Shown: positions 1 through 64,000 of the stretch, in pieces
Layout: every line of letters starts with the position of its first letter
How positions within the stretch are numbered: the first letter of the stretch is position 1
Assembly (NCBI GenBank): GCA_903879335.1
Contig: CAIRLC010000007.1
Location: forward strand, 186,001 to 250,000
Source of the DNA: an uncultured Pseudomonadota bacterium
Lineage (GTDB): Bacteria; Pseudomonadota; Gammaproteobacteria; Steroidobacterales; Steroidobacteraceae
Length of the DNA: 64,000 nt
Direction of reading: 5' to 3'
Position numbers and translations under genes: made by a program
The notes under the pieces: model-generated
The model's input: the letters and a program-made list of their open reading frames with translations, nothing else
What the model was told of the DNA's origin: nothing
The model's database searches: none

Positions 1-575
1 CAGACGTTGGCGGCATCGAGAGTCGCCAATCCTTCCAAAATCGCCTCAGCGACTGCGGAAACCTTGCGCCGGTCAGTCGACACCACCAAGTGAGCAACCG
101 ACCGATACAGCGGCTCACGGACAGCCATCAATTCAGCCAACCGAACCGCAGGATCGGTATTCATGAGTAACGGCCGGTTGCGACTATGTTGGGTCCGCTC
201 CACCTGCTGGGCCACAGAGGCCTGCAAATAGATCACAATGCCCCGACTACGCAATCGTTCACGATTTTCAGGACGGATAACGGCGCCTCCGCCGGTCGAG
301 AGCACGACGCCAGGCCAGTGTGTCAAATCCTCAATCACGTCACGCTCTCGATCACGAAAGCCTGGCTCGCCCTCGCGCTCAAAGATGAATGAGATATCGA
401 CTCCGGTACGGCGCTCGATCTCAGCATCACTGTCGATAAATCGCTGCCGCCTTAGCCGGGCCAACGCACGCCCAACGGCGGTCTTTCCAGACCCCATCGG
501 ACCCACCAGAAATAAGCTGCGGGGCGGCACCACGCCTGGCGCGGCCGGGTTGGATGTCTGGGGGGCGTCTATCAT
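1..575 (-). CDS. aroK: Shikimate kinase (3' end beyond window)
   Basis: Phosphorylates shikimate at the 3-hydroxyl with ATP in the chorismate pathway (cytosol). The visible 191 residues carry the Walker A loop GPMGSGKT (residues 25-32), the shikimate-binding DSD (48-50) in FIDSDAEIE, GFRDRE (72-77), the GGG turn (95-97) and the lid arginine in RNRPLL. The start is the ATG at 575: an upstream in-frame TAG lies at 585-587 and AGAGG precedes it at short distance. About 15 N-terminal residues before the core are longer than in typical AroK. It lies downstream of pilMNOPQ on the same strand, as in many gammaproteobacteria, but a lipoprotein gene sits between. The C-terminus and any aroB lie beyond coordinate 1. 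Confidence 0.93.
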   Translation of the reverse strand, partial: MIDAPQTSNPAAPGVVPPRSLFLVGPMGSGKTAVGRALARLRRQRFIDSDAEIERRTGVDISFIFEREGEPGFRDRERDVIEDLTHWPGVVLSTGGGAVIRPENRERLRSRGIVIYLQASVAQQVERTQHSRNRPLLMNTDPAVRLAELMAVREPLYRSVAHLVVSTDRRKVSAVAEAILEGLATLDAANV

Positions 576-598
576 CCTCTCATTCTAGAGAGGGGTCT

Positions 599-634
599 GC
601 CCGTTGGGAACGACCGCGGCCAACGGGCGTTCCC
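599..634. repeat. Overlapping, mutually exclusive inverted repeats upstream of aroK
   Basis: Arms GCCCGTTGG (599-607) and CCAACGGGC (620-628) can pair. A second pair, GGGAACG (606-612) and CGTTCCC (628-634), shares bases with the first, so only one stem can form at a time. The element lies between the lipoprotein stop (645) and the aroK start (575). No T-run follows on the minus strand, so it is not a standard intrinsic terminator. It could be a weak terminator/antiterminator or simply an intercistronic hairpin. Confidence 0.4.
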
Positions 635-644
635 TGACAGAGCC

Positions 645-2762
645 CTAATTGGGGTTGGAACAGTCGGCGGCGACGCCATACGGACTCACTGGACCCGGTG
701 GCTGCACCGTTTGCTGACTGAAATCAGCTGCCGCATACGGCAGAAGGAAAGTTGAGGAAGAACTGCTCTGCGTGCCAGTGACTGCCGTCGTGGCGATCAG
801 CTGTACTTTCACGTAATAGGCGTGGTCCTTGGGATAAGACACCGTCACCAGTAACGAACCATCCGCGCCGGTCGTTCCGGCACTCGGGGTGACAACGGCC
901 ACACTGCCAGGATCAAGTAGACCATTGCCGTTGTAGTCCTTCGCAACAGAATAAGTGCCTGTAAAATCAATATCTTCGTTAGCGCACGACGCGGCGCCCG
1001 GCAGTGTGCTCACGGCCGTTGTATAGGCACTGGAAGCCACGCTCCAGACTCGAGCGCCCTTCACATAGGCCACCGGCAGCACCTTAAGATCAACCGGAGC
1101 CCCAGCAACCGGCGCGCCGCGCGAATCAACCGCAAAAACGACGTAGGAAATGGAGTACGTCGCCGCATTCGGCGCGTCAATCGTATTGCCCGTACCTAAG
1201 GATAGGTAGACCGTTTGGCCACCGACGGTGAGCGAGGTTTGGCTCGTGACCGACGTGCCGCGCACAGTCGCCCGAACTTGCACCCCATTGGCGCCGCTGG
1301 TGGTTTGTCCCGCGGTATACGTGGTCTGGGCCTGGCCTTGCGCATCCGTCGTGGCGGACGCGACTGAAATTGAACCGCCGGTTGAATCAGTGAGCGAAAA
1401 ATCCACCACTTGCGATTCGACCAGGTTATTTTGCGCGTCTCGAACGATGGCGGTGATCAGACTGGAGCCACCGGTCGAGACGGCGGAGGGGGAGGTTTGT
1501 AATGCCAACTGAGCCGGCGTGGTGGCGACAAAATCAATGACCACCTGAGCGGCGACGCTTGCTCCGGTCGCCGCGATAATGGCCGGCCCCGCGTTATTCG
1601 ATAGGACGTGTACGCTCGCCACGCCATTCGCGTCCGTTACCGCTGATGGGTGGTCCAAACTGCCACGGGTTGAAGTGAAGGACACCGTGCGTCCGACCAC
1701 CGGCAGACCGCCGCTCAACCAAGTCGCTGAGACGACTTGACTGGTGCCCAAGGAAACGGATGCGCCATTGGCAGGGGTAGAAACACTGAAAGACTCACTG
1801 CTCACCGCAACGGAGCGGTTAGCGATCAGCCCGAGCCCCTCCGCACTCAGCGTGTCAGCGCCAACAACGCCGGCGTGTAACGTGACCGTTCCCAATCCAT
1901 TCAGGTCAGTCACAAAAGTGTTTGGGGACAACACATTCCCTTTGATCGAGCTCAGCGTCACAGATTGGCTGGCAATCCCATGCCCGGCCGAATCACGAAG
2001 CGAGACGGTGAAAACGCCGTCGTTTCCGAGCACCAGGGTCGAGGGACCATTTAAGGATAACGTCGTGCCAACAACATCGACAGCAATCACAGCATTCGGC
2101 GCTGAGGCCGCTGATGCAGTCACAGTAATCACGCGGTTGGTGGGATCCGTGCCAGCCGTAATCGTTGCCGTCGCAACACCTTGTGCATTCGTGCTCGCTT
2201 GGGTGACAACAACCATGCCGCTCGAAGACTGAAACGTCACCGGCACGTTGGCCAGGGCATTGTTGTTCGCGTCTTTGAGATACGCAGTCAACACCGCACC
2301 ATGCGAGCCGTCCGAAGAAATCTGGGGCGTGTCTGTCTTTAAAGTCAAAGAATGCTGAGCAGTAACCACATTGACAGACACACTGTTCTTAACCGCACCG
2401 ACCGAAGCGGTCACGCTGATTGCGCTACCGGAGGAGGCATTGTTCGCTTTCAAGGACGCTGTGGCGATACCACTCGCATCAGTTGTGCCCTGCGTCACCG
2501 TCAAAGCTCCGCCAGCACTTGCTGCGAACGTCACTGCGACTCCAGATACTGCGACGTTAGAGGAGTTTACGGCCGTGGCCGTTATGACCGCGACGGTTGA
2601 TCCATCGCTCGCGATTGATGACGCACTACTGGTGACGGTGATAGTCGCCACATTTGAACTTGTCAATCCGCCGCTACCGCTGATCGTGTTGCCGGCACCT
2701 CCGCCGCAACTGGCAACCACAAGCGCTGCAAGCAACGTCACCACCGATCGAAATATCTTCAT
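645..2762 (-). CDS. Bacterial Ig-like (Big_1/invasin-type) repeat lipoprotein
   Basis: A 705-residue predicted surface or periplasmic lipoprotein of unknown ligand. The signal peptide ends in the lipobox VVASC with lipidated Cys19, followed by a Gly/Ser linker. Five consecutive Ig-like repeats of about 95 residues fill residues 35-520; each has the pattern SxxDG(S/T)xxAxxTAxV, a central VTF strand and a TDAxGxA turn typical of Big_1 folds. The last ~180 residues differ: they contain DYNGNGLLDPG, resembling a calcium-binding loop, and two cysteines (ASCANED and the near-terminal AADCSN) that could form a disulfide. The ATG at 2762 is chosen over the GTG at 2771 because GGAG stands 8 bases before it. 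It lies 40 bases after pilQ on the same strand, so co-transcription with the pilus genes is likely. A role as a pilus-linked adhesin or secretin accessory is inference only. Confidence 0.8.
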   Translation of the reverse strand: MKIFRSVVTLLAALVVASCGGGAGNTISGSGGLTSSNVATITVTSSASSIASDGSTVAVITATAVNSSNVAVSGVAVTFAASAGGALTVTQGTTDASGIATASLKANNASSGSAISVTASVGAVKNSVSVNVVTAQHSLTLKTDTPQISSDGSHGAVLTAYLKDANNNALANVPVTFQSSSGMVVVTQASTNAQGVATATITAGTDPTNRVITVTASAASAPNAVIAVDVVGTTLSLNGPSTLVLGNDGVFTVSLRDSAGHGIASQSVTLSSIKGNVLSPNTFVTDLNGLGTVTLHAGVVGADTLSAEGLGLIANRSVAVSSESFSVSTPANGASVSLGTSQVVSATWLSGGLPVVGRTVSFTSTRGSLDHPSAVTDANGVASVHVLSNNAGPAIIAATGASVAAQVVIDFVATTPAQLALQTSPSAVSTGGSSLITAIVRDAQNNLVESQVVDFSLTDSTGGSISVASATTDAQGQAQTTYTAGQTTSGANGVQVRATVRGTSVTSQTSLTVGGQTVYLSLGTGNTIDAPNAATYSISYVVFAVDSRGAPVAGAPVDLKVLPVAYVKGARVWSVASSAYTTAVSTLPGAASCANEDIDFTGTYSVAKDYNGNGLLDPGSVAVVTPSAGTTGADGSLLVTVSYPKDHAYYVKVQLIATTAVTGTQSSSSSTFLLPYAAADFSQQTVQPPGPVSPYGVAADCSNPN

Positions 2763-2802
2763 GAGACGCACTCCAGAGCTTGAAAATCCGACGAAACTGG
2801 CC

Positions 2803-4959
2803 TCAATACAAATTACCGCCGTCCCGAAGAATTTTCGGGGTCACGAATATCAGAAGCTCGTCTTTGTTATTCGTCTTCGTTTGCGTCTTGAACAAGTTTC
2901 CGAGTACCGGCAGATCACCCAGCATCGGCACCTTACTCGAAGAGTGGCGATGTTCAGTTTCCATGATGCCGCCTAAAACGACAGTCTGACCGTCATTCAC
3001 CAAAACCTCGGTCGTAATGGTCCGCGTATCGATCGACGGAACCTGGCCACCGGTCGCGCTCTGCACAAGCTGGCCAATACTGTCTTTCGTTACGGTCAAA
3101 TTCAAAATAACGCGATTGTCCGGTGTGATTTGCGGCCGCACTTTCAGCGACAGAGTCGCTTTCTTAAACTGCGTCGTGGTCGCCCCGGAAGACGCCGATT
3201 CCTGATAAGGGATTTCGACACCTTGTTCGATCGCCGCCTCTTTTTGGTTTGAGGTGATCACGTGGGGCGTCGATACGATATCGGCACGGTCTTCAGCCTG
3301 TGCGGCCGACAGTTCGAGATCTACCAGATAATTGCCAGACAACACTGATGCGGCGAGTCGGCCGGCCGGATTAGCGACCGGCAAATTCACATTGTAACGG
3401 TCTAGGTAATTAGACGCGCCGGAGGGGACGGTAACCGGGAATGGAGATGTTCCATTCTGAAGATTCGTGAGCGCCGAACTGACGATCGTATTGTTGGCAG
3501 CGGCGCTGCCTGATACAGACACCAAGCCGTTTGAACCTCTCGCCCGAACGTCCGTAGTACCGAGACGAACACCCAGTTGGCGACTGAAGTCGTCGTTGAC
3601 GATGACGACGCGTGATTCGATCAAGACCTGTCTAACCGGCACATCCAGTGTGCCGACCAGACGCCGGATGTCGGAGATTCGGTCTGAGGAATCTTGTATC
3701 AGCAGCGTATTGGTTCTTTCATCAATGGCCACACTACCACGCTGAGAAAGCAACGAATTTCCCGTCTTGCCTTTGATCAGGGCGGCTAGATCAGCCGCTT
3801 TGGCATAGTTGATTTGCACGTATTCAGAATGCACGGGCGCTAAGTCATCCACATCTTTACGGGATTGGAGTTCAGCTTTTTCGCGATTCGCTAATTCTTC
3901 TGATGGGCCAACCAAAATCACGTTGTCATGTTTGCGCATCGCAAGGCCCTTGCTACGCATCACAATGTCCAGCGCTTGATCCCAAGGTACGTTTTGCAAC
4001 CGTAACGTGACGTTGCCCTGAACGCTGTCGCTAACAACAATATTTTGCCCGCTCGTATCGGCAAGTAACTGCAGTACGGCGCGCACATCAATATCTTGGA
4101 AGTTAAGCGTCAACCGTTCGCCTGAGTATTCTTTTTTCTCGTCCGCTGAATGGCTTTTCGCATGGGCTTCGCGAAGCTCAACCACATACTGATCATCGCT
4201 CTGGTACGCCAAGGTTTCGAAATCGCCCTTGGTCGTGATAGCCAATCGGGTTCCAGCGTCTGTCCGTCGAGCATCGAAGAATGTGGCTGGCGTAGCAAAG
4301 TCTGCTACGTCATATCGCTTCGTGAGATCAGCCGAGATCTCCGCACCAGCGAGCTCCACAGTGACCTTGGACCCCTCCTGGGTCAGATTGATGGGGGTGT
4401 GTGGATCGGTGAGTCCGACGATCAATCGGCCGGTTCCGTCCTGGCCTCGGCGGAAGTCAATTGAGGAAATTCTGCGCCCGGCTGTAATGACCGAATTCGC
4501 TGACGTCGACTTTGCTTTTGACGACGGCGGAACCTGGGGACCGCCAACGGTCAGCACAATCGTATTGCCCTCAATGCGTGTGTCATAGGGGCCTAGGTGC
4601 TCCATGTTGAGCACGACCCGTGTACGACCTGCCGCTTCGGCGGTCGTCAGGCTATCAACGCCACCGGCATGGAGCTCCATTTTTCGGTGATCAAGCGCCA
4701 AGACGACGCCAGGAAGATCAAGGGAGATCCGAGCTGGACGGTCAATCGTAAACGCTAGCGGGGTTGGCGGTGGCGCGCTGGTGTGCAAGCGAAGTTCAAG
4801 CTGCTTACCCGGCAACGTCGCGACATCAATCGACTCGAGTCGATTTTGCGCATCTTCTGCATGCGCGAGCGACGCCAGCGCACTCAAAAGACCTACCGCG
4901 ACGCCTAGACTCAGGCGACGGCAGCCTTTAACAGTTGACCCGAAACGGTGGACGCTCAT
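2803..4959 (-). CDS. pilQ: Type IV pilus secretin PilQ
   Basis: Forms the outer-membrane ring through which the type IV pilus passes. The 718-residue protein starts with a Sec signal peptide (cleavage near ASLAHA-ED), then AMIN-type peptidoglycan-binding domains (about 40-260), an STN domain containing VTLRLQNVPWDQALDIV, an N1-type domain, and the C-terminal secretin domain with VPMLGDLPVLGNLFK and a DELLIFVTPKIL ending. The ATG at 4959 is preceded by GGAAGG at good spacing; an in-frame upstream start at 5049 would run into pilP and lacks a ribosome site. It is the last pilus gene of the operon and follows pilP by 25 bases. Confidence 0.96.
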   Translation of the reverse strand: MSVHRFGSTVKGCRRLSLGVAVGLLSALASLAHAEDAQNRLESIDVATLPGKQLELRLHTSAPPPTPLAFTIDRPARISLDLPGVVLALDHRKMELHAGGVDSLTTAEAAGRTRVVLNMEHLGPYDTRIEGNTIVLTVGGPQVPPSSKAKSTSANSVITAGRRISSIDFRRGQDGTGRLIVGLTDPHTPINLTQEGSKVTVELAGAEISADLTKRYDVADFATPATFFDARRTDAGTRLAITTKGDFETLAYQSDDQYVVELREAHAKSHSADEKKEYSGERLTLNFQDIDVRAVLQLLADTSGQNIVVSDSVQGNVTLRLQNVPWDQALDIVMRSKGLAMRKHDNVILVGPSEELANREKAELQSRKDVDDLAPVHSEYVQINYAKAADLAALIKGKTGNSLLSQRGSVAIDERTNTLLIQDSSDRISDIRRLVGTLDVPVRQVLIESRVVIVNDDFSRQLGVRLGTTDVRARGSNGLVSVSGSAAANNTIVSSALTNLQNGTSPFPVTVPSGASNYLDRYNVNLPVANPAGRLAASVLSGNYLVDLELSAAQAEDRADIVSTPHVITSNQKEAAIEQGVEIPYQESASSGATTTQFKKATLSLKVRPQITPDNRVILNLTVTKDSIGQLVQSATGGQVPSIDTRTITTEVLVNDGQTVVLGGIMETEHRHSSSKVPMLGDLPVLGNLFKTQTKTNNKDELLIFVTPKILRDGGNLY

Positions 4960-4984
4960 GGTCTTTCCTTCCCTGATATCTTTT

Positions 4985-5503
4985 TCAATTGCTGGCCAGC
5001 TGGATTGCGGCTGGACGCTCGACGTAGCCGCCGGCACCATTGGAAACAAGCTCTATGACGCTGATGCGCGCATCCGTAATGGCAGTGATCCGCCCGTCGT
5101 TCTGGCCGACATGATTGCCGGGCAGCACGCGGTGCACGAGGCCGTCCTTCGTCTGGACCAAACCATACGTGATGCCGGCCTGACGCAAGGTGCCGACCAG
5201 TTTCAACGTGTCGAGCGGATAGTTTTCGAGAAATTCCCGACTGCGATGGATATCGGGTCGAGGCCCCGTATTGGTCGATGAAACGACTGGAAAGCTCGGC
5301 TGGAATGGAGAGCGCAACCCTATCGGATCGTACTGAAAGCTCTCATAGGTTTTGATTTGCGGCAACGGCGCGGGTTGCGATCCCTGCCTCTTACGTCGCT
5401 CATCTAACTCTTTTTTCAACTCGCCGGTGCCACCACCACAGCCAGTCACAACGGGCAGTAAGGCGATCAATACAACCCAGAGCATGATGCGGGAGGCCTT
5501 CAT
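4985..5503 (-). CDS. pilP: Type IV pilus inner-membrane lipoprotein PilP
   Basis: PilP links the PilN/PilO inner-membrane complex to the PilQ secretin in the periplasm. The 172-residue product has a lipoprotein signal ending in PVVTGC, a flexible Lys/Arg/Pro-rich segment (about 30-60), the FQYDPIGLRSPF motif common to PilP and a C-terminal beta domain with the TLRQ...TYGLVQTKDGLVHRV pattern. Its ATG overlaps the pilO stop by four bases (ATGA), which indicates translational coupling. Confidence 0.95.
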   Translation of the reverse strand: MKASRIMLWVVLIALLPVVTGCGGGTGELKKELDERRKRQGSQPAPLPQIKTYESFQYDPIGLRSPFQPSFPVVSSTNTGPRPDIHRSREFLENYPLDTLKLVGTLRQAGITYGLVQTKDGLVHRVLPGNHVGQNDGRITAITDARISVIELVSNGAGGYVERPAAIQLASN

Positions 5504-6153
5504 GGGGTTGCTCCAACACTTGGATGGACAGCGGGTTTACGCTCTCCCGGCGCCATTTCTGCATCGTCTAAATAGCGATACGTTTTTGCGGTGACGTCGA
5601 GCGTCAAGTGATCGCCGGTCGCGTCCTTGGTTTCCGGCACAATCGATATATCGTGTAGCGTCACGATTCTCGGCAAGGATGCGATTCCGCTCACGAAGCT
5701 TCCAAATTGATGGAATGATCCGGTGAGGCGGATCTTGATTGGAAGCTCAGCGTAAAAATCTTTTCGTAGCTCGGGCGCCGGCTGGAAAAGTTTCTCCTGC
5801 AAGCCCGCACCCAATCCTGTTTGTGAAATATCAACCAGAAGACTGGGCACTTCAGTACGCCCTGGCAATTGCCGCAACATTGCTCCGAAAGAGCGCTGCA
5901 TATCCGTTAATTGCGCTTTGTATGCTTCGAAGTTCGCGGCCTTGAGCTGCCGCTCATCAAACGTATTGAGCAGCTGAACTTCTTCGTTACGCGCGCGCTC
6001 CAGATCCGGCATCTGATTGCTGAACGGGAGTAGATAAATAAAGACCGCGCTCAATACTAGAAAGATCAGGCCGATCGCCAAAACGCGAAAAATACCCGGC
6101 CAGCGTCCGACATCTTTAGGGTCTAGTTGGCGAAACTCTTCGAGAAAATTCAT
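5500..6153 (-). CDS. pilO: Type IV pilus assembly protein PilO
   Basis: A bitopic inner-membrane protein that heterodimerises with PilN and positions PilP/PilQ. The 217-residue product has a short cytoplasmic N-terminus with FLEEFRQLDPKDVGRWP, one transmembrane helix (about 25-47), a coiled-coil region (50-95) and a periplasmic ferredoxin-like domain. It overlaps pilN and pilP by four bases at each end. Confidence 0.95.
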   Translation of the reverse strand: MNFLEEFRQLDPKDVGRWPGIFRVLAIGLIFLVLSAVFIYLLPFSNQMPDLERARNEEVQLLNTFDERQLKAANFEAYKAQLTDMQRSFGAMLRQLPGRTEVPSLLVDISQTGLGAGLQEKLFQPAPELRKDFYAELPIKIRLTGSFHQFGSFVSGIASLPRIVTLHDISIVPETKDATGDHLTLDVTAKTYRYLDDAEMAPGERKPAVHPSVGATP

Positions 6154-6746
6154 GACTTACCGCCAACATGCGGACCGTGATGATTCACGTTAGCGGTAGG
6201 CGCTTCAGGCTCAGAACTCTTCTGTGTTGCAAATAGCGTGAATTCAGAGCCGGCACCGGTTTTCGCTGTTTCAATCACTTGCAGCTCAGGGTCGGTCAGC
6301 CAATCAGAGGCTTCAATATTCCGCATGAAGGTCGATACGCGGGTCGATGATTGCGCGACGCCACGAATCTCGATCCGCTTGTCGCTCTGCTTCACTGACG
6401 TGAGGTATACCCCTTCTGGAAGCGTTCTCGCGAGCTGGTCGAAGACATGAACGATTTCGGGTCGGCTGCGCTGGAGCTTGGAGATAATCTCCATTCGCGC
6501 AACGAGCCGCTGCTTCTGGTTTTCGAGATCAGATATTTCCTTGATTTGCTTGTCCAAGCCCGCAATTTCGCGCTTCAGCAAGGCGTTGCGCTCGTTCTGA
6601 CGGTCGATGGCCGCCGTAATCATCCAACTGGTCAGCAAAGTGACCGCGCCAGCCGCCATTACGGCGCCCACGACCGCCAAGCCGAACTCTCGCTGTCGAC
6701 GGACCCGCTCTTGCTGACGCCACGGGAGTAGATTAATCCGCGGCAT
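6150..6746 (-). CDS. pilN: Type IV pilus assembly protein PilN
   Basis: Partner of PilO and docking site for cytoplasmic PilM. The 198-residue product opens with MPRINLLPWR; the INLLPWR segment binds PilM in studied systems. A single transmembrane helix (about 23-45), a coiled coil (50-90) and a periplasmic domain follow. The start overlaps the pilM stop by one base (TGATG). The C-terminal tail after about residue 175 is Pro/His-rich and probably disordered. Confidence 0.95.
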   Translation of the reverse strand: MPRINLLPWRQQERVRRQREFGLAVVGAVMAAGAVTLLTSWMITAAIDRQNERNALLKREIAGLDKQIKEISDLENQKQRLVARMEIISKLQRSRPEIVHVFDQLARTLPEGVYLTSVKQSDKRIEIRGVAQSSTRVSTFMRNIEASDWLTDPELQVIETAKTGAGSEFTLFATQKSSEPEAPTANVNHHGPHVGGKS

Positions 6747-7831
6747 CAGTCAAAGCCTCGTATCGCCAGACCACAGGCAGTCAGTAACGCCGTTGCGTCC
6801 TTACGAACGCCCTGCGCCTTGGCTTTGGAGGAGATCTTCATTTGCCCGAGCGGATCGCCCCGTTCCGCGACTATTCCGACTCGGCTGGCAATAACATCGG
6901 CCACACCAGGGATGTTGGCGCATCCACCACAGACAAGGATCAGTTCAGGCGTTTCTCGACCGGTTCCTGAGGCCAAGTAGAACTGCATGCTGCGAGTGAC
7001 CTGCTGGGTCATATCATCGATAAATGGGTCGAGCACTTCGGGTTGATAGTTGGAGGGTAATCCGCCCTCTTTCTTGGCTCGACCAGCCTCCTCAACGGTC
7101 AGTCCATAAGTGCGCATGATTTCTTCGGTTAACTGCGAGCCGCCGAAGGCGAAGTCACGGGTATAGACGACGTTGTGGTTTTTTAGAACGCTAAAGGTTG
7201 TCGTGCTTGCACCAAAATCGACAACAGCGACCGTACCTTCGCCACCACCCGGCATTTGATGGGTCATTAGCCGGCAAGCGTTTTGTAGCGCGTAAGCCTC
7301 AACGTCAACAATGCGAGGCACCAGACCGGCGGCGACCACGGCCGCCTGACGCTGTTCAACATTCTCCGTTCGAGTGGCCACCAATAGAACGTCCAAGAGT
7401 TCAGGGTCTTTCTCAGACGGGCCTACCACTTGATAGTCATAACTGACCTCATCCATGGGGAACGGGATGTACTGGTCAGCCTGAAGGTCAATCTGTAATT
7501 CGAGATCGCGCGCCGAGAGGCTGCGCGGCATTTGAATCGACTTCGTAATGACCGAGTCGCCTGATATGGCAACGGCTGCTTCGCGCGCGCGCGCACCAGC
7601 CCGTTTTGCGGCCCGGCGAATGGCTTCGCCGACCGCGTCGGCATTCACGATGGCCTTTTCGTTGATCGCGCTCGGTGGCGTAGGCTCAGCCGCATATGCT
7701 TCGACACGGTATTGCCCGCCCGAATACGACAACTCAATCAACTTGATGGACGAGGTCGTAATGTCGAGCCCGATCAAGGGTCGAGCGGTAGTTCCGAACG
7801 GCAGGCGCAACTGGGGCAGCGAGAATTTCAT
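6746..7831 (-). CDS. pilM: Type IV pilus actin-like ATPase PilM
   Basis: Cytoplasmic actin-fold ATP-binding protein that ties the pilus platform to the alignment complex. The 361-residue product has the phosphate-1 loop LIGLDITTSSIKLIEL near the N-terminus, VAVVDFGASTTTFSVL (second phosphate loop, about 195-210) and LILVCGGCANIPGV (adenosine motif). It is the first gene of pilMNOPQ; AAGGAA precedes the ATG at close spacing. It is divergent from the PBP1a gene, the arrangement seen in Pseudomonas and relatives. Confidence 0.96.
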   Translation of the reverse strand: MKFSLPQLRLPFGTTARPLIGLDITTSSIKLIELSYSGGQYRVEAYAAEPTPPSAINEKAIVNADAVGEAIRRAAKRAGARAREAAVAISGDSVITKSIQMPRSLSARDLELQIDLQADQYIPFPMDEVSYDYQVVGPSEKDPELLDVLLVATRTENVEQRQAAVVAAGLVPRIVDVEAYALQNACRLMTHQMPGGGEGTVAVVDFGASTTTFSVLKNHNVVYTRDFAFGGSQLTEEIMRTYGLTVEEAGRAKKEGGLPSNYQPEVLDPFIDDMTQQVTRSMQFYLASGTGRETPELILVCGGCANIPGVADVIASRVGIVAERGDPLGQMKISSKAKAQGVRKDATALLTACGLAIRGFD

Positions 7832-8046
7832 AATTCCTTGAATAACAAGACTTAATCGGGTCTTGTTGCCGCCTTAAAGTAACAGTCCGGGGAAACTTTA
7901 TAGCAACAAATTGTTAAATGGAATGTGAACAGCTTCACGACTTGGCATTGCCGCCAGGTTGGACGACCGATTGGAGACGTGAACCGCCGCTGCGCAGGCC
8001 TTCCGGCCCCGTTACTATGCACAGTCCATCTTGACGAGATCCACCT
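7832..8046. promoter_or_regulatory. Divergent intergenic region, pilM / PBP1a
   Basis: These 215 bases separate two divergently transcribed genes and must hold both promoters. The half nearest pilM (7840-7925) is clearly AT-richer and on the minus strand contains TATAAA (from the segment around 7898-7903), a candidate -10 for the pil operon. I find no convincing -35 at standard spacing. For the plus strand TACTAT at 8013-8018 is a weak -10 candidate without a good -35. Confidence 0.4.
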
Positions 8047-10527
8047 TTGGCATCGTTTCTGCAGAGTCCGTCACAGCGCCGTCTGGCCGTCTTCATCGGC
8101 GGCGGCTTAGCCGCCTTCGCTGCCTTAATTTTACTCGCAGGATCAGGGGCTTATTACTACCTAGCGCCTAGTTTACCCGACGTCGCCACCTTGCGAGACG
8201 TGCGACTGCAAGTACCTTTAAGGATCTATTCTAGGGATGGGCGGTTGTTAGCGCAGATTGGCGAGCAACGCCGGACCCCGGTGCGATTCGAGGACATCCC
8301 TAAATCCGTGGTCAACGCCTTCATCGCGGCTGAGGATGACCGGTTCTTCAGCCACGGCGGAATAGACAGCTTTGGGTTGCTCCGCGCGGCATTGGCTTCT
8401 GCGGTCTCGGGTGAGGCGCGTCAGGGGGGCAGCACAATTACGATGCAGCTCGCCCGAAATATGTTCTTAACCCCAGAGAAGAACCTGCGGCGCAAGCTAC
8501 GCGAGATATTCCTATCGTTACGGATGGAGCAGGAATTTTCAAAGCAGGAAATTCTGACGTTATATCTGAACAAGATTTTCCTCGGCGAGCGCGCCTATGG
8601 CGTAGGTGCAGCCGCGGAGGTTTACTACGGCAAACCGTTGCGTGAATTGACGCTCGGGCAAATTGCGACAATCGCCGCGCTTCCGAAGGCCCCGTCGACG
8701 GTCAACCCGATTGCCAACCCGGAGCGGGCGCAGCAGCGGCGTGGTTACGTCTTGCGACGCATGCTTGAAAAAGGGTTCATCAGCCAAGCGGAGCACGACG
8801 CCGCTAACGCTGAGCCCATCGATACTTATGAGCACGGCCTGCGGGTAGAAGTTGATGCCCCGTACGTCGCCGAGATGGCGCGGTCGCAATTGGCAGAGCG
8901 ATTCGGGGCCGATCTTTATACCGCCGGCTATCGGATCTATACCTCCGTGGATAGCCGATTACAGCGCAGTGCGGACTGGGCCGTTCGCGCCGCACTGCTG
9001 GAGTACGACCGTCGCCACGGTTGGAGAGGCTCTATTGGGCACACCGACCACCCACCGACCAGAGCGGGTGATGCGATGCAGATGCTCGACGCATTCCCGG
9101 TCGTGGGTGGCTTGATTCCATCAGTCGTGACGACTGTCGACGCTCGCAGCGCAACGGTTTACGGCCGCGATGGCCGCCAGTTTCGGTTGCCATGGGAAAG
9201 TGGCTTGTCCTGGGCGCGACGGAACGGAGCCGCGCCACGGCAGACCGCCGATATTTTGTCGGTTGGCGACGTGGTCTATGTACTGCCAACTCGCGATGGT
9301 GGGGCGCTGTTGGCTCAGGTGCCGCAGGCGCAAGGAGCATTCGTCGCCCTAGATCCACAGGATGGCGCCATCAGTGCACTCGTGGGTGGGTTCGACTACT
9401 ACGCCAGTAAATTTAATCGTGTCGTGCAAGCCCGCCGCCAGCCTGGCTCCAGTTTCAAACCCTTTATTTACTCTGGTGCACTTGAACAAGGTTTTACGCC
9501 AGCGACCATGGTGCTGGATGCGCCAATCGTCATCGAGGGATCGGGTCTTGAAGGCCTATGGCGGCCGGAAAATGATTCCCGTCACTTCTACGGTCCAACC
9601 CGACTTCGTGACGCCCTAGCGCGATCACGTAACCTCGTTTCAATCCGCATCTTGCGCGCCCTTGGCGTTGATTACGCCATAGATTACGCGCAACGATTTG
9701 GCTTTGAACCCGCTGAATTGCCACACAATCTGACGGTTGCGCTCGGTACTGCCCAATTAACCCCTCTGGAGATGGTGCGGGGTTACGCTGTATTCGCCAA
9801 TGGCGGCTTCCGGGTCACGCCCTACCTGATTGATCGGGTTGAAGATGCTTACGGCAAGGTCCTAATGGCCGCCAATCCAGCGGTAGCCTGTATGGAGTGC
9901 GACCTCCCCGTTGATCCTCCGTTGCCCCAGCCACCCGGCGCTCTGCCAGCTGAATCTGCGGCGAGTGTTGATGCTGCGCCTGAGTCGGCTGACAGTTCGC
10001 ACAAGAACTCAGCACGCAATCTCGCGCCCCGAGTCATCAGCCCCGCAAATGCGTTCCTGATGACTGATCTGATGCGTGATGTGATTCGCAAGGGTACGGC
10101 CCGCAGAGCACTGGCACTCAAGCGTGACGACATTGCCGGCAAGACGGGTACCACGAACGATCGTCGCGACACCTGGTTCTCAGGCTTCAATGGTGACATC
10201 GTCGCCACTGCATGGGTTGGCTTTGACCAAGAAAGATCGCTCGGCGCGAATGAAGAAGGTGGCCATACCGCATTGCCGATTTGGGTGTATTTCATGGGTG
10301 AGGCTTTGGCCGGACGCCCAGAGCACCGACTGCCCCAGCCTGAAGGGATCGTGACCGCCAGAATTTCGCCCACGACCGGTTCAATGGCGCGTCCGAACGA
10401 ACCCGACGCCATATTTGAGTTTTTCCTCGCAGGCCGGCTACCTGGAGCTGGGGGACTGGCGGGTGATGGCGCGGGATCCGCGAGCAGCAAACCGGGTTCG
10501 GCGAACGGAGACGAGCAAATTTTCTGA
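8047..10527 (+). CDS. mrcA: Penicillin-binding protein 1A (class A PBP)
   Basis: Bifunctional peptidoglycan polymerase and cross-linker anchored in the inner membrane. In 826 residues: an N-terminal transmembrane helix (about 13-36), a GT51 glycosyltransferase domain with catalytic Glu96 in AAEDDRFF and the signature RQGGSTITMQLARN, an OB-like insert, and the transpeptidase domain with SSFK (Ser468 nucleophile), SRN (527-529) and KTG (699-701). A Pro/Ala/Ser-rich, cysteine-bearing insert (about 615-660) interrupts the transpeptidase domain before the KTG motif. The start is a TTG at 8047; no in-frame ATG lies before the membrane helix. It is divergent from pilMNOPQ. Confidence 0.95.
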   Translation: MASFLQSPSQRRLAVFIGGGLAAFAALILLAGSGAYYYLAPSLPDVATLRDVRLQVPLRIYSRDGRLLAQIGEQRRTPVRFEDIPKSVVNAFIAAEDDRFFSHGGIDSFGLLRAALASAVSGEARQGGSTITMQLARNMFLTPEKNLRRKLREIFLSLRMEQEFSKQEILTLYLNKIFLGERAYGVGAAAEVYYGKPLRELTLGQIATIAALPKAPSTVNPIANPERAQQRRGYVLRRMLEKGFISQAEHDAANAEPIDTYEHGLRVEVDAPYVAEMARSQLAERFGADLYTAGYRIYTSVDSRLQRSADWAVRAALLEYDRRHGWRGSIGHTDHPPTRAGDAMQMLDAFPVVGGLIPSVVTTVDARSATVYGRDGRQFRLPWESGLSWARRNGAAPRQTADILSVGDVVYVLPTRDGGALLAQVPQAQGAFVALDPQDGAISALVGGFDYYASKFNRVVQARRQPGSSFKPFIYSGALEQGFTPATMVLDAPIVIEGSGLEGLWRPENDSRHFYGPTRLRDALARSRNLVSIRILRALGVDYAIDYAQRFGFEPAELPHNLTVALGTAQLTPLEMVRGYAVFANGGFRVTPYLIDRVEDAYGKVLMAANPAVACMECDLPVDPPLPQPPGALPAESAASVDAAPESADSSHKNSARNLAPRVISPANAFLMTDLMRDVIRKGTARRALALKRDDIAGKTGTTNDRRDTWFSGFNGDIVATAWVGFDQERSLGANEEGGHTALPIWVYFMGEALAGRPEHRLPQPEGIVTARISPTTGSMARPNEPDAIFEFFLAGRLPGAGGLAGDGAGSASSKPGSANGDEQIF

Positions 10528-10589
10528 TGATCGGCGGATTGAATCTGGCCGATACTAGATTGAGATGGGCTGATCGAAGGGTAAGGTAA

Positions 10590-11222
10590 ATGACGCGTCC
10601 CCGGAGTATTCGAGGCGACGACATCAGGGTCGCGCTAGCTCAGGAAGCCGCTCGAATCATGTTCGAGCACGGCATCGAGGACTATGGTTTCGCCAAGCGC
10701 AAGGCCGCTGAGCGACTTGGCGCTGGTGAATATGCCGTATTACCGAAGAACGCGGAGATCGATGCTGCCCTCGCCGAATACCAACGTCTCTACGCCGCTG
10801 ATACCCATGACGACACGCTAGCCTTGCAGCGCCAAGCTGCCGTTGCGGCTATGGAACTACTCGCAGAATTTGAACCACGCCTCGTCGGTCCTGTACTCAC
10901 CGGCACAGCAACTCCGCATCAAACGGTCGCGCTCCACCTATTTTGTGACTACCCTGAATCGATCAGCATGCGATTGATGGATCAACATGTCCCACATAAT
11001 GTCGGGGAGCAGCGGGTTCGCATGAACTCTGAACGGTACTTGCTGTTGCCGACTATTGAATTTGATGTCTATGACATTCCATTTGAAGCCATCGTCTTCT
11101 CGAAAGACGGGATTCGTCAGGCGCCGTTATCAGCGTCGGACGGAAAGCCGACCCGCAGAGCGGGGCTGAACGAGGTGCGCACTCTGCTCGGCGCTGGCGC
11201 ACCGATCAGCTCTTACGAGTAA
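10590..11222 (+). CDS. Conserved protein of unknown function, nucleotidyltransferase-like
   Basis: A 210-residue soluble protein without signal peptide or membrane segment. It resembles a proteobacterial family sometimes labelled nucleotidyltransferase-like: an N-terminal helical part (MFEHGIEDYGFAKRKAAERL), a middle with PRLVGPVLTGTA, then mixed alpha/beta with ALHLFCDYP. No catalytic motif can be asserted. The ATG is preceded by AAGGTAA. It lies 60 bases after mrcA on the same strand and its last 17 bases overlap the convergent 3' end of the enoyl-CoA hydratase gene. Confidence 0.75.
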   Translation: MTRPRSIRGDDIRVALAQEAARIMFEHGIEDYGFAKRKAAERLGAGEYAVLPKNAEIDAALAEYQRLYAADTHDDTLALQRQAAVAAMELLAEFEPRLVGPVLTGTATPHQTVALHLFCDYPESISMRLMDQHVPHNVGEQRVRMNSERYLLLPTIEFDVYDIPFEAIVFSKDGIRQAPLSASDGKPTRRAGLNEVRTLLGAGAPISSYE

Positions 11223-11979
11223 ACTTCGCGATGCCAGCACGCGCATCCGGGAAATGAGCATTGCACGCCATGACCTCACCGGCCATCGCAAAAGCCTGCT
11301 CAACGCCAACCTCTAGCTGTCGATAGAAGAGTGCCTTACCTGCAGATATCGCATCCGCTGGTTTTGCAACGATCGTACTCGTCAGCTGTCTGACTGCATT
11401 ATCCAGCTCTACGGCTGGTACGACACGGTTGACTAGCCCCTTGGACTGAGCCGTCGCAGCGTCGATGAATTCTCCCGTCAAGAGCATCTCAAGCGCTTCT
11501 TTACGTGAAATATTCCGCGATAGCGCAACCGCCGGAGTCGAGCAAAACAGGCCGAGATTGATCCCGGATACTGCAAACTTCGCCGTCTCTGCTGCAACCG
11601 CCAGATCGCACATCGCCACCAGTTGGCATCCCGCCGCGGTTGCAACCCCTTGGACACGGGCAATGACCGGTTGCGGCTGACGCTGGATCGTAAGCATCAA
11701 TTGGGTACAACGACTGAACAGCGCTTGCAGGTCTTCCACAGAGTGCTCTGCGCCCATCTCATTCAGGTCATGGCCGGCACTGAAGGCCTTACCGTCAGCA
11801 GCAATCACAATGACGCGCACGTCGGCATTGGTCGCCGCTGCGTTGAGGCATCCCCGAAGGGCCGACATCATCGCGTCCGATAGAACGTTGTATTTGTCCG
11901 GACGATTCAAAGTCAGGAACAGAACGCCAGCCTCAAGATTCTCCCGCACCCAAGGCTGTTCGTGGTCATTGGCGGACAT
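11206..11979 (-). CDS. Enoyl-CoA hydratase/isomerase family protein (ECHDC3-like)
   Basis: A crotonase-fold protein of 257 residues, probably acting on an acyl-CoA. The oxyanion-hole segments are AFSAGHDLNEM (first hairpin) and GVATAAGCQLVAMCDL (second). The classical hydratase glutamates are not in the expected places: the second hairpin has AAGCQL where hydratases have AGGCEL, which resembles the ECHDC3/FadB-like subgroup and makes true hydratase activity uncertain. The ATG at 11979 has AAGGAG eight bases upstream; a longer reading from 12042 lacks a ribosome site. It lies downstream of an acyl-CoA synthetase on the same strand, consistent with fatty or carboxylic acid metabolism. Confidence 0.85.
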   Translation of the reverse strand: MSANDHEQPWVRENLEAGVLFLTLNRPDKYNVLSDAMMSALRGCLNAAATNADVRVIVIAADGKAFSAGHDLNEMGAEHSVEDLQALFSRCTQLMLTIQRQPQPVIARVQGVATAAGCQLVAMCDLAVAAETAKFAVSGINLGLFCSTPAVALSRNISRKEALEMLLTGEFIDAATAQSKGLVNRVVPAVELDNAVRQLTSTIVAKPADAISAGKALFYRQLEVGVEQAFAMAGEVMACNAHFPDARAGIAKFTRKS

Positions 11980-12061
11980 CAATGTTCTCCTTAACGTTCG
12001 AAATGAAACGACGCGCGAACACTTGATCAGCGGAGCACTCATCGACCGCCGCCACAGCCGC

Positions 12062-12128
12062 GCAGACCGCCATTCTTTTTAACCTAAGGCAGAATCCGCT
12101 CATAGTTTTTTCCATTCTGGCGGTCTGC
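12062..12128. repeat. 11-bp inverted repeat with 45-bp spacer
   Basis: GCAGACCGCCA (12062-12072) and TGGCGGTCTGC (12118-12128) are exact reverse complements. The spacer is AT-rich with T5-6 runs. The element lies between the acyl-CoA synthetase stop (12148) and the hydratase-like start (11979) on the minus strand. It could fold as a long-loop hairpin or be a paired protein-binding site. No function is assigned. Confidence 0.5.
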
Positions 12129-12147
12129 TATGCATGGGTTTCCACGC

Positions 12148-13830
12148 TCAGTCTGGGAAATCCTCCTCCCAGTACTCATTGCTGCGGCGTAGCCTAATGT
12201 CCTGTCGATCCAACTCTATTTGGCGGAGCTCTACACGCCGGATCTTGCCGGATATGGTCTTCGGGAGCCCTGAAAACTCGATTCGACGGACACGCTTGAA
12301 CGGGGAGACGCGCGCACGGACGTGGCTGAAAATGGATCTCGCAGCTTCGGAGCTCGGCGATACTCCGGTGGCCAGGACGATGAAGGCCTTGGGCACAGAT
12401 AGGCGCATGCTATCCGGGCTCGGAATCACCGCAGCCTCAGCGACCGCGGGATGCTCCAGCAGTAGGCTTTCCAGCTCGAATGGGCTGATGCGGTAGTCAG
12501 ATGACTTGAATACGTCATCATTACGGCCGACATAGGTGATGTAGCCGTCCGAGTCGCGTCGAGCAACGTCGCCCGTGTGGTAGTAGCCGCCGTGCATGGC
12601 TGCATCATTTTTCTCGGTGTCGTCGAGATAGCCGAGCATTAACCCGATCGGCCTTTTCTCTAAGGATAGGCAGAGTTCTCCCTCCTCAGCGGATCGCCCA
12701 TCGGGGCCGAGAAGCACCACCTCATAGCCAGGCAAAGGTTTGCCCATAGATCCGGGTTTGACCGGTAATCCGGGTGGGTTGCCGATTTGAGCGGTTGTTT
12801 CGGTCTGGCCAAATCCGTCTCTAATGGTTACGCCCCATGCGTCACGGACCTGCTCAATGACTTCCGGATTCAATGGCTCTCCGGCACCGACCAGTTCGCG
12901 GATGCTCGTTTTCCAGTCGCCTAGCTGCTCTTGAATCAGCATCCGCCACACGGTGGGTGGGGCACAAAAGGTGGTAACGCCCGCCTTGACCAAGACATCG
13001 AGGAGGCCTCGAGCGGAAAAACGATCATATTGATAGGTGACCACGGTCGCGCCAGCATTCCAAGGCGCAAAAAAACACGACCAGGCGTGTTTTGCCCATC
13101 CCGGAGAGCTGAGGTTCAGGTGTACATCACCCGGCCTAAGACCAATCCAGTACATGGTCGACAGGTGACCGACCGGATAACTCGTTTGAGTGTGGGCAAC
13201 CAACTTCGGCCGCGCCGTGGTCCCGGAGGTGAAATAGAGCAAGAGGAGGTCGCCGGCATGGGTGCGATGCTCGGTTTCAAACACCTGGTGGGCAGCTTCA
13301 CTGTCCGAATAAGTTGACCATCCAGGGGCTGATCCGTTGACCGCGATTCTTACAGGTGCGCCAGACAAACCTTCGAACTTGGAGGCCAATGCGGCGTCGG
13401 CCACGACCACCTTAACTCGACCCCGCTCGAAGCGGTCGATCAGATCGTCACGCTGCAATAGCGTCGTGGCCGGAATCATGACAGCGCCAAGGCGAATCAC
13501 CGCCAGCATTGTCTCCCAGAGCGGGACAACGTTACCCAACATGATGAGCACCCGATCACCGGGCCCAACTCCTAGGCCCACCAAGTAATTGGCGACTTGA
13601 TGCGAGCGCCGCGCGAGGTGGTCAAAGCTGTAGCTGGCATCTGCGCCGTTATCGTCGAGCACGCGCAAGGCTGTTCGGTCGTTGCCTTCCGCGATCCGGT
13701 CGAAGTGATCTTTGACCCAATTGAAGTAATCCGGCCGGTCCCACTCGAATGTTTCTCGAGCAGCATCGAGATCAAACTGTTCGGCCAGCAAGCGCGCCCG
13801 CAAGGCGGCAAAGCGATCGGCAGCATTCAT
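12148..13830 (-). CDS. AMP-binding acyl-CoA synthetase (medium-chain/acetyl-type)
   Basis: Activates a carboxylic acid to its CoA thioester through an acyl-adenylate. The 560-residue product has the P-loop-like motif LLYFTSGTTARPKLVAH, the A5 motif DGFGQTETT, the hinge region YYHTGDVARRDSDGYITYVGR and the A10 lysine motif KTISGKIRR near the C-terminus. It resembles the medium-chain (AcsM-like) acyl-CoA synthetases more than acetate-specific Acs, but the substrate cannot be read from sequence. The ATG at 13830 is preferred; a TTG (13842) and GTG (13836) lie just upstream. Co-directional with the ECH-like gene 168 bases downstream. Confidence 0.9.
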   Translation of the reverse strand: MNAADRFAALRARLLAEQFDLDAARETFEWDRPDYFNWVKDHFDRIAEGNDRTALRVLDDNGADASYSFDHLARRSHQVANYLVGLGVGPGDRVLIMLGNVVPLWETMLAVIRLGAVMIPATTLLQRDDLIDRFERGRVKVVVADAALASKFEGLSGAPVRIAVNGSAPGWSTYSDSEAAHQVFETEHRTHAGDLLLLYFTSGTTARPKLVAHTQTSYPVGHLSTMYWIGLRPGDVHLNLSSPGWAKHAWSCFFAPWNAGATVVTYQYDRFSARGLLDVLVKAGVTTFCAPPTVWRMLIQEQLGDWKTSIRELVGAGEPLNPEVIEQVRDAWGVTIRDGFGQTETTAQIGNPPGLPVKPGSMGKPLPGYEVVLLGPDGRSAEEGELCLSLEKRPIGLMLGYLDDTEKNDAAMHGGYYHTGDVARRDSDGYITYVGRNDDVFKSSDYRISPFELESLLLEHPAVAEAAVIPSPDSMRLSVPKAFIVLATGVSPSSEAARSIFSHVRARVSPFKRVRRIEFSGLPKTISGKIRRVELRQIELDRQDIRLRRSNEYWEEDFPD

Positions 13831-13877
13831 GTACACCCCCAAGGAGCCCGATCATGCCACGTCGCTTTGGCTAGTGG

Positions 13878-14744
13878 TTATCGGGCAGCAGCACGGCGCT
13901 CGTCGTAAATCAACATCAGGCCACCGAGAACGACAATCACCCCGCCAATGAAGACGTTAGAAGCTGGCAACTTTGCGAAAAACAACCAATCAATGGCCAA
14001 ACCCCATGGCAACGCGGTGTACTCGAACGGCGCGACCACAGAGGCGGGAGCACGGCGAAAAGCCGCCGTAATCAGATGCTGCGCTAGCGCCCCCGTGGCG
14101 CCGATAATCATGATCACCGGCCAATGGCCGATAGCTATTGGTTTCCAGACCGGCGCCGCAAGAATGATGGCGGCTATAAAAATGACCGCCATGTACCAAA
14201 GCACGAGCGCATGCACGGAGTCGGTGCGACTCATCACGCGGATCATCAATACGCCGCCTGCATAACAGACCGCACTCGTGAGCGCGCCTAATCCACCTAA
14301 GGAGGCGAACCCGTGCAAGGTGGGGCGAAGTGCAATCAGTACGCCCGCAAAGCCAACCAATATTGCAACCCATCGAGTGAGTGGCACTTTTTCATGAAGC
14401 AGCACACTAGACAGCATCGCCACCATCAACGGCGCGCTCATGAATTCAGCGTAGGACTCCGTGAGGGGCTGCACTGAAACTGAGTAAATGAAACTGGCCA
14501 ACATGATCAAGCCAAGTGCGGACCGCGCGAGGTAGATCCATGGGTTAGCCACCGCGAGTTGCCGCCAAGCGCCCGACCAAGCGATAGATCCCAACATAAA
14601 AGGCAGCGAAGCGCCGGCGCGAATCGCAGTCACCTGCATCATGGGATATTCAGTCGAAAGCGTCTTGAGGCCCCAGTCCATCGCGGCGAATACGCCAACG
14701 GCGGACATCATGATGGCTATAGCCTTCAGGTTGCTTTCACGCAT
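13878..14744 (-). CDS. EamA-family (DMT superfamily) transporter
   Basis: A predicted inner-membrane exporter of small metabolites with about ten transmembrane helices in two EamA halves (roughly 1-135 and 145-288). The typical first-half motif lies around AIRAGASLPFMLGS and the second-half one around GALAQHLITAAFRRAPASVVAPFEY. The substrate is unknown. The ATG at 14744 has AGGA eight bases upstream; an ATG nine bases further (14753) is the alternative. It ends 47 bases before the acyl-CoA synthetase start on the same strand and follows gltA. Confidence 0.87.
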   Translation of the reverse strand: MRESNLKAIAIMMSAVGVFAAMDWGLKTLSTEYPMMQVTAIRAGASLPFMLGSIAWSGAWRQLAVANPWIYLARSALGLIMLASFIYSVSVQPLTESYAEFMSAPLMVAMLSSVLLHEKVPLTRWVAILVGFAGVLIALRPTLHGFASLGGLGALTSAVCYAGGVLMIRVMSRTDSVHALVLWYMAVIFIAAIILAAPVWKPIAIGHWPVIMIIGATGALAQHLITAAFRRAPASVVAPFEYTALPWGLAIDWLFFAKLPASNVFIGGVIVVLGGLMLIYDERRAAAR

Positions 14745-14789
14745 TGTCAGCATCCTGAATACAGGCGCCGATACCGGCGCAGGCCTAAA

Positions 14790-16085
14790 TCAACGAGCAG
14801 CGATATCGACGTAATTGCGCGTGGTCTCACCCGTGTACAGCTGTCGTGGGCGCCCGATCTTCATTCCCGGATCAGAGATCATTTCCTGCCAATGTGCCAC
14901 CCAGCCCGCTGTTCGCGCAATCGCGAACATCACCGTGAACATGGACTGCGGAATACCGATAGCCCGGTAAATGATTCCTGAGTAGAAGTCGACGTTCGGG
15001 TAGAGACGCCGAGATACGAAGTACTCATCCTTGAGAGCAATTTCTTCCAACCGCAATGCGAGCTCAAACAACGGACTGTCGGAGCGCCCGAGATTGGCGA
15101 GAACCTGATGGCAGGTTTCACGAATAATTTGGGCGCGAGGATCGAAGTGCTTGTAGACACGGTGACCGAAGCCCATGAGCTTCGTGTGATCCTGCTTATC
15201 TTTCACTTTCGCTAAAAACTTGGGAATGGCATCCGCAGTACCGATTTCCTCAAGCATCTGCAGGACGGCCTCATTAGCGCCTCCGTGGGATGGACCCCAG
15301 AGCGCTGCGATTCCAGATGAGATCGCGGAATAAGGATTAGTGCCGGTGCTTCCCGCTAAGCGCACGGTTGAGGTCGAAGCATTTTGCTCGTGGTCAGCAT
15401 GCAGGATTAGGAGCAGGTCCAAGGCCCTCGCAGCGATTGGATCAACTTCGAACTGCTCACAAGGCACTGCGAAAAACATGCTCATCAAATTGGAGCAGTA
15501 ATCGAGGTCATTACGTGGATAAATGAACGGCTGACCGAGCATATGCTTGTACGCGGCAGCCGAAATGGTGGGCATCTTGGCGATGATGCGGTGCGCAAAG
15601 ATTTCCCGATGCCGTGGATTATAGATATCCAAGGAGTCGTGATAAAAACCAGCCATTGAGGCCACGACAGCCGACAGCTGCGCCATCGGATGGGCGTCGT
15701 AGTGAAATCCGTTGTAGAAGCGCAGCAACGATTCATTGATCATCGTGTGCCGACCAATGCTATGGCTGAACTCTTCGAGCTGGACTTGAGTCGGCAGCTC
15801 GCCGTAGATCAACAGATACGACACCTCAAGGAACGAACTCTTGGCCGCCAGTTGCTCAACCGGATAGCCCCGGTACAGCAGGACGCCTTTATCGCCGTCG
15901 ATGTAGGTGATCTTCGACTCGCAAGAAGCGGTCGACATGAAGCCGGGATCAAAGGTGTACACCCCGTGATCTTTGGCCAGTGGCGCAATGCTCAGAACGT
16001 CAGGGCCGACACTCGGCGACATTGCCTCAAGGGTGCTGGACTTGCCGGAGGTTTCGTCTGTAAGCGTGAACTTTCTAGTCGCCAT
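14790..16085 (-). CDS. gltA: Citrate synthase (type II)
   Basis: Condenses oxaloacetate and acetyl-CoA to citrate, the entry step of the TCA cycle. The 431-residue length and motifs match the large, hexameric NADH-sensitive bacterial form: catalytic His267 in SHGGANEAV, His308 in [14 protein letters not shown] and Asp366 in [10 protein letters not shown]. The N-terminal ~60 residues form the beta-rich extension of that type. AAGGGG stands upstream of the ATG. No good intrinsic terminator follows; only a short GCGCCG/CGGCGC hairpin at 14765-14780 without a T-run. Confidence 0.97.
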
Positions 16086-16219
16086 ATCGCAGCCCCTTGT
16101 AACTGCGAAAGCGTCTCACGCTGCAGTGCAATAATCAAGGCGCAAGCCCCCCTCAGCTTGGCCCAAACCCCGGAAAGACCAATCGTTTTAGACCCTGACG
16201 GCGGCTAGGCCCAAAGCAA

Positions 16220-16244
16220 AACGCCCGGCGTTTAGCCGGGCGTT
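16220..16244 (-). terminator. Rho-independent terminator of rpmE
   Basis: A perfect 10-bp stem, AACGCCCGGC (16220-16229) and GCCGGGCGTT (16235-16244), with a five-base loop. On the minus strand it is followed by TTTTGCTTTG. It lies 32 bases after the rpmE stop codon. Confidence 0.85.
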
Positions 16245-16276
16245 CAGCAGCACGCCGCAGATGCGGCGGGCTCGGA

Positions 16277-16480
16277 TTAGCGAGCGGCGTACTTCTTGCG
16301 GAAGCGATCGACACGGCCACCGGTATCGACGATCTTCTGCTTACCCGTGTAGAACGGATGGCAGGAAGCGCAGACTTCAATCTGCAGGTCAGAACCGAGG
16401 GTCGAGCCGGTCTCAAACGTGTTGCCGCAGCTGCAGGTCACGGTGATGCTCTTGTAGTCCGGGTGGATCGCGGCTTTCAT
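16277..16480 (-). CDS. rpmE: 50S ribosomal protein L31, zinc-binding type
   Basis: The 67-residue protein begins [20 protein letters not shown] and carries four cysteines (Cys16, Cys18, Cys37, Cys40) in TCSCGN and EVCASCHPF. It is therefore the zinc-binding (C+) form, which serves as a zinc store and is replaced by the C- paralogue under zinc limitation in other bacteria. The ATG at 16480 is the family start; the frame remains open upstream but that part has no L31 similarity. The strong terminator at 16220-16244 suggests a single-gene unit. Confidence 0.95.
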
Positions 16481-16974
16481 CGCAGGCTCACTCAATTTTA
16501 AGGGTCGCAAAAAGGGCGCGAAGTATAGGGCGGCTGTGCGCCTAGTGCAAGGTCGCTGATGGCACGCCACTCTTTGCTCGCCTCTTTCAGCGTCAAAAAG
16601 TGTCAGCAAGATTGAAGGGTTAGAGTCTAAAGCGAAAATTCGGCTTGAAGTTTTCGATCTAAACCGCGGTGTTTTGAATGGCTAATTGTTATCCACATTT
16701 CCTGTGGATAACTTTGTGGATAGATAGACCCCACGGCCTACTTATCACGGTAAAAATGGCCTACATGTCAGTTTGGTTAAAAAGTAAACACTCCATAAAT
16801 TCCATAACTATCAGTGCTTTAAGCCACACAACCTCAGGTGCAGGATCAGGAAAGCCTCGTTAGTGCAGAACTTTGGCCTCGGAGCGAGCCATGTGCACAA
16901 CTCTCAGAAAGGAGCCAAACCAACGGTCACTAATTTAGTTGCTGTCAAGCATTTTTCGGATGTGATTATGTAGA
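16481..16974. other. Non-coding region between rpmE and hemW
   Basis: Nearly 500 bases without a convincing gene. The part next to rpmE must hold its promoter. The centre (16660-16830) is AT-rich and contains the DnaA-box cluster listed separately. Short reading frames here (for example 16678-16863 on the plus strand) have no recognisable product and no ribosome site. Confidence 0.7.
16689..16723. promoter_or_regulatory. Cluster of three DnaA boxes
   Basis: TTATCCACA (16689-16697) is an exact consensus DnaA box. TGTGGATAA (16703-16711) is the exact box on the other strand, with a five-base spacer, so the two form a dyad. TGTGGATAG (16715-16723) is a third box with one mismatch, in the same orientation as the second and 12 bases on. 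AT-rich DNA follows to about 16830. This could be part of a replication origin, a DnaA-titrating or reactivating locus, or a DnaA-controlled promoter. Confidence 0.7.
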
Positions 16975-16991
16975 AAAAGCCGCCGCGGCCT
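16975..16991 (-). terminator. Probable terminator at the end of hemW
   Basis: On the minus strand the stop codon of hemW runs straight into GGCCGCGGCGGCTTTTTC. GCCG and CGGC pair around a CGG loop, extended by a G-T and an A-T pair, followed by five Ts. The stem is short but GC-only at its core. Confidence 0.45.
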
Positions 16992-18133
16992 CATGTAGGC
17001 AAAAACAAGCCGTGTAAGTCATTGAGAAACCTCAAGCCTTGACTCGTGGGCTGCCAACCTGTCGTCGTTCGCGCAAGCAGCCCGCGCTCCTGCGCTCGCG
17101 ACAAGGCGGGCTCAACGACACCGATGGATAAGCCCGTCGTCGCCTCAAATTCGGCCAACTCGAATCCATCAAGCAGCCGAAGTGCGTTGAGAAAGAATTC
17201 GAACGGCCGTTCCTCCGGCGGAATATCTCTCGCCTCGCTCGGGCGGCCCGATTCGACAGCGGCCAAATATTCTTTCGGCCCCTTAGGGCGCTCTGTTCTG
17301 ACGATCCGCCCCCTCAGACTTCGCTTTCCATGGGCCCCTGCGCCGATCCCCAGGTAATCACCGTAATGCCAATAATTCAGGTTATGTCTGCATTCGGCGC
17401 CCGGTTTCGCCCACGCCGACACTTCGTAACGCCGGTACCCGGCCTCAGCCAGTGCTGCGCGGGTAGCCGTTTCAATGGCGTCGGCCAATTCTTCGTCCGG
17501 CAGTGCTGGCGGGCGAGTATGAAAGACCGTGCCGGGCTCTAAGGTCAATTGGTAATGCGACAGGTGAGGCGGAGCGAATGCCACTGCGGTTGCCACGTCA
17601 CGGAGCGCCTCATCCAGCGACTGCTCGGGAAGCGCATACATGAGATCTACATTGAAGTTGCTGATACCGGCGTCACGGATCTCTGACACGGCGGCATCGA
17701 CATCAGGCGCCGAGTGAATTCGACCGAGTAAGCCAAGTTGGCGGGCGCCGAAAGTCTGCGCGCCGAGGGATAGTCGATTGACGCCGGCTGCGCGGTAGCC
17801 TGCAAACCGACCACGCTCCACGGTCCCTGGATTCGCTTCCAGGGAAATTTCGACGTCATCGGCAATGCGGGCGCGCTCACGAATGCCGCTGAGCAACCGC
17901 GCCACGGACTCGGCTGCCAACAGACTTGGCGTACCCCCGCCGAAAAATATCGTCCGAATTGGGCGATCACCCACATGCGCGACTTCACTCTCGAAATCTA
18001 ACAAAAGCGCGTCGATGTACCGATCTTCAGGTAAAGCACCCTTAAAGGCATGTGAATTGAAGTCGCAGTATGGGCACTTCCGCACACACCAGGGCACGTG
18101 GATATACAGGCCCAACCGCGGTTCAGCACTCAT
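16991..18133 (-). CDS. hemW: Radical SAM haem chaperone HemW
   Basis: A 380-residue radical SAM protein related to HemN; HemW binds haem and is thought to deliver it to respiratory enzymes rather than oxidise coproporphyrinogen. The cluster motif CVRKCPYC (Cys16, Cys20, Cys23) stands in PWCVRKCPYCDFNSHAF, as in HemW and unlike HemN. IFFGGGTPSLL is the SAM-binding glycine motif. It ends an operon with rdgB, rph and probably the PP2C gene; the spacing to rdgB is three bases. Confidence 0.94.
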   Translation of the reverse strand: MSAEPRLGLYIHVPWCVRKCPYCDFNSHAFKGALPEDRYIDALLLDFESEVAHVGDRPIRTIFFGGGTPSLLAAESVARLLSGIRERARIADDVEISLEANPGTVERGRFAGYRAAGVNRLSLGAQTFGARQLGLLGRIHSAPDVDAAVSEIRDAGISNFNVDLMYALPEQSLDEALRDVATAVAFAPPHLSHYQLTLEPGTVFHTRPPALPDEELADAIETATRAALAEAGYRRYEVSAWAKPGAECRHNLNYWHYGDYLGIGAGAHGKRSLRGRIVRTERPKGPKEYLAAVESGRPSEARDIPPEERPFEFFLNALRLLDGFELAEFEATTGLSIGVVEPALSRAQERGLLARTTTGWQPTSQGLRFLNDLHGLFLPT

Positions 18134-18136
18134 TCT

Positions 18137-18742
18137 TCAGCGCCCTTGGATCAACTCAAGCAGGCGAGCCAAGGCCATCGCACGATGTGACACCTGATTT
18201 TTTTCTTCAGCCATTAACTCTGCCGCCGAGCGCATTCCGTCACCGACAAGGAAGATCGGGTCATATCCAAATCCAAAGCTGCCACGAGGCGAGAGCGCTA
18301 TCGAGCCTTCCCAGACCCCCTCCGCAATCAAGGGCGATGGGTCATCCGCCGCACGCACGAGCGCTAACACCGCCCGATAACGGGCGCGACGCGGCGCTGG
18401 CAGTCCGTGAAGCGCACTCAATAATTTAGCGTTATTGGCAGCATCATCGGCATCTTCTCCGGCATAGCGCGCCGACCAGACTCCCGGCGCGCCGCCTAGG
18501 GCATCAACCTCGAGGCCCGAGTCATCCGCTAATGCCGGCAATCCCGTAACACGCGCTGCGTGCCTGGCCTTCAAGAGTGCGTTGCCGAGAAATGTATCTT
18601 CAGTTTCCGGAACTGGCTCTACGCCCAGTTCAGATTGCGCAACGAACTGATCGATAATTCCCCGGAGAAGAACTGAAAATTCGCGCATTTTTCCCGCATT
18701 TCCGGTGGCGACCACCAGGCGCGGGATACGCAGAATGCTCAT
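18137..18742 (-). CDS. rdgB: XTP/dITP pyrophosphatase (RdgB/HAM1)
   Basis: Hydrolyses non-canonical purine triphosphates (dITP, XTP) to monophosphates, keeping them out of DNA. The 201-residue product has [13 protein letters not shown] at the N-terminus, [20 protein letters not shown] in the middle and [12 protein letters not shown] and SHRAMAL near the C-terminus, all family signatures. The start overlaps the rph stop by four bases. Confidence 0.96.
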
Positions 18743-19467
18743 GGGCTGTCGTTAAGCGCCGTACGCTGAAGCGCCAGAATTTCGCCGATCGCGCCCGCCG
18801 CCATATCTAATAACGCATCCAATTCATTGCGACGGAATGCGTGGCCCTCTGCAGTTCCCTGAACTTCGATAAAAGCACCGCCATCGTTCATCACGACATT
18901 CATGTCCGTCTCAGCGTCCGAATCTTCTCGGTAATCGAGATCAACCACCGGAACTCCTCCACAAATGCCCACAGACACTGCGGCCACCTGGCCATGCAGA
19001 GGATCTACTTTCAGATCTCCACGCTTACGCAAAACACGTACTGCATCGGCCAGTGCGACATATGAACCCGTGATCGCTGCCGTCCTCGTTCCGCCATCAG
19101 CCTGCAGAACATCGCAATCGAAAGTGATGGTCCGTTCACCTAATGCACGCAGATCAACGATGGCGCGCAAGCTACGTCCGATCAAGCGCTGTATTTCCTG
19201 TGTCCGGCCGCTTTGTTTGCCTTTTGCCGCTTCTCTGGCACTACGGGTATGCGTCGATCTCGGTAGCATGCCGTATTCGGCTGTAATCCAACCTTGGCCG
19301 CTGCCTCGGAGGAAGCCTGGAACTCCAGATTCGACCGTCGCTGTACACAAGACTTTCGTACCGCCAAATTCAACCAGCACCGAACCTTCAGCGTGCTGTG
19401 TGTAATGGCGAGTAAAACGAATGGGTCGCAGCTGGCCGGGTGTACGGCCGCTTGGTCTGTTAGTCAC
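18739..19467 (-). CDS. rph: Ribonuclease PH
   Basis: Phosphorolytic 3'-5' exoribonuclease that trims tRNA 3' ends. The 242-residue product has the [20 protein letters not shown] opening, [10 protein letters not shown], the QADGGTRTA phosphate-binding motif and a C-terminal [11 protein letters not shown] typical of active RNase PH. It is coupled to rdgB by a four-base overlap. Confidence 0.97.
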
Positions 19468-19492
19468 GAAATCTCCTCAGGGAATCTAGAAT

Positions 19493-20281
19493 TTAGTCTA
19501 ACCACAGCATCGCTGCTGCAGTCGTGTTGTCACTATAAGGTGCGGTAGCCGTCACCGCTGATTGACAGAGCCACTTAACAGCCTCGTCAAGCGGTGCTCC
19601 GGAACGAAATGGGTGACCGATGTCCTCATCGTCAAATGCGCCCCAAACACCATCGCTACAGAGCAATAAGATATCACCCCGCTCTAAGGGTGATCGTCGA
19701 CCAATGGTCATTTCGGTTAACTCTTGCGATCCACCTAGGCAGCATTCGACGAAATTCCGCAGCGGATGGCGGCGCGCTTCGACCGGTGTGATTCGCCCCT
19801 TGCGAACGAGATCCTCGACGTGGCTGTGGTCGCGGGTGCGGGTGACGACTTTGCCCTGGCGCAGATGATAAATGCGTGAGTCGCCGACGTGGGCCCAATA
19901 GGCCGCCCCGTTCTGCACGAGGCAGATTGCACACGTCGCTCGCGGCCTTTCCGCAATCGGCACCGTATGCCCAATTTCCACGACGGCTTGATGCGCCTGC
20001 CCTATGGCTAAGTGCAAAAACCCGAGAGGATCCATCAGCGGTAATCGCGCGTGGAGAAAGGATTGCGAAAGTGAATCCACGGCCGCGGCCGCGGCCAGGG
20101 CGCCGCCCGCATGCCCGCCCATTCCGTCAGAGACAATCAGACACGATACGCCGTCGGCGACCAAAACCGTGGCGCGATCCTGATTTTCGTCTCGATCACC
20201 AATTAAGCTTAAATAGGCGTGTTGGCTAAGCAATCCACTCTTCCATGGGCCGCCCAACGGCCTGTGCTGTACAGTAAGCAC
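19493..20281 (-). CDS. PP2C-family serine/threonine protein phosphatase
   Basis: Metal-dependent phosphatase of 262 residues, Stp1/PrpC-like. Metal-binding motifs are present: GDRDENQDRA, VSDGMGGHAGG, HVGDSRIYHLR and LLLCSDGVWG. It is soluble with no membrane helix. The start is unclear: a GTG at 20281 is the outermost, with TTGs inside; no good ribosome site is seen. It opens the minus-strand set PP2C-rph-rdgB-hemW and is divergent from yicC by 25 bases. No Ser/Thr kinase gene is adjacent, although several betaproteobacteria have one at this locus. Confidence 0.88.
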   Translation of the reverse strand: MLTVQHRPLGGPWKSGLLSQHAYLSLIGDRDENQDRATVLVADGVSCLIVSDGMGGHAGGALAAAAAVDSLSQSFLHARLPLMDPLGFLHLAIGQAHQAVVEIGHTVPIAERPRATCAICLVQNGAAYWAHVGDSRIYHLRQGKVVTRTRDHSHVEDLVRKGRITPVEARRHPLRNFVECCLGGSQELTEMTIGRRSPLERGDILLLCSDGVWGAFDDEDIGHPFRSGAPLDEAVKWLCQSAVTATAPYSDNTTAAAMLWLD

Positions 20282-20306
20282 TTCAGTTTAACGCACGCAG
20301 TATTCC

Positions 20307-21194
20307 ATGATACGCAGCATGACGGGCTTCGCTCGCCGCGAGTCGGCGGCAGATTTCGGCACCCTAATCTGGGAAGTCCGTAGCGTGAACCATCGCTACA
20401 TGGAAATTGCACTCCGAGTTCCGGAAGAGCTCCGGGCTGCGGAGGCCGAATTCCGTGCCACGATTCAGAAGGCTGTACGTCGGGGCAAAGTCGACGCCGT
20501 TCTGCAATGGCGGCCGCCCGGTGACCGTCGAGTATCACTCGAGATCAATGAGAGCCTGCTTGACGCGCTGATTACTCGCGCTCAGGCCGTTTCAATGCGC
20601 GCAACCGCCCACGGCGGCTCCTTGACCCCACCCACGCCGCTCGACCTGCTGCGGTGGCCCGGGGTACTCGCGGACGGAGCCCAACACGATGTTGAGCAGC
20701 TTCAAGTAGCTGCCGGTGAAAGCTTAGAGCGCGCGCTGGCCGCTTTAGACGAGGCCCGGCTCAGCGAAGGCGGCCGGATCACCGTCATGATCGAGAGTCG
20801 GTCAGGCCAGATTGCGGCCATTGTGACGGCATTGCGAGAGCGATTGCCGGATATCCGGCAGCGCATTCGTGCTCGACTTGAGGACCGATTGGCGTCCCTC
20901 ACGCTGGCGACAGAACCCAATCGAGATCGGCTCGAACAAGAGTTATCGTTGGCTTTATCGAAGATGGATGTTGATGAAGAGCTCGATCGACTGAGCAGTC
21001 ATATTGCGGAAGTGGCCAAAGCGCTCCAGGCCAATGAGCCTGCAGGGCGGCGCCTCGACTTCTTAATGCAAGAGTTCAACCGTGAGGCCAATACGCTCTC
21101 CTCCAAATCCCAGGATGGCGAGACAACTCGGGCGGCCGTCGATATGAAAGTGTTGATTGAGCAGATGAGAGAACAAGTTCAAAACATTGAGTAA
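20307..21194 (+). CDS. yicC: YicC-family endoribonuclease
   Basis: YicC-type proteins are conserved RNA-binding endoribonucleases with a reported role in small-RNA decay. The 295-residue product opens MIRSMTGFARRES and includes EVRSVNHRYMEI, both characteristic. The C-terminal DUF1732 segment is rich in acidic residues (KMDVDEELDRLSSHI) and ends RLDFLMQEFNREANTLSSK, the family hallmark. It lies upstream of gmk on the same strand, separated by 313 bases that include a strong palindrome. Confidence 0.95.
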   Translation: MIRSMTGFARRESAADFGTLIWEVRSVNHRYMEIALRVPEELRAAEAEFRATIQKAVRRGKVDAVLQWRPPGDRRVSLEINESLLDALITRAQAVSMRATAHGGSLTPPTPLDLLRWPGVLADGAQHDVEQLQVAAGESLERALAALDEARLSEGGRITVMIESRSGQIAAIVTALRERLPDIRQRIRARLEDRLASLTLATEPNRDRLEQELSLALSKMDVDEELDRLSSHIAEVAKALQANEPAGRRLDFLMQEFNREANTLSSKSQDGETTRAAVDMKVLIEQMREQVQNIE

Positions 21195-21507
21195 GGCCTA
21201 CCAGTCAGGCGTCGATTCTCATGGAGCGATCGAGAAACCGAGCCTAACCCGGCCGGCACTCATGCCGGAATCATAGCCGCCGTCAATCGGCCATGGCGTA
21301 AGTCTGATCGTAATATCTGCAGGCGGCTGTGGCCCTAGCAACGCACCGCGCGGACCAACACGGATATTATTTAAACCCATGATTTAAATAATATTTTTCA
21401 TCTTCTGATGCAATTTTTATGAAAATTACCCACAAATCCGGGGGTACTCTGCGCTCCGTGCACAGGTACCATTCGACGTCCAACAAGAGAGAAGCAGATT
21501 CATTGCC
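21195..21507. other. Non-coding region between yicC and gmk
   Basis: A gap of 313 bases with no reading frame of note. It holds a short hairpin CCGGCA/TGCCGG (21253-21268), the AT-rich palindrome at 21364-21394 and, closer to gmk, AT-rich sequence (21395-21430) likely to contain the gmk promoter. Its composition changes sharply from GC-rich to AT-rich at about 21360. Confidence 0.6.
21364..21394. repeat. Perfect 12-bp AT-only inverted repeat followed by T-run
   Basis: ATATTATTTAAA (21364-21375) and TTTAAATAATAT (21383-21394) are exact reverse complements around the loop CCCATGA; TTTT follows at 21395-21398. It could terminate yicC transcription or be an operator ahead of gmk. All arm pairs are A-T, which is weak for a terminator stem, so a protein-binding site is at least as likely. 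Confidence 0.6.
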
Positions 21508-22137
21508 ATGAGTTCCGACCTTCACCGCCGCGGACGCCTTTTTGTCCTTGCCGCCCCTTCGGGCACCGGCAAGACTAGCCTTGTGCGGGCGCTCATGGAG
21601 AGGGCGCCATCGCTAGCCTTTTCAATTTCGCATACAACCCGCAAGCCGCGCCCGAACGAAATAGACGGCCGTGACTACCATTTTACAGACCGCTCCCGCT
21701 TCGAATCGATGATCGCGCAAGGCGAGTTTTTGGAACATGCGGAAGTCTTCGACAATCTGTACGGCACTGGACGACGCAATGTAGAGGCTGCGCTTGAGGC
21801 CGGCCGAGACTTGCTGCTGGAAATCGACTGGCAGGGCGCTGCCCAGGTCCGTGAGCGCCTCCCGGAAGCGATCGACATATTCATCCTGCCCCCATCCCGA
21901 GAGGCCTTGGAGCAGCGATTACGGGGCCGAGGTACGGATGCCGAAGACGTCATCCGGCGACGTTTGAAAGACTCCGTCACGGAACTTTCGCGCTGGCATG
22001 AATTCCGGTACGTCGTGGTCAATGAACACTTTGACCGCGCCTTGGCCGATCTCCAGCATATTGTGGCTGGGGATGCCTCCGGGTACCTCAGCGATCGCCC
22101 AGATGTTCGGGCTTTTGCGGCCGGATTGGTGGACTAA
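21508..22137 (+). CDS. gmk: Guanylate kinase
   Basis: Phosphorylates GMP to GDP with ATP. The 209-residue product has the P-loop APSGTGKTSL (about 14-23), the GMP-binding segment SHTTRKPRPNEIDGRDYHF and LLLEIDWQGAAQVR. It precedes rpoZ and spoT in the conserved gammaproteobacterial order, linking purine nucleotide supply with (p)ppGpp metabolism. The ATG at 21508 has only a weak purine-rich ribosome site. Confidence 0.97.
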   Translation: MSSDLHRRGRLFVLAAPSGTGKTSLVRALMERAPSLAFSISHTTRKPRPNEIDGRDYHFTDRSRFESMIAQGEFLEHAEVFDNLYGTGRRNVEAALEAGRDLLLEIDWQGAAQVRERLPEAIDIFILPPSREALEQRLRGRGTDAEDVIRRRLKDSVTELSRWHEFRYVVVNEHFDRALADLQHIVAGDASGYLSDRPDVRAFAAGLVD

Positions 22138-22182
22138 CCCCCCCCCGGTCCCTTGCAAGTGGCCGTCGTGCCTAGAAATGCG

Positions 22183-22188
22183 TATACT
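22183..22188 (+). promoter_or_regulatory. Candidate -10 element of rpoZ-spoT
   Basis: TATACT lies 36 bases before the rpoZ start, with a transcription start expected near 22195. There is no clear -35 at 16-18 bases upstream. Offered as the best match in the 86-base gmk-rpoZ gap. Confidence 0.3.
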
Positions 22189-22223
22189 TCCGGACCCTCC
22201 AACGCTTTCTGGAATCCGCCCGC

Positions 22224-22517
22224 ATGGCCCGTATTACGATCGAAGACTGCCTGAAGCAGGGCGTCGAGAACCAGTTTGAACTCGTCTTGGTCGCCGCCAA
22301 GCGCGCCCGTCGCCTTGCCAACGGTGCCGAGCCATTGGTCGATTGGGAAAACGACAAGCCTACCGTCGTTGCGTTGCGAGAGATCGCCGACGGCAAGGTG
22401 AACTCCGACCTGTTGCTCGAGGCAGACCCAGAGCCGACGCCGATCATGATCCCGGTTGAGAATCCGTTGGACATGCCGGCCGATTTCCGTGCGCCGCAGT
22501 TCGGCCTCGGGGACTAA
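22224..22517 (+). CDS. rpoZ: RNA polymerase omega subunit
   Basis: Omega assists RNA polymerase assembly and forms part of a ppGpp site. The 97-residue product opens [20 protein letters not shown], continues [19 protein letters not shown] and [18 protein letters not shown]-like sequence (here [18 protein letters not shown]), as in proteobacterial RpoZ. Located between gmk and spoT as usual. Confidence 0.97.
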
Positions 22518-22540
22518 CATCTCAGTATCCCGCCCAGCAG

Positions 22541-24703
22541 ATGCCTAGCGCTTCGTCGCAGCTAAACTTTCTGCCGGGCGGGCGCGGGTCCGTTGGGATC
22601 TCGCAACTGCTCTCGAAGTTAGAGACCTACCTTCCGCCTGAACAGGTCGCGCGCGCTCAGGAAGCTTATGAGCTCGCGCATAAGTCCCATCAGGGACAGA
22701 AGCGGATGACGGGTGAACCATACATCACTCACCCCGTCGCTGTTGCCGGCATCCTCGCGGATTTGCACCTAGACGGACCGACGATCTGCGCGGCACTGCT
22801 CCACGACGTCATTGAAGATACGCCGACTGCAAAAGAAGACATTGTCGAACTCTTCGGGCGCGAAGTCGGGGAACTCGTTGATGGTGTCTCTAAGCTGGAC
22901 AAGATCCAGTTCAAGAGCCGCAAAGAAGCCCAGGTCGAATCGTTTCGAAAGATGATTCTAGCCATGACGCGGGATATCCGCGTGATCATGGTAAAACTGG
23001 CTGATCGCACTCATAACATGCGCACGCTCGGGGCGATGCCGCCAGCCAAGCGCCGCCGTATTGCGCAAGAAACCCTCGAGATCTATGCGCCAATTGCAAA
23101 TCGCCTGGGCATTCACTCGATCAAGCTTGAGCTCGAAGATCTCGGCTTTAACGCACTCTATCCGATGCGATATCGCGTTATCGACAAAGAGCTGCGCAAA
23201 GCGCGAGGCAACCAAAAAGAGTTTCTTCCCAAGATTGTCAGCGGTTTACAGCTGGCACTGACACGCGACAACCTGACAGGAAAAGTCGAGTCCCGAGAGA
23301 AACATCTTTTCAGCATCTATCAAAAGATGCGGCGCAAGCGGGTTCAACTTTCAGCCATTATCGATGTTTATGGCATTCGCTTGGTCGTGCCAACGGTCGG
23401 TGACTGTTACCGAGCACTCGGCGTCGTCCACAGTGTCTTCAAGCCGATGCCTGGACGATTCAAAGATTACATTGCTATTCCTCGGGTGAATGGCTATCAA
23501 TCCTTACACACGACGTTATTCGGCCCGAACGGTGTGCCACTCGAAGTCCAAATTCGAACGAATGACATGAATGTCATTGCCGAAAGTGGCATCGCGGCAC
23601 ACTGGCAATACAAGTCCGGTGAAGACGTTGGTACAAGCCAACACGACCGCGCTCGCGAATGGCTCGCAAGCCTGATGCAAATTCAAGAAGGCGGAAGCCC
23701 GGAGGAATTTTACGAGAGCGTCAAAGTTGATCTCTTCCCAGATAAGGTTTACGTGTTTACGCCGAAGGGAGACATTCTTCGTCTTCCTACAGGGTCAACA
23801 TGCGTGGATTTCGCCTATTCCGTGCATAGCGAAGTCGGTCGCCGCTGCGTAGCTGCAAAAATTGATCGCCGACTAGTTCCTTTAAGAACTGAATTGCTTA
23901 ATGGGCAAACTGTCGAAATCATCACGGCCAAGGGCGCAACACCAAACCCCACATGGACGAATTTTGTCGTTACAGCCAAGGCTCGCGCCGCGATTCGGGC
24001 CTACCTAAAAACAATGAAGCGATCGGAGGCCATTGATCTGGGACGTCGCCTCATCGATCAGGCTTTAACCGATTTCAAATTGTCCATTAAGGCGATCGAT
24101 GCCGAATCGATGGTCGCGGCAGCCCAAGAACTGGGCTGCGAAACTGTGGACGAACTCTTTGAGCAAGTCGGGTTAGGCGAACGTTTAGCGCCTCTCGTCG
24201 CTAGGCACCTATTACCACCGGAATTCGTTGATCCGCCGAATTCAAATGCTCCGGCGACTCCGCTCGTTATTTCTGGAACTGAAGGGCTGTTGGTTTCTTA
24301 CGCCCGTTGCTGCTTCCCGATTCCTTATGAACCCATCATCGCGTTCCTCTCGACCGGACGGGGCGTCGTTGTACACAGAGCGAATTGCTCCAACCTTGAT
24401 GGGTGGCACAAGCAGCCCGAAAAATGGCTTCCTGTGGAGTGGCAGAAAAATATTGAAAGACACACTTTCACCACTGAATTGAAGGTCGTGGTTCAAAACC
24501 GGCCAGGTACACTGGCTGCGGTCGCCGCGTCCATTGCTGCGACCCAAACCAATATCGGCCATGTTTCCTTGGTGGAGCTCGACGACGATACCTCGGCTAT
24601 TACGTTTGAACTACAAGTGGTCGATCGAACACACCTTGCGGGCTTGATCAAGACGATCCGAAAAATGCCTGAAGTCCAATCGATTGAGCGCTCTTCCCAC
24701 TGA
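22541..24703 (+). CDS. spoT: Bifunctional (p)ppGpp synthetase/hydrolase
   Basis: Makes and degrades the alarmone (p)ppGpp. In 720 residues: an HD hydrolase domain with intact His64 and His88-Asp89 (YITHPVAVA, ALLHDVIEDTP), a synthetase domain with GRFKDYIAIPRVNGYQSLHT and EVQIRT, a TGS domain (KVYVFTPKGDILRLPTGST), a helical region, the conserved-cysteine segment YARCCFPIPYE and a C-terminal ACT domain. The intact HD site shows hydrolase competence, so this is SpoT/Rel-type rather than RelA. The N-terminus is about 18 residues longer than E. coli SpoT. It follows rpoZ by 23 bases. Confidence 0.96.
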   Translation: MPSASSQLNFLPGGRGSVGISQLLSKLETYLPPEQVARAQEAYELAHKSHQGQKRMTGEPYITHPVAVAGILADLHLDGPTICAALLHDVIEDTPTAKEDIVELFGREVGELVDGVSKLDKIQFKSRKEAQVESFRKMILAMTRDIRVIMVKLADRTHNMRTLGAMPPAKRRRIAQETLEIYAPIANRLGIHSIKLELEDLGFNALYPMRYRVIDKELRKARGNQKEFLPKIVSGLQLALTRDNLTGKVESREKHLFSIYQKMRRKRVQLSAIIDVYGIRLVVPTVGDCYRALGVVHSVFKPMPGRFKDYIAIPRVNGYQSLHTTLFGPNGVPLEVQIRTNDMNVIAESGIAAHWQYKSGEDVGTSQHDRAREWLASLMQIQEGGSPEEFYESVKVDLFPDKVYVFTPKGDILRLPTGSTCVDFAYSVHSEVGRRCVAAKIDRRLVPLRTELLNGQTVEIITAKGATPNPTWTNFVVTAKARAAIRAYLKTMKRSEAIDLGRRLIDQALTDFKLSIKAIDAESMVAAAQELGCETVDELFEQVGLGERLAPLVARHLLPPEFVDPPNSNAPATPLVISGTEGLLVSYARCCFPIPYEPIIAFLSTGRGVVVHRANCSNLDGWHKQPEKWLPVEWQKNIERHTFTTELKVVVQNRPGTLAAVAASIAATQTNIGHVSLVELDDDTSAITFELQVVDRTHLAGLIKTIRKMPEVQSIERSSH

Positions 24704-24773
24704 TGGCGATACGCCCTGACGGGCGACCCGTGCAACAATAGCGGCCCCTGCGCGAATTGTTTTGGAGTGCCTC

Positions 24774-25154
24774 ATGTCCCGCACAATCATTTCTACCGAT
24801 AAAGCCCCAGCTGCTATCGGCACGTATTCCCAAGCCGTTAAGGTCGACCGCACCGTCTACATCTCCGGCCAGATCCCGTTAGATCCAATGACGAAGGAAA
24901 TGGTTGCGGGCGATATGGAAGCTCAGGTTCGTCGGGTATTCGAGAATCTAAAAGTGGTCGCGGAAGCCGCCGATGGCACATTGGCCGACGCGGTTCGGGT
25001 GACGATTTATTTGACTGATTTGTCGAATTTTGGACTCGTGAATCAGGTCATGGCGGAGTATTTCACCCAGCCCTATCCGGCACGCGCCGCTGTTGGTGTC
25101 GCCAGCCTGCCGCGCGGTGCTGGCGTTGAGGCGGATTGCATTCTTTACGTGTGA
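24774..25154 (+). CDS. ridA: RidA-family enamine/imine deaminase
   Basis: Hydrolyses reactive 2-aminoacrylate and related enamines or imines formed by PLP enzymes. The 126-residue product has [29 protein letters not shown], the catalytic arginine in [16 protein letters not shown] and EADCILYV at the end. The ATG at 24774 has GGAG seven bases upstream and is preferred to the TTG at 24762. It is coupled to recG by a four-base overlap. Confidence 0.95.
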
Positions 25155-27268
25155 AGCCGACGGCTCGACCAGTGAATCGCCGCAATCCCATTGATTCGGA
25201 ATTGCGGCCGGTCACCGCCCTCAAGGGGGTTGGTGACGCGTTGGCTCAGCGCTTAGCCAAGCTTGGCGTAGAGACGGTTCAGGATATGTTGTTCCTGCTA
25301 CCGCTGCGCTACGAAGACCGCACGCGTGTAATTCCTATTGGGGCAGTTCGAGCCGGCGACCGGGCAGTTGTCGAAGGTGAGGTGCAGCTCGCTGAGGTGG
25401 TATTTAAGCGGCGGCGTCAATTACTGGTTCGAATTGCAGACGGATCGGGGTTTCTGACACTTCGCTTTTTTTATTTCACCGCGCAGCAACAGCAGCAACT
25501 GCAACGTGGAATTCGGTTTCGCTGCTACGGGGAAGCGCGCCGCGGCACACTCGGCCTTGAGATCGTGCATCCAGAATATCGTCGAGCAGACAGCAACGAC
25601 GCCCAGCGGACCGAGGACTCCCTCACGCCCGTGTATCCGACGACTGAGGGTGTGCAACAAGGGCGCCTGCGAATCCTCTCGGCTCTCGCACTTGCCGAGG
25701 CAGAAGCGAATGCGGTTCGGGACTGGCTACCCACCGAATTACTGCGGGATGAGCGCCTCCCAAGCTTAGCGGACGCCCTTGTCTACGTGCATCGGCCACC
25801 GCCTGGCGCCGATCTTGAAACGTTGACTGGCGGGGTACACCCGGCACAGCAGCGGCTCGCCTATGAAGAGCTGCTCGCGCATCAATTAAGTCTGCGCCTG
25901 CTGCGGGATGAAATTCGCTCAGATCCCGCATGGCCCCTAGCGGCCTCCCAGCAACTGGCTGGCCGTCTGCGCGCAGCGCTCCCGTTCTCGCCCACGAAAG
26001 CGCAAGAGCGCGCACTGGGCGAAGTGCTGCAGGACCTAGCGAAGCCGTCGCCGATGTTAAGGCTCGTTCAGGGGGATGTTGGATCCGGAAAGACCTTGGT
26101 TGCCGCCCTAGCGGCGCTTTCGGCCGTCGAGGCCGGATTCCAGGTGGCGCTGATGGCCCCGACCGAATTACTTGCGGAACAACATCACCAGAACTTTGAG
26201 CGCTGGATGCGCCCATTGGGGATCCCGGTAGCGCTCTTGTCGGGTCGACTTACAGGCCGCGCACGACAGACCACGCTAGACGCTATTGCGGCAGGCACAG
26301 ACGTACCACTCGTGATTGGCACTCATGCACTATTTCAAGACGGCGTTCGCTTTGGGCGGCTTGCGCTGGTGATTATTGATGAGCAACACCGCTTTGGCGT
26401 GGAGCAGCGCCGCGCTCTGCGGGACAAGGGCTTGAGCAACGGGCGGGTGCCACATCAACTCATCATGACCGCGACCCCGATTCCCCGTACATTGGCGATG
26501 ACCGCCTATGCTGATTTGGACGTTTCCATCATTGATGAGTTGCCGCCCGGGCGAACTCCGGTCAAAACCGTGGTGTTGGCGGAAACACGGCGTGATGAAG
26601 TCGTCGCCAGAATTGAAGCTGCTTGTCGCGAGGGGCGGCAGGCCTATTGGGTTTGTCCCTTAATTGAGGAGTCGGACGAGCTCGAGTACCAGGCCGCCGA
26701 GGCGACGCACGCGGCTCTAGTCATGGCGCTGCCCCATTTGCGCATTGGATTAGTGCACGGGCGCCTGACGGGCTCAAAAAAACAAGCCGTTATGGCTGCT
26801 TTCAAAGCCCATGAGTTCGATCTGCTCGTCGCCACAACGGTGATTGAGGTCGGCGTAGACGTGCACAATGCCAGCCTCATGGTCATCGAAAATTCTGAGC
26901 GTATGGGTCTTGCCCAGTTACACCAGCTGCGCGGACGGGTCGGGCGTGGCGCTGCAGAGTCAACTTGCGTTCTACTCTATCGAGCGCCGCTATCTCAGTT
27001 GGCACGCGCTCGACTCGATGTGATGCGAACGACCAATGATGGGTTTGAGGTATCGCGCCGTGATTTGGAGTTGCGCGGGCCCGGAGAGGTACTAGGGACT
27101 CGCCAAACTGGCTTGCTCCAGCTCAAAGTGGCCGACTTGAGTCGTGATGCCGACCTTTTGCCGCGCGTACAAGCAGCGGCTGAGGTGATGATTGCACGCC
27201 ATCCGGATAACATAGCGCCGATATTGCGCCGTTGGATTGGAGCGCGAGACCGCTACGGTAGAGTCTGA
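25151..27268 (+). CDS. recG: ATP-dependent DNA helicase RecG
   Basis: Regresses stalled forks and migrates Holliday junctions. The product (705 residues) has an N-terminal wedge/OB domain ([12 protein letters not shown]), Walker A GDVGSGKT, the DEQH box in [15 protein letters not shown], motif [15 protein letters not shown] and the C-terminal helicase motifs [16 protein letters not shown] and QLRGRVGRG. The GTG at 25151 overlaps the ridA stop as GTGA; a TTG at 25136 inside ridA is a less likely start. The codon pattern and length are ordinary. Confidence 0.96.
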
Positions 27269-27283
27269 AAGGAATCCACGCCC

Positions 27284-27853
27284 TTGAGCAAAACGCCTCC
27301 ACCTTCCGCCCCGTCGCTATTGCCGCTTGATCTGTGGTCTCGACTCGACCGCGCGTCAGCGCTGCTACCGTCCCGCTGGTTGGGTTGGCTATCCGCGCAG
27401 GAACGACTGACTGAAAAAATTGCGAGAGAGTCCGGCTTGAGCGCGACGATGCGCCTGATTGAAGAACGCGTGGGATTTTTGACCGCCGAACAACAGTCGT
27501 TGCTCGGCGCACCTCATGACAGCGGTTTACTGCGACGAGTAGAACTGTGTTCTGGTGATCGGGTATGGGTTTATGCAGAGACTTTGATTCCGGATCACAC
27601 GTTGGAGGCGCAACCTTGGCTCGCGGAGTTAGGAAGTCGCCCCATTCCCGATGCGCTCGCCTGGCGATCCGATGTGGTCAGCAGAGGGCTTGAAGTTGCG
27701 GCGTTGCCCATTGCACATCCGCTCGCTGCACGGGCGTTACAGCGTGTCTCAACCGCAGTAGACACCGTCTGGGCGCGACGAGCCTGTATAGCCGTTAGCG
27801 GCTCGCCATTCTTGATCCATGAAGCTTTTCTACCGGAGCCACGGCGCCGATGA
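27284..27853 (+). CDS. ubiC: Chorismate pyruvate-lyase
   Basis: Converts chorismate to 4-hydroxybenzoate and pyruvate, the first step of ubiquinone synthesis. The 189-residue product shows the family pattern RVWVYAETLIPDHTLE in the middle, LGSRPIPDALAW and a C-terminal LIHEAFLPE. The start is a TTG at 27284 with AAAGGA upstream at somewhat long spacing. Its stop overlaps the ubiA start by four bases. Confidence 0.92.
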   Translation: MSKTPPPSAPSLLPLDLWSRLDRASALLPSRWLGWLSAQERLTEKIARESGLSATMRLIEERVGFLTAEQQSLLGAPHDSGLLRRVELCSGDRVWVYAETLIPDHTLEAQPWLAELGSRPIPDALAWRSDVVSRGLEVAALPIAHPLAARALQRVSTAVDTVWARRACIAVSGSPFLIHEAFLPEPRRR

Positions 27854-28734
27854 TGCATCGCTTTAAATTGGTCCTCGCGACCCTAGCCGACTACGCACAG
27901 CTGATTCGACTGAATCGACCCGTCGGCGCTTGGTTGCTGCTATGGCCTGCGCTCTGGGCGCTTTGGATCTCGTCGGGCGGGCATCCCCGCGAGCATGTTT
28001 TCGTGGTGTTCGTCCTCGGGGTGTTTCTGACCCGATCCGCCGGATGTGCGATCAACGATTGGGCCGACCGCAAAGTCGACGCATCCGTGAAACGCACGAA
28101 AGACAGGCCTCTGGCGGCGGGCCGCATACAGCCCATTGAAGCGCTCGTGGTGTACGCCATCCTCGCCCTGTCTGCTTTTGGATTGGTGCTGACCTTGGAC
28201 CGACTTACGGTCCTCTGCTCCATCATCGGCGCTGGATTGATGGCCGCCTATCCGTTTATGAAGCGCTTTTTCCCGCTGCCCCAAGTTTGGCTCGGTCTCG
28301 CCTTCGGTTGGGCCGTTCCGATGGCGTGGGTTGCTCAAACGGGCGGTGTATCTCAGCTGGGATGGCTCGTCTTTGTTACGAGCATGCTCTGGATCGTTGT
28401 GTATGACACTGAGTACGCCATGGTGGACCGGGACGATGATCTGCGCCTTGGGGTGAAGTCATCGGCGATCGCTTTCGGGGATGCTGATCGAGTTCTATTA
28501 GCGATACTGCAATTGCTTACGCTGGCGGGCCTCTGGCTCGCAGGCCGCGAAGCACACTTGGGCGGATGGTATAGTGTTGGCCTAACGATTGGCTCGACTA
28601 CATTCGTTTATCAGCAGTGGCTGATCCGGAACCGAAGCCGTGAAGGTTGTTTTGCCGCTTTCATCAATAATCAATGGTTCGGTCTAGTCATTTTTCTAGG
28701 CATAGCCTTTGACTATTTTTTTCAGGCCACTTGA
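27850..28734 (+). CDS. ubiA: 4-hydroxybenzoate polyprenyltransferase
   Basis: Inner-membrane prenyltransferase attaching the polyprenyl tail to 4-hydroxybenzoate. The 294-residue product has about nine transmembrane helices and both Asp-rich motifs: AINDWADRKVDASVKRTKDR (Asn69, Asp70, Asp73, Asp77) and YDTEYAMVDRDDDLRLGVKS. It follows ubiC with an ATGA overlap. Confidence 0.96.
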   Translation: MMHRFKLVLATLADYAQLIRLNRPVGAWLLLWPALWALWISSGGHPREHVFVVFVLGVFLTRSAGCAINDWADRKVDASVKRTKDRPLAAGRIQPIEALVVYAILALSAFGLVLTLDRLTVLCSIIGAGLMAAYPFMKRFFPLPQVWLGLAFGWAVPMAWVAQTGGVSQLGWLVFVTSMLWIVVYDTEYAMVDRDDDLRLGVKSSAIAFGDADRVLLAILQLLTLAGLWLAGREAHLGGWYSVGLTIGSTTFVYQQWLIRNRSREGCFAAFINNQWFGLVIFLGIAFDYFFQAT

Positions 28735-28994
28735 GTGCAATCAAAGCCTGATTCGAGCGTGTACTCAGTCAGCGCCTCAAAGGCATCTCTACGGCGACGC
28801 CGCGAATCGACCAAATCCCGCTGAACCTCTAGCCAGCGTGCACCGTCAACTGCGTTTAATTCGGCAAGCTGTTGGCTCCGCAGGAGGGCTGACTCCAATC
28901 GCAGATTAGCCTCTAGCAACGCATGCTGGAGCACCTGCAAGCTCCTATGCGCTGCAACCAGCTCTGCCAATGGCACTTCAAGTTCGTAACCCAT
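28722..28994 (-). CDS. Small alpha-helical protein, unknown function
   Basis: A 90-residue reading frame, not recognised. The sequence is Leu/Ala/Glu/Arg-rich and looks like one or two long amphipathic helices or a coiled coil (about 5-75), ending ESGFDCTQVA. Amino-acid composition and codon choice look like coding DNA. It overlaps the 3' end of ubiA by 13 bases convergently and lies 51 bases downstream of the HIT gene on the same strand. The ATG at 28994 has GGGG too close for a good ribosome site; a TTG at 29000 is possible. It may be spurious. Confidence 0.45.
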   Translation of the reverse strand: MGYELEVPLAELVAAHRSLQVLQHALLEANLRLESALLRSQQLAELNAVDGARWLEVQRDLVDSRRRRRDAFEALTEYTLESGFDCTQVA

Positions 28995-29045
28995 CCCCAA
29001 ACATTACGGAGACAGCGTGACTGCGAGGTGACGCCCGCATGACGA

Positions 29046-29471
29046 TCAGGTGTCAGCGATCGAAGCGCGAATTTTTTCCGCGTGTCCTGCCAGTACAGCG
29101 GCATCGGCCATCGCTCGGGCGTGCAGATTCAGTGCGCCAGCGGCATACACGGGTATGACGTGAAAATGCAGGTGAAACACGGTCTGTCCCGCCGCTTGTC
29201 CGTTGAACTGAGTCACGATTAAGCCCTGCGGCCTGAACGCTTTTTCGACCGCTTGAGCGACGCGCTGGGTGACTCGGATCGCCGCCTCAACTGAGTCGAG
29301 CGGCGTATCTAGAATATTTTCTCCGGCGACTTTGGGGATGATGAGCGTATGTCCCGGTGATTGCGGCATCAAATCCATAAAGGACAAGGTCTGGTCATCT
29401 TCATAGACGCTATGACACGGCAACTCGCCCCGCACGATTCGAGCGAAAACGTTATTCGGATCATAGGCCAT
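29046..29471 (-). CDS. HIT-family nucleotide hydrolase/transferase
   Basis: A 141-residue histidine-triad protein likely acting on nucleoside phosphoramidates or dinucleoside polyphosphates. The triad is in VFHLHFHVIP, and NVFARIVRGELPCHSVYED is the usual N-terminal segment. Length and pattern fit the Hint/HinT branch. It lies 26 bases downstream of the S41 protease gene on the same strand. Confidence 0.93.
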   Translation of the reverse strand: MAYDPNNVFARIVRGELPCHSVYEDDQTLSFMDLMPQSPGHTLIIPKVAGENILDTPLDSVEAAIRVTQRVAQAVEKAFRPQGLIVTQFNGQAAGQTVFHLHFHVIPVYAAGALNLHARAMADAAVLAGHAEKIRASIADT

Positions 29472-29497
29472 GACTCGGCTCCAGAAATTATTGCTGA

Positions 29498-31102
29498 TCA
29501 GCGTCGATTCGACAGTATTCGATTCATCAGCCAGAGTGGCTTCTTCATGCGCGGCGTTTCATGTAGCACGGTCGTGGGGGTAACTGCCGCCGGGGCGGGA
29601 CAAGCCGCCGCGCCTTGCGTCAACCACCCAAGCGCAACGGAGAGTTCACCCTCATTCATATCACCCAAAGCATGGCTGTAGTCATCGGCAACATCACAGC
29701 CGTTGACGGCAACTCCTCCATTGGCGCTTGCGGCATTGGACGGTATAAACCCGTCCGTATAGTCACCGAAACCTTGCGCGTTAACGCCCTTGAATTGAAT
29801 CGAAAAATACGTGGTGCCGCAATTGTCTTGCGGATAGAACCCATAGGGTTTGCCACAGGTTTGGCTGCCAATCAGGACTACGTTGACGCCGATACCTCGC
29901 AAGCTATTGATCACAGATTCACTGGCCGAGCAGGTGGTACCACCAACGATGACAACAACTCGCGACAAGCCGAGTGTCGGCAGGGGCGCTCCATTGGTCG
30001 CTGAATAACCCAATGCAGTGGCGTAAAACGGCGTGGGTTTGATCGGTTGTTTCGTGATCGGATCGGTGGTTGGGTATTTATCGTTGAACGACAACTTTTC
30101 AAAGTAGGCCGTTCCAATTTGCGAGGGACCAGCAACCATATAGGCCAACTCGCTAGCAATATCGAGCAGACCGCCGCCGTTGTAACGCATATCCAACACA
30201 AGCTCATTCACTTGCGACGCGGCGAAATTTTGGAAGGCGGTGATCAGCTGCGATTCGGCGCTCGCAATATGGTCGTTGAAGGTCAGATAACCGACCTTTC
30301 CCGCTGCTGTCGGGATCACCTGAGCATTTTGTACGGGGACCGACGTGACATTTGCCGCGGCAAGGCTGATCACTCGGCTGGTCGCGGCGCCGCGATCGAT
30401 GACGGTGAAGGTATGTGATTCACCCACGGCCGTCGGATTTAATGCCGCGTTTAACTTGTTGACGCTCGCCTGGTCGTTTGCGTTGATCAGGTCGACCCCG
30501 TCAATGGCGATCACTGATGCGCCTCGGTCTAAAGCAACGCCGCTGGCCGGTGAATTGGGATCAACGTAACCGACAATGAGCTGACGCGGAGGCGTCGTCG
30601 CGACGAAGACCCAATGGGCGCCGTAGTCCACTGTTGCACCGGAGGAGACGAAGGAATTCCACTGGGTAGTCGAGTAGGTGAAATGAAATTTGTCTTTGGC
30701 TGATCCGGAGGCTGTTGTCGCGGATGTCTTGTTGAGCTTGAAATAGGCCGCTGTCGTCGCGGTATTCGCAGGATTGAGATCCGGGACCTCGGAGTACCAC
30801 AGGTAGTAATCGTGAACCCAGGCCCGTATCCAGTGGTTTTCCCACGTGACTGAGCCCCGTACATCCGGATAGGCCTGACCGGTTGTGGGATCGGTTCCGG
30901 TGCGCGGTATCGCGCAGTGCGCCGCGAAATGGTCGGCCGTCTGATAACTACCGGCAGTCCATGTCGGATCATTGAATCCGGTACCGGTGCCCGTCCCTGC
31001 GCTGGTTCCTGACTGAGCGCCGCCGCCTCCGCCGCCGCACCCGGCGAGGGAGGCCAGCACAAGAAAAATGCTCAAAAGCGACAAACGGTTTCGTTGGGTC
31101 AT
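29498..31102 (-). CDS. S41-family (CtpA-like) serine protease lipoprotein
   Basis: A 534-residue predicted periplasmic or outer-membrane-anchored protease. The signal peptide ends LASLAGC (Cys22 lipidated), followed by a glycine run. A PDZ-like segment lies around LIVGYVDPNSPASGVALDRG; the S41 core has VLDMRYNGGGLLDIASELAY and the catalytic Ser392 in TTCSASES and Lys418 in SQTCGKPYG, giving the Ser-Lys dyad. Several cysteines near the active site may form disulfides. The ATG at 31102 is the family-consistent start; a TTG at 31120 lies upstream. Substrate unknown. Confidence 0.88.
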   Translation of the reverse strand: MTQRNRLSLLSIFLVLASLAGCGGGGGGAQSGTSAGTGTGTGFNDPTWTAGSYQTADHFAAHCAIPRTGTDPTTGQAYPDVRGSVTWENHWIRAWVHDYYLWYSEVPDLNPANTATTAAYFKLNKTSATTASGSAKDKFHFTYSTTQWNSFVSSGATVDYGAHWVFVATTPPRQLIVGYVDPNSPASGVALDRGASVIAIDGVDLINANDQASVNKLNAALNPTAVGESHTFTVIDRGAATSRVISLAAANVTSVPVQNAQVIPTAAGKVGYLTFNDHIASAESQLITAFQNFAASQVNELVLDMRYNGGGLLDIASELAYMVAGPSQIGTAYFEKLSFNDKYPTTDPITKQPIKPTPFYATALGYSATNGAPLPTLGLSRVVVIVGGTTCSASESVINSLRGIGVNVVLIGSQTCGKPYGFYPQDNCGTTYFSIQFKGVNAQGFGDYTDGFIPSNAASANGGVAVNGCDVADDYSHALGDMNEGELSVALGWLTQGAAACPAPAAVTPTTVLHETPRMKKPLWLMNRILSNRR

Positions 31103-31200
31103 TCCGGTACCACCATGCAACCTGTCAAACTAGTGTCATCTGCCAGCACCCACAACGGTAACCCGCGGCAGACGGATGTGGAAGGACGAGGACAGGATAA

Positions 31201-32160
31201 GTGACACGGAGCGAAAACGGACGAGGCTCGGGACCTGAGAGGCAATGCACCGGTTCAGTGGTAATGATCCGGCCCGCAACCTTCTATTCGAACCCTGAGA
31301 CGATCGGCACTAATCCATTCCAGCACTCGGTTGGCGCGTCACGCGCTGATACGCTGGCGGCCGCACAGTCCGAGTTTGACGCGGCCGCCGTTGCCCTGTC
31401 CGATGCCGGAATCGACGTCATCGTCGCCGAAGCCGACCCTGCAGCCGACACGCCCGACGCACTTTTCCCGAATAATTGGTTTACGACCCACTCTGACGGG
31501 CGCGTGGCGCTATTTCCGATGGCGGTTGCCAACCGGCGTCGTGAACGTCGCTTGGATTTGCTCCGCTCGATTGCGTTGAAGCGTGGTCTAGTCTTTCGAT
31601 CGGTCGTCGATTTATCGGCTCTGGAAGACGACGGTCAGTTCGTTGAAGGCACCGGCAGCCTGATCCTCGATCGCCCGCACCGCCTAGCCTATGCGTGTCG
31701 GTCACCGAGAACTCACGATGCGGCCGTTGAACGGTTCTGCTCCACCTTTGGCTATCGATCGGTAATTTTCGACGCCCATGACTCGGCCGGCCGGCCGATC
31801 TATCACACCAATGTGATGATGGCTGTTGGCCCGGCGCTGGCTGTGCTCGCCAGCAGCTTGATCGCGCCAGGGGCCGGCTTGCGGCTCGTTTTCGATGCAT
31901 TGGAATCGAGCGGCAAAACGCTCCTAGACCTATCGGCCGAGCAAGTTGTTGAGTTCGCTGGAAATATACTTTTCTTGGACGGCGCCGCCGGGCCTGTCGT
32001 CGCCATTTCGCGGCGGGCTCTAGCAAGCTTATCCCGTGCGCAGCGGCTCCTCCTTGAGCAGCATGCCCGCCCTGTAATCTGTGGCGTCGAGACCATTGAG
32101 CATCTGGGCGGGGGCGGGATCCGATGCATGCTCGCGGAGCTTTTCTTGCCCGAAGGCTGA
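31201..32160 (+). CDS. CtlX-type amidinotransferase-fold hydrolase
   Basis: A guanidino-group-modifying superfamily member (arginine deiminase/dimethylarginine hydrolase fold), closest in pattern to CtlX, the citrulline-utilisation hydrolase. Signatures are MIRPATFYSNPETIGTNPFQ, ALFPNNWFTTHSDGRVALFP, YHTNVMMAVG with the catalytic His and GGGGIRCMLAE with the nucleophilic Cys near the C-terminus. A GTG at 31201 has AGGATAA just upstream, but it adds about 21 unusual residues; an ATG at 31264 would give the family-typical start. It converges on the Lrp gene with a one-base gap, in an amino-acid catabolism setting. Confidence 0.82.
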   Translation: MTRSENGRGSGPERQCTGSVVMIRPATFYSNPETIGTNPFQHSVGASRADTLAAAQSEFDAAAVALSDAGIDVIVAEADPAADTPDALFPNNWFTTHSDGRVALFPMAVANRRRERRLDLLRSIALKRGLVFRSVVDLSALEDDGQFVEGTGSLILDRPHRLAYACRSPRTHDAAVERFCSTFGYRSVIFDAHDSAGRPIYHTNVMMAVGPALAVLASSLIAPGAGLRLVFDALESSGKTLLDLSAEQVVEFAGNILFLDGAAGPVVAISRRALASLSRAQRLLLEQHARPVICGVETIEHLGGGGIRCMLAELFLPEG

Positions 32161-32161
32161 T

Positions 32162-32656
32162 TCAGCGCTCGAACCGGCGTGATAACACAATAGACGTGGC
32201 TGTCGACTTCACGCCGGGCGATGCCCTCACTTCATCGAGCGAAGCATCCAGCGCTTCGGTCGATTCAGCGCCTAAAATGGCGATCAAATCGTAGGGTCCG
32301 CTGACGGTATAGAGCGCAGTGACCGCAGGCATTCCGCGCAGCTTGCGCTCAACACCCTGCTGCTGCGACGGCTCTACCGCAATCATCGCGTGAGCTTGAA
32401 CCTGCCGCACCCGCGCTGCGGGGCCTAATTCCACGCGATAGCCGCGAATGACGCCCGAACGCTCCAGCCGCTCAAGCCGACTCTGAACAGTTGAACGGGC
32501 CACCCCCAGTCGCCGCGCCAATTCAGCAGTGGACAGGCGGGCGTTCTCCCGCAACACCATCAGTAAGGCGTCGTCTGACTGTTCATTCGCCATATCGTCA
32601 ATTATGTCGTCATTTTGTACCGTAGAAGAGTCAGTTTCGTCGAACTGATCATTCAC
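32162..32656 (-). CDS. Lrp/AsnC-family transcriptional regulator
   Basis: A DNA-binding regulator that usually senses an amino acid. It has an N-terminal winged helix-turn-helix (LLMVLRENARLSTAELARRL then VARSTVQSRLERLERSGVI) and a C-terminal RAM/ActR ligand-binding domain. The ~20-residue acidic N-terminal extension may be untranslated if the ATG at 32593 is used. It is divergent from the lysine dehydrogenase-like gene, so that pair is its probable target, with lysine or a lysine catabolite as a plausible effector (inference). Confidence 0.9.
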   Translation of the reverse strand: MNDQFDETDSSTVQNDDIIDDMANEQSDDALLMVLRENARLSTAELARRLGVARSTVQSRLERLERSGVIRGYRVELGPAARVRQVQAHAMIAVEPSQQQGVERKLRGMPAVTALYTVSGPYDLIAILGAESTEALDASLDEVRASPGVKSTATSIVLSRRFER

Positions 32657-32716
32657 TTCAATGACTATTTACTCGACACTGATTTTCTTATGGTCGTCTG
32701 AGTGGGAACTCTGTTC
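32657..32716. promoter_or_regulatory. Divergent control region, lrp / lysine dehydrogenase-like operon
   Basis: Only 60 bases separate the two start codons, so promoters and any Lrp site must lie here or within the N-terminal coding part of lrp. The stretch is AT-richer than its flanks. I see no consensus -35/-10 pair at ideal spacing. Confidence 0.4.
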
Positions 32717-33838
32717 ATGCACAACATACTCGTCGCAGGGGCCGGTCATATCGGCTCCATGATCGCGGAACTGCTCGTCAGCACGGGCGATTATCAGGTC
32801 ACGATCGCGGATCAATCGGCCGCAGCGCTCGCCGCGGTCCCTCAACGGCCAGGACTCGACACGCTGCAGCTGTCGGTCACGGATACAGAGCGCCTCGATG
32901 TTGCGATGCAGGGCCGCTATGCGGTGATCAGTGCGGCACCGTACTCGGTGACCGCAGTGATCGCAGAGGCTGCACACCGTAATGGAGTTCACTATCTAGA
33001 CCTGACGGAAGACGTACGTACCACGCATACCGTCAAAGCACTCGCCCCTACAGCGACCCACGCCTTGATTCCACAATGCGGCCTTGCGCCTGGCTTTATC
33101 TCTATCGTTGGCATGGATTTGGCGCGTCGCTTTGAAACTCTCGACACGTTGCGACTCCGCGTCGGCGCCTTGCCCCAATTTCCATCGAACGCGCTCGGTT
33201 ACAACCTGACTTGGAGCACCGCAGGGGTCATTAACGAGTACTGTCAGCCCTGTGAGGCCATCGTGCAGGGTCAACTCTCGGCCGTACCACCACTGGAAGA
33301 GTTGGAGCATTTTGCGTTGGACGGCGTCCAATACGAGGCTTTCAATACGTCGGGTGGCCTCGGCACACTCTGCACCAGCCTGGACGGCAAAGTTCGCAAC
33401 CTCAATTACCGGACGATTCGTTATCCCGGCCATCGAGATGTGATGAAAATGCTTCTGCAAGACCTCCGTCTTGCGGAACGTCCTGCCGTATTGGCGGACG
33501 TGCTGGAAAATGCCATCCCTGGCACCAGCCAAGATGTGGTGGTTATTTTCGCGACGGCGACCGGCCGACGCGATGGCCGGACGTGGCAGCATTCCTACGC
33601 GCATAGCGTCTATCCGCAGGTTTTGGCAGGACGGGAATGGACGGCCATCCAGACGACCACGGCTTGTTCGGTCTGTGCAGTACTCGACCTTCTGGTCGCA
33701 GGTCGGTTACCGCAGAAGGGCTTTGTTCGGCAGGAAGATATTCGTCTAGACGAGTTCCTCGCCAGCCGGTTTGGGCGAGCCTATGCTGCGGATCCCGGCA
33801 CCGCCGCTGAAGTTTCCGCGCAGAGGGTCATGTCATGA
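32717..33838 (+). CDS. Lysine 6-dehydrogenase / saccharopine dehydrogenase-like oxidoreductase
   Basis: A 373-residue NAD(P)-dependent dehydrogenase. The Rossmann motif is ILVAGAGHIGSMIAELL at the N-terminus; GLAPGFISIVGMDLARRF, EAFNTSGGLGTL and YRTIRYPGH align with what I recall of Geobacillus lysine 6-dehydrogenase and single-domain saccharopine dehydrogenases. Either enzyme would yield 2-aminoadipate 6-semialdehyde. The next gene, which overlaps it by four bases, encodes the dehydrogenase for that semialdehyde, supporting a lysine catabolic role. The ATG at 32717 has GGGA about nine bases upstream; a GTG at 32702 is the alternative. Confidence 0.85.
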   Translation: MHNILVAGAGHIGSMIAELLVSTGDYQVTIADQSAAALAAVPQRPGLDTLQLSVTDTERLDVAMQGRYAVISAAPYSVTAVIAEAAHRNGVHYLDLTEDVRTTHTVKALAPTATHALIPQCGLAPGFISIVGMDLARRFETLDTLRLRVGALPQFPSNALGYNLTWSTAGVINEYCQPCEAIVQGQLSAVPPLEELEHFALDGVQYEAFNTSGGLGTLCTSLDGKVRNLNYRTIRYPGHRDVMKMLLQDLRLAERPAVLADVLENAIPGTSQDVVVIFATATGRRDGRTWQHSYAHSVYPQVLAGREWTAIQTTTACSVCAVLDLLVAGRLPQKGFVRQEDIRLDEFLASRFGRAYAADPGTAAEVSAQRVMS

Positions 33839-35334
33839 ACGCATTGGACAGTCTCAAGTCAGTCGGCTTCGACCTCGCTCAACTGAACGACGGCGAGATC
33901 GTGAGTCAGTCTCCTATCGATGGGCAGACTCTAGGCCGTGTCCCGGCAACCGACGCCGCAGGCGTGCAATCCGTGCTCGAACGCTCTGTGGCCGCGTTCC
34001 ATCAGTGGCGTCGAGTGCCCGCTCCGCGCCGCGGGGAGTTGGTCCGGCTTTTCGGTGAAGCGGTCCGACGCCATAAACCTGCCCTAGCGGAACTCATCAC
34101 GCTCGAGGTCGGAAAGATCACCAGCGAAGCCGCCGGTGAAGTGCAAGAAGTGATCGATATTTGCGACTTTGCGGTTGGCCTTTCAAGGCAACTTTACGGC
34201 TTAACGATCGCCTCTGAGCGTCCCGGGCATCACATGCAGGAACGTTGGCATCCATACGGGCCGGTTGGGATCATCACTGCTTTTAATTTTCCCATGGCGG
34301 TGTGGTCATGGAACGCGGCGCTGGCTCTGATCTGCGGCAACAGCGTCGTTTGGAAGCCCTCCGAGAAGACACCGTTAACGGCACTCGCGCTCGCCGCGCT
34401 GTTGGATGACGTCGCCCGTGCCTTCCCGGAAGCCCCGGCAAACCTGTCGAGTGTCGTGCAGGGTGGTCGAGAGGTCGGCGAATGGCTCGCAGCAGACCCT
34501 CGTCTTCCCCTGATTTCCGCAACCGGCAGCACGCGCATGGGGCGGGAAGTCGCGGTCACGGTGGCTAGCCGATTTGGTCGCAGCCTGCTTGAGCTCGGCG
34601 GTAATAACGCAATGATCGTTGCGCCCACCGCGAACGAAGATCTCGCCGTGCGCGCCATCACCTTCGCCGCCGCCGGAACCGCGGGACAGCGCTGCACAAC
34701 GGCCCGGCGCCTCTATGTGCATAGCTCACGGTATGACGCTGTCGTTAGTCGCTTAAAGCGCGCCTATTCAAGCCTGTCAGTCGGCGACCCGCGAGTGACC
34801 GGTACGCTCGTCGGCCCATTGATCGATGCCTCGTCATTTAACGCCATGCAAGCCGCACTGGATGGCGCGCGCCGTGCTGGCGGGCGCGTCCATGGCGGCG
34901 AGCGGGTCGACGTCGCTGGTCTCGCCGGCCATTACGTGCGGCCGGCTATTGTCGAGCTCGAGAAGCCATGTGCAGTCTCCGATCAGGAAACGTTCGCGCC
35001 GATCCTGTATGTGTTCCGCTACGACACGATTGCCGAGGCGATTGCCGGCAACAATGCCGTGTCGCAAGGGCTATCCTCAAGCCTCATTACAACCGATTTG
35101 ATGGAAGCTGAATTGTTTCTCTCGGCTGAAGGCAGTGATTGCGGTATTGCAAACATCAATATCGGACCGAGTGGCGCCGAGATCGGTGGTGCGTTTGGCG
35201 GTGAAAAAGAAACGGGTGGCGGGCGAGAGTCCGGCTCGGATGCTTGGAAGGCATACATGCGACGGCAGACGCAGACGGTCAACTACTCTGGCGCTCTACC
35301 CTTGGCTCAGGGCGTCAAATTCGACGTGGAATAA
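33835..35334 (+). CDS. Aminoadipate-semialdehyde / piperidine-6-carboxylate dehydrogenase (ALDH7 family)
   Basis: Oxidises 2-aminoadipate 6-semialdehyde (in equilibrium with piperideine-6-carboxylate) to 2-aminoadipate with NAD. In 499 residues the catalytic set is intact: Asn151 in ITAFNFPMAVW, Glu253 in LLELGGNNA and nucleophile Cys287 in GQRCTTARRL. The ALDH7-type C-terminus INIGPSGAEIGGAFGGEKET is present. Its ATG overlaps the preceding dehydrogenase stop (ATGA). A perfect 14-bp hairpin follows 10 bases after the stop. Confidence 0.92.
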   Translation: MNALDSLKSVGFDLAQLNDGEIVSQSPIDGQTLGRVPATDAAGVQSVLERSVAAFHQWRRVPAPRRGELVRLFGEAVRRHKPALAELITLEVGKITSEAAGEVQEVIDICDFAVGLSRQLYGLTIASERPGHHMQERWHPYGPVGIITAFNFPMAVWSWNAALALICGNSVVWKPSEKTPLTALALAALLDDVARAFPEAPANLSSVVQGGREVGEWLAADPRLPLISATGSTRMGREVAVTVASRFGRSLLELGGNNAMIVAPTANEDLAVRAITFAAAGTAGQRCTTARRLYVHSSRYDAVVSRLKRAYSSLSVGDPRVTGTLVGPLIDASSFNAMQAALDGARRAGGRVHGGERVDVAGLAGHYVRPAIVELEKPCAVSDQETFAPILYVFRYDTIAEAIAGNNAVSQGLSSSLITTDLMEAELFLSAEGSDCGIANINIGPSGAEIGGAFGGEKETGGGRESGSDAWKAYMRRQTQTVNYSGALPLAQGVKFDVE

Positions 35335-35344
35335 CCGTCTTAGG

Positions 35345-35375
35345 CACGTCCGGGATAGGGACTATCCCGGACGTG
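35345..35375. repeat. Perfect 14-bp hairpin after the ALDH gene
   Basis: CACGTCCGGGATAG (35345-35358) and CTATCCCGGACGTG (35362-35375) pair exactly around a GGA loop. No T-run follows on either strand, so if it stops transcription it is not a classical intrinsic terminator. It may protect the lysine-operon mRNA 3' end or halt transcription before the next gene. Confidence 0.6.
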
Positions 35376-35421
35376 GCCACTGGGGCTTCTGTGTAACGAG
35401 CGCTTCTGGCATCGTGGCAGC

Positions 35422-36093
35422 ATGAACTCATCCGAACCCGCATTGCGCGTTGCCGTTATCCCGGTAACCCCCTTTCAACAGAATTGTTCTCTCGTGTGGG
35501 AAGCGGCGAGCGGTCGGGGCGTTGTCATTGATCCAGGTGGCGACTTGGACCGTGTGCTGGCCATGGCGGAACGGGAACATGTGCACATTGAACGTATCTT
35601 AATTACACATGCCCACGTCGATCACGCCGCCGCTACTGCCGAACTCAAGCGCAAACTTGCAGTTCCGGTCGAAGGCCCACATGAGGGCGACCGGTACTGG
35701 ATAGACCTACTGCAACAGTCGGCAGCGCAGTACGGCTTTGCCTGCGAAGGCCCGTTCGAACCAGACCGCTGGTTGCAGGATGGCGATACCGTCACCGTCG
35801 GCGAGCAGGTCTTGGATGTCGTGCATTGCCCAGGGCATACACCAGGACATGTCGTCTTTATCCATCGGCCCAGTCGCTTCGCCATCGTGGGTGATGTGAT
35901 CTTCCAAGGGTCAATCGGCCGCACAGACTTCCCGCGCGGCAATCACGCAGATCTCATTCACTCAATCCGCGACAAACTCTTTCCCTATGGAGACGACATC
36001 ACCTTTCTGCCAGGACACGGGCCCACGTCAACCTTCGGGGCGGAGCGACGATCCAACCCTTACGTCTCAGACACCGCAGTAAAGCGACGCTGA
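35422..36093 (+). CDS. Metallo-beta-lactamase-fold hydrolase (glyoxalase II-like, YcbL type)
   Basis: A 223-residue cytosolic hydrolase with two metal sites: THAHVDHAA (His63, His65, Asp67, His68), CPGHTPGHVVF, IVGDVIFQGSIGRTDFP and PGHGPTSTFGAERRSNPYV. The pattern is that of YcbL/GloB-related proteins, which often have weak hydroxyacylglutathione hydrolase activity. Substrate uncertain. It converges on cyoE with a 13-base gap. Confidence 0.9.
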   Translation: MNSSEPALRVAVIPVTPFQQNCSLVWEAASGRGVVIDPGGDLDRVLAMAEREHVHIERILITHAHVDHAAATAELKRKLAVPVEGPHEGDRYWIDLLQQSAAQYGFACEGPFEPDRWLQDGDTVTVGEQVLDVVHCPGHTPGHVVFIHRPSRFAIVGDVIFQGSIGRTDFPRGNHADLIHSIRDKLFPYGDDITFLPGHGPTSTFGAERRSNPYVSDTAVKRR

Positions 36094-36106
36094 AGGTTCC
36101 AGTGCC

Positions 36107-37024
36107 TCAAAGGCGTGCGATGAACGGGGTGGCGTAATGATCGATGAGCAGTGCAGCGAATAGATAGCCGAGATAGGCGATCGACCACCAGAACGTGCGC
36201 ATGGGCCGAGCCGCATCGGTGTCGCGATCACGATAGAGCCGCCATACATGCCAGAGGAATCGCGCGTTGAGGGCAACCGCGACAAGGCCATAGACAAAGC
36301 CAGACATCCCGGTCAGTACCGGCATGATGGTGATGATCGTCAAAATGATCGTATAGAGCAGAATATGTAGGCGGGTCAGCTCGAGGCCGTATACGACCGG
36401 CAGCATGGGCATACCGATCTTGGCGTATTCATCACGCCGAGCAATCGCTAACGCCCAGAAATGCGGTGGCGTCCACGCAAAAATAATGAGAAACAGCAGT
36501 AAGGCATTGGCGTGGATGTCATTCGTGACAGCCGTCCAACCGAGCACCGGCGGTGCTGCGCCCGCTGCGCCACCGATGACAATGTTTTGTGGTGTCGCGC
36601 GTTTAAGCCACAACGTGTACACAATCGCATATCCAATCAAGGACGCGAAGGTCAGCAGCGCCGTGAGTGGGTTAACCCACAGCGTCAGTAACAACATCGC
36701 TAAGGCGCCGAGCACGAGCGAAAAGATGACCGCCCGGACGTCGTTCATCTTGCCTTCGGGCAGTGGGCGGTGACGTGTGCGGGCCATCTCGCTGTCAATG
36801 CGTTGGTCAATCACGTGATTAACGGCCGCTGCAGACGAAGCTGCAAGCCATATACCAATTGATCCGAAAATCAGCGCCCGCAACGGCGGCAGGCCGGGCA
36901 CCGCCAGAAACATACCGACCAGCGCGGTAAATACAATCAGCAACACGACCCTAGGCTTCGTGAGCTCCAGATAATCGCGCCATCCTGGTTGGGCGGGAGT
37001 CGGTGTGTCTGTGTGGACCGTCAT
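36107..37024 (-). CDS. cyoE: Protohaem IX farnesyltransferase (haem O synthase)
   Basis: Adds a farnesyl group to haem B, giving haem O. The 305-residue polytopic membrane protein has the UbiA-type motif NHVIDQRIDSEMARTRHRPL and a second Asp-containing loop DEYAKIGMPMLPVV. It acts before haem A synthase, encoded immediately upstream, and serves the aa3 oxidase. About nine transmembrane helices. Confidence 0.95.
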   Translation of the reverse strand: MTVHTDTPTPAQPGWRDYLELTKPRVVLLIVFTALVGMFLAVPGLPPLRALIFGSIGIWLAASSAAAVNHVIDQRIDSEMARTRHRPLPEGKMNDVRAVIFSLVLGALAMLLLTLWVNPLTALLTFASLIGYAIVYTLWLKRATPQNIVIGGAAGAAPPVLGWTAVTNDIHANALLLFLIIFAWTPPHFWALAIARRDEYAKIGMPMLPVVYGLELTRLHILLYTIILTIITIMPVLTGMSGFVYGLVAVALNARFLWHVWRLYRDRDTDAARPMRTFWWSIAYLGYLFAALLIDHYATPFIARL

Positions 37025-37078
37025 CGGCAGTGGTGGCCTAAGCGCCTTCAGGCAATCGCAAAACGAGGCGCGAGGGTA

Positions 37079-38095
37079 TCACGGCCGAGCATCACGGGCG
37101 GGCCAGAGGCGACGAAGGACCGTCAACGTAGCCAGTAGTAAAACTACGGCCCCGGCGTTATGCCCTGTGCCTAACCACAGTGGGAAACCCTGCCAGATCA
37201 GATTCATCCCAATCAGCCACTGCAAAGCGACTGCCCCAAGCAGCGCAAGGCCTGCAGTTCGGACGCGCGGCGATCGCGCTCGCAGCGCCACCATCAAGCC
37301 GGTGAGAATCAAAAGACTTCCAGCAATGACTGCGCCGATGCGATGCGTGAAATGGATCGCTGTGCGCGCGGCTTGCGGCAGCACTCCGCCTTCGTAGTCT
37401 TTACCGGCCTCATGAGTGAAGCGGAACGCTTCGCCGAAGTTCGTATCGGGGTGATAGCTGCCTTGGCAGGTCGGGAAGTCCGGGCACGCCACAGCGGCGT
37501 AGTTCGTACTGGTCCAGCCGCCAAGGAATAGCTGCATGATCAGTGCCGCAAATGCAATCACCGCCAACGGGCGCAGCCCGCGCTCAGCAGCAGTCGAACT
37601 GCGTTCCTCGGGAGTTAACGATAGCCACCATAAGATCGACAACGTGGTCAGGCCGCCCAACAAATGGGAGGTGACAATCACCGGCGTGAGCAACATCGTG
37701 ACCGTAAACGCGCCTAACGCACCTTGGCAGCCGATAATCAGCGGCAGGATGAGCGGTAGACGCAGGGGCTGCCGTGGATTGCGTCGGTGCCGCCAGGCAT
37801 AAATGGCGAGGCCAAGCACCACCAAGCCGAGGGTCGAGGCGATGTAGCGGTGCACCATCTCGTGCAGCGCTTTCTGATAGTCAAAAGGCCTCGAGGCATA
37901 GGCAGCCGTGGCCGTATCGACCTGAGCGACGACCTGAGCCGGATGGACATGGCCATAACAGCCGGGCCAATCTGGGCAACCCAGACCGGCATTGGTCAGA
38001 CGCACCCAAGCGCCGACGATCACGACAATGGCCGCAAGCAAAGCGCCAAAGCGCGCCCAACGGCGGAAAGACACGAGGGAATCAACGGTCATCAC
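37079..38095 (-). CDS. ctaA: Haem A synthase (COX15/CtaA)
   Basis: Oxidises the haem O methyl group to the formyl group of haem A. The 338-residue membrane protein has about eight helices; haem-ligand histidines lie in YQKALHEMVHRYIAS, VTSHLLGGL, AIHFTHRIGAV and the C-terminal GTGHNAGAV segment. It opens with WVRLTNAGLGCPDWPGCYG, typical of the COX15 type. It precedes cyoE on the same strand; on its other side lies the formate dehydrogenase operon. Confidence 0.95.
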   Translation of the reverse strand: MMTVDSLVSFRRWARFGALLAAIVVIVGAWVRLTNAGLGCPDWPGCYGHVHPAQVVAQVDTATAAYASRPFDYQKALHEMVHRYIASTLGLVVLGLAIYAWRHRRNPRQPLRLPLILPLIIGCQGALGAFTVTMLLTPVIVTSHLLGGLTTLSILWWLSLTPEERSSTAAERGLRPLAVIAFAALIMQLFLGGWTSTNYAAVACPDFPTCQGSYHPDTNFGEAFRFTHEAGKDYEGGVLPQAARTAIHFTHRIGAVIAGSLLILTGLMVALRARSPRVRTAGLALLGAVALQWLIGMNLIWQGFPLWLGTGHNAGAVVLLLATLTVLRRLWPARDARP

Positions 38096-38164
38096 GGCTA
38101 ATCAACCTCGAGCGGCCCCTACTCGGGCAACGCCCGCGAGTGTCGCGGATTTCGGCGCCGCGCG

Positions 38165-38401
38165 CTATCCCAGAGACTGTTTCTCGGCATGAGCTGCGGC
38201 CAAGAGACCGACAGCCTGGCGGCCAATCGGACTTAGACCCGGATCATCGGCCCCAATGTCCACCATCTGCCGGCACATGCGGTGCGCCCACATGCGCTGC
38301 AGATGAGACAGGGTTTCCTTCGCCGCAACGTCAGGATCAGAGCCGGTCCCATAAAACTCAGCGATCTGGTTAACCATCCGAACGAGGATTTCAGCTTGCA
38401 T
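38165..38401 (-). CDS. fdsD: NAD-dependent formate dehydrogenase delta subunit
   Basis: A 78-residue protein opening MQAEILVRMVNQIAEFYGTG, typical of FdsD, which helps assembly or stability of the Mo-dependent NAD-linked enzyme. A helical segment ETLSHLQRMWAHRM and LSPIGRQAVGLL follow. The ATG at 38401 has AGGAG six bases upstream; the frame is open further into fdsA but has no FdsD similarity. Last gene of fdsGBA-D; no fdhD (fdsC) lies between it and fdsA. Confidence 0.88.
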   Translation of the reverse strand: MQAEILVRMVNQIAEFYGTGSDPDVAAKETLSHLQRMWAHRMCRQMVDIGADDPGLSPIGRQAVGLLAAAHAEKQSLG

Positions 38402-38418
38402 CTCAGTCTCCTCGCGGC

Positions 38419-41304
38419 TCAGACCGTCTCGCGCGCGACTTCGCGGCGGGAAGGAAGCTTGGACTCGCGGTGCTGACGGAAGCGGATCTGCCAATCGAGT
38501 GGCTTATCCACCTTAACAACCTGAACCGCCGTAACCTTGTACTCAGGGCAATTGGTTGCCCAGTCAGAGTTATCGGTGGTCACCACGTTGGCGCCAGACT
38601 CAGGGAAATGGAAGGTCGTATAGATCACGCCCGGTTGGACGCGATCCGTCACATCCGCGCGCAGCACGGTTTCACCGGCACGGCTAGCAATGCCGATCCA
38701 ATCCCCGTCGACGATGCCTCGAGTTTCGGCATCGTGTGGATGAATCTCGACCGTATCTTCGGAATGCCACGTGTTATTGAGCGTACGCCGCGTCTGCGCG
38801 CCGACGTTGTACTGAGAAAGCACACGACCGGTCGTCAGCAGCAGAGGGAAGCGCCCGTTCACACGCTCAGGGGTAGCGATGTACTCGGTCACAAAGAATT
38901 TGCCCTTGCCGCGCACAAAGGAACCGATGTGCATGGTTGGCGTACCTTCCGGCGCCTCAGCATTGCAAGGCCACTGAATACTGCCCTGTCGATCCAGCTT
39001 CTCATAGGTCACGCCATGGAAGGTTGGGGTCAAGCGGGAGATTTCATCCATGATTTCAGACGGGTGCTGATAATTCATTGGATAGCCCAATGCATTCGAC
39101 AAGCGCTGCGTCACTTCCCAGTCGGCCAAACCGGCGAGCGGCTCAATGACTTTACGAACGCGTGAGATACGGCGCTCCGCATTCGTGAAGGTGCCGTCCT
39201 TTTCCAAGAATGATGAGCCTGGCAACAGCACATGCGCGAATTTCGCGGTTTCACACAGGAAGATGTCCTGCACGACGACACATTCCATCGCCGATAGCGC
39301 CGCAACGACGTGCAGCGTGTTGGGGTCGGACTGTGCGAGATCTTCACCTTGGATGTACATGCCTTTGAAGCTGCCATCGAGCGCAGCCTCGAACATGTTC
39401 GGTATACGAAGCCCTGGCTCATTCGACAACTCAACGCCCCAGGCACCTTCGAACAGGTGACGGGTCGAGTCATCAGAGACGTGGCGGTAACCCGGGAATT
39501 CGTGCGGGAACGAGCCCATGTCGCACGAGCCTTGGACATTATTCTGGCCACGGAGCGGGTTAACGCCCACGCCTTCACGACCGATGTTACCGGTCGCCAT
39601 GGCAAGGTTGGCAATACCGAGTACCGTCGTGCTGCCTTGGCTATGCTCGGTAACGCCGAGGCCATAATAGATCGAGCCATTATTGGCCGATGCATACAGA
39701 CGCGCCGCGCCACGAACACTGGCAGCCGGTACGCCGGTCACTGATTCTGTAGCTTCTGGCGAATGGCGCGGATCGGCGACCCACGAGCGCCACTTCTCAA
39801 AGGCTTCTTTTTCACAACGCTGACTGACGTAGTCTTCCTTAACAAGACCCTCAGTGACGACCACGTGCGCGAGCGCAGTGATCATGGCAACGTTCGTACC
39901 TGGACGTAGCTGCAGGTGATACGCAGCCTCAATGTGAGGGGTGCGTACGAGTTGTATTTCGCGCGGGTCGATCACGATCAACTTCGTGCCGGCTCGCAGC
40001 GCACGCTTCAGATGCGACGCAAAAACTGGGTGCCCGTCCGTCGGGTTTGCGCCCATGACGATGGCCACGTCTGACTTCAACACCGACATGAAAGTCTGCG
40101 TACCAGCAGATTCGCCCAACGTTTGTTTCAAACCGAAGCCCGTTGGCGAGTGGCAAACGCGCGCACACGTGTCAACGTTATTGTTACCAAACGCTGCGCG
40201 GATCATCTTCTGAACGAGGTAGACTTCTTCATTGGTGCATCGCGATGATGTGATTCCACCAACAGCGCCTTGGCCATACTTTTCTTGAATACGACGGAAC
40301 TCGCCCGCCGCATAATTGATGGCTTCATCCCAGCTCACTTCACGCCAAGGATCCGTGATCTTCGCGCGGATCATCGGCGACTTGATTCGGTCCGGGTGGG
40401 TGGCGTAACCGTAGGCGAAGCGACCCTTCACGCACGCATGACCGTTATTCGCATGGCCATCACGATTCGGCACCATACGAGAGACTTCGCCGTTAATAAC
40501 CTCAGCCTTGAGCGAGCACCCGACGCCACAATAAGCGCAGGTCGTTGAAACGGACTTCTCAGCGGGACGCGCCAACGCAGCAATCGACTTTTCCGACAAG
40601 GCTGCCGTCGGACATGCCTCAACGCACGCTCCGCACGATACGCACTCGGAGTCCATGAAGGATTCATTGGCAGACGCGCTCACCTGGGAGGCGAGGCCAC
40701 GGCCCGAAATCGTCAGTGCGAGCGTGCCTTGTGTTTCGTCACAGGCGCGAACGCAACGCGAGCAGGCGATGCACAGCGATGGGTCAAAACTAAAGTACGG
40801 ATTCGAGTCATCCGTCATCAACGCCTTAACGCGCGCTTTTGATTCGTGCGTGATTCGTTCTGAGCAACGACCGTCCGCTGCAAAGACGTTTTCTGTAACG
40901 CCATGCAATTTCGCCATGCTCTGAAGTTCACAATGGCCGTCAGCAGGGCAGCCATCACAATCCAATGGGTGCTCGGAGACGTAGAGTTCAACAACGCCGC
41001 GGCGTAGTTGCGAGAGCTTATCGCTGCTCGTGCGAATCTTCATGCCCTCCGCAACGAGCGTGGTGCATGACGCGGGATAGCCGCGGCGCCCCTCGATTTC
41101 AACCAAGCAAAGACGGCACGAACCGAAAGCCTTGAGGCTATCCGTCGCGCACAGCTTAGGGATGCTCGTGCCGGCAAGGGCAGCAGCTCGCATCACCGAG
41201 GTTCCCTCTGGAACCTCTATCGGTTGGCCGTCAATTTCGACGGTAACGAGGGCTGTTGAATTCGAGGCCGGTGTGCCGCGATCATTGTGGTCTATGGCGT
41301 ACAT
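38419..41304 (-). CDS. fdsA: NAD-dependent formate dehydrogenase alpha subunit (Mo-bis-PGD)
   Basis: Catalytic subunit oxidising formate to CO2. Residues in order: plant-type [2Fe-2S] (Cys52, Cys63, Cys66, Cys80); His-ligated [4Fe-4S] (His112, Cys116, Cys119, Cys125); two ferredoxin-type [4Fe-4S] (Cys178/181/184/188 and Cys221/224/227/231); the molybdopterin-proximal [4Fe-4S] (Cys256, Cys259, Cys263, Cys291); and catalytic Cys384 next to His385 in ARVCHSP. It is a cysteine, not selenocysteine, enzyme. In 961 residues there is no Tat signal, so it is cytoplasmic. AGGAA precedes the ATG. With fdsB and fdsG it passes electrons to NAD. Confidence 0.97.
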   Translation of the reverse strand: MYAIDHNDRGTPASNSTALVTVEIDGQPIEVPEGTSVMRAAALAGTSIPKLCATDSLKAFGSCRLCLVEIEGRRGYPASCTTLVAEGMKIRTSSDKLSQLRRGVVELYVSEHPLDCDGCPADGHCELQSMAKLHGVTENVFAADGRCSERITHESKARVKALMTDDSNPYFSFDPSLCIACSRCVRACDETQGTLALTISGRGLASQVSASANESFMDSECVSCGACVEACPTAALSEKSIAALARPAEKSVSTTCAYCGVGCSLKAEVINGEVSRMVPNRDGHANNGHACVKGRFAYGYATHPDRIKSPMIRAKITDPWREVSWDEAINYAAGEFRRIQEKYGQGAVGGITSSRCTNEEVYLVQKMIRAAFGNNNVDTCARVCHSPTGFGLKQTLGESAGTQTFMSVLKSDVAIVMGANPTDGHPVFASHLKRALRAGTKLIVIDPREIQLVRTPHIEAAYHLQLRPGTNVAMITALAHVVVTEGLVKEDYVSQRCEKEAFEKWRSWVADPRHSPEATESVTGVPAASVRGAARLYASANNGSIYYGLGVTEHSQGSTTVLGIANLAMATGNIGREGVGVNPLRGQNNVQGSCDMGSFPHEFPGYRHVSDDSTRHLFEGAWGVELSNEPGLRIPNMFEAALDGSFKGMYIQGEDLAQSDPNTLHVVAALSAMECVVVQDIFLCETAKFAHVLLPGSSFLEKDGTFTNAERRISRVRKVIEPLAGLADWEVTQRLSNALGYPMNYQHPSEIMDEISRLTPTFHGVTYEKLDRQGSIQWPCNAEAPEGTPTMHIGSFVRGKGKFFVTEYIATPERVNGRFPLLLTTGRVLSQYNVGAQTRRTLNNTWHSEDTVEIHPHDAETRGIVDGDWIGIASRAGETVLRADVTDRVQPGVIYTTFHFPESGANVVTTDNSDWATNCPEYKVTAVQVVKVDKPLDWQIRFRQHRESKLPSRREVARETV

Positions 41305-41327
41305 CTAGGGTTTCCTGGTGTCGCTGA

Positions 41328-42851
41328 TTAGTGCCGCTTACGCGGCTCAAACTCGTCCGGAAAATGCTTCATAGCACTCTGTACGGGGAATGGCGTCATT
41401 CCGCCTAGACCACAGAGTGAGCCATGTAGAAGCGTCTCGCAAAGTTCACCGAGCAGCGCTTTCTGACGCTCTGGCTGATTTCCAGCAAGCAGATTGTCGA
41501 TCACGTTCGCTCCGCGCGTGGATCCGATTCGGCAAGGCGTGCACTTACCGCAGGACTCGTAGGCGCAAAACTCGAAGGCATAGCGAGCGAGAGCGGCCAT
41601 ATCTGCGGTGTCGTCAAATGCGACGATGCCGCCGTGACCGACCAATGCACCGATGGCGGCAAAAGCCTCGTAATCGAGCGGCGTATCGAATTGCGATTCC
41701 GGCACGTAGGCGCCCAGGGGTCCGCCAACCTGCACTGCTTTGATCGGCCGACCGCTCGCAGAGCCACCGCCGTAGTCGTAAAGAATTTCACGCAGTGTGA
41801 CGCCGAAGGCCCGCTCGACGAGGCCGCCGCGCTTTAAGTTACCCGCGAGCTGCAAGGCGATGGTTCCACGTGAGCGGCCCATACCGAAGTCACGATAATG
41901 GGCGGCACCCTTCTCGAGAATAACGGGGACCGAGGCTAAAGACATCACGTTGTTAACGATGGTGGGCTTACCGAAAAGGCCCTCAATCGCTGGCAAGGGG
42001 GGACGTACACGAACTTCTCCGCGCTTGCCCTCAATGCTTTGCAGCATCGATGTTTCCTCGCCGCAAACGTAAGCACCCGCCGCGACTCGTACATCCAATT
42101 CGAAACGCTTCCCGCTGCCGCAGACATCGGCGCCGAGATAACCGCCCGCCTTAGCGGCAGCGATCGCAATACGCAGCGCAGCAATGGATTCCGGGTACTC
42201 GACGCGGCAGTAGATGAAGCCCTGGGTGGCGCCAACGGCGATACCCGCGATCGTCATACCTTCGATCAACGTAAACGGATCGCCTTCCATAATGAGTCGG
42301 TCGGCGAAAGTACCGGAGTCACCTTCGTCGGCATTGCAGGTGACATACTTTTCCGTCACGGCCTGATCCAAGACGGTCTTCCACTTGATACCGGTCGGGA
42401 ACGCGGCGCCGCCGCGGCCACGCAAGCCCGAATCAGTGACTGTCTGGACGATCTCACCACCCGTCATAGAGAGCGCCGCACGAAGCCCCGCATAACCACC
42501 GTGGGCGAGGTAATCCGACAGCGAAGCGGGATCGACAACGCCCATCCGTTTGAAGGTCAGCCGTTGTTGTGACTTTAGGTAGGGGTGCTCTTCAATGAGA
42601 CCAATCGCCAATGGATGGGAGCCCGCATTCTCGATATCGGCCGCGATTAATCCCTCGACATCAGCAGCGCCGACGGGGCCGTAACCAAAACGGCCCGCCG
42701 CGGTTTCGATTTCCACCAAGGGCTCCAGCCAAAACAAACCGCGGGAGCCGGTACGAATCACTTCAAAGCCTTGCGCCGAAAACGCAGCGGCGACCTCGTC
42801 GGCACCTAAGGACTGCGCCGTCGAATCTTTTGGAACATAGACGCGGTTCAC
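41328..42851 (-). CDS. fdsB: NAD-dependent formate dehydrogenase beta subunit (NuoF-like)
   Basis: Carries FMN, the NAD site and a [4Fe-4S] cluster. In 507 residues the N-terminal ~110 are a thioredoxin/NuoE-like or linker domain, then the NuoF-type GLRGRGGAAFPTGIKW FMN-binding motif, YVTCNADEGDSGTFADR, YVCGEETSMLQSIEGKRG and the cluster motif ESCGKCTPCRIGSTRG. The start overlaps the fdsG stop by four bases (ATGA). Confidence 0.96.
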   Translation of the reverse strand: MNRVYVPKDSTAQSLGADEVAAAFSAQGFEVIRTGSRGLFWLEPLVEIETAAGRFGYGPVGAADVEGLIAADIENAGSHPLAIGLIEEHPYLKSQQRLTFKRMGVVDPASLSDYLAHGGYAGLRAALSMTGGEIVQTVTDSGLRGRGGAAFPTGIKWKTVLDQAVTEKYVTCNADEGDSGTFADRLIMEGDPFTLIEGMTIAGIAVGATQGFIYCRVEYPESIAALRIAIAAAKAGGYLGADVCGSGKRFELDVRVAAGAYVCGEETSMLQSIEGKRGEVRVRPPLPAIEGLFGKPTIVNNVMSLASVPVILEKGAAHYRDFGMGRSRGTIALQLAGNLKRGGLVERAFGVTLREILYDYGGGSASGRPIKAVQVGGPLGAYVPESQFDTPLDYEAFAAIGALVGHGGIVAFDDTADMAALARYAFEFCAYESCGKCTPCRIGSTRGANVIDNLLAGNQPERQKALLGELCETLLHGSLCGLGGMTPFPVQSAMKHFPDEFEPRKRH

Positions 42852-43327
42852 TGTGCGTCCTCCTGGTGGGCCAAGAGGGCATCAAAGCGCTCCGGCGTCA
42901 CATGACTGTAGAGTCGCCCATCGATACGGATTGCTGGGCCGGTCGCGCAATTGCCCATGCAGAACACCATTTCGAGACTCGTTGCACCGTCGGCGGTTGT
43001 CTCGTGGAAATCGATACCCAACTTTTCGCGGGCATGCCGTTCAAGCGCCTGGCAACCCCGAGCCTGGCAGGCCTCGGCGCGGCAAATCTGTACCGTACGC
43101 ACGCCCGGCTTGTGCGTCCGGAAGTAGTGGTAGAACGTGACGACGCCGTGCACTTCTGCACGCGAGAGGTTTAAGGCTTCCGCGATCCGGCGCACCGAAT
43201 GCTCTGGGATATAGCCCAATGCATCCTGCACAGCGTGCAGAACAACAATGAGCGGGCCTGGTTCATGTCCGTGACGGGCAATGGCGGCTTCAACGGCCTG
43301 CAATTCCGCGGTATCGACGCTGGTCAC
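42848..43327 (-). CDS. fdsG: NAD-dependent formate dehydrogenase gamma subunit (NuoE-like)
   Basis: A 159-residue [2Fe-2S] protein of the NuoE family. The cluster cysteines are in TVQICRAEACQARGC and MVFCMGNCATGPAI; EVHGVVTFYHYFRT is the characteristic NuoE helix. The start is a GTG at 43327 with GAGGGG about nine bases upstream. First structural gene of the operon fdsG-fdsB-fdsA-fdsD. Confidence 0.95.
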   Translation of the reverse strand: MTSVDTAELQAVEAAIARHGHEPGPLIVVLHAVQDALGYIPEHSVRRIAEALNLSRAEVHGVVTFYHYFRTHKPGVRTVQICRAEACQARGCQALERHAREKLGIDFHETTADGATSLEMVFCMGNCATGPAIRIDGRLYSHVTPERFDALLAHQEDAQ

Positions 43328-43401
43328 TCTGCGACCCCTCGTTGGGCGTGATGACAGGATGCAAAATATGCAGTCTGTCTGGGACCGGTAAGGATAGCCA
43401 A
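43324..43401 (-). other. Possible 25-codon leader peptide before fdsG
   Basis: A TTG-initiated frame (43401) encodes MAILTGPRQTAYFASCHHAQ followed by a few residues and ends in a TGA that overlaps the fdsG GTG as GTGA. Directly upstream stands the near-perfect Shine-Dalgarno AAGGAGGA, but only about two bases from the TTG, which is too close. AGGAT of that site can pair with ATCCT just inside the frame. It is either a small coupled leader or a chance frame behind an orphan ribosome-binding sequence. Confidence 0.25.
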
Positions 43402-43443
43402 ATCCTCCTTAAGACCATGACAGAACGCGACGTACACCGTACA

Positions 43444-43471
43444 CAAAAACGCGCACCAGACGGCGTTTTTG
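43444..43471 (-). terminator. Terminator of the SURF1/SCO-like unit (probably bidirectional)
   Basis: CAAAAACGC (43444-43452) and GCGTTTTTG (43463-43471) pair exactly around a ten-base loop. The A5/T5 parts give a U-run in either direction. It begins 25 bases after the stop of the SCO-like gene on the minus strand and separates that unit from the formate dehydrogenase operon. Confidence 0.65.
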
Positions 43472-43495
43472 GTAACTGTGACGGGTATTTACCGT

Positions 43496-44110
43496 TTAGC
43501 CGATGTGGGACAGCCGCAGGAGCTTGTCGAGATCCTTGATTAACCCCTTGCGCTCGGCGTCGGGTGGGAACCGCATGACGAGATTACCCAACGGATCAAC
43601 GACGTAGATCACCCCACTGCCGACGAGATTTTGGCCGGTGGGCGGAAAGGCGGCGAGCAATCGCCGCCCGGCCTCCGAATCGACATACGCAGCCGTCAGA
43701 TCGGGGTCGGCAGGGCCAACCTCCGCGGACGTGCAGCATGGGGCATGGCCCAGCACGACCCGGTGCACTCGATCGCGCTCGTGATCCATGGCAAGGCGTA
43801 CTTTTTTCAAGTCTGCCAGGTCATGCCGGCACGTGTCGTCGCAGTGGTCGCCGGTAAAATACACCAAGGTCCATTGGCGTCTTAGGAACGTTTCACCCAC
43901 CGGGCTGCCGTCAGCAGTCAGGAGAGTCGGTACGGCCGGTAAGGTGACGGTGGGTTGAATTAACTCACCATGATTCACGCGATGACTAGGGATCAGGTGA
44001 CCGCCGTAATACATCCAAAATGCCACCCCCACCGGTCCGAAAAACAGCGCAGCAAGCGCTAAAAACTGGATTCGTCCACGACGCTGGGCGACTTCAGGGG
44101 GGATGTTCAT
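43496..44110 (-). CDS. SCO1/SenC-like cytochrome oxidase biogenesis protein
   Basis: A 204-residue bitopic protein with one N-terminal transmembrane helix (about 16-38) and a periplasmic thioredoxin-fold domain. The metal/redox motif is CDDTC (Cys90, Cys94) in VYFTGDHCDDTCRHDL, in the place of the CPDVC motif of SCO proteins; a second Cys pair is at 125-126 (HAPCCTSA). Probably copper delivery or thiol redox for CuA assembly. The ATG at 44110 overlaps the SURF1 stop as TGATG; a longer frame from 44182 lies inside SURF1. It follows SURF1 as in many gammaproteobacterial cox clusters. Confidence 0.82.
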   Translation of the reverse strand: MNIPPEVAQRRGRIQFLALAALFFGPVGVAFWMYYGGHLIPSHRVNHGELIQPTVTLPAVPTLLTADGSPVGETFLRRQWTLVYFTGDHCDDTCRHDLADLKKVRLAMDHERDRVHRVVLGHAPCCTSAEVGPADPDLTAAYVDSEAGRRLLAAFPPTGQNLVGSGVIYVVDPLGNLVMRFPPDAERKGLIKDLDKLLRLSHIG

Positions 44111-44808
44111 CAGGATTGGCTCGCTCGTTTGAAATTGACGACGACATAGATAGCCAGCAGCGCTGCGGCCAGGCCAAACCACTGCACCGCATAGCCGTAG
44201 TGGCGTTCAGGCGGCAACCCGCCAGGGCGCCAGTCGCGGGTGTATCCGTCCGCATTGGAAGCGTCGAGAAGGATGATCGATGGTTCGACCGTGGTGCCTA
44301 ACACCCGCTGTACGGTTGCCTGGTCCGGATAGGACAATCGGCGTGGCCAGCCTTGGCCGTCAGATGCCTCGAGAACAATGGCCGCCTGCGGCAACTCGTC
44401 GATCCGGCCCTTAACGGTCCGATTGGCGCTCGAGACCGTCACCTCGGGCCACTGGTCCCGCCGGGGTGGCGCAAGAATCCATCCACGGTCGACCAATACT
44501 GTGCCTTCCGACAGGATGAAGGGTGTCAGAACTCGGTATCCGACTTGACCCTGGTGGGTCATGTTATCCAGCAGAATCTGATGGTCGGGATCGTAATGTC
44601 CATCGAGGGTGACGTGTTGATAGCGGTGGTCGTGATGTTGGCGCGCATAGGGCACAGTCGCGCCCTCGCCTTGCGCGAAAGCGCGAAATAACGCTTCCTT
44701 TTCAGCCCCGCGATGGATTTGCCAAAAGCCTAACGAGGTCAGGGCGCTCACACCAAGGGCGGCAAATAAGGTCGGCCAAAGCCGAGGAGAGAATACGCGG
44801 CGCGGCAT
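44110..44808 (-). CDS. SURF1-family cytochrome oxidase assembly protein
   Basis: Assists haem A insertion into cytochrome oxidase subunit I. The 232-residue protein has two transmembrane helices, one near the N-terminus (about 10-30) and one near the C-terminus (around VQWFGLAAALLAIYVVVNF), flanking a periplasmic domain. The family motifs GFWQIHRGAEKEALF, YDPDHQILLDNMTHQGQVGY and VLVDRGWI are present. It is coupled to the SCO-like gene. Confidence 0.93.
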   Translation of the reverse strand: MPRRVFSPRLWPTLFAALGVSALTSLGFWQIHRGAEKEALFRAFAQGEGATVPYARQHHDHRYQHVTLDGHYDPDHQILLDNMTHQGQVGYRVLTPFILSEGTVLVDRGWILAPPRRDQWPEVTVSSANRTVKGRIDELPQAAIVLEASDGQGWPRRLSYPDQATVQRVLGTTVEPSIILLDASNADGYTRDWRPGGLPPERHYGYAVQWFGLAAALLAIYVVVNFKRASQS

Positions 44809-44839
44809 TTATACTGCCCCAGTCACAAGAGGGCCTAAC

Positions 44840-45052
44840 GTGGAATTGTTCAAATTGTTCATCGTCATTGCATTATTGGCCATTCTCTTCAGCCTCGGCC
44901 GAGCGCTTTTCCATTTGACGAGCGGCAAAGGCAGCTCGGAAAAGATGGCTCAAGCACTCACTTGGCGTATCAGTTTATCAGTCGGGCTCCTGCTATTGAT
45001 TCTGCTTGCCGCACACCAAGGCTGGATCGCGCCGCATGGCCTCAGTCGCTGA
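44840..45052 (+). CDS. DUF2909-family twin-helix membrane protein
   Basis: A 70-residue protein with two transmembrane helices (about 5-27 and 45-64) separated by a short loop with GKGSSEKMAQALTWRISLSV, the hallmark of this family. Members sit beside SURF1 and coxC in gammaproteobacterial oxidase clusters and are assumed to help oxidase assembly; no biochemical role is known to me. It is the only plus-strand gene in the oxidase module. Confidence 0.88.
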   Translation: MELFKLFIVIALLAILFSLGRALFHLTSGKGSSEKMAQALTWRISLSVGLLLLILLAAHQGWIAPHGLSR

Positions 45053-45061
45053 GGCCTGAGA

Positions 45062-45091
45062 CAAGAACGGCCGCATAAGCGGCCGTTCTTG
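45062..45091. terminator. Bidirectional terminator between DUF2909 gene and ctaE
   Basis: A perfect 13-bp stem, CAAGAACGGCCGC (45062-45074) and GCGGCCGTTCTTG (45079-45091), with an ATAA loop. It lies 10 bases after the plus-strand stop and 20 bases after the minus-strand ctaE stop, so it can serve both converging genes. Confidence 0.8.
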
Positions 45092-45110
45092 GGGCTAGGA
45101 TCGGTAAAGA

Positions 45111-46004
45111 TCAGAGCCAGTAGACGAACAGGTAGAGGCCAAGCCATACCACGTCGACGAAGTGCCAGTACCAAGCCACCGCTTCAAACGCAAAGTGGCG
45201 CTCTGGCGTGAAGTGGCCTTTCAGAACACGGAACCAGATCACCAGCAACATGATGGCGCCGAGCGTCACGTGGAAACCGTGAAATCCAGTGAGCATGAAG
45301 AACGTCGAGCCGTAGATGCCCGTACCGAGCGTCAGACCAAGCTCGGTGTAGGCTTCGTGATACTCACCAATCTGCTTGTAAACGAAGAAGAAGCCGAGCA
45401 AGAAGGTTGCTGCCAATGCCACCTTGAGTACGGCACGATTGCCAGCCTTTAGGGCGTGGTGAGCGATCGTGACGGTGACACCCGAAAGCAACAGAATCGC
45501 CGTATTGAGTAACGGCACGCCCAGTGCGGGGATCGTCTCGAAGGTCGAGCCGTCGCCCTTAGGACCCAAGGCACTTGGGCCGTTCGTCGGCCAGCCACCC
45601 TCATAGCCGTGCCACAACATGGAGCTCGTGAGGTGCTTTGCGCCGTGGCCAGACAACCAGGGCAGGGCAAACTGCCGGGCATAAAACAGCGCTCCGAAGA
45701 ACGCCGCGAAGAACATGACCTCTGAGAAGATAAACCAGCTCATCCCCATGCGGAATGAACGATCCACAGCCATGTTAAACATGCCAGCCTGGTGCTCAGC
45801 GACAACTTTGCCGAACCAGCCGTAGAACAAAACAAATAGCAGCAGGAATCCCACCGCCAAAATCGTGGTACCGCTGCCCGACTGCTCGACAGTCATCGAG
45901 GCGCCGAGCATAAGCACGAACAGCGAAATCGAACCAAACAGCGGCCAGGGGCTCGAGTGCGGTACGTAGTACTTATCGTCGGAGTGATCGTTCGCCATGG
46001 TCAT
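45111..46004 (-). CDS. ctaE: Cytochrome c oxidase subunit III
   Basis: A 297-residue membrane protein with seven predicted helices. HSSPWPLFGSISLF near the N-terminus, FIFSEVMFFAAFFGALFYAR and FFMLTGFHGFHVTLGAIML are subunit III signatures; WYWHFVDVVWLGLYLFVYWL ends the chain. It carries no cofactor and stabilises the proton-pumping core. Third structural gene of the cluster, downstream of ctaG. Confidence 0.97.
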   Translation of the reverse strand: MTMANDHSDDKYYVPHSSPWPLFGSISLFVLMLGASMTVEQSGSGTTILAVGFLLLFVLFYGWFGKVVAEHQAGMFNMAVDRSFRMGMSWFIFSEVMFFAAFFGALFYARQFALPWLSGHGAKHLTSSMLWHGYEGGWPTNGPSALGPKGDGSTFETIPALGVPLLNTAILLLSGVTVTIAHHALKAGNRAVLKVALAATFLLGFFFVYKQIGEYHEAYTELGLTLGTGIYGSTFFMLTGFHGFHVTLGAIMLLVIWFRVLKGHFTPERHFAFEAVAWYWHFVDVVWLGLYLFVYWL

Positions 46005-46037
46005 TCCTGGTAGGTCAGGTGTTGAGTTTCAAATAAA

Positions 46038-46586
46038 TCAGCGATTCGATGCTGCCTGTTGGGGCAGATCGAAAAAAGAATAAGACAAGGTGATGCGGTC
46101 GATGTCACCGGGAAGGTCACGGTCCACAATGAAGCGGATCAGCATTTCTCGGGATTCATCAGACGCGAATTTCTGTGGTTCGAAGCAGAAGCACTGCGTC
46201 TTCTTGAAATAACGGGCAATGGTCTGCGGAGCGATGCTGGGCACGGCCTGCGCGACAACGGGATGTCCCGTGAGATTCTTTGCGTGAAAAGTGGCCTCGT
46301 AGAGTTTGCCGGGGTGCACCTTCATCGTGTTGGCGGTTGGGGCGAATTCCCAATCGGCCTGATGCGCAACGTTACCCACGAACTCAATGGTCACGACTCG
46401 GTCGGTATCAGGTCGCTCCACAACCGACGCTTGCGCCGTCTGGGTGCCGTACCAGCGATTACCCGTATCCCAAACCTTACAGAGCACGCTGTACAAGGGC
46501 ACCAGCGCGAAACCGAAAGCGAAACTTCCTGCCGTAAACAGCAGCAAGCGACCGATCAGTCCCCGATGCCCTCGCGGCTTCTCCAT
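46038..46586 (-). CDS. ctaG: Cytochrome oxidase assembly protein CtaG/Cox11
   Basis: Copper chaperone delivering CuB to subunit I. The 182-residue protein has one N-terminal transmembrane helix (about 10-32), a periplasmic Ig-like domain and the copper-binding TQCFCFEPQ motif near residue 133. It lies between the 45-residue small protein (one-base gap) and ctaE, the usual order. Confidence 0.96.
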   Translation of the reverse strand: MEKPRGHRGLIGRLLLFTAGSFAFGFALVPLYSVLCKVWDTGNRWYGTQTAQASVVERPDTDRVVTIEFVGNVAHQADWEFAPTANTMKVHPGKLYEATFHAKNLTGHPVVAQAVPSIAPQTIARYFKKTQCFCFEPQKFASDESREMLIRFIVDRDLPGDIDRITLSYSFFDLPQQAASNR

Positions 46587-46587
46587 C

Positions 46588-46725
46588 TCAGTGCGACGCC
46601 TGCAGCACGGACATCAGAATGAAGCCCACGTAGAGCGCAATCGCAACCAACCCGAGCACCAACGCGAGCCGCCGGGCTTTCCGGCGGCTCGCTACGGGAT
46701 CATGGTTGGCGTCGTTATCGCTCAC
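46588..46725 (-). CDS. 45-residue single-helix membrane protein in oxidase cluster
   Basis: A GTG-initiated frame encodes a 45-residue protein: a polar Asp/Arg-rich N-terminus (MSDNDANHDPVASRRKARR), one transmembrane helix (LALVLGLVAIALYVGFILM) and a short tail ending QASH. It fits exactly between ctaD (seven-base gap) and ctaG (one-base gap). Small single-helix proteins occupy the same place in other proteobacterial cox operons and are labelled oxidase small assembly proteins; equivalence here is inference from position and topology. Confidence 0.75.
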   Translation of the reverse strand: MSDNDANHDPVASRRKARRLALVLGLVAIALYVGFILMSVLQASH

Positions 46726-46732
46726 AGTGATC

Positions 46733-48340
46733 TCAGTGGTGCGAATCTGCGACGCCGGTCAGATCCGGCGCTTCGGTGAACGAGTGGTATGGCGCAGGTG
46801 ACGCAACCGTCCACTCAAGGCCCGTCATCATTCCATCCCAAACCTTATCGGTGGCCTTCGCGCCGCCGCGGGCGCACTGCCAAATCAGCACGACAAACAG
46901 GAGTTGCGAGAAGCCGAACACGAAGCCGCCCACCGACGACACCATGTTCCAGTCCGTGAACTGCGTGCTGTAGTCCGGGATACGACGTGGCATACCCGCG
47001 AGGCCGAGGAAGTGCTGCGGGAAGAACAACACGTTCACCGAGATCGTGGAGACCCAGAAGTGCCACTTGGCGAGCGTCATGTTGTACATGTGCCCGGTCC
47101 ACTTCGGCAGCCAGTAGTACACACCCGCCATGATGCCGAATACGGCACCCGGGACCAACACGTAGTGGAAGTGCGCGACGACGAAGTACGTATCTTGGTA
47201 CTGGAAGTCAGCCGGGGCGATAGCCAGCATCAAGCCGGAGAAGCCGCCGATCGTGAAGAGGAACAAGAACGCGAGCGCAAACAGCATCGGCGGTTCAAAG
47301 GACAACGAGCCCTTCCACATTGTGGCTGTCCAATTGAACACCTTAACGCCGGTCGGGATAGCGATCAGCATCGTGCTCATCATGAAGAAGGTCTGGCCAG
47401 CGAGCGGCATACCTACCGTGAACATGTGGTGGGCCCACACGATGAACGATAGGAAGGCGATCGACGCCGTTGCGTAAACCATGGCGTCATAGCCGAACAA
47501 TGGTTTGCGCGAAAAGGCCGGAATGATCTCAGAGACGATACCGAACGCCGGGAGGATCAGAATATAGACCTCAGGGTGTCCGAAGAACCAGAAAATGTGC
47601 TGGAACATGACCGGATCGCCGCCGCCGGCTGGATTGAAGAAGCTGGTGCCAAAGTAGTGATCGGTCAGCAACATCGTGACAGCGCCCGCTAGCACAGGCA
47701 TGACCGCGATCAAAAGATAAGCGGTGATCAGCCAAGTCCAGCAGAACAGTGGCAGCTTCAGCAAGGTCATGCCGGGTGCGCGCATGTTCATGATCGTGAC
47801 GATCACGTTGATGGCGCCCATGATCGACGAGATGCCCATCATGTGAATCGCGAAGATCGTCAGCGGGAAGCTATCGCCTGCCTGCAAGGACAGCGGTGGA
47901 TAGAGCGTCCAACCACCAGCCGGTGCACCGCCAGCCGTGAAGAAGGACGAGAGCAGCAGCGTGAACGCAAAGGGCAGGATCCAGAAGCTGTAGTTGTTCA
48001 TGCGAGGCAGTGCCATATCCGGCGCACCCACCTGCAGAGGAATCATCCAGTTTGCCAAGCCGACCCAAGCCGGCATGACCGCGCCGAAGATCATGATGAG
48101 CGCGTGATTGGTCACCAAGGAGTTATAGAAACCCGGGTCAAACCACTGCATACCCGGCTTGAAGAGCTCAAGTCGAATGCCCAGCGCCATCGCGCCGCCC
48201 AAAAAGAACATGAAAAGTGCCCACAATAAGTACATCGTGCCGATGTCTTTGTGGTTCGTCGCAAACAGCCACCGGCCAATGCCAGCCGGCTTGTGATCGT
48301 GATCGTGGTGGTCGTGAGTATCAGCGTGTGCCATGGTCAT
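46733..48340 (-). CDS. ctaD: Cytochrome c oxidase subunit I (aa3 type)
   Basis: Catalytic haem a/a3-CuB subunit that reduces O2 and pumps protons. The 535-residue chain has twelve predicted helices; GHPEVYILILPAFGIVSEII carries the A1-type glutamate and a CuB histidine, VWAHHMFTVGM the two CuB histidines, and VAHFHYVLVPGAVFGI the haem ligands. The His/Asp-rich N-terminus (HADTHDHHDHDH) is unusual and could bind metal. GGGAGC precedes the ATG at 48340. Confidence 0.98.
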   Translation of the reverse strand: MTMAHADTHDHHDHDHKPAGIGRWLFATNHKDIGTMYLLWALFMFFLGGAMALGIRLELFKPGMQWFDPGFYNSLVTNHALIMIFGAVMPAWVGLANWMIPLQVGAPDMALPRMNNYSFWILPFAFTLLLSSFFTAGGAPAGGWTLYPPLSLQAGDSFPLTIFAIHMMGISSIMGAINVIVTIMNMRAPGMTLLKLPLFCWTWLITAYLLIAVMPVLAGAVTMLLTDHYFGTSFFNPAGGGDPVMFQHIFWFFGHPEVYILILPAFGIVSEIIPAFSRKPLFGYDAMVYATASIAFLSFIVWAHHMFTVGMPLAGQTFFMMSTMLIAIPTGVKVFNWTATMWKGSLSFEPPMLFALAFLFLFTIGGFSGLMLAIAPADFQYQDTYFVVAHFHYVLVPGAVFGIMAGVYYWLPKWTGHMYNMTLAKWHFWVSTISVNVLFFPQHFLGLAGMPRRIPDYSTQFTDWNMVSSVGGFVFGFSQLLFVVLIWQCARGGAKATDKVWDGMMTGLEWTVASPAPYHSFTEAPDLTGVADSHH

Positions 48341-48359
48341 GAAGCTCCCAGCAATCCGA

Positions 48360-49220
48360 TCAGAGCGTCGCCGAAGCGGACGCGGCAGTGTTAGCAGCGG
48401 TGGTCGCCGCCGGCGCGGCGGCGGCCTTTACGGCCTCCTGCTGCGCGGCAAGCCACTTCGCGTAATCTTCTTGAGATACGACGTCGACGGCGATTGGCAT
48501 AAAGCCATGATCGCGGCCGCAGAGTTCGGTGCACTGACCGGTGTAATGACCGATCTTTTCAGCCTTGAACCAAGCCTCATTGATGAAGCCTGGGATCGCA
48601 TCCTTCTTCACGGCGAAGTCCGGGACCCACCACGAGTGAATGACGTCGTTGCCGGTCAAAAGCAAGCGAACCTTGGCGTCGACGGGCACCACGACTGGGT
48701 GGTCAACTTCGAGCAAGTAGTCCTTGACCGAATTCGGATCGATACCCGAATGCAACTGGCGGGCTTCGTTAGAGGTCGACGCCAGGGTTGAGTAAAAGGA
48801 AACGCCAGTACCGAGGTACTCGTAACCCCATTTCCACTGATAACCGGTGATCTTGATGGAGATATCCGCATTGCGCGTGTCTTCCATACGGACCAGAGTC
48901 TTCGCGGCCGGCACGGCCAGGAAAACCAAGATCAACACAGGAATCACGGTCCAGATGATCTCCACCTTAGTGGAATGCAACATCGTCTGGTCTGCGACTG
49001 CGCCTTTGGACTTACGGAAGGTGATGATCGAGTAAATCATCACACCGAACACCGCGACCGCGATAGCGACACAGACCCAGAATACGGTCATGTGCAAGCC
49101 ATGCACTTCACGGGAGATGTCGGTAACGCCCTGAGTCATGTTGTAACTGCTCTCGTAGGCGAACGCGGGCAACGCTGCGAGAAGTCCCCCGAGCGCGCTC
49201 AACATTTTTCGGTTCAACAT
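48360..49220 (-). CDS. ctaC: Cytochrome c oxidase subunit II
   Basis: Carries the CuA centre that receives electrons from cytochrome c. In 286 residues: a signal peptide (cleavage near ALPAFA), two transmembrane helices and a periplasmic cupredoxin domain with YTGQCTELCGRDHGFMPI, the CuA Cys-x3-Cys motif, and VIHSWWVPDF. There is no fused cytochrome c domain (no CxxCH), so this is a plain aa3, not caa3, subunit. The C-terminal ~30 residues are an Ala/Thr-rich tail. First gene of ctaC-ctaD-small protein-ctaG-ctaE. Confidence 0.97.
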   Translation of the reverse strand: MLNRKMLSALGGLLAALPAFAYESSYNMTQGVTDISREVHGLHMTVFWVCVAIAVAVFGVMIYSIITFRKSKGAVADQTMLHSTKVEIIWTVIPVLILVFLAVPAAKTLVRMEDTRNADISIKITGYQWKWGYEYLGTGVSFYSTLASTSNEARQLHSGIDPNSVKDYLLEVDHPVVVPVDAKVRLLLTGNDVIHSWWVPDFAVKKDAIPGFINEAWFKAEKIGHYTGQCTELCGRDHGFMPIAVDVVSQEDYAKWLAAQQEAVKAAAAPAATTAANTAASASATL

Positions 49221-49753
49221 CGAAGCCCCTTACGCTGTCATCTAAATCTTTAAAGGTCACCACAGTTCGAGCGGAAACCCACCCGGTCGAACCGATCCAA
49301 TCTCGTTCGAACGTCGCCTGCGGCGACGCCCAACCCGGGACGTCAGGCATATCCCCGACGCCACTCGCGAATTCCTCGACCCAGCTCCGTCTCAGGAGTT
49401 GAGTTCGAATCAAACCGCAGGGCGGCGCAGTGTACCCCTCACCCAGTGCGGGGAAAACACCATTTCAGCGGTATTGCGATTTACGAAGGGCGGAATCGCC
49501 ATCCGTACTCGCCGTTTCCCGCTCCGCGTCACCCCGTCGTGACGTCTGCGCAGCCCCAATGCCGTGCTATTCAAGGAATCAGGAGCAAATTGCCCCTGCA
49601 CTACGACCTCATCGAGGCACGGCCCCTGGGCACTGCGGATCGAAATCCAAGGCTAAGGCGCCGCCGGCATCCCAAGTTCATACCCCTGATCGGGCCCGCA
49701 GTCTATCGGGCAGCGCAAACCCTTTCAATGACAACGAGTTGCGGGAAGAGCCG
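49221..49753 (-). other. Non-coding region upstream of ctaC
   Basis: 533 bases between ctaC and bioC. Short frames in both directions (for example 49410-49601 minus, 49446-49757 plus) are Arg/Pro-rich and unconvincing. A good sigma-70 promoter match lies at its far end (49700-49728, listed separately). A weaker -10, TACACT, is on the minus strand at 49429-49434 with TTTTCC 17 bases further upstream; that would give a leader of about 200 bases before ctaC. No known RNA family is recognisable to me. Confidence 0.5.
49700..49728 (-). promoter_or_regulatory. Sigma-70-type promoter directed toward ctaC
   Basis: On the minus strand TTGAAA (49723-49728) and TAGACT (49700-49705) are separated by exactly 17 bases. 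Matches to consensus are 5/6 and 4/6. It would start transcription near 49693, some 470 bases before ctaC, implying a long leader or an unrecognised short transcript. Confidence 0.5.
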
Positions 49754-50626
49754 CTAGCGCCTCTTAAGTTGACTCAAGGGTACTACCACCTCGCCAGAAG
49801 TCGCGCTTTGGCGATCAGAATCGCCATCCGGGCACCATGCTTGGCCATAAACCAGTTCACAGGTTACCGGGATCCGGCCCTCATCATTCCGAAGAGCCTC
49901 AAAAGCTGAGGTCGCAGCCTGCCAACGATGGCGCCCGGTTAAGGTACTTCGGCCTTGAAAAGAGGACCCGGCGCCCGCGGCCCTCAGATCCCGACACAGA
50001 TCGGCGAGGCTGGCATAGGTCACCGTCAAGCGGTCGGCATCGAGAACGGGCGCGACGAAACCGGCTCGCGTCAACGCGTCGCCGACGTCATGAAAATCAG
50101 TAAAATCAGCGACATGAGGCACAGCATCAACCTCAGAAAATGCCATGCGCAGTTCGCTGAGGGTGAGTGCACCGACGGTGGAAAAAACGAAGTACCCGCG
50201 CGGCTTTAGCACTCGCCGGACCTGCTCAAAAAAGGCGGTGGGGTCCGCCAGATAGGGCAGCAAGAAGCCAGCGAACACCAGGTCGACGCTGGAGTCAGTG
50301 ACCGGCAGGGCGGCCGCATCCGCCTGTACACAATCAAAACCACGCCACCAACCGCGCGCCTTGCACGCGGCGCGCAGCATGGACGGCGAGCTATCGACCA
50401 GTGTGACGGTCGCCTTGCGATAGCGATCCGCGAGGGCGCGCGCGCTGAAACCCGGGCCGCCGCCGATATCGAGAATATGAGTCGGCTTGATTTGGACAGG
50501 CTCTAAGCGGCGTAGCAACTCCTCTCGCGCCCGCGACTGGATGAAGGCCTCGTCGCGGAAGCGCTCAACGGCCAGGCTCAAACGGCGTTCACGAGCACGG
50601 GCTCCCCGATCCATTGGCTGACTCAT
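49754..50626 (-). CDS. bioC: BioC-type malonyl-ACP O-methyltransferase
   Basis: Methylates malonyl-ACP to start pimelate (biotin) synthesis. The 290-residue SAM-dependent enzyme has motif I ILDIGGGPGFSARAL, VDSSPSMLRAA (motif II), LVFAGFLLPYLADP and VLKPRGYFVFSTV. Its identification as BioC rests on these class I motifs, the N-terminal SLAVERFRDEAFIQSRAREELLRRL-like region and coupling to a bioH-like gene by a four-base overlap. The C-terminus after about residue 265 is a Ser/Asp-rich extension. Confidence 0.85.
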   Translation of the reverse strand: MSQPMDRGARARERRLSLAVERFRDEAFIQSRAREELLRRLEPVQIKPTHILDIGGGPGFSARALADRYRKATVTLVDSSPSMLRAACKARGWWRGFDCVQADAAALPVTDSSVDLVFAGFLLPYLADPTAFFEQVRRVLKPRGYFVFSTVGALTLSELRMAFSEVDAVPHVADFTDFHDVGDALTRAGFVAPVLDADRLTVTYASLADLCRDLRAAGAGSSFQGRSTLTGRHRWQAATSAFEALRNDEGRIPVTCELVYGQAWCPDGDSDRQSATSGEVVVPLSQLKRR

Positions 50627-51390
50627 TGGCCCAAAAACCCCTTGATCAAGCTTTCAACTTCCACGCGCTGAGACAAAAAGGGAGCGTGGGCAGCTTTCTT
50701 GATCTCGCAGTACCGCGCACCCGGGATGCGCTCAGCCAGCCCCAGCACACCCAGCGGGGGCGTGATGCGATCGTATTCCCCGGCGATGACGAGGGTCGGC
50801 GAGGCAATATTCTTTGCGGAGTTGCGCAAATCAACCGAGCGCAAGATCTCGAGTCCGGCCGCCAGCGCGGCACCATTGGGGGCTCCGTGGCTATCGATGT
50901 GCTGGCGGAGAGTGCGCAAAGTCTCTAGCGGATTCTCGTCACCGCGCACCTCAATATTGAGGAACTCGAGGACTGTACCGCGCCAGTCTCGGGCCAACCG
51001 GCCGCTCAACCCTGCCAGCAAGCTAGGGTCGGCCGCATGCGGAAAGTCCCGACGCCGGACGCCGACCACACCGGTCGAAATCATGACTAAGTGACTGACT
51101 CTATTTGGAAACAAAGTGGACAAGTGCTGCGCCACCAAGCCCCCGAGTGACCAACCGACCAGCGCACAGCGCTCCGGCAGGTGTGCCGCGACCAACCGGG
51201 CCATCCCCTCAAGATCACCAGCACCCTTCGACCACGGCGAGTGGCCATGGCCCGGCAAATCAAGAACATGGACCCGATATTGTTCGGACAATGTCGACGC
51301 CAGTGCTGAGAAAACTCCACCGTGCAAGCCCCAGCCATGGAGGAGAGCGACATCGGGGCCTGACCCCGTCGATTCCCGATAAAGACTCAT
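50623..51390 (-). CDS. bioH: BioH-type pimeloyl-ACP methyl ester carboxylesterase
   Basis: Cleaves the methyl ester that BioC introduced. The 255-residue alpha/beta hydrolase has the oxyanion segment LLHGWGLHGGVF, nucleophile elbow GWSLGG, the acid in VIAGEYDRITPP and the His in KKAAHAPFLSQ. MSLYRESTGSGPDVALLHGW resembles E. coli BioH. The ATG at 51390 follows the acetate kinase-PduL stop by four bases; a longer frame into that gene is a shadow. Overlaps bioC by four bases. Confidence 0.9.
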   Translation of the reverse strand: MSLYRESTGSGPDVALLHGWGLHGGVFSALASTLSEQYRVHVLDLPGHGHSPWSKGAGDLEGMARLVAAHLPERCALVGWSLGGLVAQHLSTLFPNRVSHLVMISTGVVGVRRRDFPHAADPSLLAGLSGRLARDWRGTVLEFLNIEVRGDENPLETLRTLRQHIDSHGAPNGAALAAGLEILRSVDLRNSAKNIASPTLVIAGEYDRITPPLGVLGLAERIPGARYCEIKKAAHAPFLSQRVEVESLIKGFLGQ

Positions 51391-51394
51391 GCGC

Positions 51395-53200
51395 TCAGTG
51401 TCGACCGCGGACGGCCAGGGTCTGCAACACGGCGCTCGCCGAACCCGTGATGCCGGCGGCATTCGCCTCGTCGGTGTCGATATGCATCTCCAGCGCTGCC
51501 TGTGCACTGACCCGGATCCGGACGTCTGCGAACGTGAGCGAGCGCTCGCCCTCGGCGCCGACATGGACCTCTACAGTGTCTGCATCTCGTACGCCGAACA
51601 CCCGGGCGTCGTCGGGGGTCATATGGATGTGCCGCAGCGCACAAATGACGCCGCGCGACAACGTCACGGCCCCTGCCGGTCCTTCAATTCGAATCCCGGG
51701 GGTTCCTGCCAAATCACCGGATTCGCGAACCGGCGCCTCAACACCGAGCCGCAATTCATCCGTGCGAGAGATTTCGACTTGATCCCAATCCCGCTCTGGC
51801 CCGACGACACGTACGTGCTCGATTCGACCCGTAGGGCCCACCAGGGTAACGGTCTCCTTCGCCGCAAATTGCCCCGGCTGCGAGATCGGGTGGTCCACGG
51901 CAAGGACGTGTCCGACACCGAACAATTGGGCCACCGAGTCTCTGGACAGATGCACATGTCGCGCGGATACGGCAATCGGGATCTGCACCTCGGATTTGAT
52001 CGCTTGCGCGCCACCGACTAGGCGATGCACCGCAGCTGCTATTGCCGCTTCCTCGTCGGTCGCCACGACCAAGACGCGACAGACTGCACCCGACGCGGAA
52101 ATCTCTACGACCGGTCTGGTGGCAGTGGCTCGACCGGCATCATTACGCTCGTCGTCGATCGTGATGCCCAAAAACTCAAGCCGCTCTAAGATCCGCCGGC
52201 GCATTTGAGCACTGTTTTGACCGACGCCGCCCGTAAAGACGATGGCATCGATGCCGCCCATTGCGGCGGCGTAGGCGCCAATATATTTACGCGCTCGGTA
52301 GGCATAGACCTCAACCGCCAGACGACAAGCCGCATCACCCTCACGGGCGCGCTGCTCGACAACGCGCAGATCGGCACTGCCGGTGAGACCCAACAGGCCA
52401 GCGCGACGATTCAACAGCTCATCCACTTGATCTGGGGTGTAACCTTCGCGCAGCAAGGTTAGAAGTAGCCCTGGATCGACATCACCCGAGCGGGTGGCCA
52501 TGACCAGCCCTTCGAGGGGTGTCAAACCCATGCTGGTGTCGACACTCCTTCCGTGTTCAACCGCCGTAATGCTTGCCCCAGCGCCTAAGTGGGCACTCAC
52601 AAGCCGTAACTGGCGTCGGTCGACGCCCAAATGGTCCGCCGCCAGTGTGGTTACGTAGTCATGGCTGGTGCCATGAAAACCAAAGCGACGCAGCCCTAAA
52701 CGCTCGCGTACGTCCGCCGGGATGGCGTATTCGCGAGCACGAGGGGGTAGCGTGGCGTGAAAAGCGGTATCAAAAACAGCCACATGGGGAATATGCGGCA
52801 AACGCTGCCGCGCAGCGCGCAGCGCGACGACTGCCGGCGGGTTGTGCAGTGGGGCATAACGCGACAACGTCTCGATATCCTGTACTGCATGGTCATCGAT
52901 CAACAGCGGAGCACTGTAGCGCTCGCCGCCGTGAACGATGCGGTGGCCCACTGCATCAACGCGATCCAAGACCGGCCCCCGGCGCTCTAGGGTCTTCAGC
53001 GCTAGGTTGACTGCCGCAGCCAAGTCCGGGGCATCCACCGGGTACTGCGCGCCATCGACCGACAATGTCGGCGCCGCGCCAATTCCGTCCACAGAAAGGC
53101 CATCGACCCGACTTCCGTCGGGGCGTAGGGTGGCAATCTTGACTGAGGAGCTACCGCAGTTAACGACAAGGGTCACGAAAGGCATACGCGATGCTAGCAT
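51395..53200 (-). CDS. Acetate kinase-PduL phosphotransacylase fusion
   Basis: One 601-residue chain joins two enzymes of the acetyl-CoA/acetyl-phosphate/acetate pathway. Residues 6-395 are an acetate/propionate kinase: NCGSSSVK, VGHRIVHGGERY, FDTAFHATLP, RRFGFHGTSHDYV, SAHLGAGASI and FTGGVGQNS. After a ~10-residue linker, 405-600 form a PduL-type phosphotransacylase with all zinc-binding histidines in place: SARHVHLS (His415, His417), ALRHIHMTPDDA (His524, His526) and EMHIDTDEANAAGI (His573). Both parts look active, so the protein should turn acetyl-CoA plus ADP and Pi into acetate plus ATP, or the reverse. No encapsulation peptide is seen. The start is ATG 53200 (GGGG upstream) or ATG 53185, which fits the AckA family start better. 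bioH follows by four bases. Confidence 0.93.
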   Translation of the reverse strand: MLASRMPFVTLVVNCGSSSVKIATLRPDGSRVDGLSVDGIGAAPTLSVDGAQYPVDAPDLAAAVNLALKTLERRGPVLDRVDAVGHRIVHGGERYSAPLLIDDHAVQDIETLSRYAPLHNPPAVVALRAARQRLPHIPHVAVFDTAFHATLPPRAREYAIPADVRERLGLRRFGFHGTSHDYVTTLAADHLGVDRRQLRLVSAHLGAGASITAVEHGRSVDTSMGLTPLEGLVMATRSGDVDPGLLLTLLREGYTPDQVDELLNRRAGLLGLTGSADLRVVEQRAREGDAACRLAVEVYAYRARKYIGAYAAAMGGIDAIVFTGGVGQNSAQMRRRILERLEFLGITIDDERNDAGRATATRPVVEISASGAVCRVLVVATDEEAAIAAAVHRLVGGAQAIKSEVQIPIAVSARHVHLSRDSVAQLFGVGHVLAVDHPISQPGQFAAKETVTLVGPTGRIEHVRVVGPERDWDQVEISRTDELRLGVEAPVRESGDLAGTPGIRIEGPAGAVTLSRGVICALRHIHMTPDDARVFGVRDADTVEVHVGAEGERSLTFADVRIRVSAQAALEMHIDTDEANAAGITGSASAVLQTLAVRGRH

Positions 53201-53204
53201 CGCG
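53187..53204. repeat. Perfect 18-bp palindrome at the ackA-pduL start
   Basis: CGCGATGCTAGCATCGCG reads the same on both strands. It covers the outer ATG of the kinase fusion and lies 2-19 bases upstream of the alternative ATG at 53185; the uvrD start is 14 bases beyond its other end. It could be an operator or a hairpin over the translation start. Confidence 0.6.
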
Positions 53205-53218
53205 GCCCCGTCGTCTCT

Positions 53219-55585
53219 ATGACGTCCTCAAATTTCCTAGCCCGAGCACCCCCCGCCGTGCAGACCGATTCCTTACTCGCAAAACTTAATGAGCCGCAGG
53301 CTGCGGCCGTCTCGTCTCCGGCCAAGCCCATTCTCGTGCTAGCTGGCGCCGGTAGCGGCAAGACCCGCGTATTGGTCCATCGGGTGGCTTGGCTGATTGC
53401 GCGCGAAAACGTCTCCCCGCTTTCCATCATCGCCGTCACGTTTACGAACAAGGCAGCGGCTGAGATGCGTGGCCGCATCGAAAGCTTGCTCCGATTACCT
53501 GGCAATGCGCTCTGGATCGGTACCTTTCACGGACTCGCACACCGCCTATTGCGCCTGCACTGGCAGGAGGCTCGTCTACCGCAAACTTTCCAGATCCTCG
53601 ACTCGGACGATCAATTACGGCTGATTAAGAAGGTCATCAAGGCGCTCGAGCTCGATGACACTCGGTGGGTGCCCAAGGATATCCAGTACTTCATTAATGC
53701 CCAAAAAGATGAAGGTCGGCGCCCGAAAGCGCTTGGGGATGACGGGGATCCAACACGCCGAACCATGATCCGCGTCTACCAAGCCTATGAAGACGCCTGC
53801 CAGAAAAACGGGGTCATTGATTTTGCAGAGCTTTTGTTGCGCAGTTTTGAGACCTTGCGCGACTTTCCGCCGCTCCTTGAGCATTATCAGCGCCGGTTCC
53901 GGCATGTGCTTGTCGATGAGTTTCAGGACACCAACGCGATTCAGTACCAGTGGGTACGGTTACTGGCGGGCCGCGACAGCATGCCATTCGTAGTCGGTGA
54001 CGACGATCAGTCCATCTACGGCTGGCGTGGCGCCCGGGTTGAGAATATTCAGCGCTATCAGCGAGATTATCCGGGTACCACGGTCTTCCGTTTGGAGCAG
54101 AACTATCGATCAACAGCGACCATCCTCAATGCCGCCAATGCATTGATCGCGAATAACAGCGAGCGGATGGGCAAGACTTTGTGGACCGATGGAGAACGGG
54201 GCGAACCGATCCGGGTATACGCGGCTTTTAATGAACGCGATGAAGCGGCCTTTATCGTTGAGCGCATTCACGAATGGCGACGTTTGGGCGGCCGCCTTCA
54301 GGACTGCGCGATTCTCTATCGCTCGAACGCACAGTCACGCGCTCTGGAAGAAGCATTCATCCAGACGGTGCCTAAGATTCCGTACAAGGTCTATGGCGGA
54401 CAACGATTCTTCGAGCGGGCAGAAATTAAGGATGCTCTCGCCTATTTGCGGTTGCTTTCGAATCGACGTGATGATGGCTCATTCGAACGCGTTGTAAATT
54501 TGCCTACTCGCGGCATTGGCGCCAAAAGTCTCGACCTCGTGCGTGACACAGCAAAGGCTCAAGGCCTCTCCATGTGGGAAGCCTCCGCGACGGCGATCAC
54601 GGCCGGCAGTCTCGGGCCCAAAGGCGGCGCGTCCCTCCACGCATTTCTGGCGCTCATTGAGCGCCTCGGCCGCGAGACCGCGGGCCTGGCGCTCCATGAG
54701 ATTGTCGATAAGGTCATCAGCAACTCGGGCCTGATCGATCACTTTCGTAAGGAAAAAGGCGAGCGCGGCGAGGGGCGGATCGAGAACCTCGAGGAGCTTG
54801 TCTCGGCGGCGCGCGGGTTCCAGCATGAAGATGCAGAGGAAGGCATGAGCGAACTCGACTCATTCTTGGCCCATGCGGTTCTGGAGAGCGGGGAGGGTCA
54901 AGCTGGTGAGTGGGAAGACTGCGTTCAGATGATGACCTTGCACACGGCCAAGGGACTCGAGTTCCCACTGGTGTTCATGTGTGGCCTCGAGGATGGATTA
55001 TTTCCGCACCAACGCTCGATCAATGATATCGGTGGGCTTGAAGAGGAGCGCCGGCTGGCCTATGTGGGTGTGACGCGAGCCATGCGCCGCCTTTACGTAA
55101 CCTATGCAGAGCAGCGTAGGCTGCATGGCGTTGATCAGTTCGGTACGCCGTCGCGCTTTATCGCCGAGATCCCGCCCGAGTTGATCGAAGAGGTCAGACC
55201 TCGAGTCCAAGTCAGTCGTTCGTTGTACTCCGGGGCGAACACAGCTGGCAGTTCGGCTCGTGACGGCTGGGGCACGCGCGAGACTTACGGCGGCCATGGC
55301 GACCGGTGGGGTGGCGGCGATCGCCGATCCAGTGCGAGCTCGCCGGGCGGCTACACGAGGCCAAGCGCGCCCACCACCTCGGCGCCGCGGCAATCAGCAG
55401 CGATGATCGAGCCAGATAACGGCACCGGACTCAAGCTAGGTCAGCGTGTGCGCCATGGCCGCTTTGGCGATGGCGTGGTCCTTCGGATCGACGGAAATGG
55501 TCAGGGTGCCCAGGTTGAAGTGAATTTTGAGCGGGCTGGCCGGAAAGTGTTGATGGCCGCGTACGCAAATCTGCAACCAATCTGA
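53219..55585 (+). CDS. uvrD: DNA helicase II (UvrD)
   Basis: A 788-residue superfamily 1A 3'-5' helicase of nucleotide-excision and mismatch repair. Walker A AGAGSGKT (42-49), VTFTNKAAAEMRGRI (Ia), LVDEFQDTN (Walker B/II), VGDDDQSIYGWRGA (III), RLEQNYRST (IV), MTLHTAKGLEF (V) and YVGVTRAMRRLYV (VI) are all present. The C-terminal RNA-polymerase-interacting Tudor-like domain is intact (GQRVRHGRFGDGVVL). A Gly/Ser-rich linker (about 665-725) precedes it. Only 18 bases separate its ATG from the divergent kinase fusion. No LexA box is evident in the gap. Confidence 0.96.
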   Translation: MTSSNFLARAPPAVQTDSLLAKLNEPQAAAVSSPAKPILVLAGAGSGKTRVLVHRVAWLIARENVSPLSIIAVTFTNKAAAEMRGRIESLLRLPGNALWIGTFHGLAHRLLRLHWQEARLPQTFQILDSDDQLRLIKKVIKALELDDTRWVPKDIQYFINAQKDEGRRPKALGDDGDPTRRTMIRVYQAYEDACQKNGVIDFAELLLRSFETLRDFPPLLEHYQRRFRHVLVDEFQDTNAIQYQWVRLLAGRDSMPFVVGDDDQSIYGWRGARVENIQRYQRDYPGTTVFRLEQNYRSTATILNAANALIANNSERMGKTLWTDGERGEPIRVYAAFNERDEAAFIVERIHEWRRLGGRLQDCAILYRSNAQSRALEEAFIQTVPKIPYKVYGGQRFFERAEIKDALAYLRLLSNRRDDGSFERVVNLPTRGIGAKSLDLVRDTAKAQGLSMWEASATAITAGSLGPKGGASLHAFLALIERLGRETAGLALHEIVDKVISNSGLIDHFRKEKGERGEGRIENLEELVSAARGFQHEDAEEGMSELDSFLAHAVLESGEGQAGEWEDCVQMMTLHTAKGLEFPLVFMCGLEDGLFPHQRSINDIGGLEEERRLAYVGVTRAMRRLYVTYAEQRRLHGVDQFGTPSRFIAEIPPELIEEVRPRVQVSRSLYSGANTAGSSARDGWGTRETYGGHGDRWGGGDRRSSASSPGGYTRPSAPTTSAPRQSAAMIEPDNGTGLKLGQRVRHGRFGDGVVLRIDGNGQGAQVEVNFERAGRKVLMAAYANLQPI

Positions 55586-55611
55586 GGCTCGCATAGAAAT
55601 GGCCGGAATGC

Positions 55612-55620
55612 TGATAGAAT
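55612..55620 (+). promoter_or_regulatory. Extended -10 promoter candidate of trkA
   Basis: TGATAGAAT is a TGn extended -10 with the hexamer TAGAAT at 55615-55620. It predicts a transcript start near 55627, about 23 bases before the TTG start of trkA. No strong -35 is present. Confidence 0.4.
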
Positions 55621-55649
55621 GAGCGCCCCGCGACCACCCGCGTGATCAA

Positions 55650-57029
55650 TTGAAAATCATCATTTTGGGCGCTGGACAGGTTGGCCGCACCGCGGCGTAT
55701 CACCTGTCGCGAGAAGAAGCGAACGAGGTTACCGTTGTCGACTCGGACGAAACGGTACTGCAGCAATTGCAGGATCGACTCGATGTCCGAACGGTGAGCG
55801 GCAATGCCGCGAGCCCCTCTGTACTCGCTGCAGCTGGGTGTGCAGACGCCGACTTGTTGGTGGCGCTGACCTCGAGCGATGAGGTCAATATGGTGGCCTG
55901 CCAAGTCGCCTGGACGCTCTTCAAAACGCCAACAAAAATTGCGCGTATACGCGCAGCCTCCTATGCGTCACACCCGCAACTCTTTGGTGAGCTGACTGGT
56001 TTCGCAGTCGATACGTGGGTCAGTCCGGAACAGTTGGTCACCGAGTACGTCGAGCGCCTGATCGAACACCCCGGAGCCCTACAAGTCGTCGATTTCGCGG
56101 ACGGTCGGGTGCGGCTCGTCGGCGTCCGGGCGGTCGAGGGCGGATTACTCGTCGGCCAACCTTTATCGAATCTGCCGAAGCACATTCCTGGTGTCGAAAC
56201 ACGTGTCGCGGCGATGTATCGGCGAGGGCGAAGCGTTCGACCGGATGGCGAGACAGTCGTCGAGCCGGGCGACGAAGTGTTTTTCCTCGCAGCGCGCGAG
56301 GACATTCGCACGGTGATGAGTGAATTGCGCAAACTCGAAGCGCGGGTACGTCGCATCGTCATTGCAGGCGCCGGCCATATCGGCGTCCGTTTGGCACAGG
56401 CGCTTGAAGGTCGACTGCAGGTGAAGTTGATCGAGCGCGACAAGCAGCGCGCACGTCGTGCTGCTGAAGTACTGCGAGAGGCCATTGTGCTGAACGGCGA
56501 TGCTGCGGATGAAGAGCTCCTGATTGAAGAGAACGTCGACAGCGCCGATGTCTTCGTAGCCGTCACGAATGCAGAGGAAGCGAACATTCTCTCAGCGATG
56601 CTGGCTAAGCGCATCGGCTGCCGTAAGGTCATGGCGCTGATCAACCGGCCGGCTTATGCCGAACTCATGGAAAGCGATCGCGTGGATATCGCGATCTCTC
56701 CGCAAACCATCACGATCGGTTCACTACTCGCCCACGTGCGTCGTGGTGACGTCGTAAAAGTTCACTCATTGCGGCGCGGTGCGGCAGAAGCGATAGAAGC
56801 CATTGCGCACGGCGATAGCGATACCTCACAAGTGGTCGGTCGCCCGGTAGAGGCAGTCAATTTGCCCGAAGGCACCACCATTGGCGCCATCGTGCGCGGC
56901 GATGATGTCATCATGGCCCACCACGACACGGTTATCGAAGAAGGCGATCACGTCATTTTGTTCCTGACCGATCGACGGCACGTCGAGGCCGTGGAAAAGC
57001 TCTTCCAGGTTGGCGTTTCGTTCCTCTGA
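55650..57029 (+). CDS. trkA: Trk potassium uptake regulatory subunit TrkA
   Basis: Peripheral NAD(H)/nucleotide-binding regulator of the TrkH channel. The 459-residue product has two RCK repeats, each with a Rossmann motif: IIILGAGQVGRTAAYHLS at the start and IVIAGAGHIGVRLAQAL near residue 234, each followed by a TrkA_C domain. The start is a TTG at 55650, which gives the family N-terminus directly; no ribosome site is evident. trkH follows by nine bases. Confidence 0.96.
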   Translation: MKIIILGAGQVGRTAAYHLSREEANEVTVVDSDETVLQQLQDRLDVRTVSGNAASPSVLAAAGCADADLLVALTSSDEVNMVACQVAWTLFKTPTKIARIRAASYASHPQLFGELTGFAVDTWVSPEQLVTEYVERLIEHPGALQVVDFADGRVRLVGVRAVEGGLLVGQPLSNLPKHIPGVETRVAAMYRRGRSVRPDGETVVEPGDEVFFLAAREDIRTVMSELRKLEARVRRIVIAGAGHIGVRLAQALEGRLQVKLIERDKQRARRAAEVLREAIVLNGDAADEELLIEENVDSADVFVAVTNAEEANILSAMLAKRIGCRKVMALINRPAYAELMESDRVDIAISPQTITIGSLLAHVRRGDVVKVHSLRRGAAEAIEAIAHGDSDTSQVVGRPVEAVNLPEGTTIGAIVRGDDVIMAHHDTVIEEGDHVILFLTDRRHVEAVEKLFQVGVSFL

Positions 57030-57038
57030 GGAGCCGCT

Positions 57039-58490
57039 GTGCATCTCCGGCTCGTTCAACGCATTCTCGGTCTCATCATCACGGTCTTCGGACTCACGAT
57101 GCTGCCACCCGTCATCGTCGGTGTGTATTACGGTGATGGGGATGTCGCAGCATTTCTGGCAACGGCATCCGTGCTGAGTCTGTTTGGTGTGCTCCTCTGG
57201 TATCCGGTCCGTCAGGTGGACCGGGACATACGCTTACGTGACGGCTTCCTCATCGTGGCCCTCTTTTGGGCATTGTTGGGCCTTGGTGGCGCGTTGCCAT
57301 TTCTATTGGGCACCAACCGCGAGATCAGCTTCACGGATGCCGTATTCGAATCGGTGGCCGGAGTCACGACGACGAATGCGAGCGTCCTGTTGGGACTCGA
57401 CCATCTACCTCACGCATTGCTCTGGTATCGGCAACAATTGCAATGGCTTGGCGGCATGGGCGTGATCGTTTTGGCCGTTGCGTTGTTCCCGATTCTCGGG
57501 ATCGGCGGCATGCAGCTTTACAAGGGCGACACACCGGGCTCCGTGAAAGATGAGAAATTGACGCCCCGCATTACGGAGACTGCTCGAACGCTGTCAGGCA
57601 TTTATCTCCTGATCACCGTCGCCTGCGGAATTGCCTATGCTTCTGCAGGCATGTCGATGTTTGATGCGATAGCGCATGCCTTTTCTACGGTATCAACAGG
57701 CGGCTTTTCGACACACGATGGCGGGTTAGCGGCTTTTCATTCCGCGGCGATCGAATCCGTTGCGATGGTCTTTATGTTCTTAGGGGGTGTGAATTTCGCG
57801 CTGCACTTCCTTGCTTGGAGGCGCCGTGATTCAGGCATTTACTTATCGGATCCGCAGTTTCGCGGGTACTTGGTGCTGACGGTTTTTCTCATCGCACTGG
57901 TGAGTTTCTGGCTGTATCACTCTGGGGTCTACTCAAGCCCGGTAGAAGCATTGCGCAACGGTGCCTTCGCGGCGATCTCTATGCAATCTACGACCGGATT
58001 CGTGGGCGCACCATTTTCCGCGTGGCCAAGTATGTTGCCCGTGCTCCTTCTACTCGTGACATTCGTGGGCGGTTGCGCGGGCTCGACCGGTGGCGGAATG
58101 AAGGTCATCCGCTGGCAATTAGTGCTCAAGCAAGCGCAAAGGGAATTGATGCGGCTCGTGCACCCCAATGCGGCCATGGCGGTCAAGTTTGGCGACAAGC
58201 CAGTTGCGGGTCGTGTTCTGGCCGCAATCACCGGATTTTTCGCGATGTACCTCGTGATCTTCGGCGTATTGATGCTTTTAATGATGGCGGCCGGGACGGA
58301 TCAGATCACCGCTTGGTCCGCCATCGCATCTTGTATCAATAACGCAGGTCCGGGACTTGGTTCGGTCGCAATGACCTACGCGCACTTACCGGAAGCCGCC
58401 AAGTGGGTCGCGCTAGTCGCCATGTTGATTGGTCGACTCGAAGTGTTCACGGTGGCGGTGTTATTTATGCCTGCGTTCTGGCGTCATTAG
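57039..58490 (+). CDS. trkH: Trk potassium channel subunit TrkH
   Basis: Inner-membrane potassium transporter of 483 residues with the four-fold pore repeat: selectivity-filter segments lie at VAGVTTTNASVL, FSTVSTGGFSTHDG, MQSTTGFVGAPFS and CINNAGPGLGSV. The helix before the third repeat has GGCAGSTGGGMKVIRW, the intramembrane gating loop. The start is GTG 57039, close after trkA. It converges on the fumarase gene with a one-base gap and no visible terminator. Confidence 0.96.
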   Translation: MHLRLVQRILGLIITVFGLTMLPPVIVGVYYGDGDVAAFLATASVLSLFGVLLWYPVRQVDRDIRLRDGFLIVALFWALLGLGGALPFLLGTNREISFTDAVFESVAGVTTTNASVLLGLDHLPHALLWYRQQLQWLGGMGVIVLAVALFPILGIGGMQLYKGDTPGSVKDEKLTPRITETARTLSGIYLLITVACGIAYASAGMSMFDAIAHAFSTVSTGGFSTHDGGLAAFHSAAIESVAMVFMFLGGVNFALHFLAWRRRDSGIYLSDPQFRGYLVLTVFLIALVSFWLYHSGVYSSPVEALRNGAFAAISMQSTTGFVGAPFSAWPSMLPVLLLLVTFVGGCAGSTGGGMKVIRWQLVLKQAQRELMRLVHPNAAMAVKFGDKPVAGRVLAAITGFFAMYLVIFGVLMLLMMAAGTDQITAWSAIASCINNAGPGLGSVAMTYAHLPEAAKWVALVAMLIGRLEVFTVAVLFMPAFWRH

Positions 58491-58491
58491 G

Positions 58492-60018
58492 TTAGGATTC
58501 TACGGTTACCGGAATACCGGCCAACCGCTTGTGCCATTCGCGAGGTCCGGTCTCGTGGACAGATTCTCCGTTTGAATCGACCGCGACGGTGACCGGCATG
58601 TCTTTGACCTCAAATTCGTAGACCGCTTCCATCCCCAGTTCGGGAAAGGCGACGATCCGGCTGGAACGAATCGCTTTTGAGACCAAATAAGCCGCGCCGC
58701 CGACAGCAATCAAATAGGCGCTCTTGTGCCGCTTGATGACCTCTACCGCCTCAGGTCCTCGGTCGGCTTTTCCGACCATGGCGATGAGACCTGCTTTTTC
58801 AAGCATGGTTTCGGTGAAGCGATCCATGCGATTCGCCGTCGTAGGCCCGGCAGGTCCAACGACCTCGTCACGGACTGGATCGACCGGTCCAACGTAGTAG
58901 ATCACTCGATCCTTGAACGACAAACCTGACGGCAAAGGCTCGCCGGCTTCGAGTAGCGCGCAAATGCGCTTATGCGCAGCATCTCGCCCGGTAAGGAACT
59001 TGCCGGTCAACAGTAGCCGCTCACCGGGCTTCCAGGCGGCAACTTCAGCACGGGTAAGCGTATCGAGATTAACTCGGCGCGTGTTGGGGTCCGGCGACCA
59101 GCCGACTTGCGGCCAGTCTTCGAGGCTGGGAGGGGCGAGTAGTGCTGGCCCAGATCCATCCAAATGGAAATGAACATGTCGGGTCGCCGCGCAATTGGGG
59201 ATGACGGCAACCGGCAACGAGGCGGCGTGAGTTGGATAATCCCGCACCTTCACGTCGAGTACCGTGGTCATGCCTCCAAGACCTTGCGCGCCTATACCAA
59301 GCGCGTTTACCCGATCATAGATTTCAAGGCGCAACTCTTCGGCCCGATTGCGCGGCCCACGGGCCTTTAAATCCTGAATATCGATCGGATCCATCAGAGA
59401 CTCTTTGGCCATCAGCAGGGCTTTCTCGGCGGTCCCGCCAATGCCGATGCCGAGCATCCCGGGAGGGCACCATCCGGCACCCATTTCCGGAACGCGCTCA
59501 AGCACCCAGTCAGCGATATTGTCCGAGGGATTCAACATCTCGAACATCGACTTATTTTCGCTGCCGCCACCCTTAGCGGCGATGGCCACTTCGACCTCTG
59601 CGCCTGGCACCATTTCAACGTGAACGACGGCAGGTGTGTTGTCGCGTGTATTCAGGCGTTTACCCGCCGGATCAGCCACGATAGAGGCGCGTAGCCGGTT
59701 TTCCGGCAATCCGTAGGCGCGGCGGACTCCCTCGTTGACCATTTCCTCAACGGTAAGATTTGCGTCCCAGCGAGCGTTCATGCCGATCTTGACGAAGGCC
59801 ACCACAATGCCGGTGTCCTGACAGATCGGGCGATGGCCCTCGGCGCACATCCTTGAATTGGTCAATATCTGAGCAATCGCATCGCGAGCCGCAGGGCTCT
59901 GTTCGCGCTCATAGGCACGCCCCATTGCGGCAATGAAATCAGGCGCATGGTAATAGCTGATGTATTGCAGTGCGTCGGCGACGCTCTGAATGAAATCGTC
60001 TTCGCGAATGACGGCCAT
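58492..60018 (-). CDS. fumA: Class I fumarate hydratase (iron-sulfur)
   Basis: Interconverts fumarate and malate. The 508-residue single chain has the alpha region with RPICQDTGIVVAF, AGWCPPGMLGIGIGG and IPNCAATRHVHF, whose three cysteines should hold the oxygen-sensitive [4Fe-4S] cluster, and a beta region with VGPAGPTTANRMDRFTE. It is therefore the FumA/FumB type and not the iron-free FumC. It lies 49 bases downstream of the LytTR regulator on the same strand, so may share its transcript. Confidence 0.95.
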   Translation of the reverse strand: MAVIREDDFIQSVADALQYISYYHAPDFIAAMGRAYEREQSPAARDAIAQILTNSRMCAEGHRPICQDTGIVVAFVKIGMNARWDANLTVEEMVNEGVRRAYGLPENRLRASIVADPAGKRLNTRDNTPAVVHVEMVPGAEVEVAIAAKGGGSENKSMFEMLNPSDNIADWVLERVPEMGAGWCPPGMLGIGIGGTAEKALLMAKESLMDPIDIQDLKARGPRNRAEELRLEIYDRVNALGIGAQGLGGMTTVLDVKVRDYPTHAASLPVAVIPNCAATRHVHFHLDGSGPALLAPPSLEDWPQVGWSPDPNTRRVNLDTLTRAEVAAWKPGERLLLTGKFLTGRDAAHKRICALLEAGEPLPSGLSFKDRVIYYVGPVDPVRDEVVGPAGPTTANRMDRFTETMLEKAGLIAMVGKADRGPEAVEVIKRHKSAYLIAVGGAAYLVSKAIRSSRIVAFPELGMEAVYEFEVKDMPVTVAVDSNGESVHETGPREWHKRLAGIPVTVES

Positions 60019-60067
60019 GGAGGAACCTAGTCTGATCTTGCGCTAAACGGCGCGGACCCAAATTTTA

Positions 60068-60895
60068 TCAGGTGAACGGCCGGTTGCGGCGGTGCAGCAA
60101 CAGCTCGACCTTGTCGCGATTGCTGCGCGAGAGTTTGAGCTCCTGTCCGTTCGCTAAGGTCAGGAAGTATTCTCCGTTCGAATGCGGGCGCAATTTCCGC
60201 ACTCTGCTCAAGTTAACAATCGCAGATCTATGAATTCGCTGAAAAATATCTGGATCAAGCTCTGACTCGAGTTGTTTCATGGTGGCCCGCAGCACGTGGG
60301 TCTTGCCATCTGCATGGATGCACATGTAATCGCCAGCCGCATCGATCCAGTCGATCTCGCCGCAGGGTATCCGTAGCACTTCTCGGCCGGTGCGAATGGT
60401 CAACAGCTCGGAATACCGCCTGTTGGCGCTCGTGACGCGGTCAAGCAGGGCTTCGGGATCAAGCTCGCCGGCGCCGCTGAGGTCGGCTAATACGGCCAAC
60501 ATTCGCTCATGGCGACCGAGCGTATCGCGATCTTGAACCGCGCGACGCACCCGATCCAGCGTTTGCACCAGCCGCTCATCGTCCACAGGCTTTAATAGGT
60601 AGTCGAGTGCGCGAGCATTGAAGGCCTCAATCGCATAACGGTCGTAGGCGGTGATGAAGACGATGATGGGCAACTGGTCTTGAGGAATGTGCGCGACGAC
60701 ATCGAGCCCGGTCATGCCGGGCATTTGGATATCCAGGAACACGACATCCGGCGCGAGCTCAGCAATGCGTTGAAGCGCATCGCGGCCATTTTCGCATTCA
60801 CCGACCACTTCAAAGTCGTCAGCACAAGCGAGTCGCAACTCTAATCCCCGTCGAGCTAAGCGCTCATCGTCGACAAGGACAACTCGAATTTTCAC
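60068..60895 (-). CDS. LytTR-type response regulator (AlgR-like)
   Basis: A 275-residue two-domain regulator. The receiver has the acidic pair near residue 9-10, phosphoacceptor Asp55 in VVFLDIQMPGMTG, the conserved Thr in FITAYD and Lys in LLKPVDD. A LytTR DNA-binding domain occupies about 165-270 (EIDWIDAAGDYMCIHADG, FQRIHRSAIVNLSRV, NGEYFLTLANGQELKLSRS). It overlaps the kinase gene by four bases, forming a pair. The target genes are unknown; in Pseudomonas the AlgR type controls pili and exopolysaccharide. Confidence 0.94.
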   Translation of the reverse strand: MKIRVVLVDDERLARRGLELRLACADDFEVVGECENGRDALQRIAELAPDVVFLDIQMPGMTGLDVVAHIPQDQLPIIVFITAYDRYAIEAFNARALDYLLKPVDDERLVQTLDRVRRAVQDRDTLGRHERMLAVLADLSGAGELDPEALLDRVTSANRRYSELLTIRTGREVLRIPCGEIDWIDAAGDYMCIHADGKTHVLRATMKQLESELDPDIFQRIHRSAIVNLSRVRKLRPHSNGEYFLTLANGQELKLSRSNRDKVELLLHRRNRPFT

Positions 60896-61995
60896 GCTTG
60901 TGTCTCAGCCGGTAGACGAATTTCGATGATGCAGCCGGAAGCTAGATTGCGGCCCGTCAATTCAACTTTAGGCCCATACAAGACGGCTAGGCGGTCGTTG
61001 GTATTACGCAGACCTACGCCGCGGTTGCCTGTTGGAATCTTCCCGCCAGGTAAGCCTGGACCGTCATCCGCCACTGCGATAGACAACTCACCATTAACGA
61101 TCCGTGCCGAAATTTGAATCCGACCACCTGATTCGCGAGCGGCAACCGCATATTTGAGCGAATTTTCGACGAGCGGCTGCAGCAAAAGCGACGGCACCAG
61201 ACAGCGACCGGCTTCCTCAGAAATTTCCTGTGTGATCTCGAGGCGAGAACCGAAGCGCAGTTGCTCAATGCCTAAATATAGACCGAGAACGTCCAACTCC
61301 TGCCGAAGCGTGACACGCTTCATCGGATCCTGATCCAAGCTATGACGTAGAAATCCAGATAATCGGGTCACCGCGAGGTTCGCCGTGTGATTGTCATGAT
61401 CAAGCACGAGCGTTGAGATTGCATTCAGTGTGTTGAAGAGGAAGTGCGGGTTCAACTGGTAGCGCAGCATCTTTAATTGGGCTTCTCGGGCTAGCCCTTC
61501 CGCACGGGCCGTCGCGAGCCGCTCCCGATGGACCGACTCATAAAAATAGATTCCAAAGTAGAGGGCGCTCCACGACAGAAGCAGGTAGGTCGAGATCAGT
61601 GCGCCAGCAAAAAACTGACCGAGACCGTGCGCCGCATAGTTCTCGTCCAAAAATGTCGCGATAGCCGAATTGATGAATAGCCGCCAGACCAAGGCTGCGC
61701 CATAAATGGCCACGAGCGTGACCGGTAGAACCAGTTCCATCCCTCGATCACGGATCCGCCGGAACAAGTATCGGAGCGTCGATGACAGCGCAAATCCACT
61801 GGTGGCGGCGATGAGCAAAACGTTGCGATAGCCCTCGAGCTTATGCGGCCCCAACATCTCGGGATAGAACAGCGCCGCGACAAACTGGGCAACAAAATAG
61901 GCGCTCCAGCCCAGCAATTGCAGGCCCCAGAATGCCGCTTCTCGGTGCCCCGCGACGCGGTCAAGGAGCCGGGTGGCCGTATGGTCGTAGTACAT
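60892..61995 (-). CDS. LytS/AlgZ-type sensor histidine kinase
   Basis: A 367-residue membrane kinase with four predicted helices in the first 155 residues, no extended periplasmic sensor, then the His_kinase domain. Phosphoacceptor His184 is in YQLNPHFLFNTLNAIS, Asn278 in LLQPLVENSLKYAV, and the nucleotide-binding glycines in DDGPGLPGG (310-318) and GNRGVGLRN. The short membrane sensor suggests detection of something in or near the membrane. Partner of the LytTR regulator directly downstream. Confidence 0.93.
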   Translation of the reverse strand: MYYDHTATRLLDRVAGHREAAFWGLQLLGWSAYFVAQFVAALFYPEMLGPHKLEGYRNVLLIAATSGFALSSTLRYLFRRIRDRGMELVLPVTLVAIYGAALVWRLFINSAIATFLDENYAAHGLGQFFAGALISTYLLLSWSALYFGIYFYESVHRERLATARAEGLAREAQLKMLRYQLNPHFLFNTLNAISTLVLDHDNHTANLAVTRLSGFLRHSLDQDPMKRVTLRQELDVLGLYLGIEQLRFGSRLEITQEISEEAGRCLVPSLLLQPLVENSLKYAVAARESGGRIQISARIVNGELSIAVADDGPGLPGGKIPTGNRGVGLRNTNDRLAVLYGPKVELTGRNLASGCIIEIRLPAETQA

Positions 61996-62291
61996 GCTGC
62001 CAAATTAGACGAGGTTGGCGCAGGATGGGAACGGTTTAACGCGCCACGAGGGCAATTGGACGCGCAGCGGGAATCCCATGAACTCACGCGCTGGCAGAGA
62101 AGGCGATATATTTTTTTCTAAAATAACTCTGTTATAGAATAAAATACCATTTACTGGCGATTTTCGCCTTTAATTTGGATTATAAAACCACTTTTTGAAG
62201 TTTTTCGGATAAATATGTATTGAAAGGCGCTATTTTCATAATTGTGGGCGTTAAAGTTTTTTAAACCTTTAGTATTGAATATTGGTGGGAA
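61996..62291. promoter_or_regulatory. AT-rich divergent region, histidine kinase / dtd
   Basis: Of these 296 bases the segment 62100-62290 is strikingly AT-rich. The minus strand has an exact TATAAT at 62179-62184, a candidate -10 for the kinase-regulator pair, without a strong -35. On the plus strand TATTGA near 62272 with TTAAAG 16 bases upstream is a possible dtd promoter. A small hairpin GGCGA/TCGCC lies at 62156-62168. No gene is visible. Confidence 0.45.
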
Positions 62292-62747
62292 ATGATAGGT
62301 CTGATACAGCGGGTTAACGGCGCTCGTGTGGAAGTTCAGAGCGAAATCGTCGGCGCGATCGGCGCAGGTCTGCTCGTGCTACTCGGTGTGCAGCGTAACG
62401 ACAGCGAACGCGAAGCTGATCGTTTACTCGAGCGGCTGCTCACGTATCGCGTCTTCGACGACGCAGAAGGGCGCATGAATCGCTGCCTTTTGGACGTCGG
62501 GGGGGAACTGCTCGTCGTATCGCAATTCACCTTAGCCGCCGATACCCATAAAGGGACCCGGCCCGGATTTAGCACAGCAGCGCCACCGAGCGAGGCGGAG
62601 CATCTATATGATTACTTTGTCAGGAGGGCACGCGAATGCACTCTCGCCGTAGCCTCAGGGCGCTTCGGCGCCAACATGTCGGTCCACCTCGTCAACAGCG
62701 GACCGGTCACCTTCTGGCTTGAGGTGAAGCCAGAGCGGAATGGCTGA
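62292..62747 (+). CDS. dtd: D-aminoacyl-tRNA deacylase
   Basis: Removes D-amino acids (and glycine from tRNA-Ala) from mischarged tRNA. The 151-residue product has [15 protein letters not shown] at the start, [19 protein letters not shown] in the middle and the Gly-cisPro motif [11 protein letters not shown] at the end. The ATG at 62292 follows GGTGGGAA closely. Confidence 0.96.
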
Positions 62748-62769
62748 ACGGATTCCGCCCCCTTTGGGG

Positions 62770-62775
62770 TATGAT
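62770..62775 (+). promoter_or_regulatory. Candidate -10 element of tatABC
   Basis: TATGAT lies 42 bases before the tatA start in the 70-base dtd-tatA gap, just after a CCCC-TTT-GGGG hairpin (62759-62769). No consensus -35 at standard spacing. Weak evidence. Confidence 0.3.
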
Positions 62776-62817
62776 CTGCGGACACCCTGTTAGAGATTTG
62801 TTTTCGGGAGAACGGCG

Positions 62818-63078
62818 ATGGGATCGATCGGATTTCGCGAATTGCTGGTGATTTTGGTCATCGCCCTCCTCATTTTTGGTGGCAAGAAGCTGCGCACGAT
62901 CGGATCTGACCTCGGGGCCGCCGTCCACGACTTTAAGAAAGCGATGGACAAGGGCGAAAAGGAAGCCGAGCAGCAGCCACAACCTCCATTGCGGCAGATC
63001 AGCAGCCAAGACGCTGAGTTCAAAGACGCGCAAGCACAGAAGCCTGAACAGAAGCCTGAACAGAAGACCCATTCCTAA
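62818..63078 (+). CDS. tatA: Twin-arginine translocase subunit TatA
   Basis: Forms the size-variable pore for folded Tat substrates. The 86-residue protein has the short N-terminal helix FRELLVILVIALLIFGGKKL with the FGGKKLR hinge and an amphipathic helix (RTIGSDLGAAVHDFKKAM). The charged tail ends in two and a half QKPE repeats. GGGAGAA stands before the ATG. tatB follows by 28 bases. Confidence 0.95.
   Translation: MGSIGFRELLVILVIALLIFGGKKLRTIGSDLGAAVHDFKKAMDKGEKEAEQQPQPPLRQISSQDAEFKDAQAQKPEQKPEQKTHS
63037..63066 (+). repeat. 12-bp tandem repeat in tatA
   Basis: CAGAAGCCTGAA occurs twice in tandem (63037-63060) followed by a half copy CAGAAG. It encodes the QKPE repeats of the TatA tail. 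In-frame copy-number change would only lengthen or shorten the disordered tail. Confidence 0.8.
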
Positions 63079-63106
63079 CGGGCTAGCCCCGTAGTGAGAC
63101 CAGGCT

Positions 63107-63520
63107 ATGTTTGACATAGGACTCAGCGAGATTCTGCTGATCTTGGTGATCGCTTTAGTCGTGCTCGGCCCGGATAAGCTGCCGCGGTTAGCCGCGGATA
63201 TCGGCCGTTGGGTCGGGCGAGCGCGCTCGATGGCTCGGCAATTGAGCGCACAGCTTGAGCAAGAAGTTCGGATGGATGAGTACGCGCGCGCCCAACGACA
63301 GGCGGAAGCCAGCAAGCCCGCCACACCCGAGGCAGCGCCAGCAACATCCAATGCTCCGGCGGCTCCGGCGGCTCCGGCGAGCACGGTAACTTCGGTCAGC
63401 GAATACCCGTACCCGTCTCAAGCGCCAGCGGCGCCGCCCACGGCTACGCCACCCGTCGCGTCCGAGCCAGCCGCCGCACCTGACGCGGCGAGCACTCCCG
63501 CAACCCATGCCAAGCCCTGA
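63107..63520 (+). CDS. tatB: Twin-arginine translocase subunit TatB
   Basis: Part of the TatBC receptor for twin-arginine signal peptides. The 137-residue product starts MFDIGLSEILLILVIALVVL and continues GPDKLPRLAADIGRWVGRAR, with the conserved Glu8 and GP hinge of TatB. The tail from about residue 65 is Ala/Pro-rich, including three tandem 9-base units GCTCCGGCG (63353-63379). Its last 14 bases overlap tatC. Confidence 0.95.
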   Translation: MFDIGLSEILLILVIALVVLGPDKLPRLAADIGRWVGRARSMARQLSAQLEQEVRMDEYARAQRQAEASKPATPEAAPATSNAPAAPAAPASTVTSVSEYPYPSQAPAAPPTATPPVASEPAAAPDAASTPATHAKP

Positions 63521-64000
63521 GAGCTCTGAGACACTCGCTGAAGGCACCCTGATCTCTCATTTGTTGGAGCTCAGGACTCGGCTACTACGCTCCGTGGTTG
63601 CCGTGTTGATCGTCACTGTGCCGGCCATGCTGTATGCGAATGACCTTTTCGGGTTCGTGGCACGGCCATTGATCAAAGTGCTGCCTAAAGGCTCCGCGAT
63701 GATCTCAACCAGCGTGATGGCGCCGCTGACCACGCCATTTAAACTCGCCTTCTACGTGGCGCTGATCAGCGCCATGCCTTACGTGTTATATCAAGTCTGG
63801 GCATTCATCGCGCCTGGCTTATATCGACACGAAAAGCGTTTCGCAATGCCTCTACTGGTGTCCAGCATTGCGTTGTTTTACGCGGGCATCACGTTCTGCT
63901 ACTACGTGATTTTCCCAATCATGTTCGCGTTTTTCACTGCCACAACGCCGCCGGGCGTGCAGATGATGACCGACATGACGCAGTACTTAGATTTCGTTTT
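63507..64000 (+). CDS. tatC: Twin-arginine translocase subunit TatC (3' end beyond window)
   Basis: Polytopic core of the Tat receptor. The visible 164 residues begin MPSPESSETLAEGTLISHLL with the family motif HLLELRTRLLRS, then MAPLTTPFKLAFYVALISAM, PYVLYQVWAFIAPGLYRHEK and TFCYYVIFPIMFAFF. At least four transmembrane helices are visible before the sequence ends. The ATG lies inside the end of tatB, 14 bases before its stop, suggesting coupled translation. Confidence 0.95.
   Translation, partial: MPSPESSETLAEGTLISHLLELRTRLLRSVVAVLIVTVPAMLYANDLFGFVARPLIKVLPKGSAMISTSVMAPLTTPFKLAFYVALISAMPYVLYQVWAFIAPGLYRHEKRFAMPLLVSSIALFYAGITFCYYVIFPIMFAFFTATTPPGVQMMTDMTQYLDFV

Follow-up and report, generated by a model that had tools for sequence, protein, structure and literature searches.

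PduL is best known from bacterial microcompartments, and classical acetate kinase (AckA) is usually a separate protein paired with Pta. In Ca. Phytoplasma mali, PduL takes the place of Pta upstream of AckA, outside microcompartments, for ATP and acetate, and the two are separate proteins there (PMC3984173). Combinations on a single chain have also been described: a passage of Erbilgin et al. 2016 (PMC4784909) places PF06130, the PduL family, in multidomain proteins that are mostly annotated as acetate kinases and lack encapsulation peptides, and proposes that the PduL–Ack fusion replaces Pta and serves the channelling of acetyl-phosphate. Besides that passage, no studied PduL–Ack fusion was found in the open-licence literature, an absence that is no proof. 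The gene analysed here lies in a stretch of 64,000 nucleotides (the window) and resembles those PduL–Ack proteins in its PF06130 and acetate kinase domains, its lack of an encapsulation peptide and the role proposed for it, but it differs from them in that the kinase of the window's genus carries the changes N211A and G239A. The preliminary description of this DNA had left open whether such a fusion was new; it is not, having been described in the 2016 passage and being present in several phyla. The fusion belongs to a widespread, already described protein family and is largely ordinary.

The gene is one uninterrupted frame on the minus strand (53200 to 51395) of 601 amino acids with no internal stop, and it holds both enzymes. 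Its parts are the following.

51395–53200, minus strand: ackA-pduL fusion gene, 601 amino acids; an alternative start is possible at Met6 (53185) instead of Met1
52037–53173, minus strand: acetate kinase domain, residues 10–388, placed by PF00871, TIGR00016 and the core residues
51986–52012, minus strand: interdomain linker, about residues 397–405, of low model confidence (residues 398–400 with pLDDT below 50)
51449–51979, minus strand: PduL (PTAC) domain, residues 408–584, placed by PF06130, NF011652 and mapping on 5cuo

The kinase half matches the Pfam family PF00871 over residues 10–388 (416.7 bits against a cut-off of 22, E 1e-124) and the NCBIfam model TIGR00016 for ackA (401 bits, cut-off 293). 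The second half matches PF06130 over residues 408–584 (241.6 bits, E 6e-72) and NF011652, phosphate propanoyltransferase (245.6 bits, cut-off 209). The single-chain fusion proposed earlier for 51395–53200 is thus borne out by the open frame and by both Pfam families. A short linker, about 10 residues long, joins the two halves; across the 95 open frames with both halves, a set that includes the kinase-deleted L147 and one genome twice, the linker span is 15–18 residues in 90. An AlphaFold2 model (m3bf71b3be1d2) built from 37 fused sequences has a mean pLDDT of 88 and a pTM of 0.75, and consists of two confident domains with low confidence around residues 397–405.

The same fusion occurs at no fewer than 80 loci of a genome-contig collection, with 46–57% best-segment identity, in Myxococcota, Bacteroidota, Pseudomonadota, Planctomycetota, Acidobacteriota and others, and relatives of the same genus and of the same family carry it too. 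It is uncommon in the window's class, where a match through both domains was present in about 8 of the 368 other genomes sampled. In a sample of 398 genomes of the phylum only six others contain PF06130, as three stand-alone proteins from one family and three fusions. Clustering the neighbourhoods of 80 fused loci from many phyla revealed no shared operon partner. In the kinase tree the separate kinases of the relatives form one group and the fused ones another, on weakly supported branches, a topology consistent with a single origin of the fusion. Several of the family's stand-alone PduLs are interspersed with fused ones in the PduL tree.

The source genome, which is 97% complete, was searched by family profile. 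It contains a single PF06130 and a single PF00871 match, both being the fusion gene. PF01515 occurs once, in a 777-residue frame that scores 1253 bits as the NADP-dependent malic enzyme MaeB; the search for a separate pta, proposed in the preliminary description, returned nothing else, and the genome has no stand-alone Pta by this profile. The absence of shell genes, noted earlier for the window, extends to the whole genome (PF00936), and the absence of an encapsulation peptide also stands, the PduL half following the kinase directly and leaving no room for an N-terminal peptide. That the gene is either a stray microcompartment part, as the usual setting of PduL might suggest, or an assembly artefact is accordingly to be regarded as vanishingly improbable: the lack of a shell gene and of room for the peptide rules out the former, and the latter is ruled out because independently sequenced genomes carry the same fusion intact, with neither a frameshift nor a stop between the domains.

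The PduL half retains a complete active site. The preliminary description had recognized a full set of zinc-ligand histidines, and all six zinc ligands map on the R. palustris microcompartment PduL (PDB 5cuo/5cup), with H415, H417, E476, H524, H526 and H573 corresponding to H48, H50, E109, H157, H159 and H204 of 5cuo. R470 and S494 correspond to the phosphate-site residues Arg103 and Ser127, and Gln74, Gln77 and Arg194 of 5cuo have identical counterparts. The window PduL also has Gln at the position where, according to Erbilgin et al. (PMC4784909), this residue is typical of acetyl/propionyl enzymes. The homologous R. palustris domain differs in the CoA-stacking residue, Phe116, which is Leu in the window, and the window PduL differs in turn by being fused to a kinase, without an encapsulation peptide or shell genes.

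The kinase half resembles classical AckA (PDB 1tuu, 2iir) in being full-length and in its core catalytic residues. All ten are kept (N14, S17, S19, K21, R87, H119, D144, H176, R237 and E383), equivalent to N7, S10, S12, K14, R91, H123, D148, H180, R241 and E384 of the M. thermophila enzyme. PduL goes by the name phosphate propanoyltransferase, and propionate kinases belong to the kinase family, which raises the question of whether propionyl or another acyl group is the true substrate; we consider this very unlikely, as the acetate-pocket residues V93, L122, F179 and P232 (M. thermophila numbering) are all conserved in the window kinase and neither a propanediol nor a methylcitrate gene was noticed among the neighbours of the fusion. 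Apart from being fused, the kinase departs from classical AckA at two nucleotide-site positions, conserved in the family yet not family-defining, both of which are alanine.

52580–52582, minus strand: Ala207 codon, aligned with Asn211 of M. thermophila acetate kinase, in the PHOSPHATE2 loop
52496–52498, minus strand: Ala235 codon, aligned with Gly239 of M. thermophila acetate kinase, in LOOP3

The earlier statement that both active sites look complete therefore holds for the PduL site and the kinase core, but only in part for the nucleotide site of the kinase. In the M. thermophila enzyme a hydrogen bond between N211 and G239 has been reported, and the single changes lower the specific activity from 883 in the wild type to 145 for N211A (6-fold) and 61 for G239A (about 14-fold) (PMC4390882). 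The same two alanines are found in each of the five other genus members whose full-length kinase was aligned, and other fused sequences, too, have Ser, Ala, Gly or His at position 211. Among the intact fused sequences, which are related and do not represent independent events, a residue other than Gly at 239 is always accompanied by one other than Asn at 211, and the 72 sequences with Asn211 all have Gly239. The sequences showing this co-variation are L071, L156, L157, L159 and L170, together with the genus members. Because the two positions vary together, the double change may be a compensated variant of the site.

Within the genus, the kinase half appears to have degenerated or been lost in several relatives, mostly draft genomes. 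In G010 (L147, 5064–5936, minus strand) an in-frame deletion removes kinase residues about 79–382 at the same locus and leaves PduL intact; no separate acetate kinase was found in this genome. G009 has PduL alone at the same locus and G005 a decayed gene. G006 (L163, 6506–8254) and G004 (L162, 7075–8805) have full-length fusions that have lost core kinase residues, N7S and E384V in the former and S10R and H123Q in the latter. G004, G006, G009 and G010 keep their PduL residues intact, and a separate ackA is present in G004, G005, G006 and G009. Since four relatives keep PduL with a kinase that is degenerate (G004, G006), deleted (G010) or absent (G009), the two activities appear to be separable and their tethering not essential.

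Taken with the genus-wide N211A/G239A, these losses beside an intact PduL could mean that the kinase half is disappearing, the gene supplying mainly PduL activity in this genus and the window kinase being a weakened remnant. We regard this as improbable, given that all ten core residues are kept in the window and in G001, G007 and G011, none of which has another kinase, and that the co-variation of 211 and 239 looks more like a coordinated variant site than like decay. The comparison with the nearest relative, G007, argues in the same direction, dN being lower in the kinase half (0.19) than in the PduL half (0.28), with synonymous sites near saturation; judged from this divergence, the window kinase half is under purifying selection. 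A related scenario, which we put forward tentatively and think unlikely, is that the genus dismantles the fused enzyme stepwise: the coordinated N211A/G239A change would come first, followed by loss of the kinase through point decay or in-frame deletion, while PduL would be kept for a function that needs no kinase, for instance to set the acetyl-phosphate level. On this view the window would represent an early stage.

The reading that we favour, and consider probable, is that of a cytosolic bifunctional enzyme that stands in for the usual Pta–AckA pair as the cell's switch between acetyl-CoA and acetate; we infer its activity from the domains and their catalytic residues. The PduL half would interconvert acetyl-CoA and Pi with acetyl-phosphate and CoA at the two-zinc site, and the AckA half would interconvert acetyl-phosphate and ADP with acetate and ATP. 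Acetyl-phosphate would be handed over by proximity, between domains that fold independently and are tied together by a flexible linker, and not through a tunnel; a flexible joint, in line with the low-confidence linker of the model, would fit proximity hand-over better than a fixed tunnel. One full acs, encoding acetyl-CoA synthetase, scores above cut-off in the genome, and because this separate enzyme covers acetate uptake, the main direction of the switch would be acetate excretion with a gain of ATP when respiration is limited.

Two genes follow the fusion on the same strand.

50623–51390, minus strand: bioH, TIGR01738 212.5 bits, over the cut-off
49754–50626, minus strand: bioC-like methyltransferase gene, TIGR02072 159 bits, below the cut-off of 185

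The bioH start codon lies 4 nucleotides after the fusion stop (51390–51397), an unusual combination of biotin and acetate functions. The bioC-like gene in turn starts before bioH ends. The fusion and bioH, which is not part of the enzyme, are probably in the same transcript; several members of the genus preserve this adjacency, and the order uvrD, fusion, bioH, bioC, cox, which genus members have in common, suggests a single transcript, in which no metabolic link is evident. Co-expression of the fusion with bioH and bioC would be expected simply because the genes lie in one transcript. No FNR-type box was found just upstream of the fusion start, the two-mismatch matches in the window being weak and no evidence for one, and a sigma-70 promoter scan of the region gave nothing above shuffled sequences.

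The fusion has neighbours of a different kind in the family's other genera. Phosphoketolase is directly downstream in L168 (G024, 6720–10907), back to back with the fusion in L158 (G017) and nearby in L166 (G044); outside these, it adjoins the fusion in L105 (Rhizobium herbae). Phosphoketolase makes acetyl-phosphate and is for this reason a fitting partner of the fusion in these relatives; the source genome of the window contains none. UspE, cbb3 oxidase and PAS-domain histidine kinases are also found near the fusion in the same bacterial family, and the neighbours in these genera point to an oxygen-limited metabolism there, a reading that is not directly transferable to the window because its gene has other neighbours.

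Two aspects of this otherwise ordinary family member could matter for the biology of the fused enzyme. The presence, within one genus, of intact, mutated and deleted kinases beside an intact PduL would provide a natural series bearing on whether tethering brings any advantage. The second point of interest is a genus-wide change at two residues known to control acetate kinase activity.
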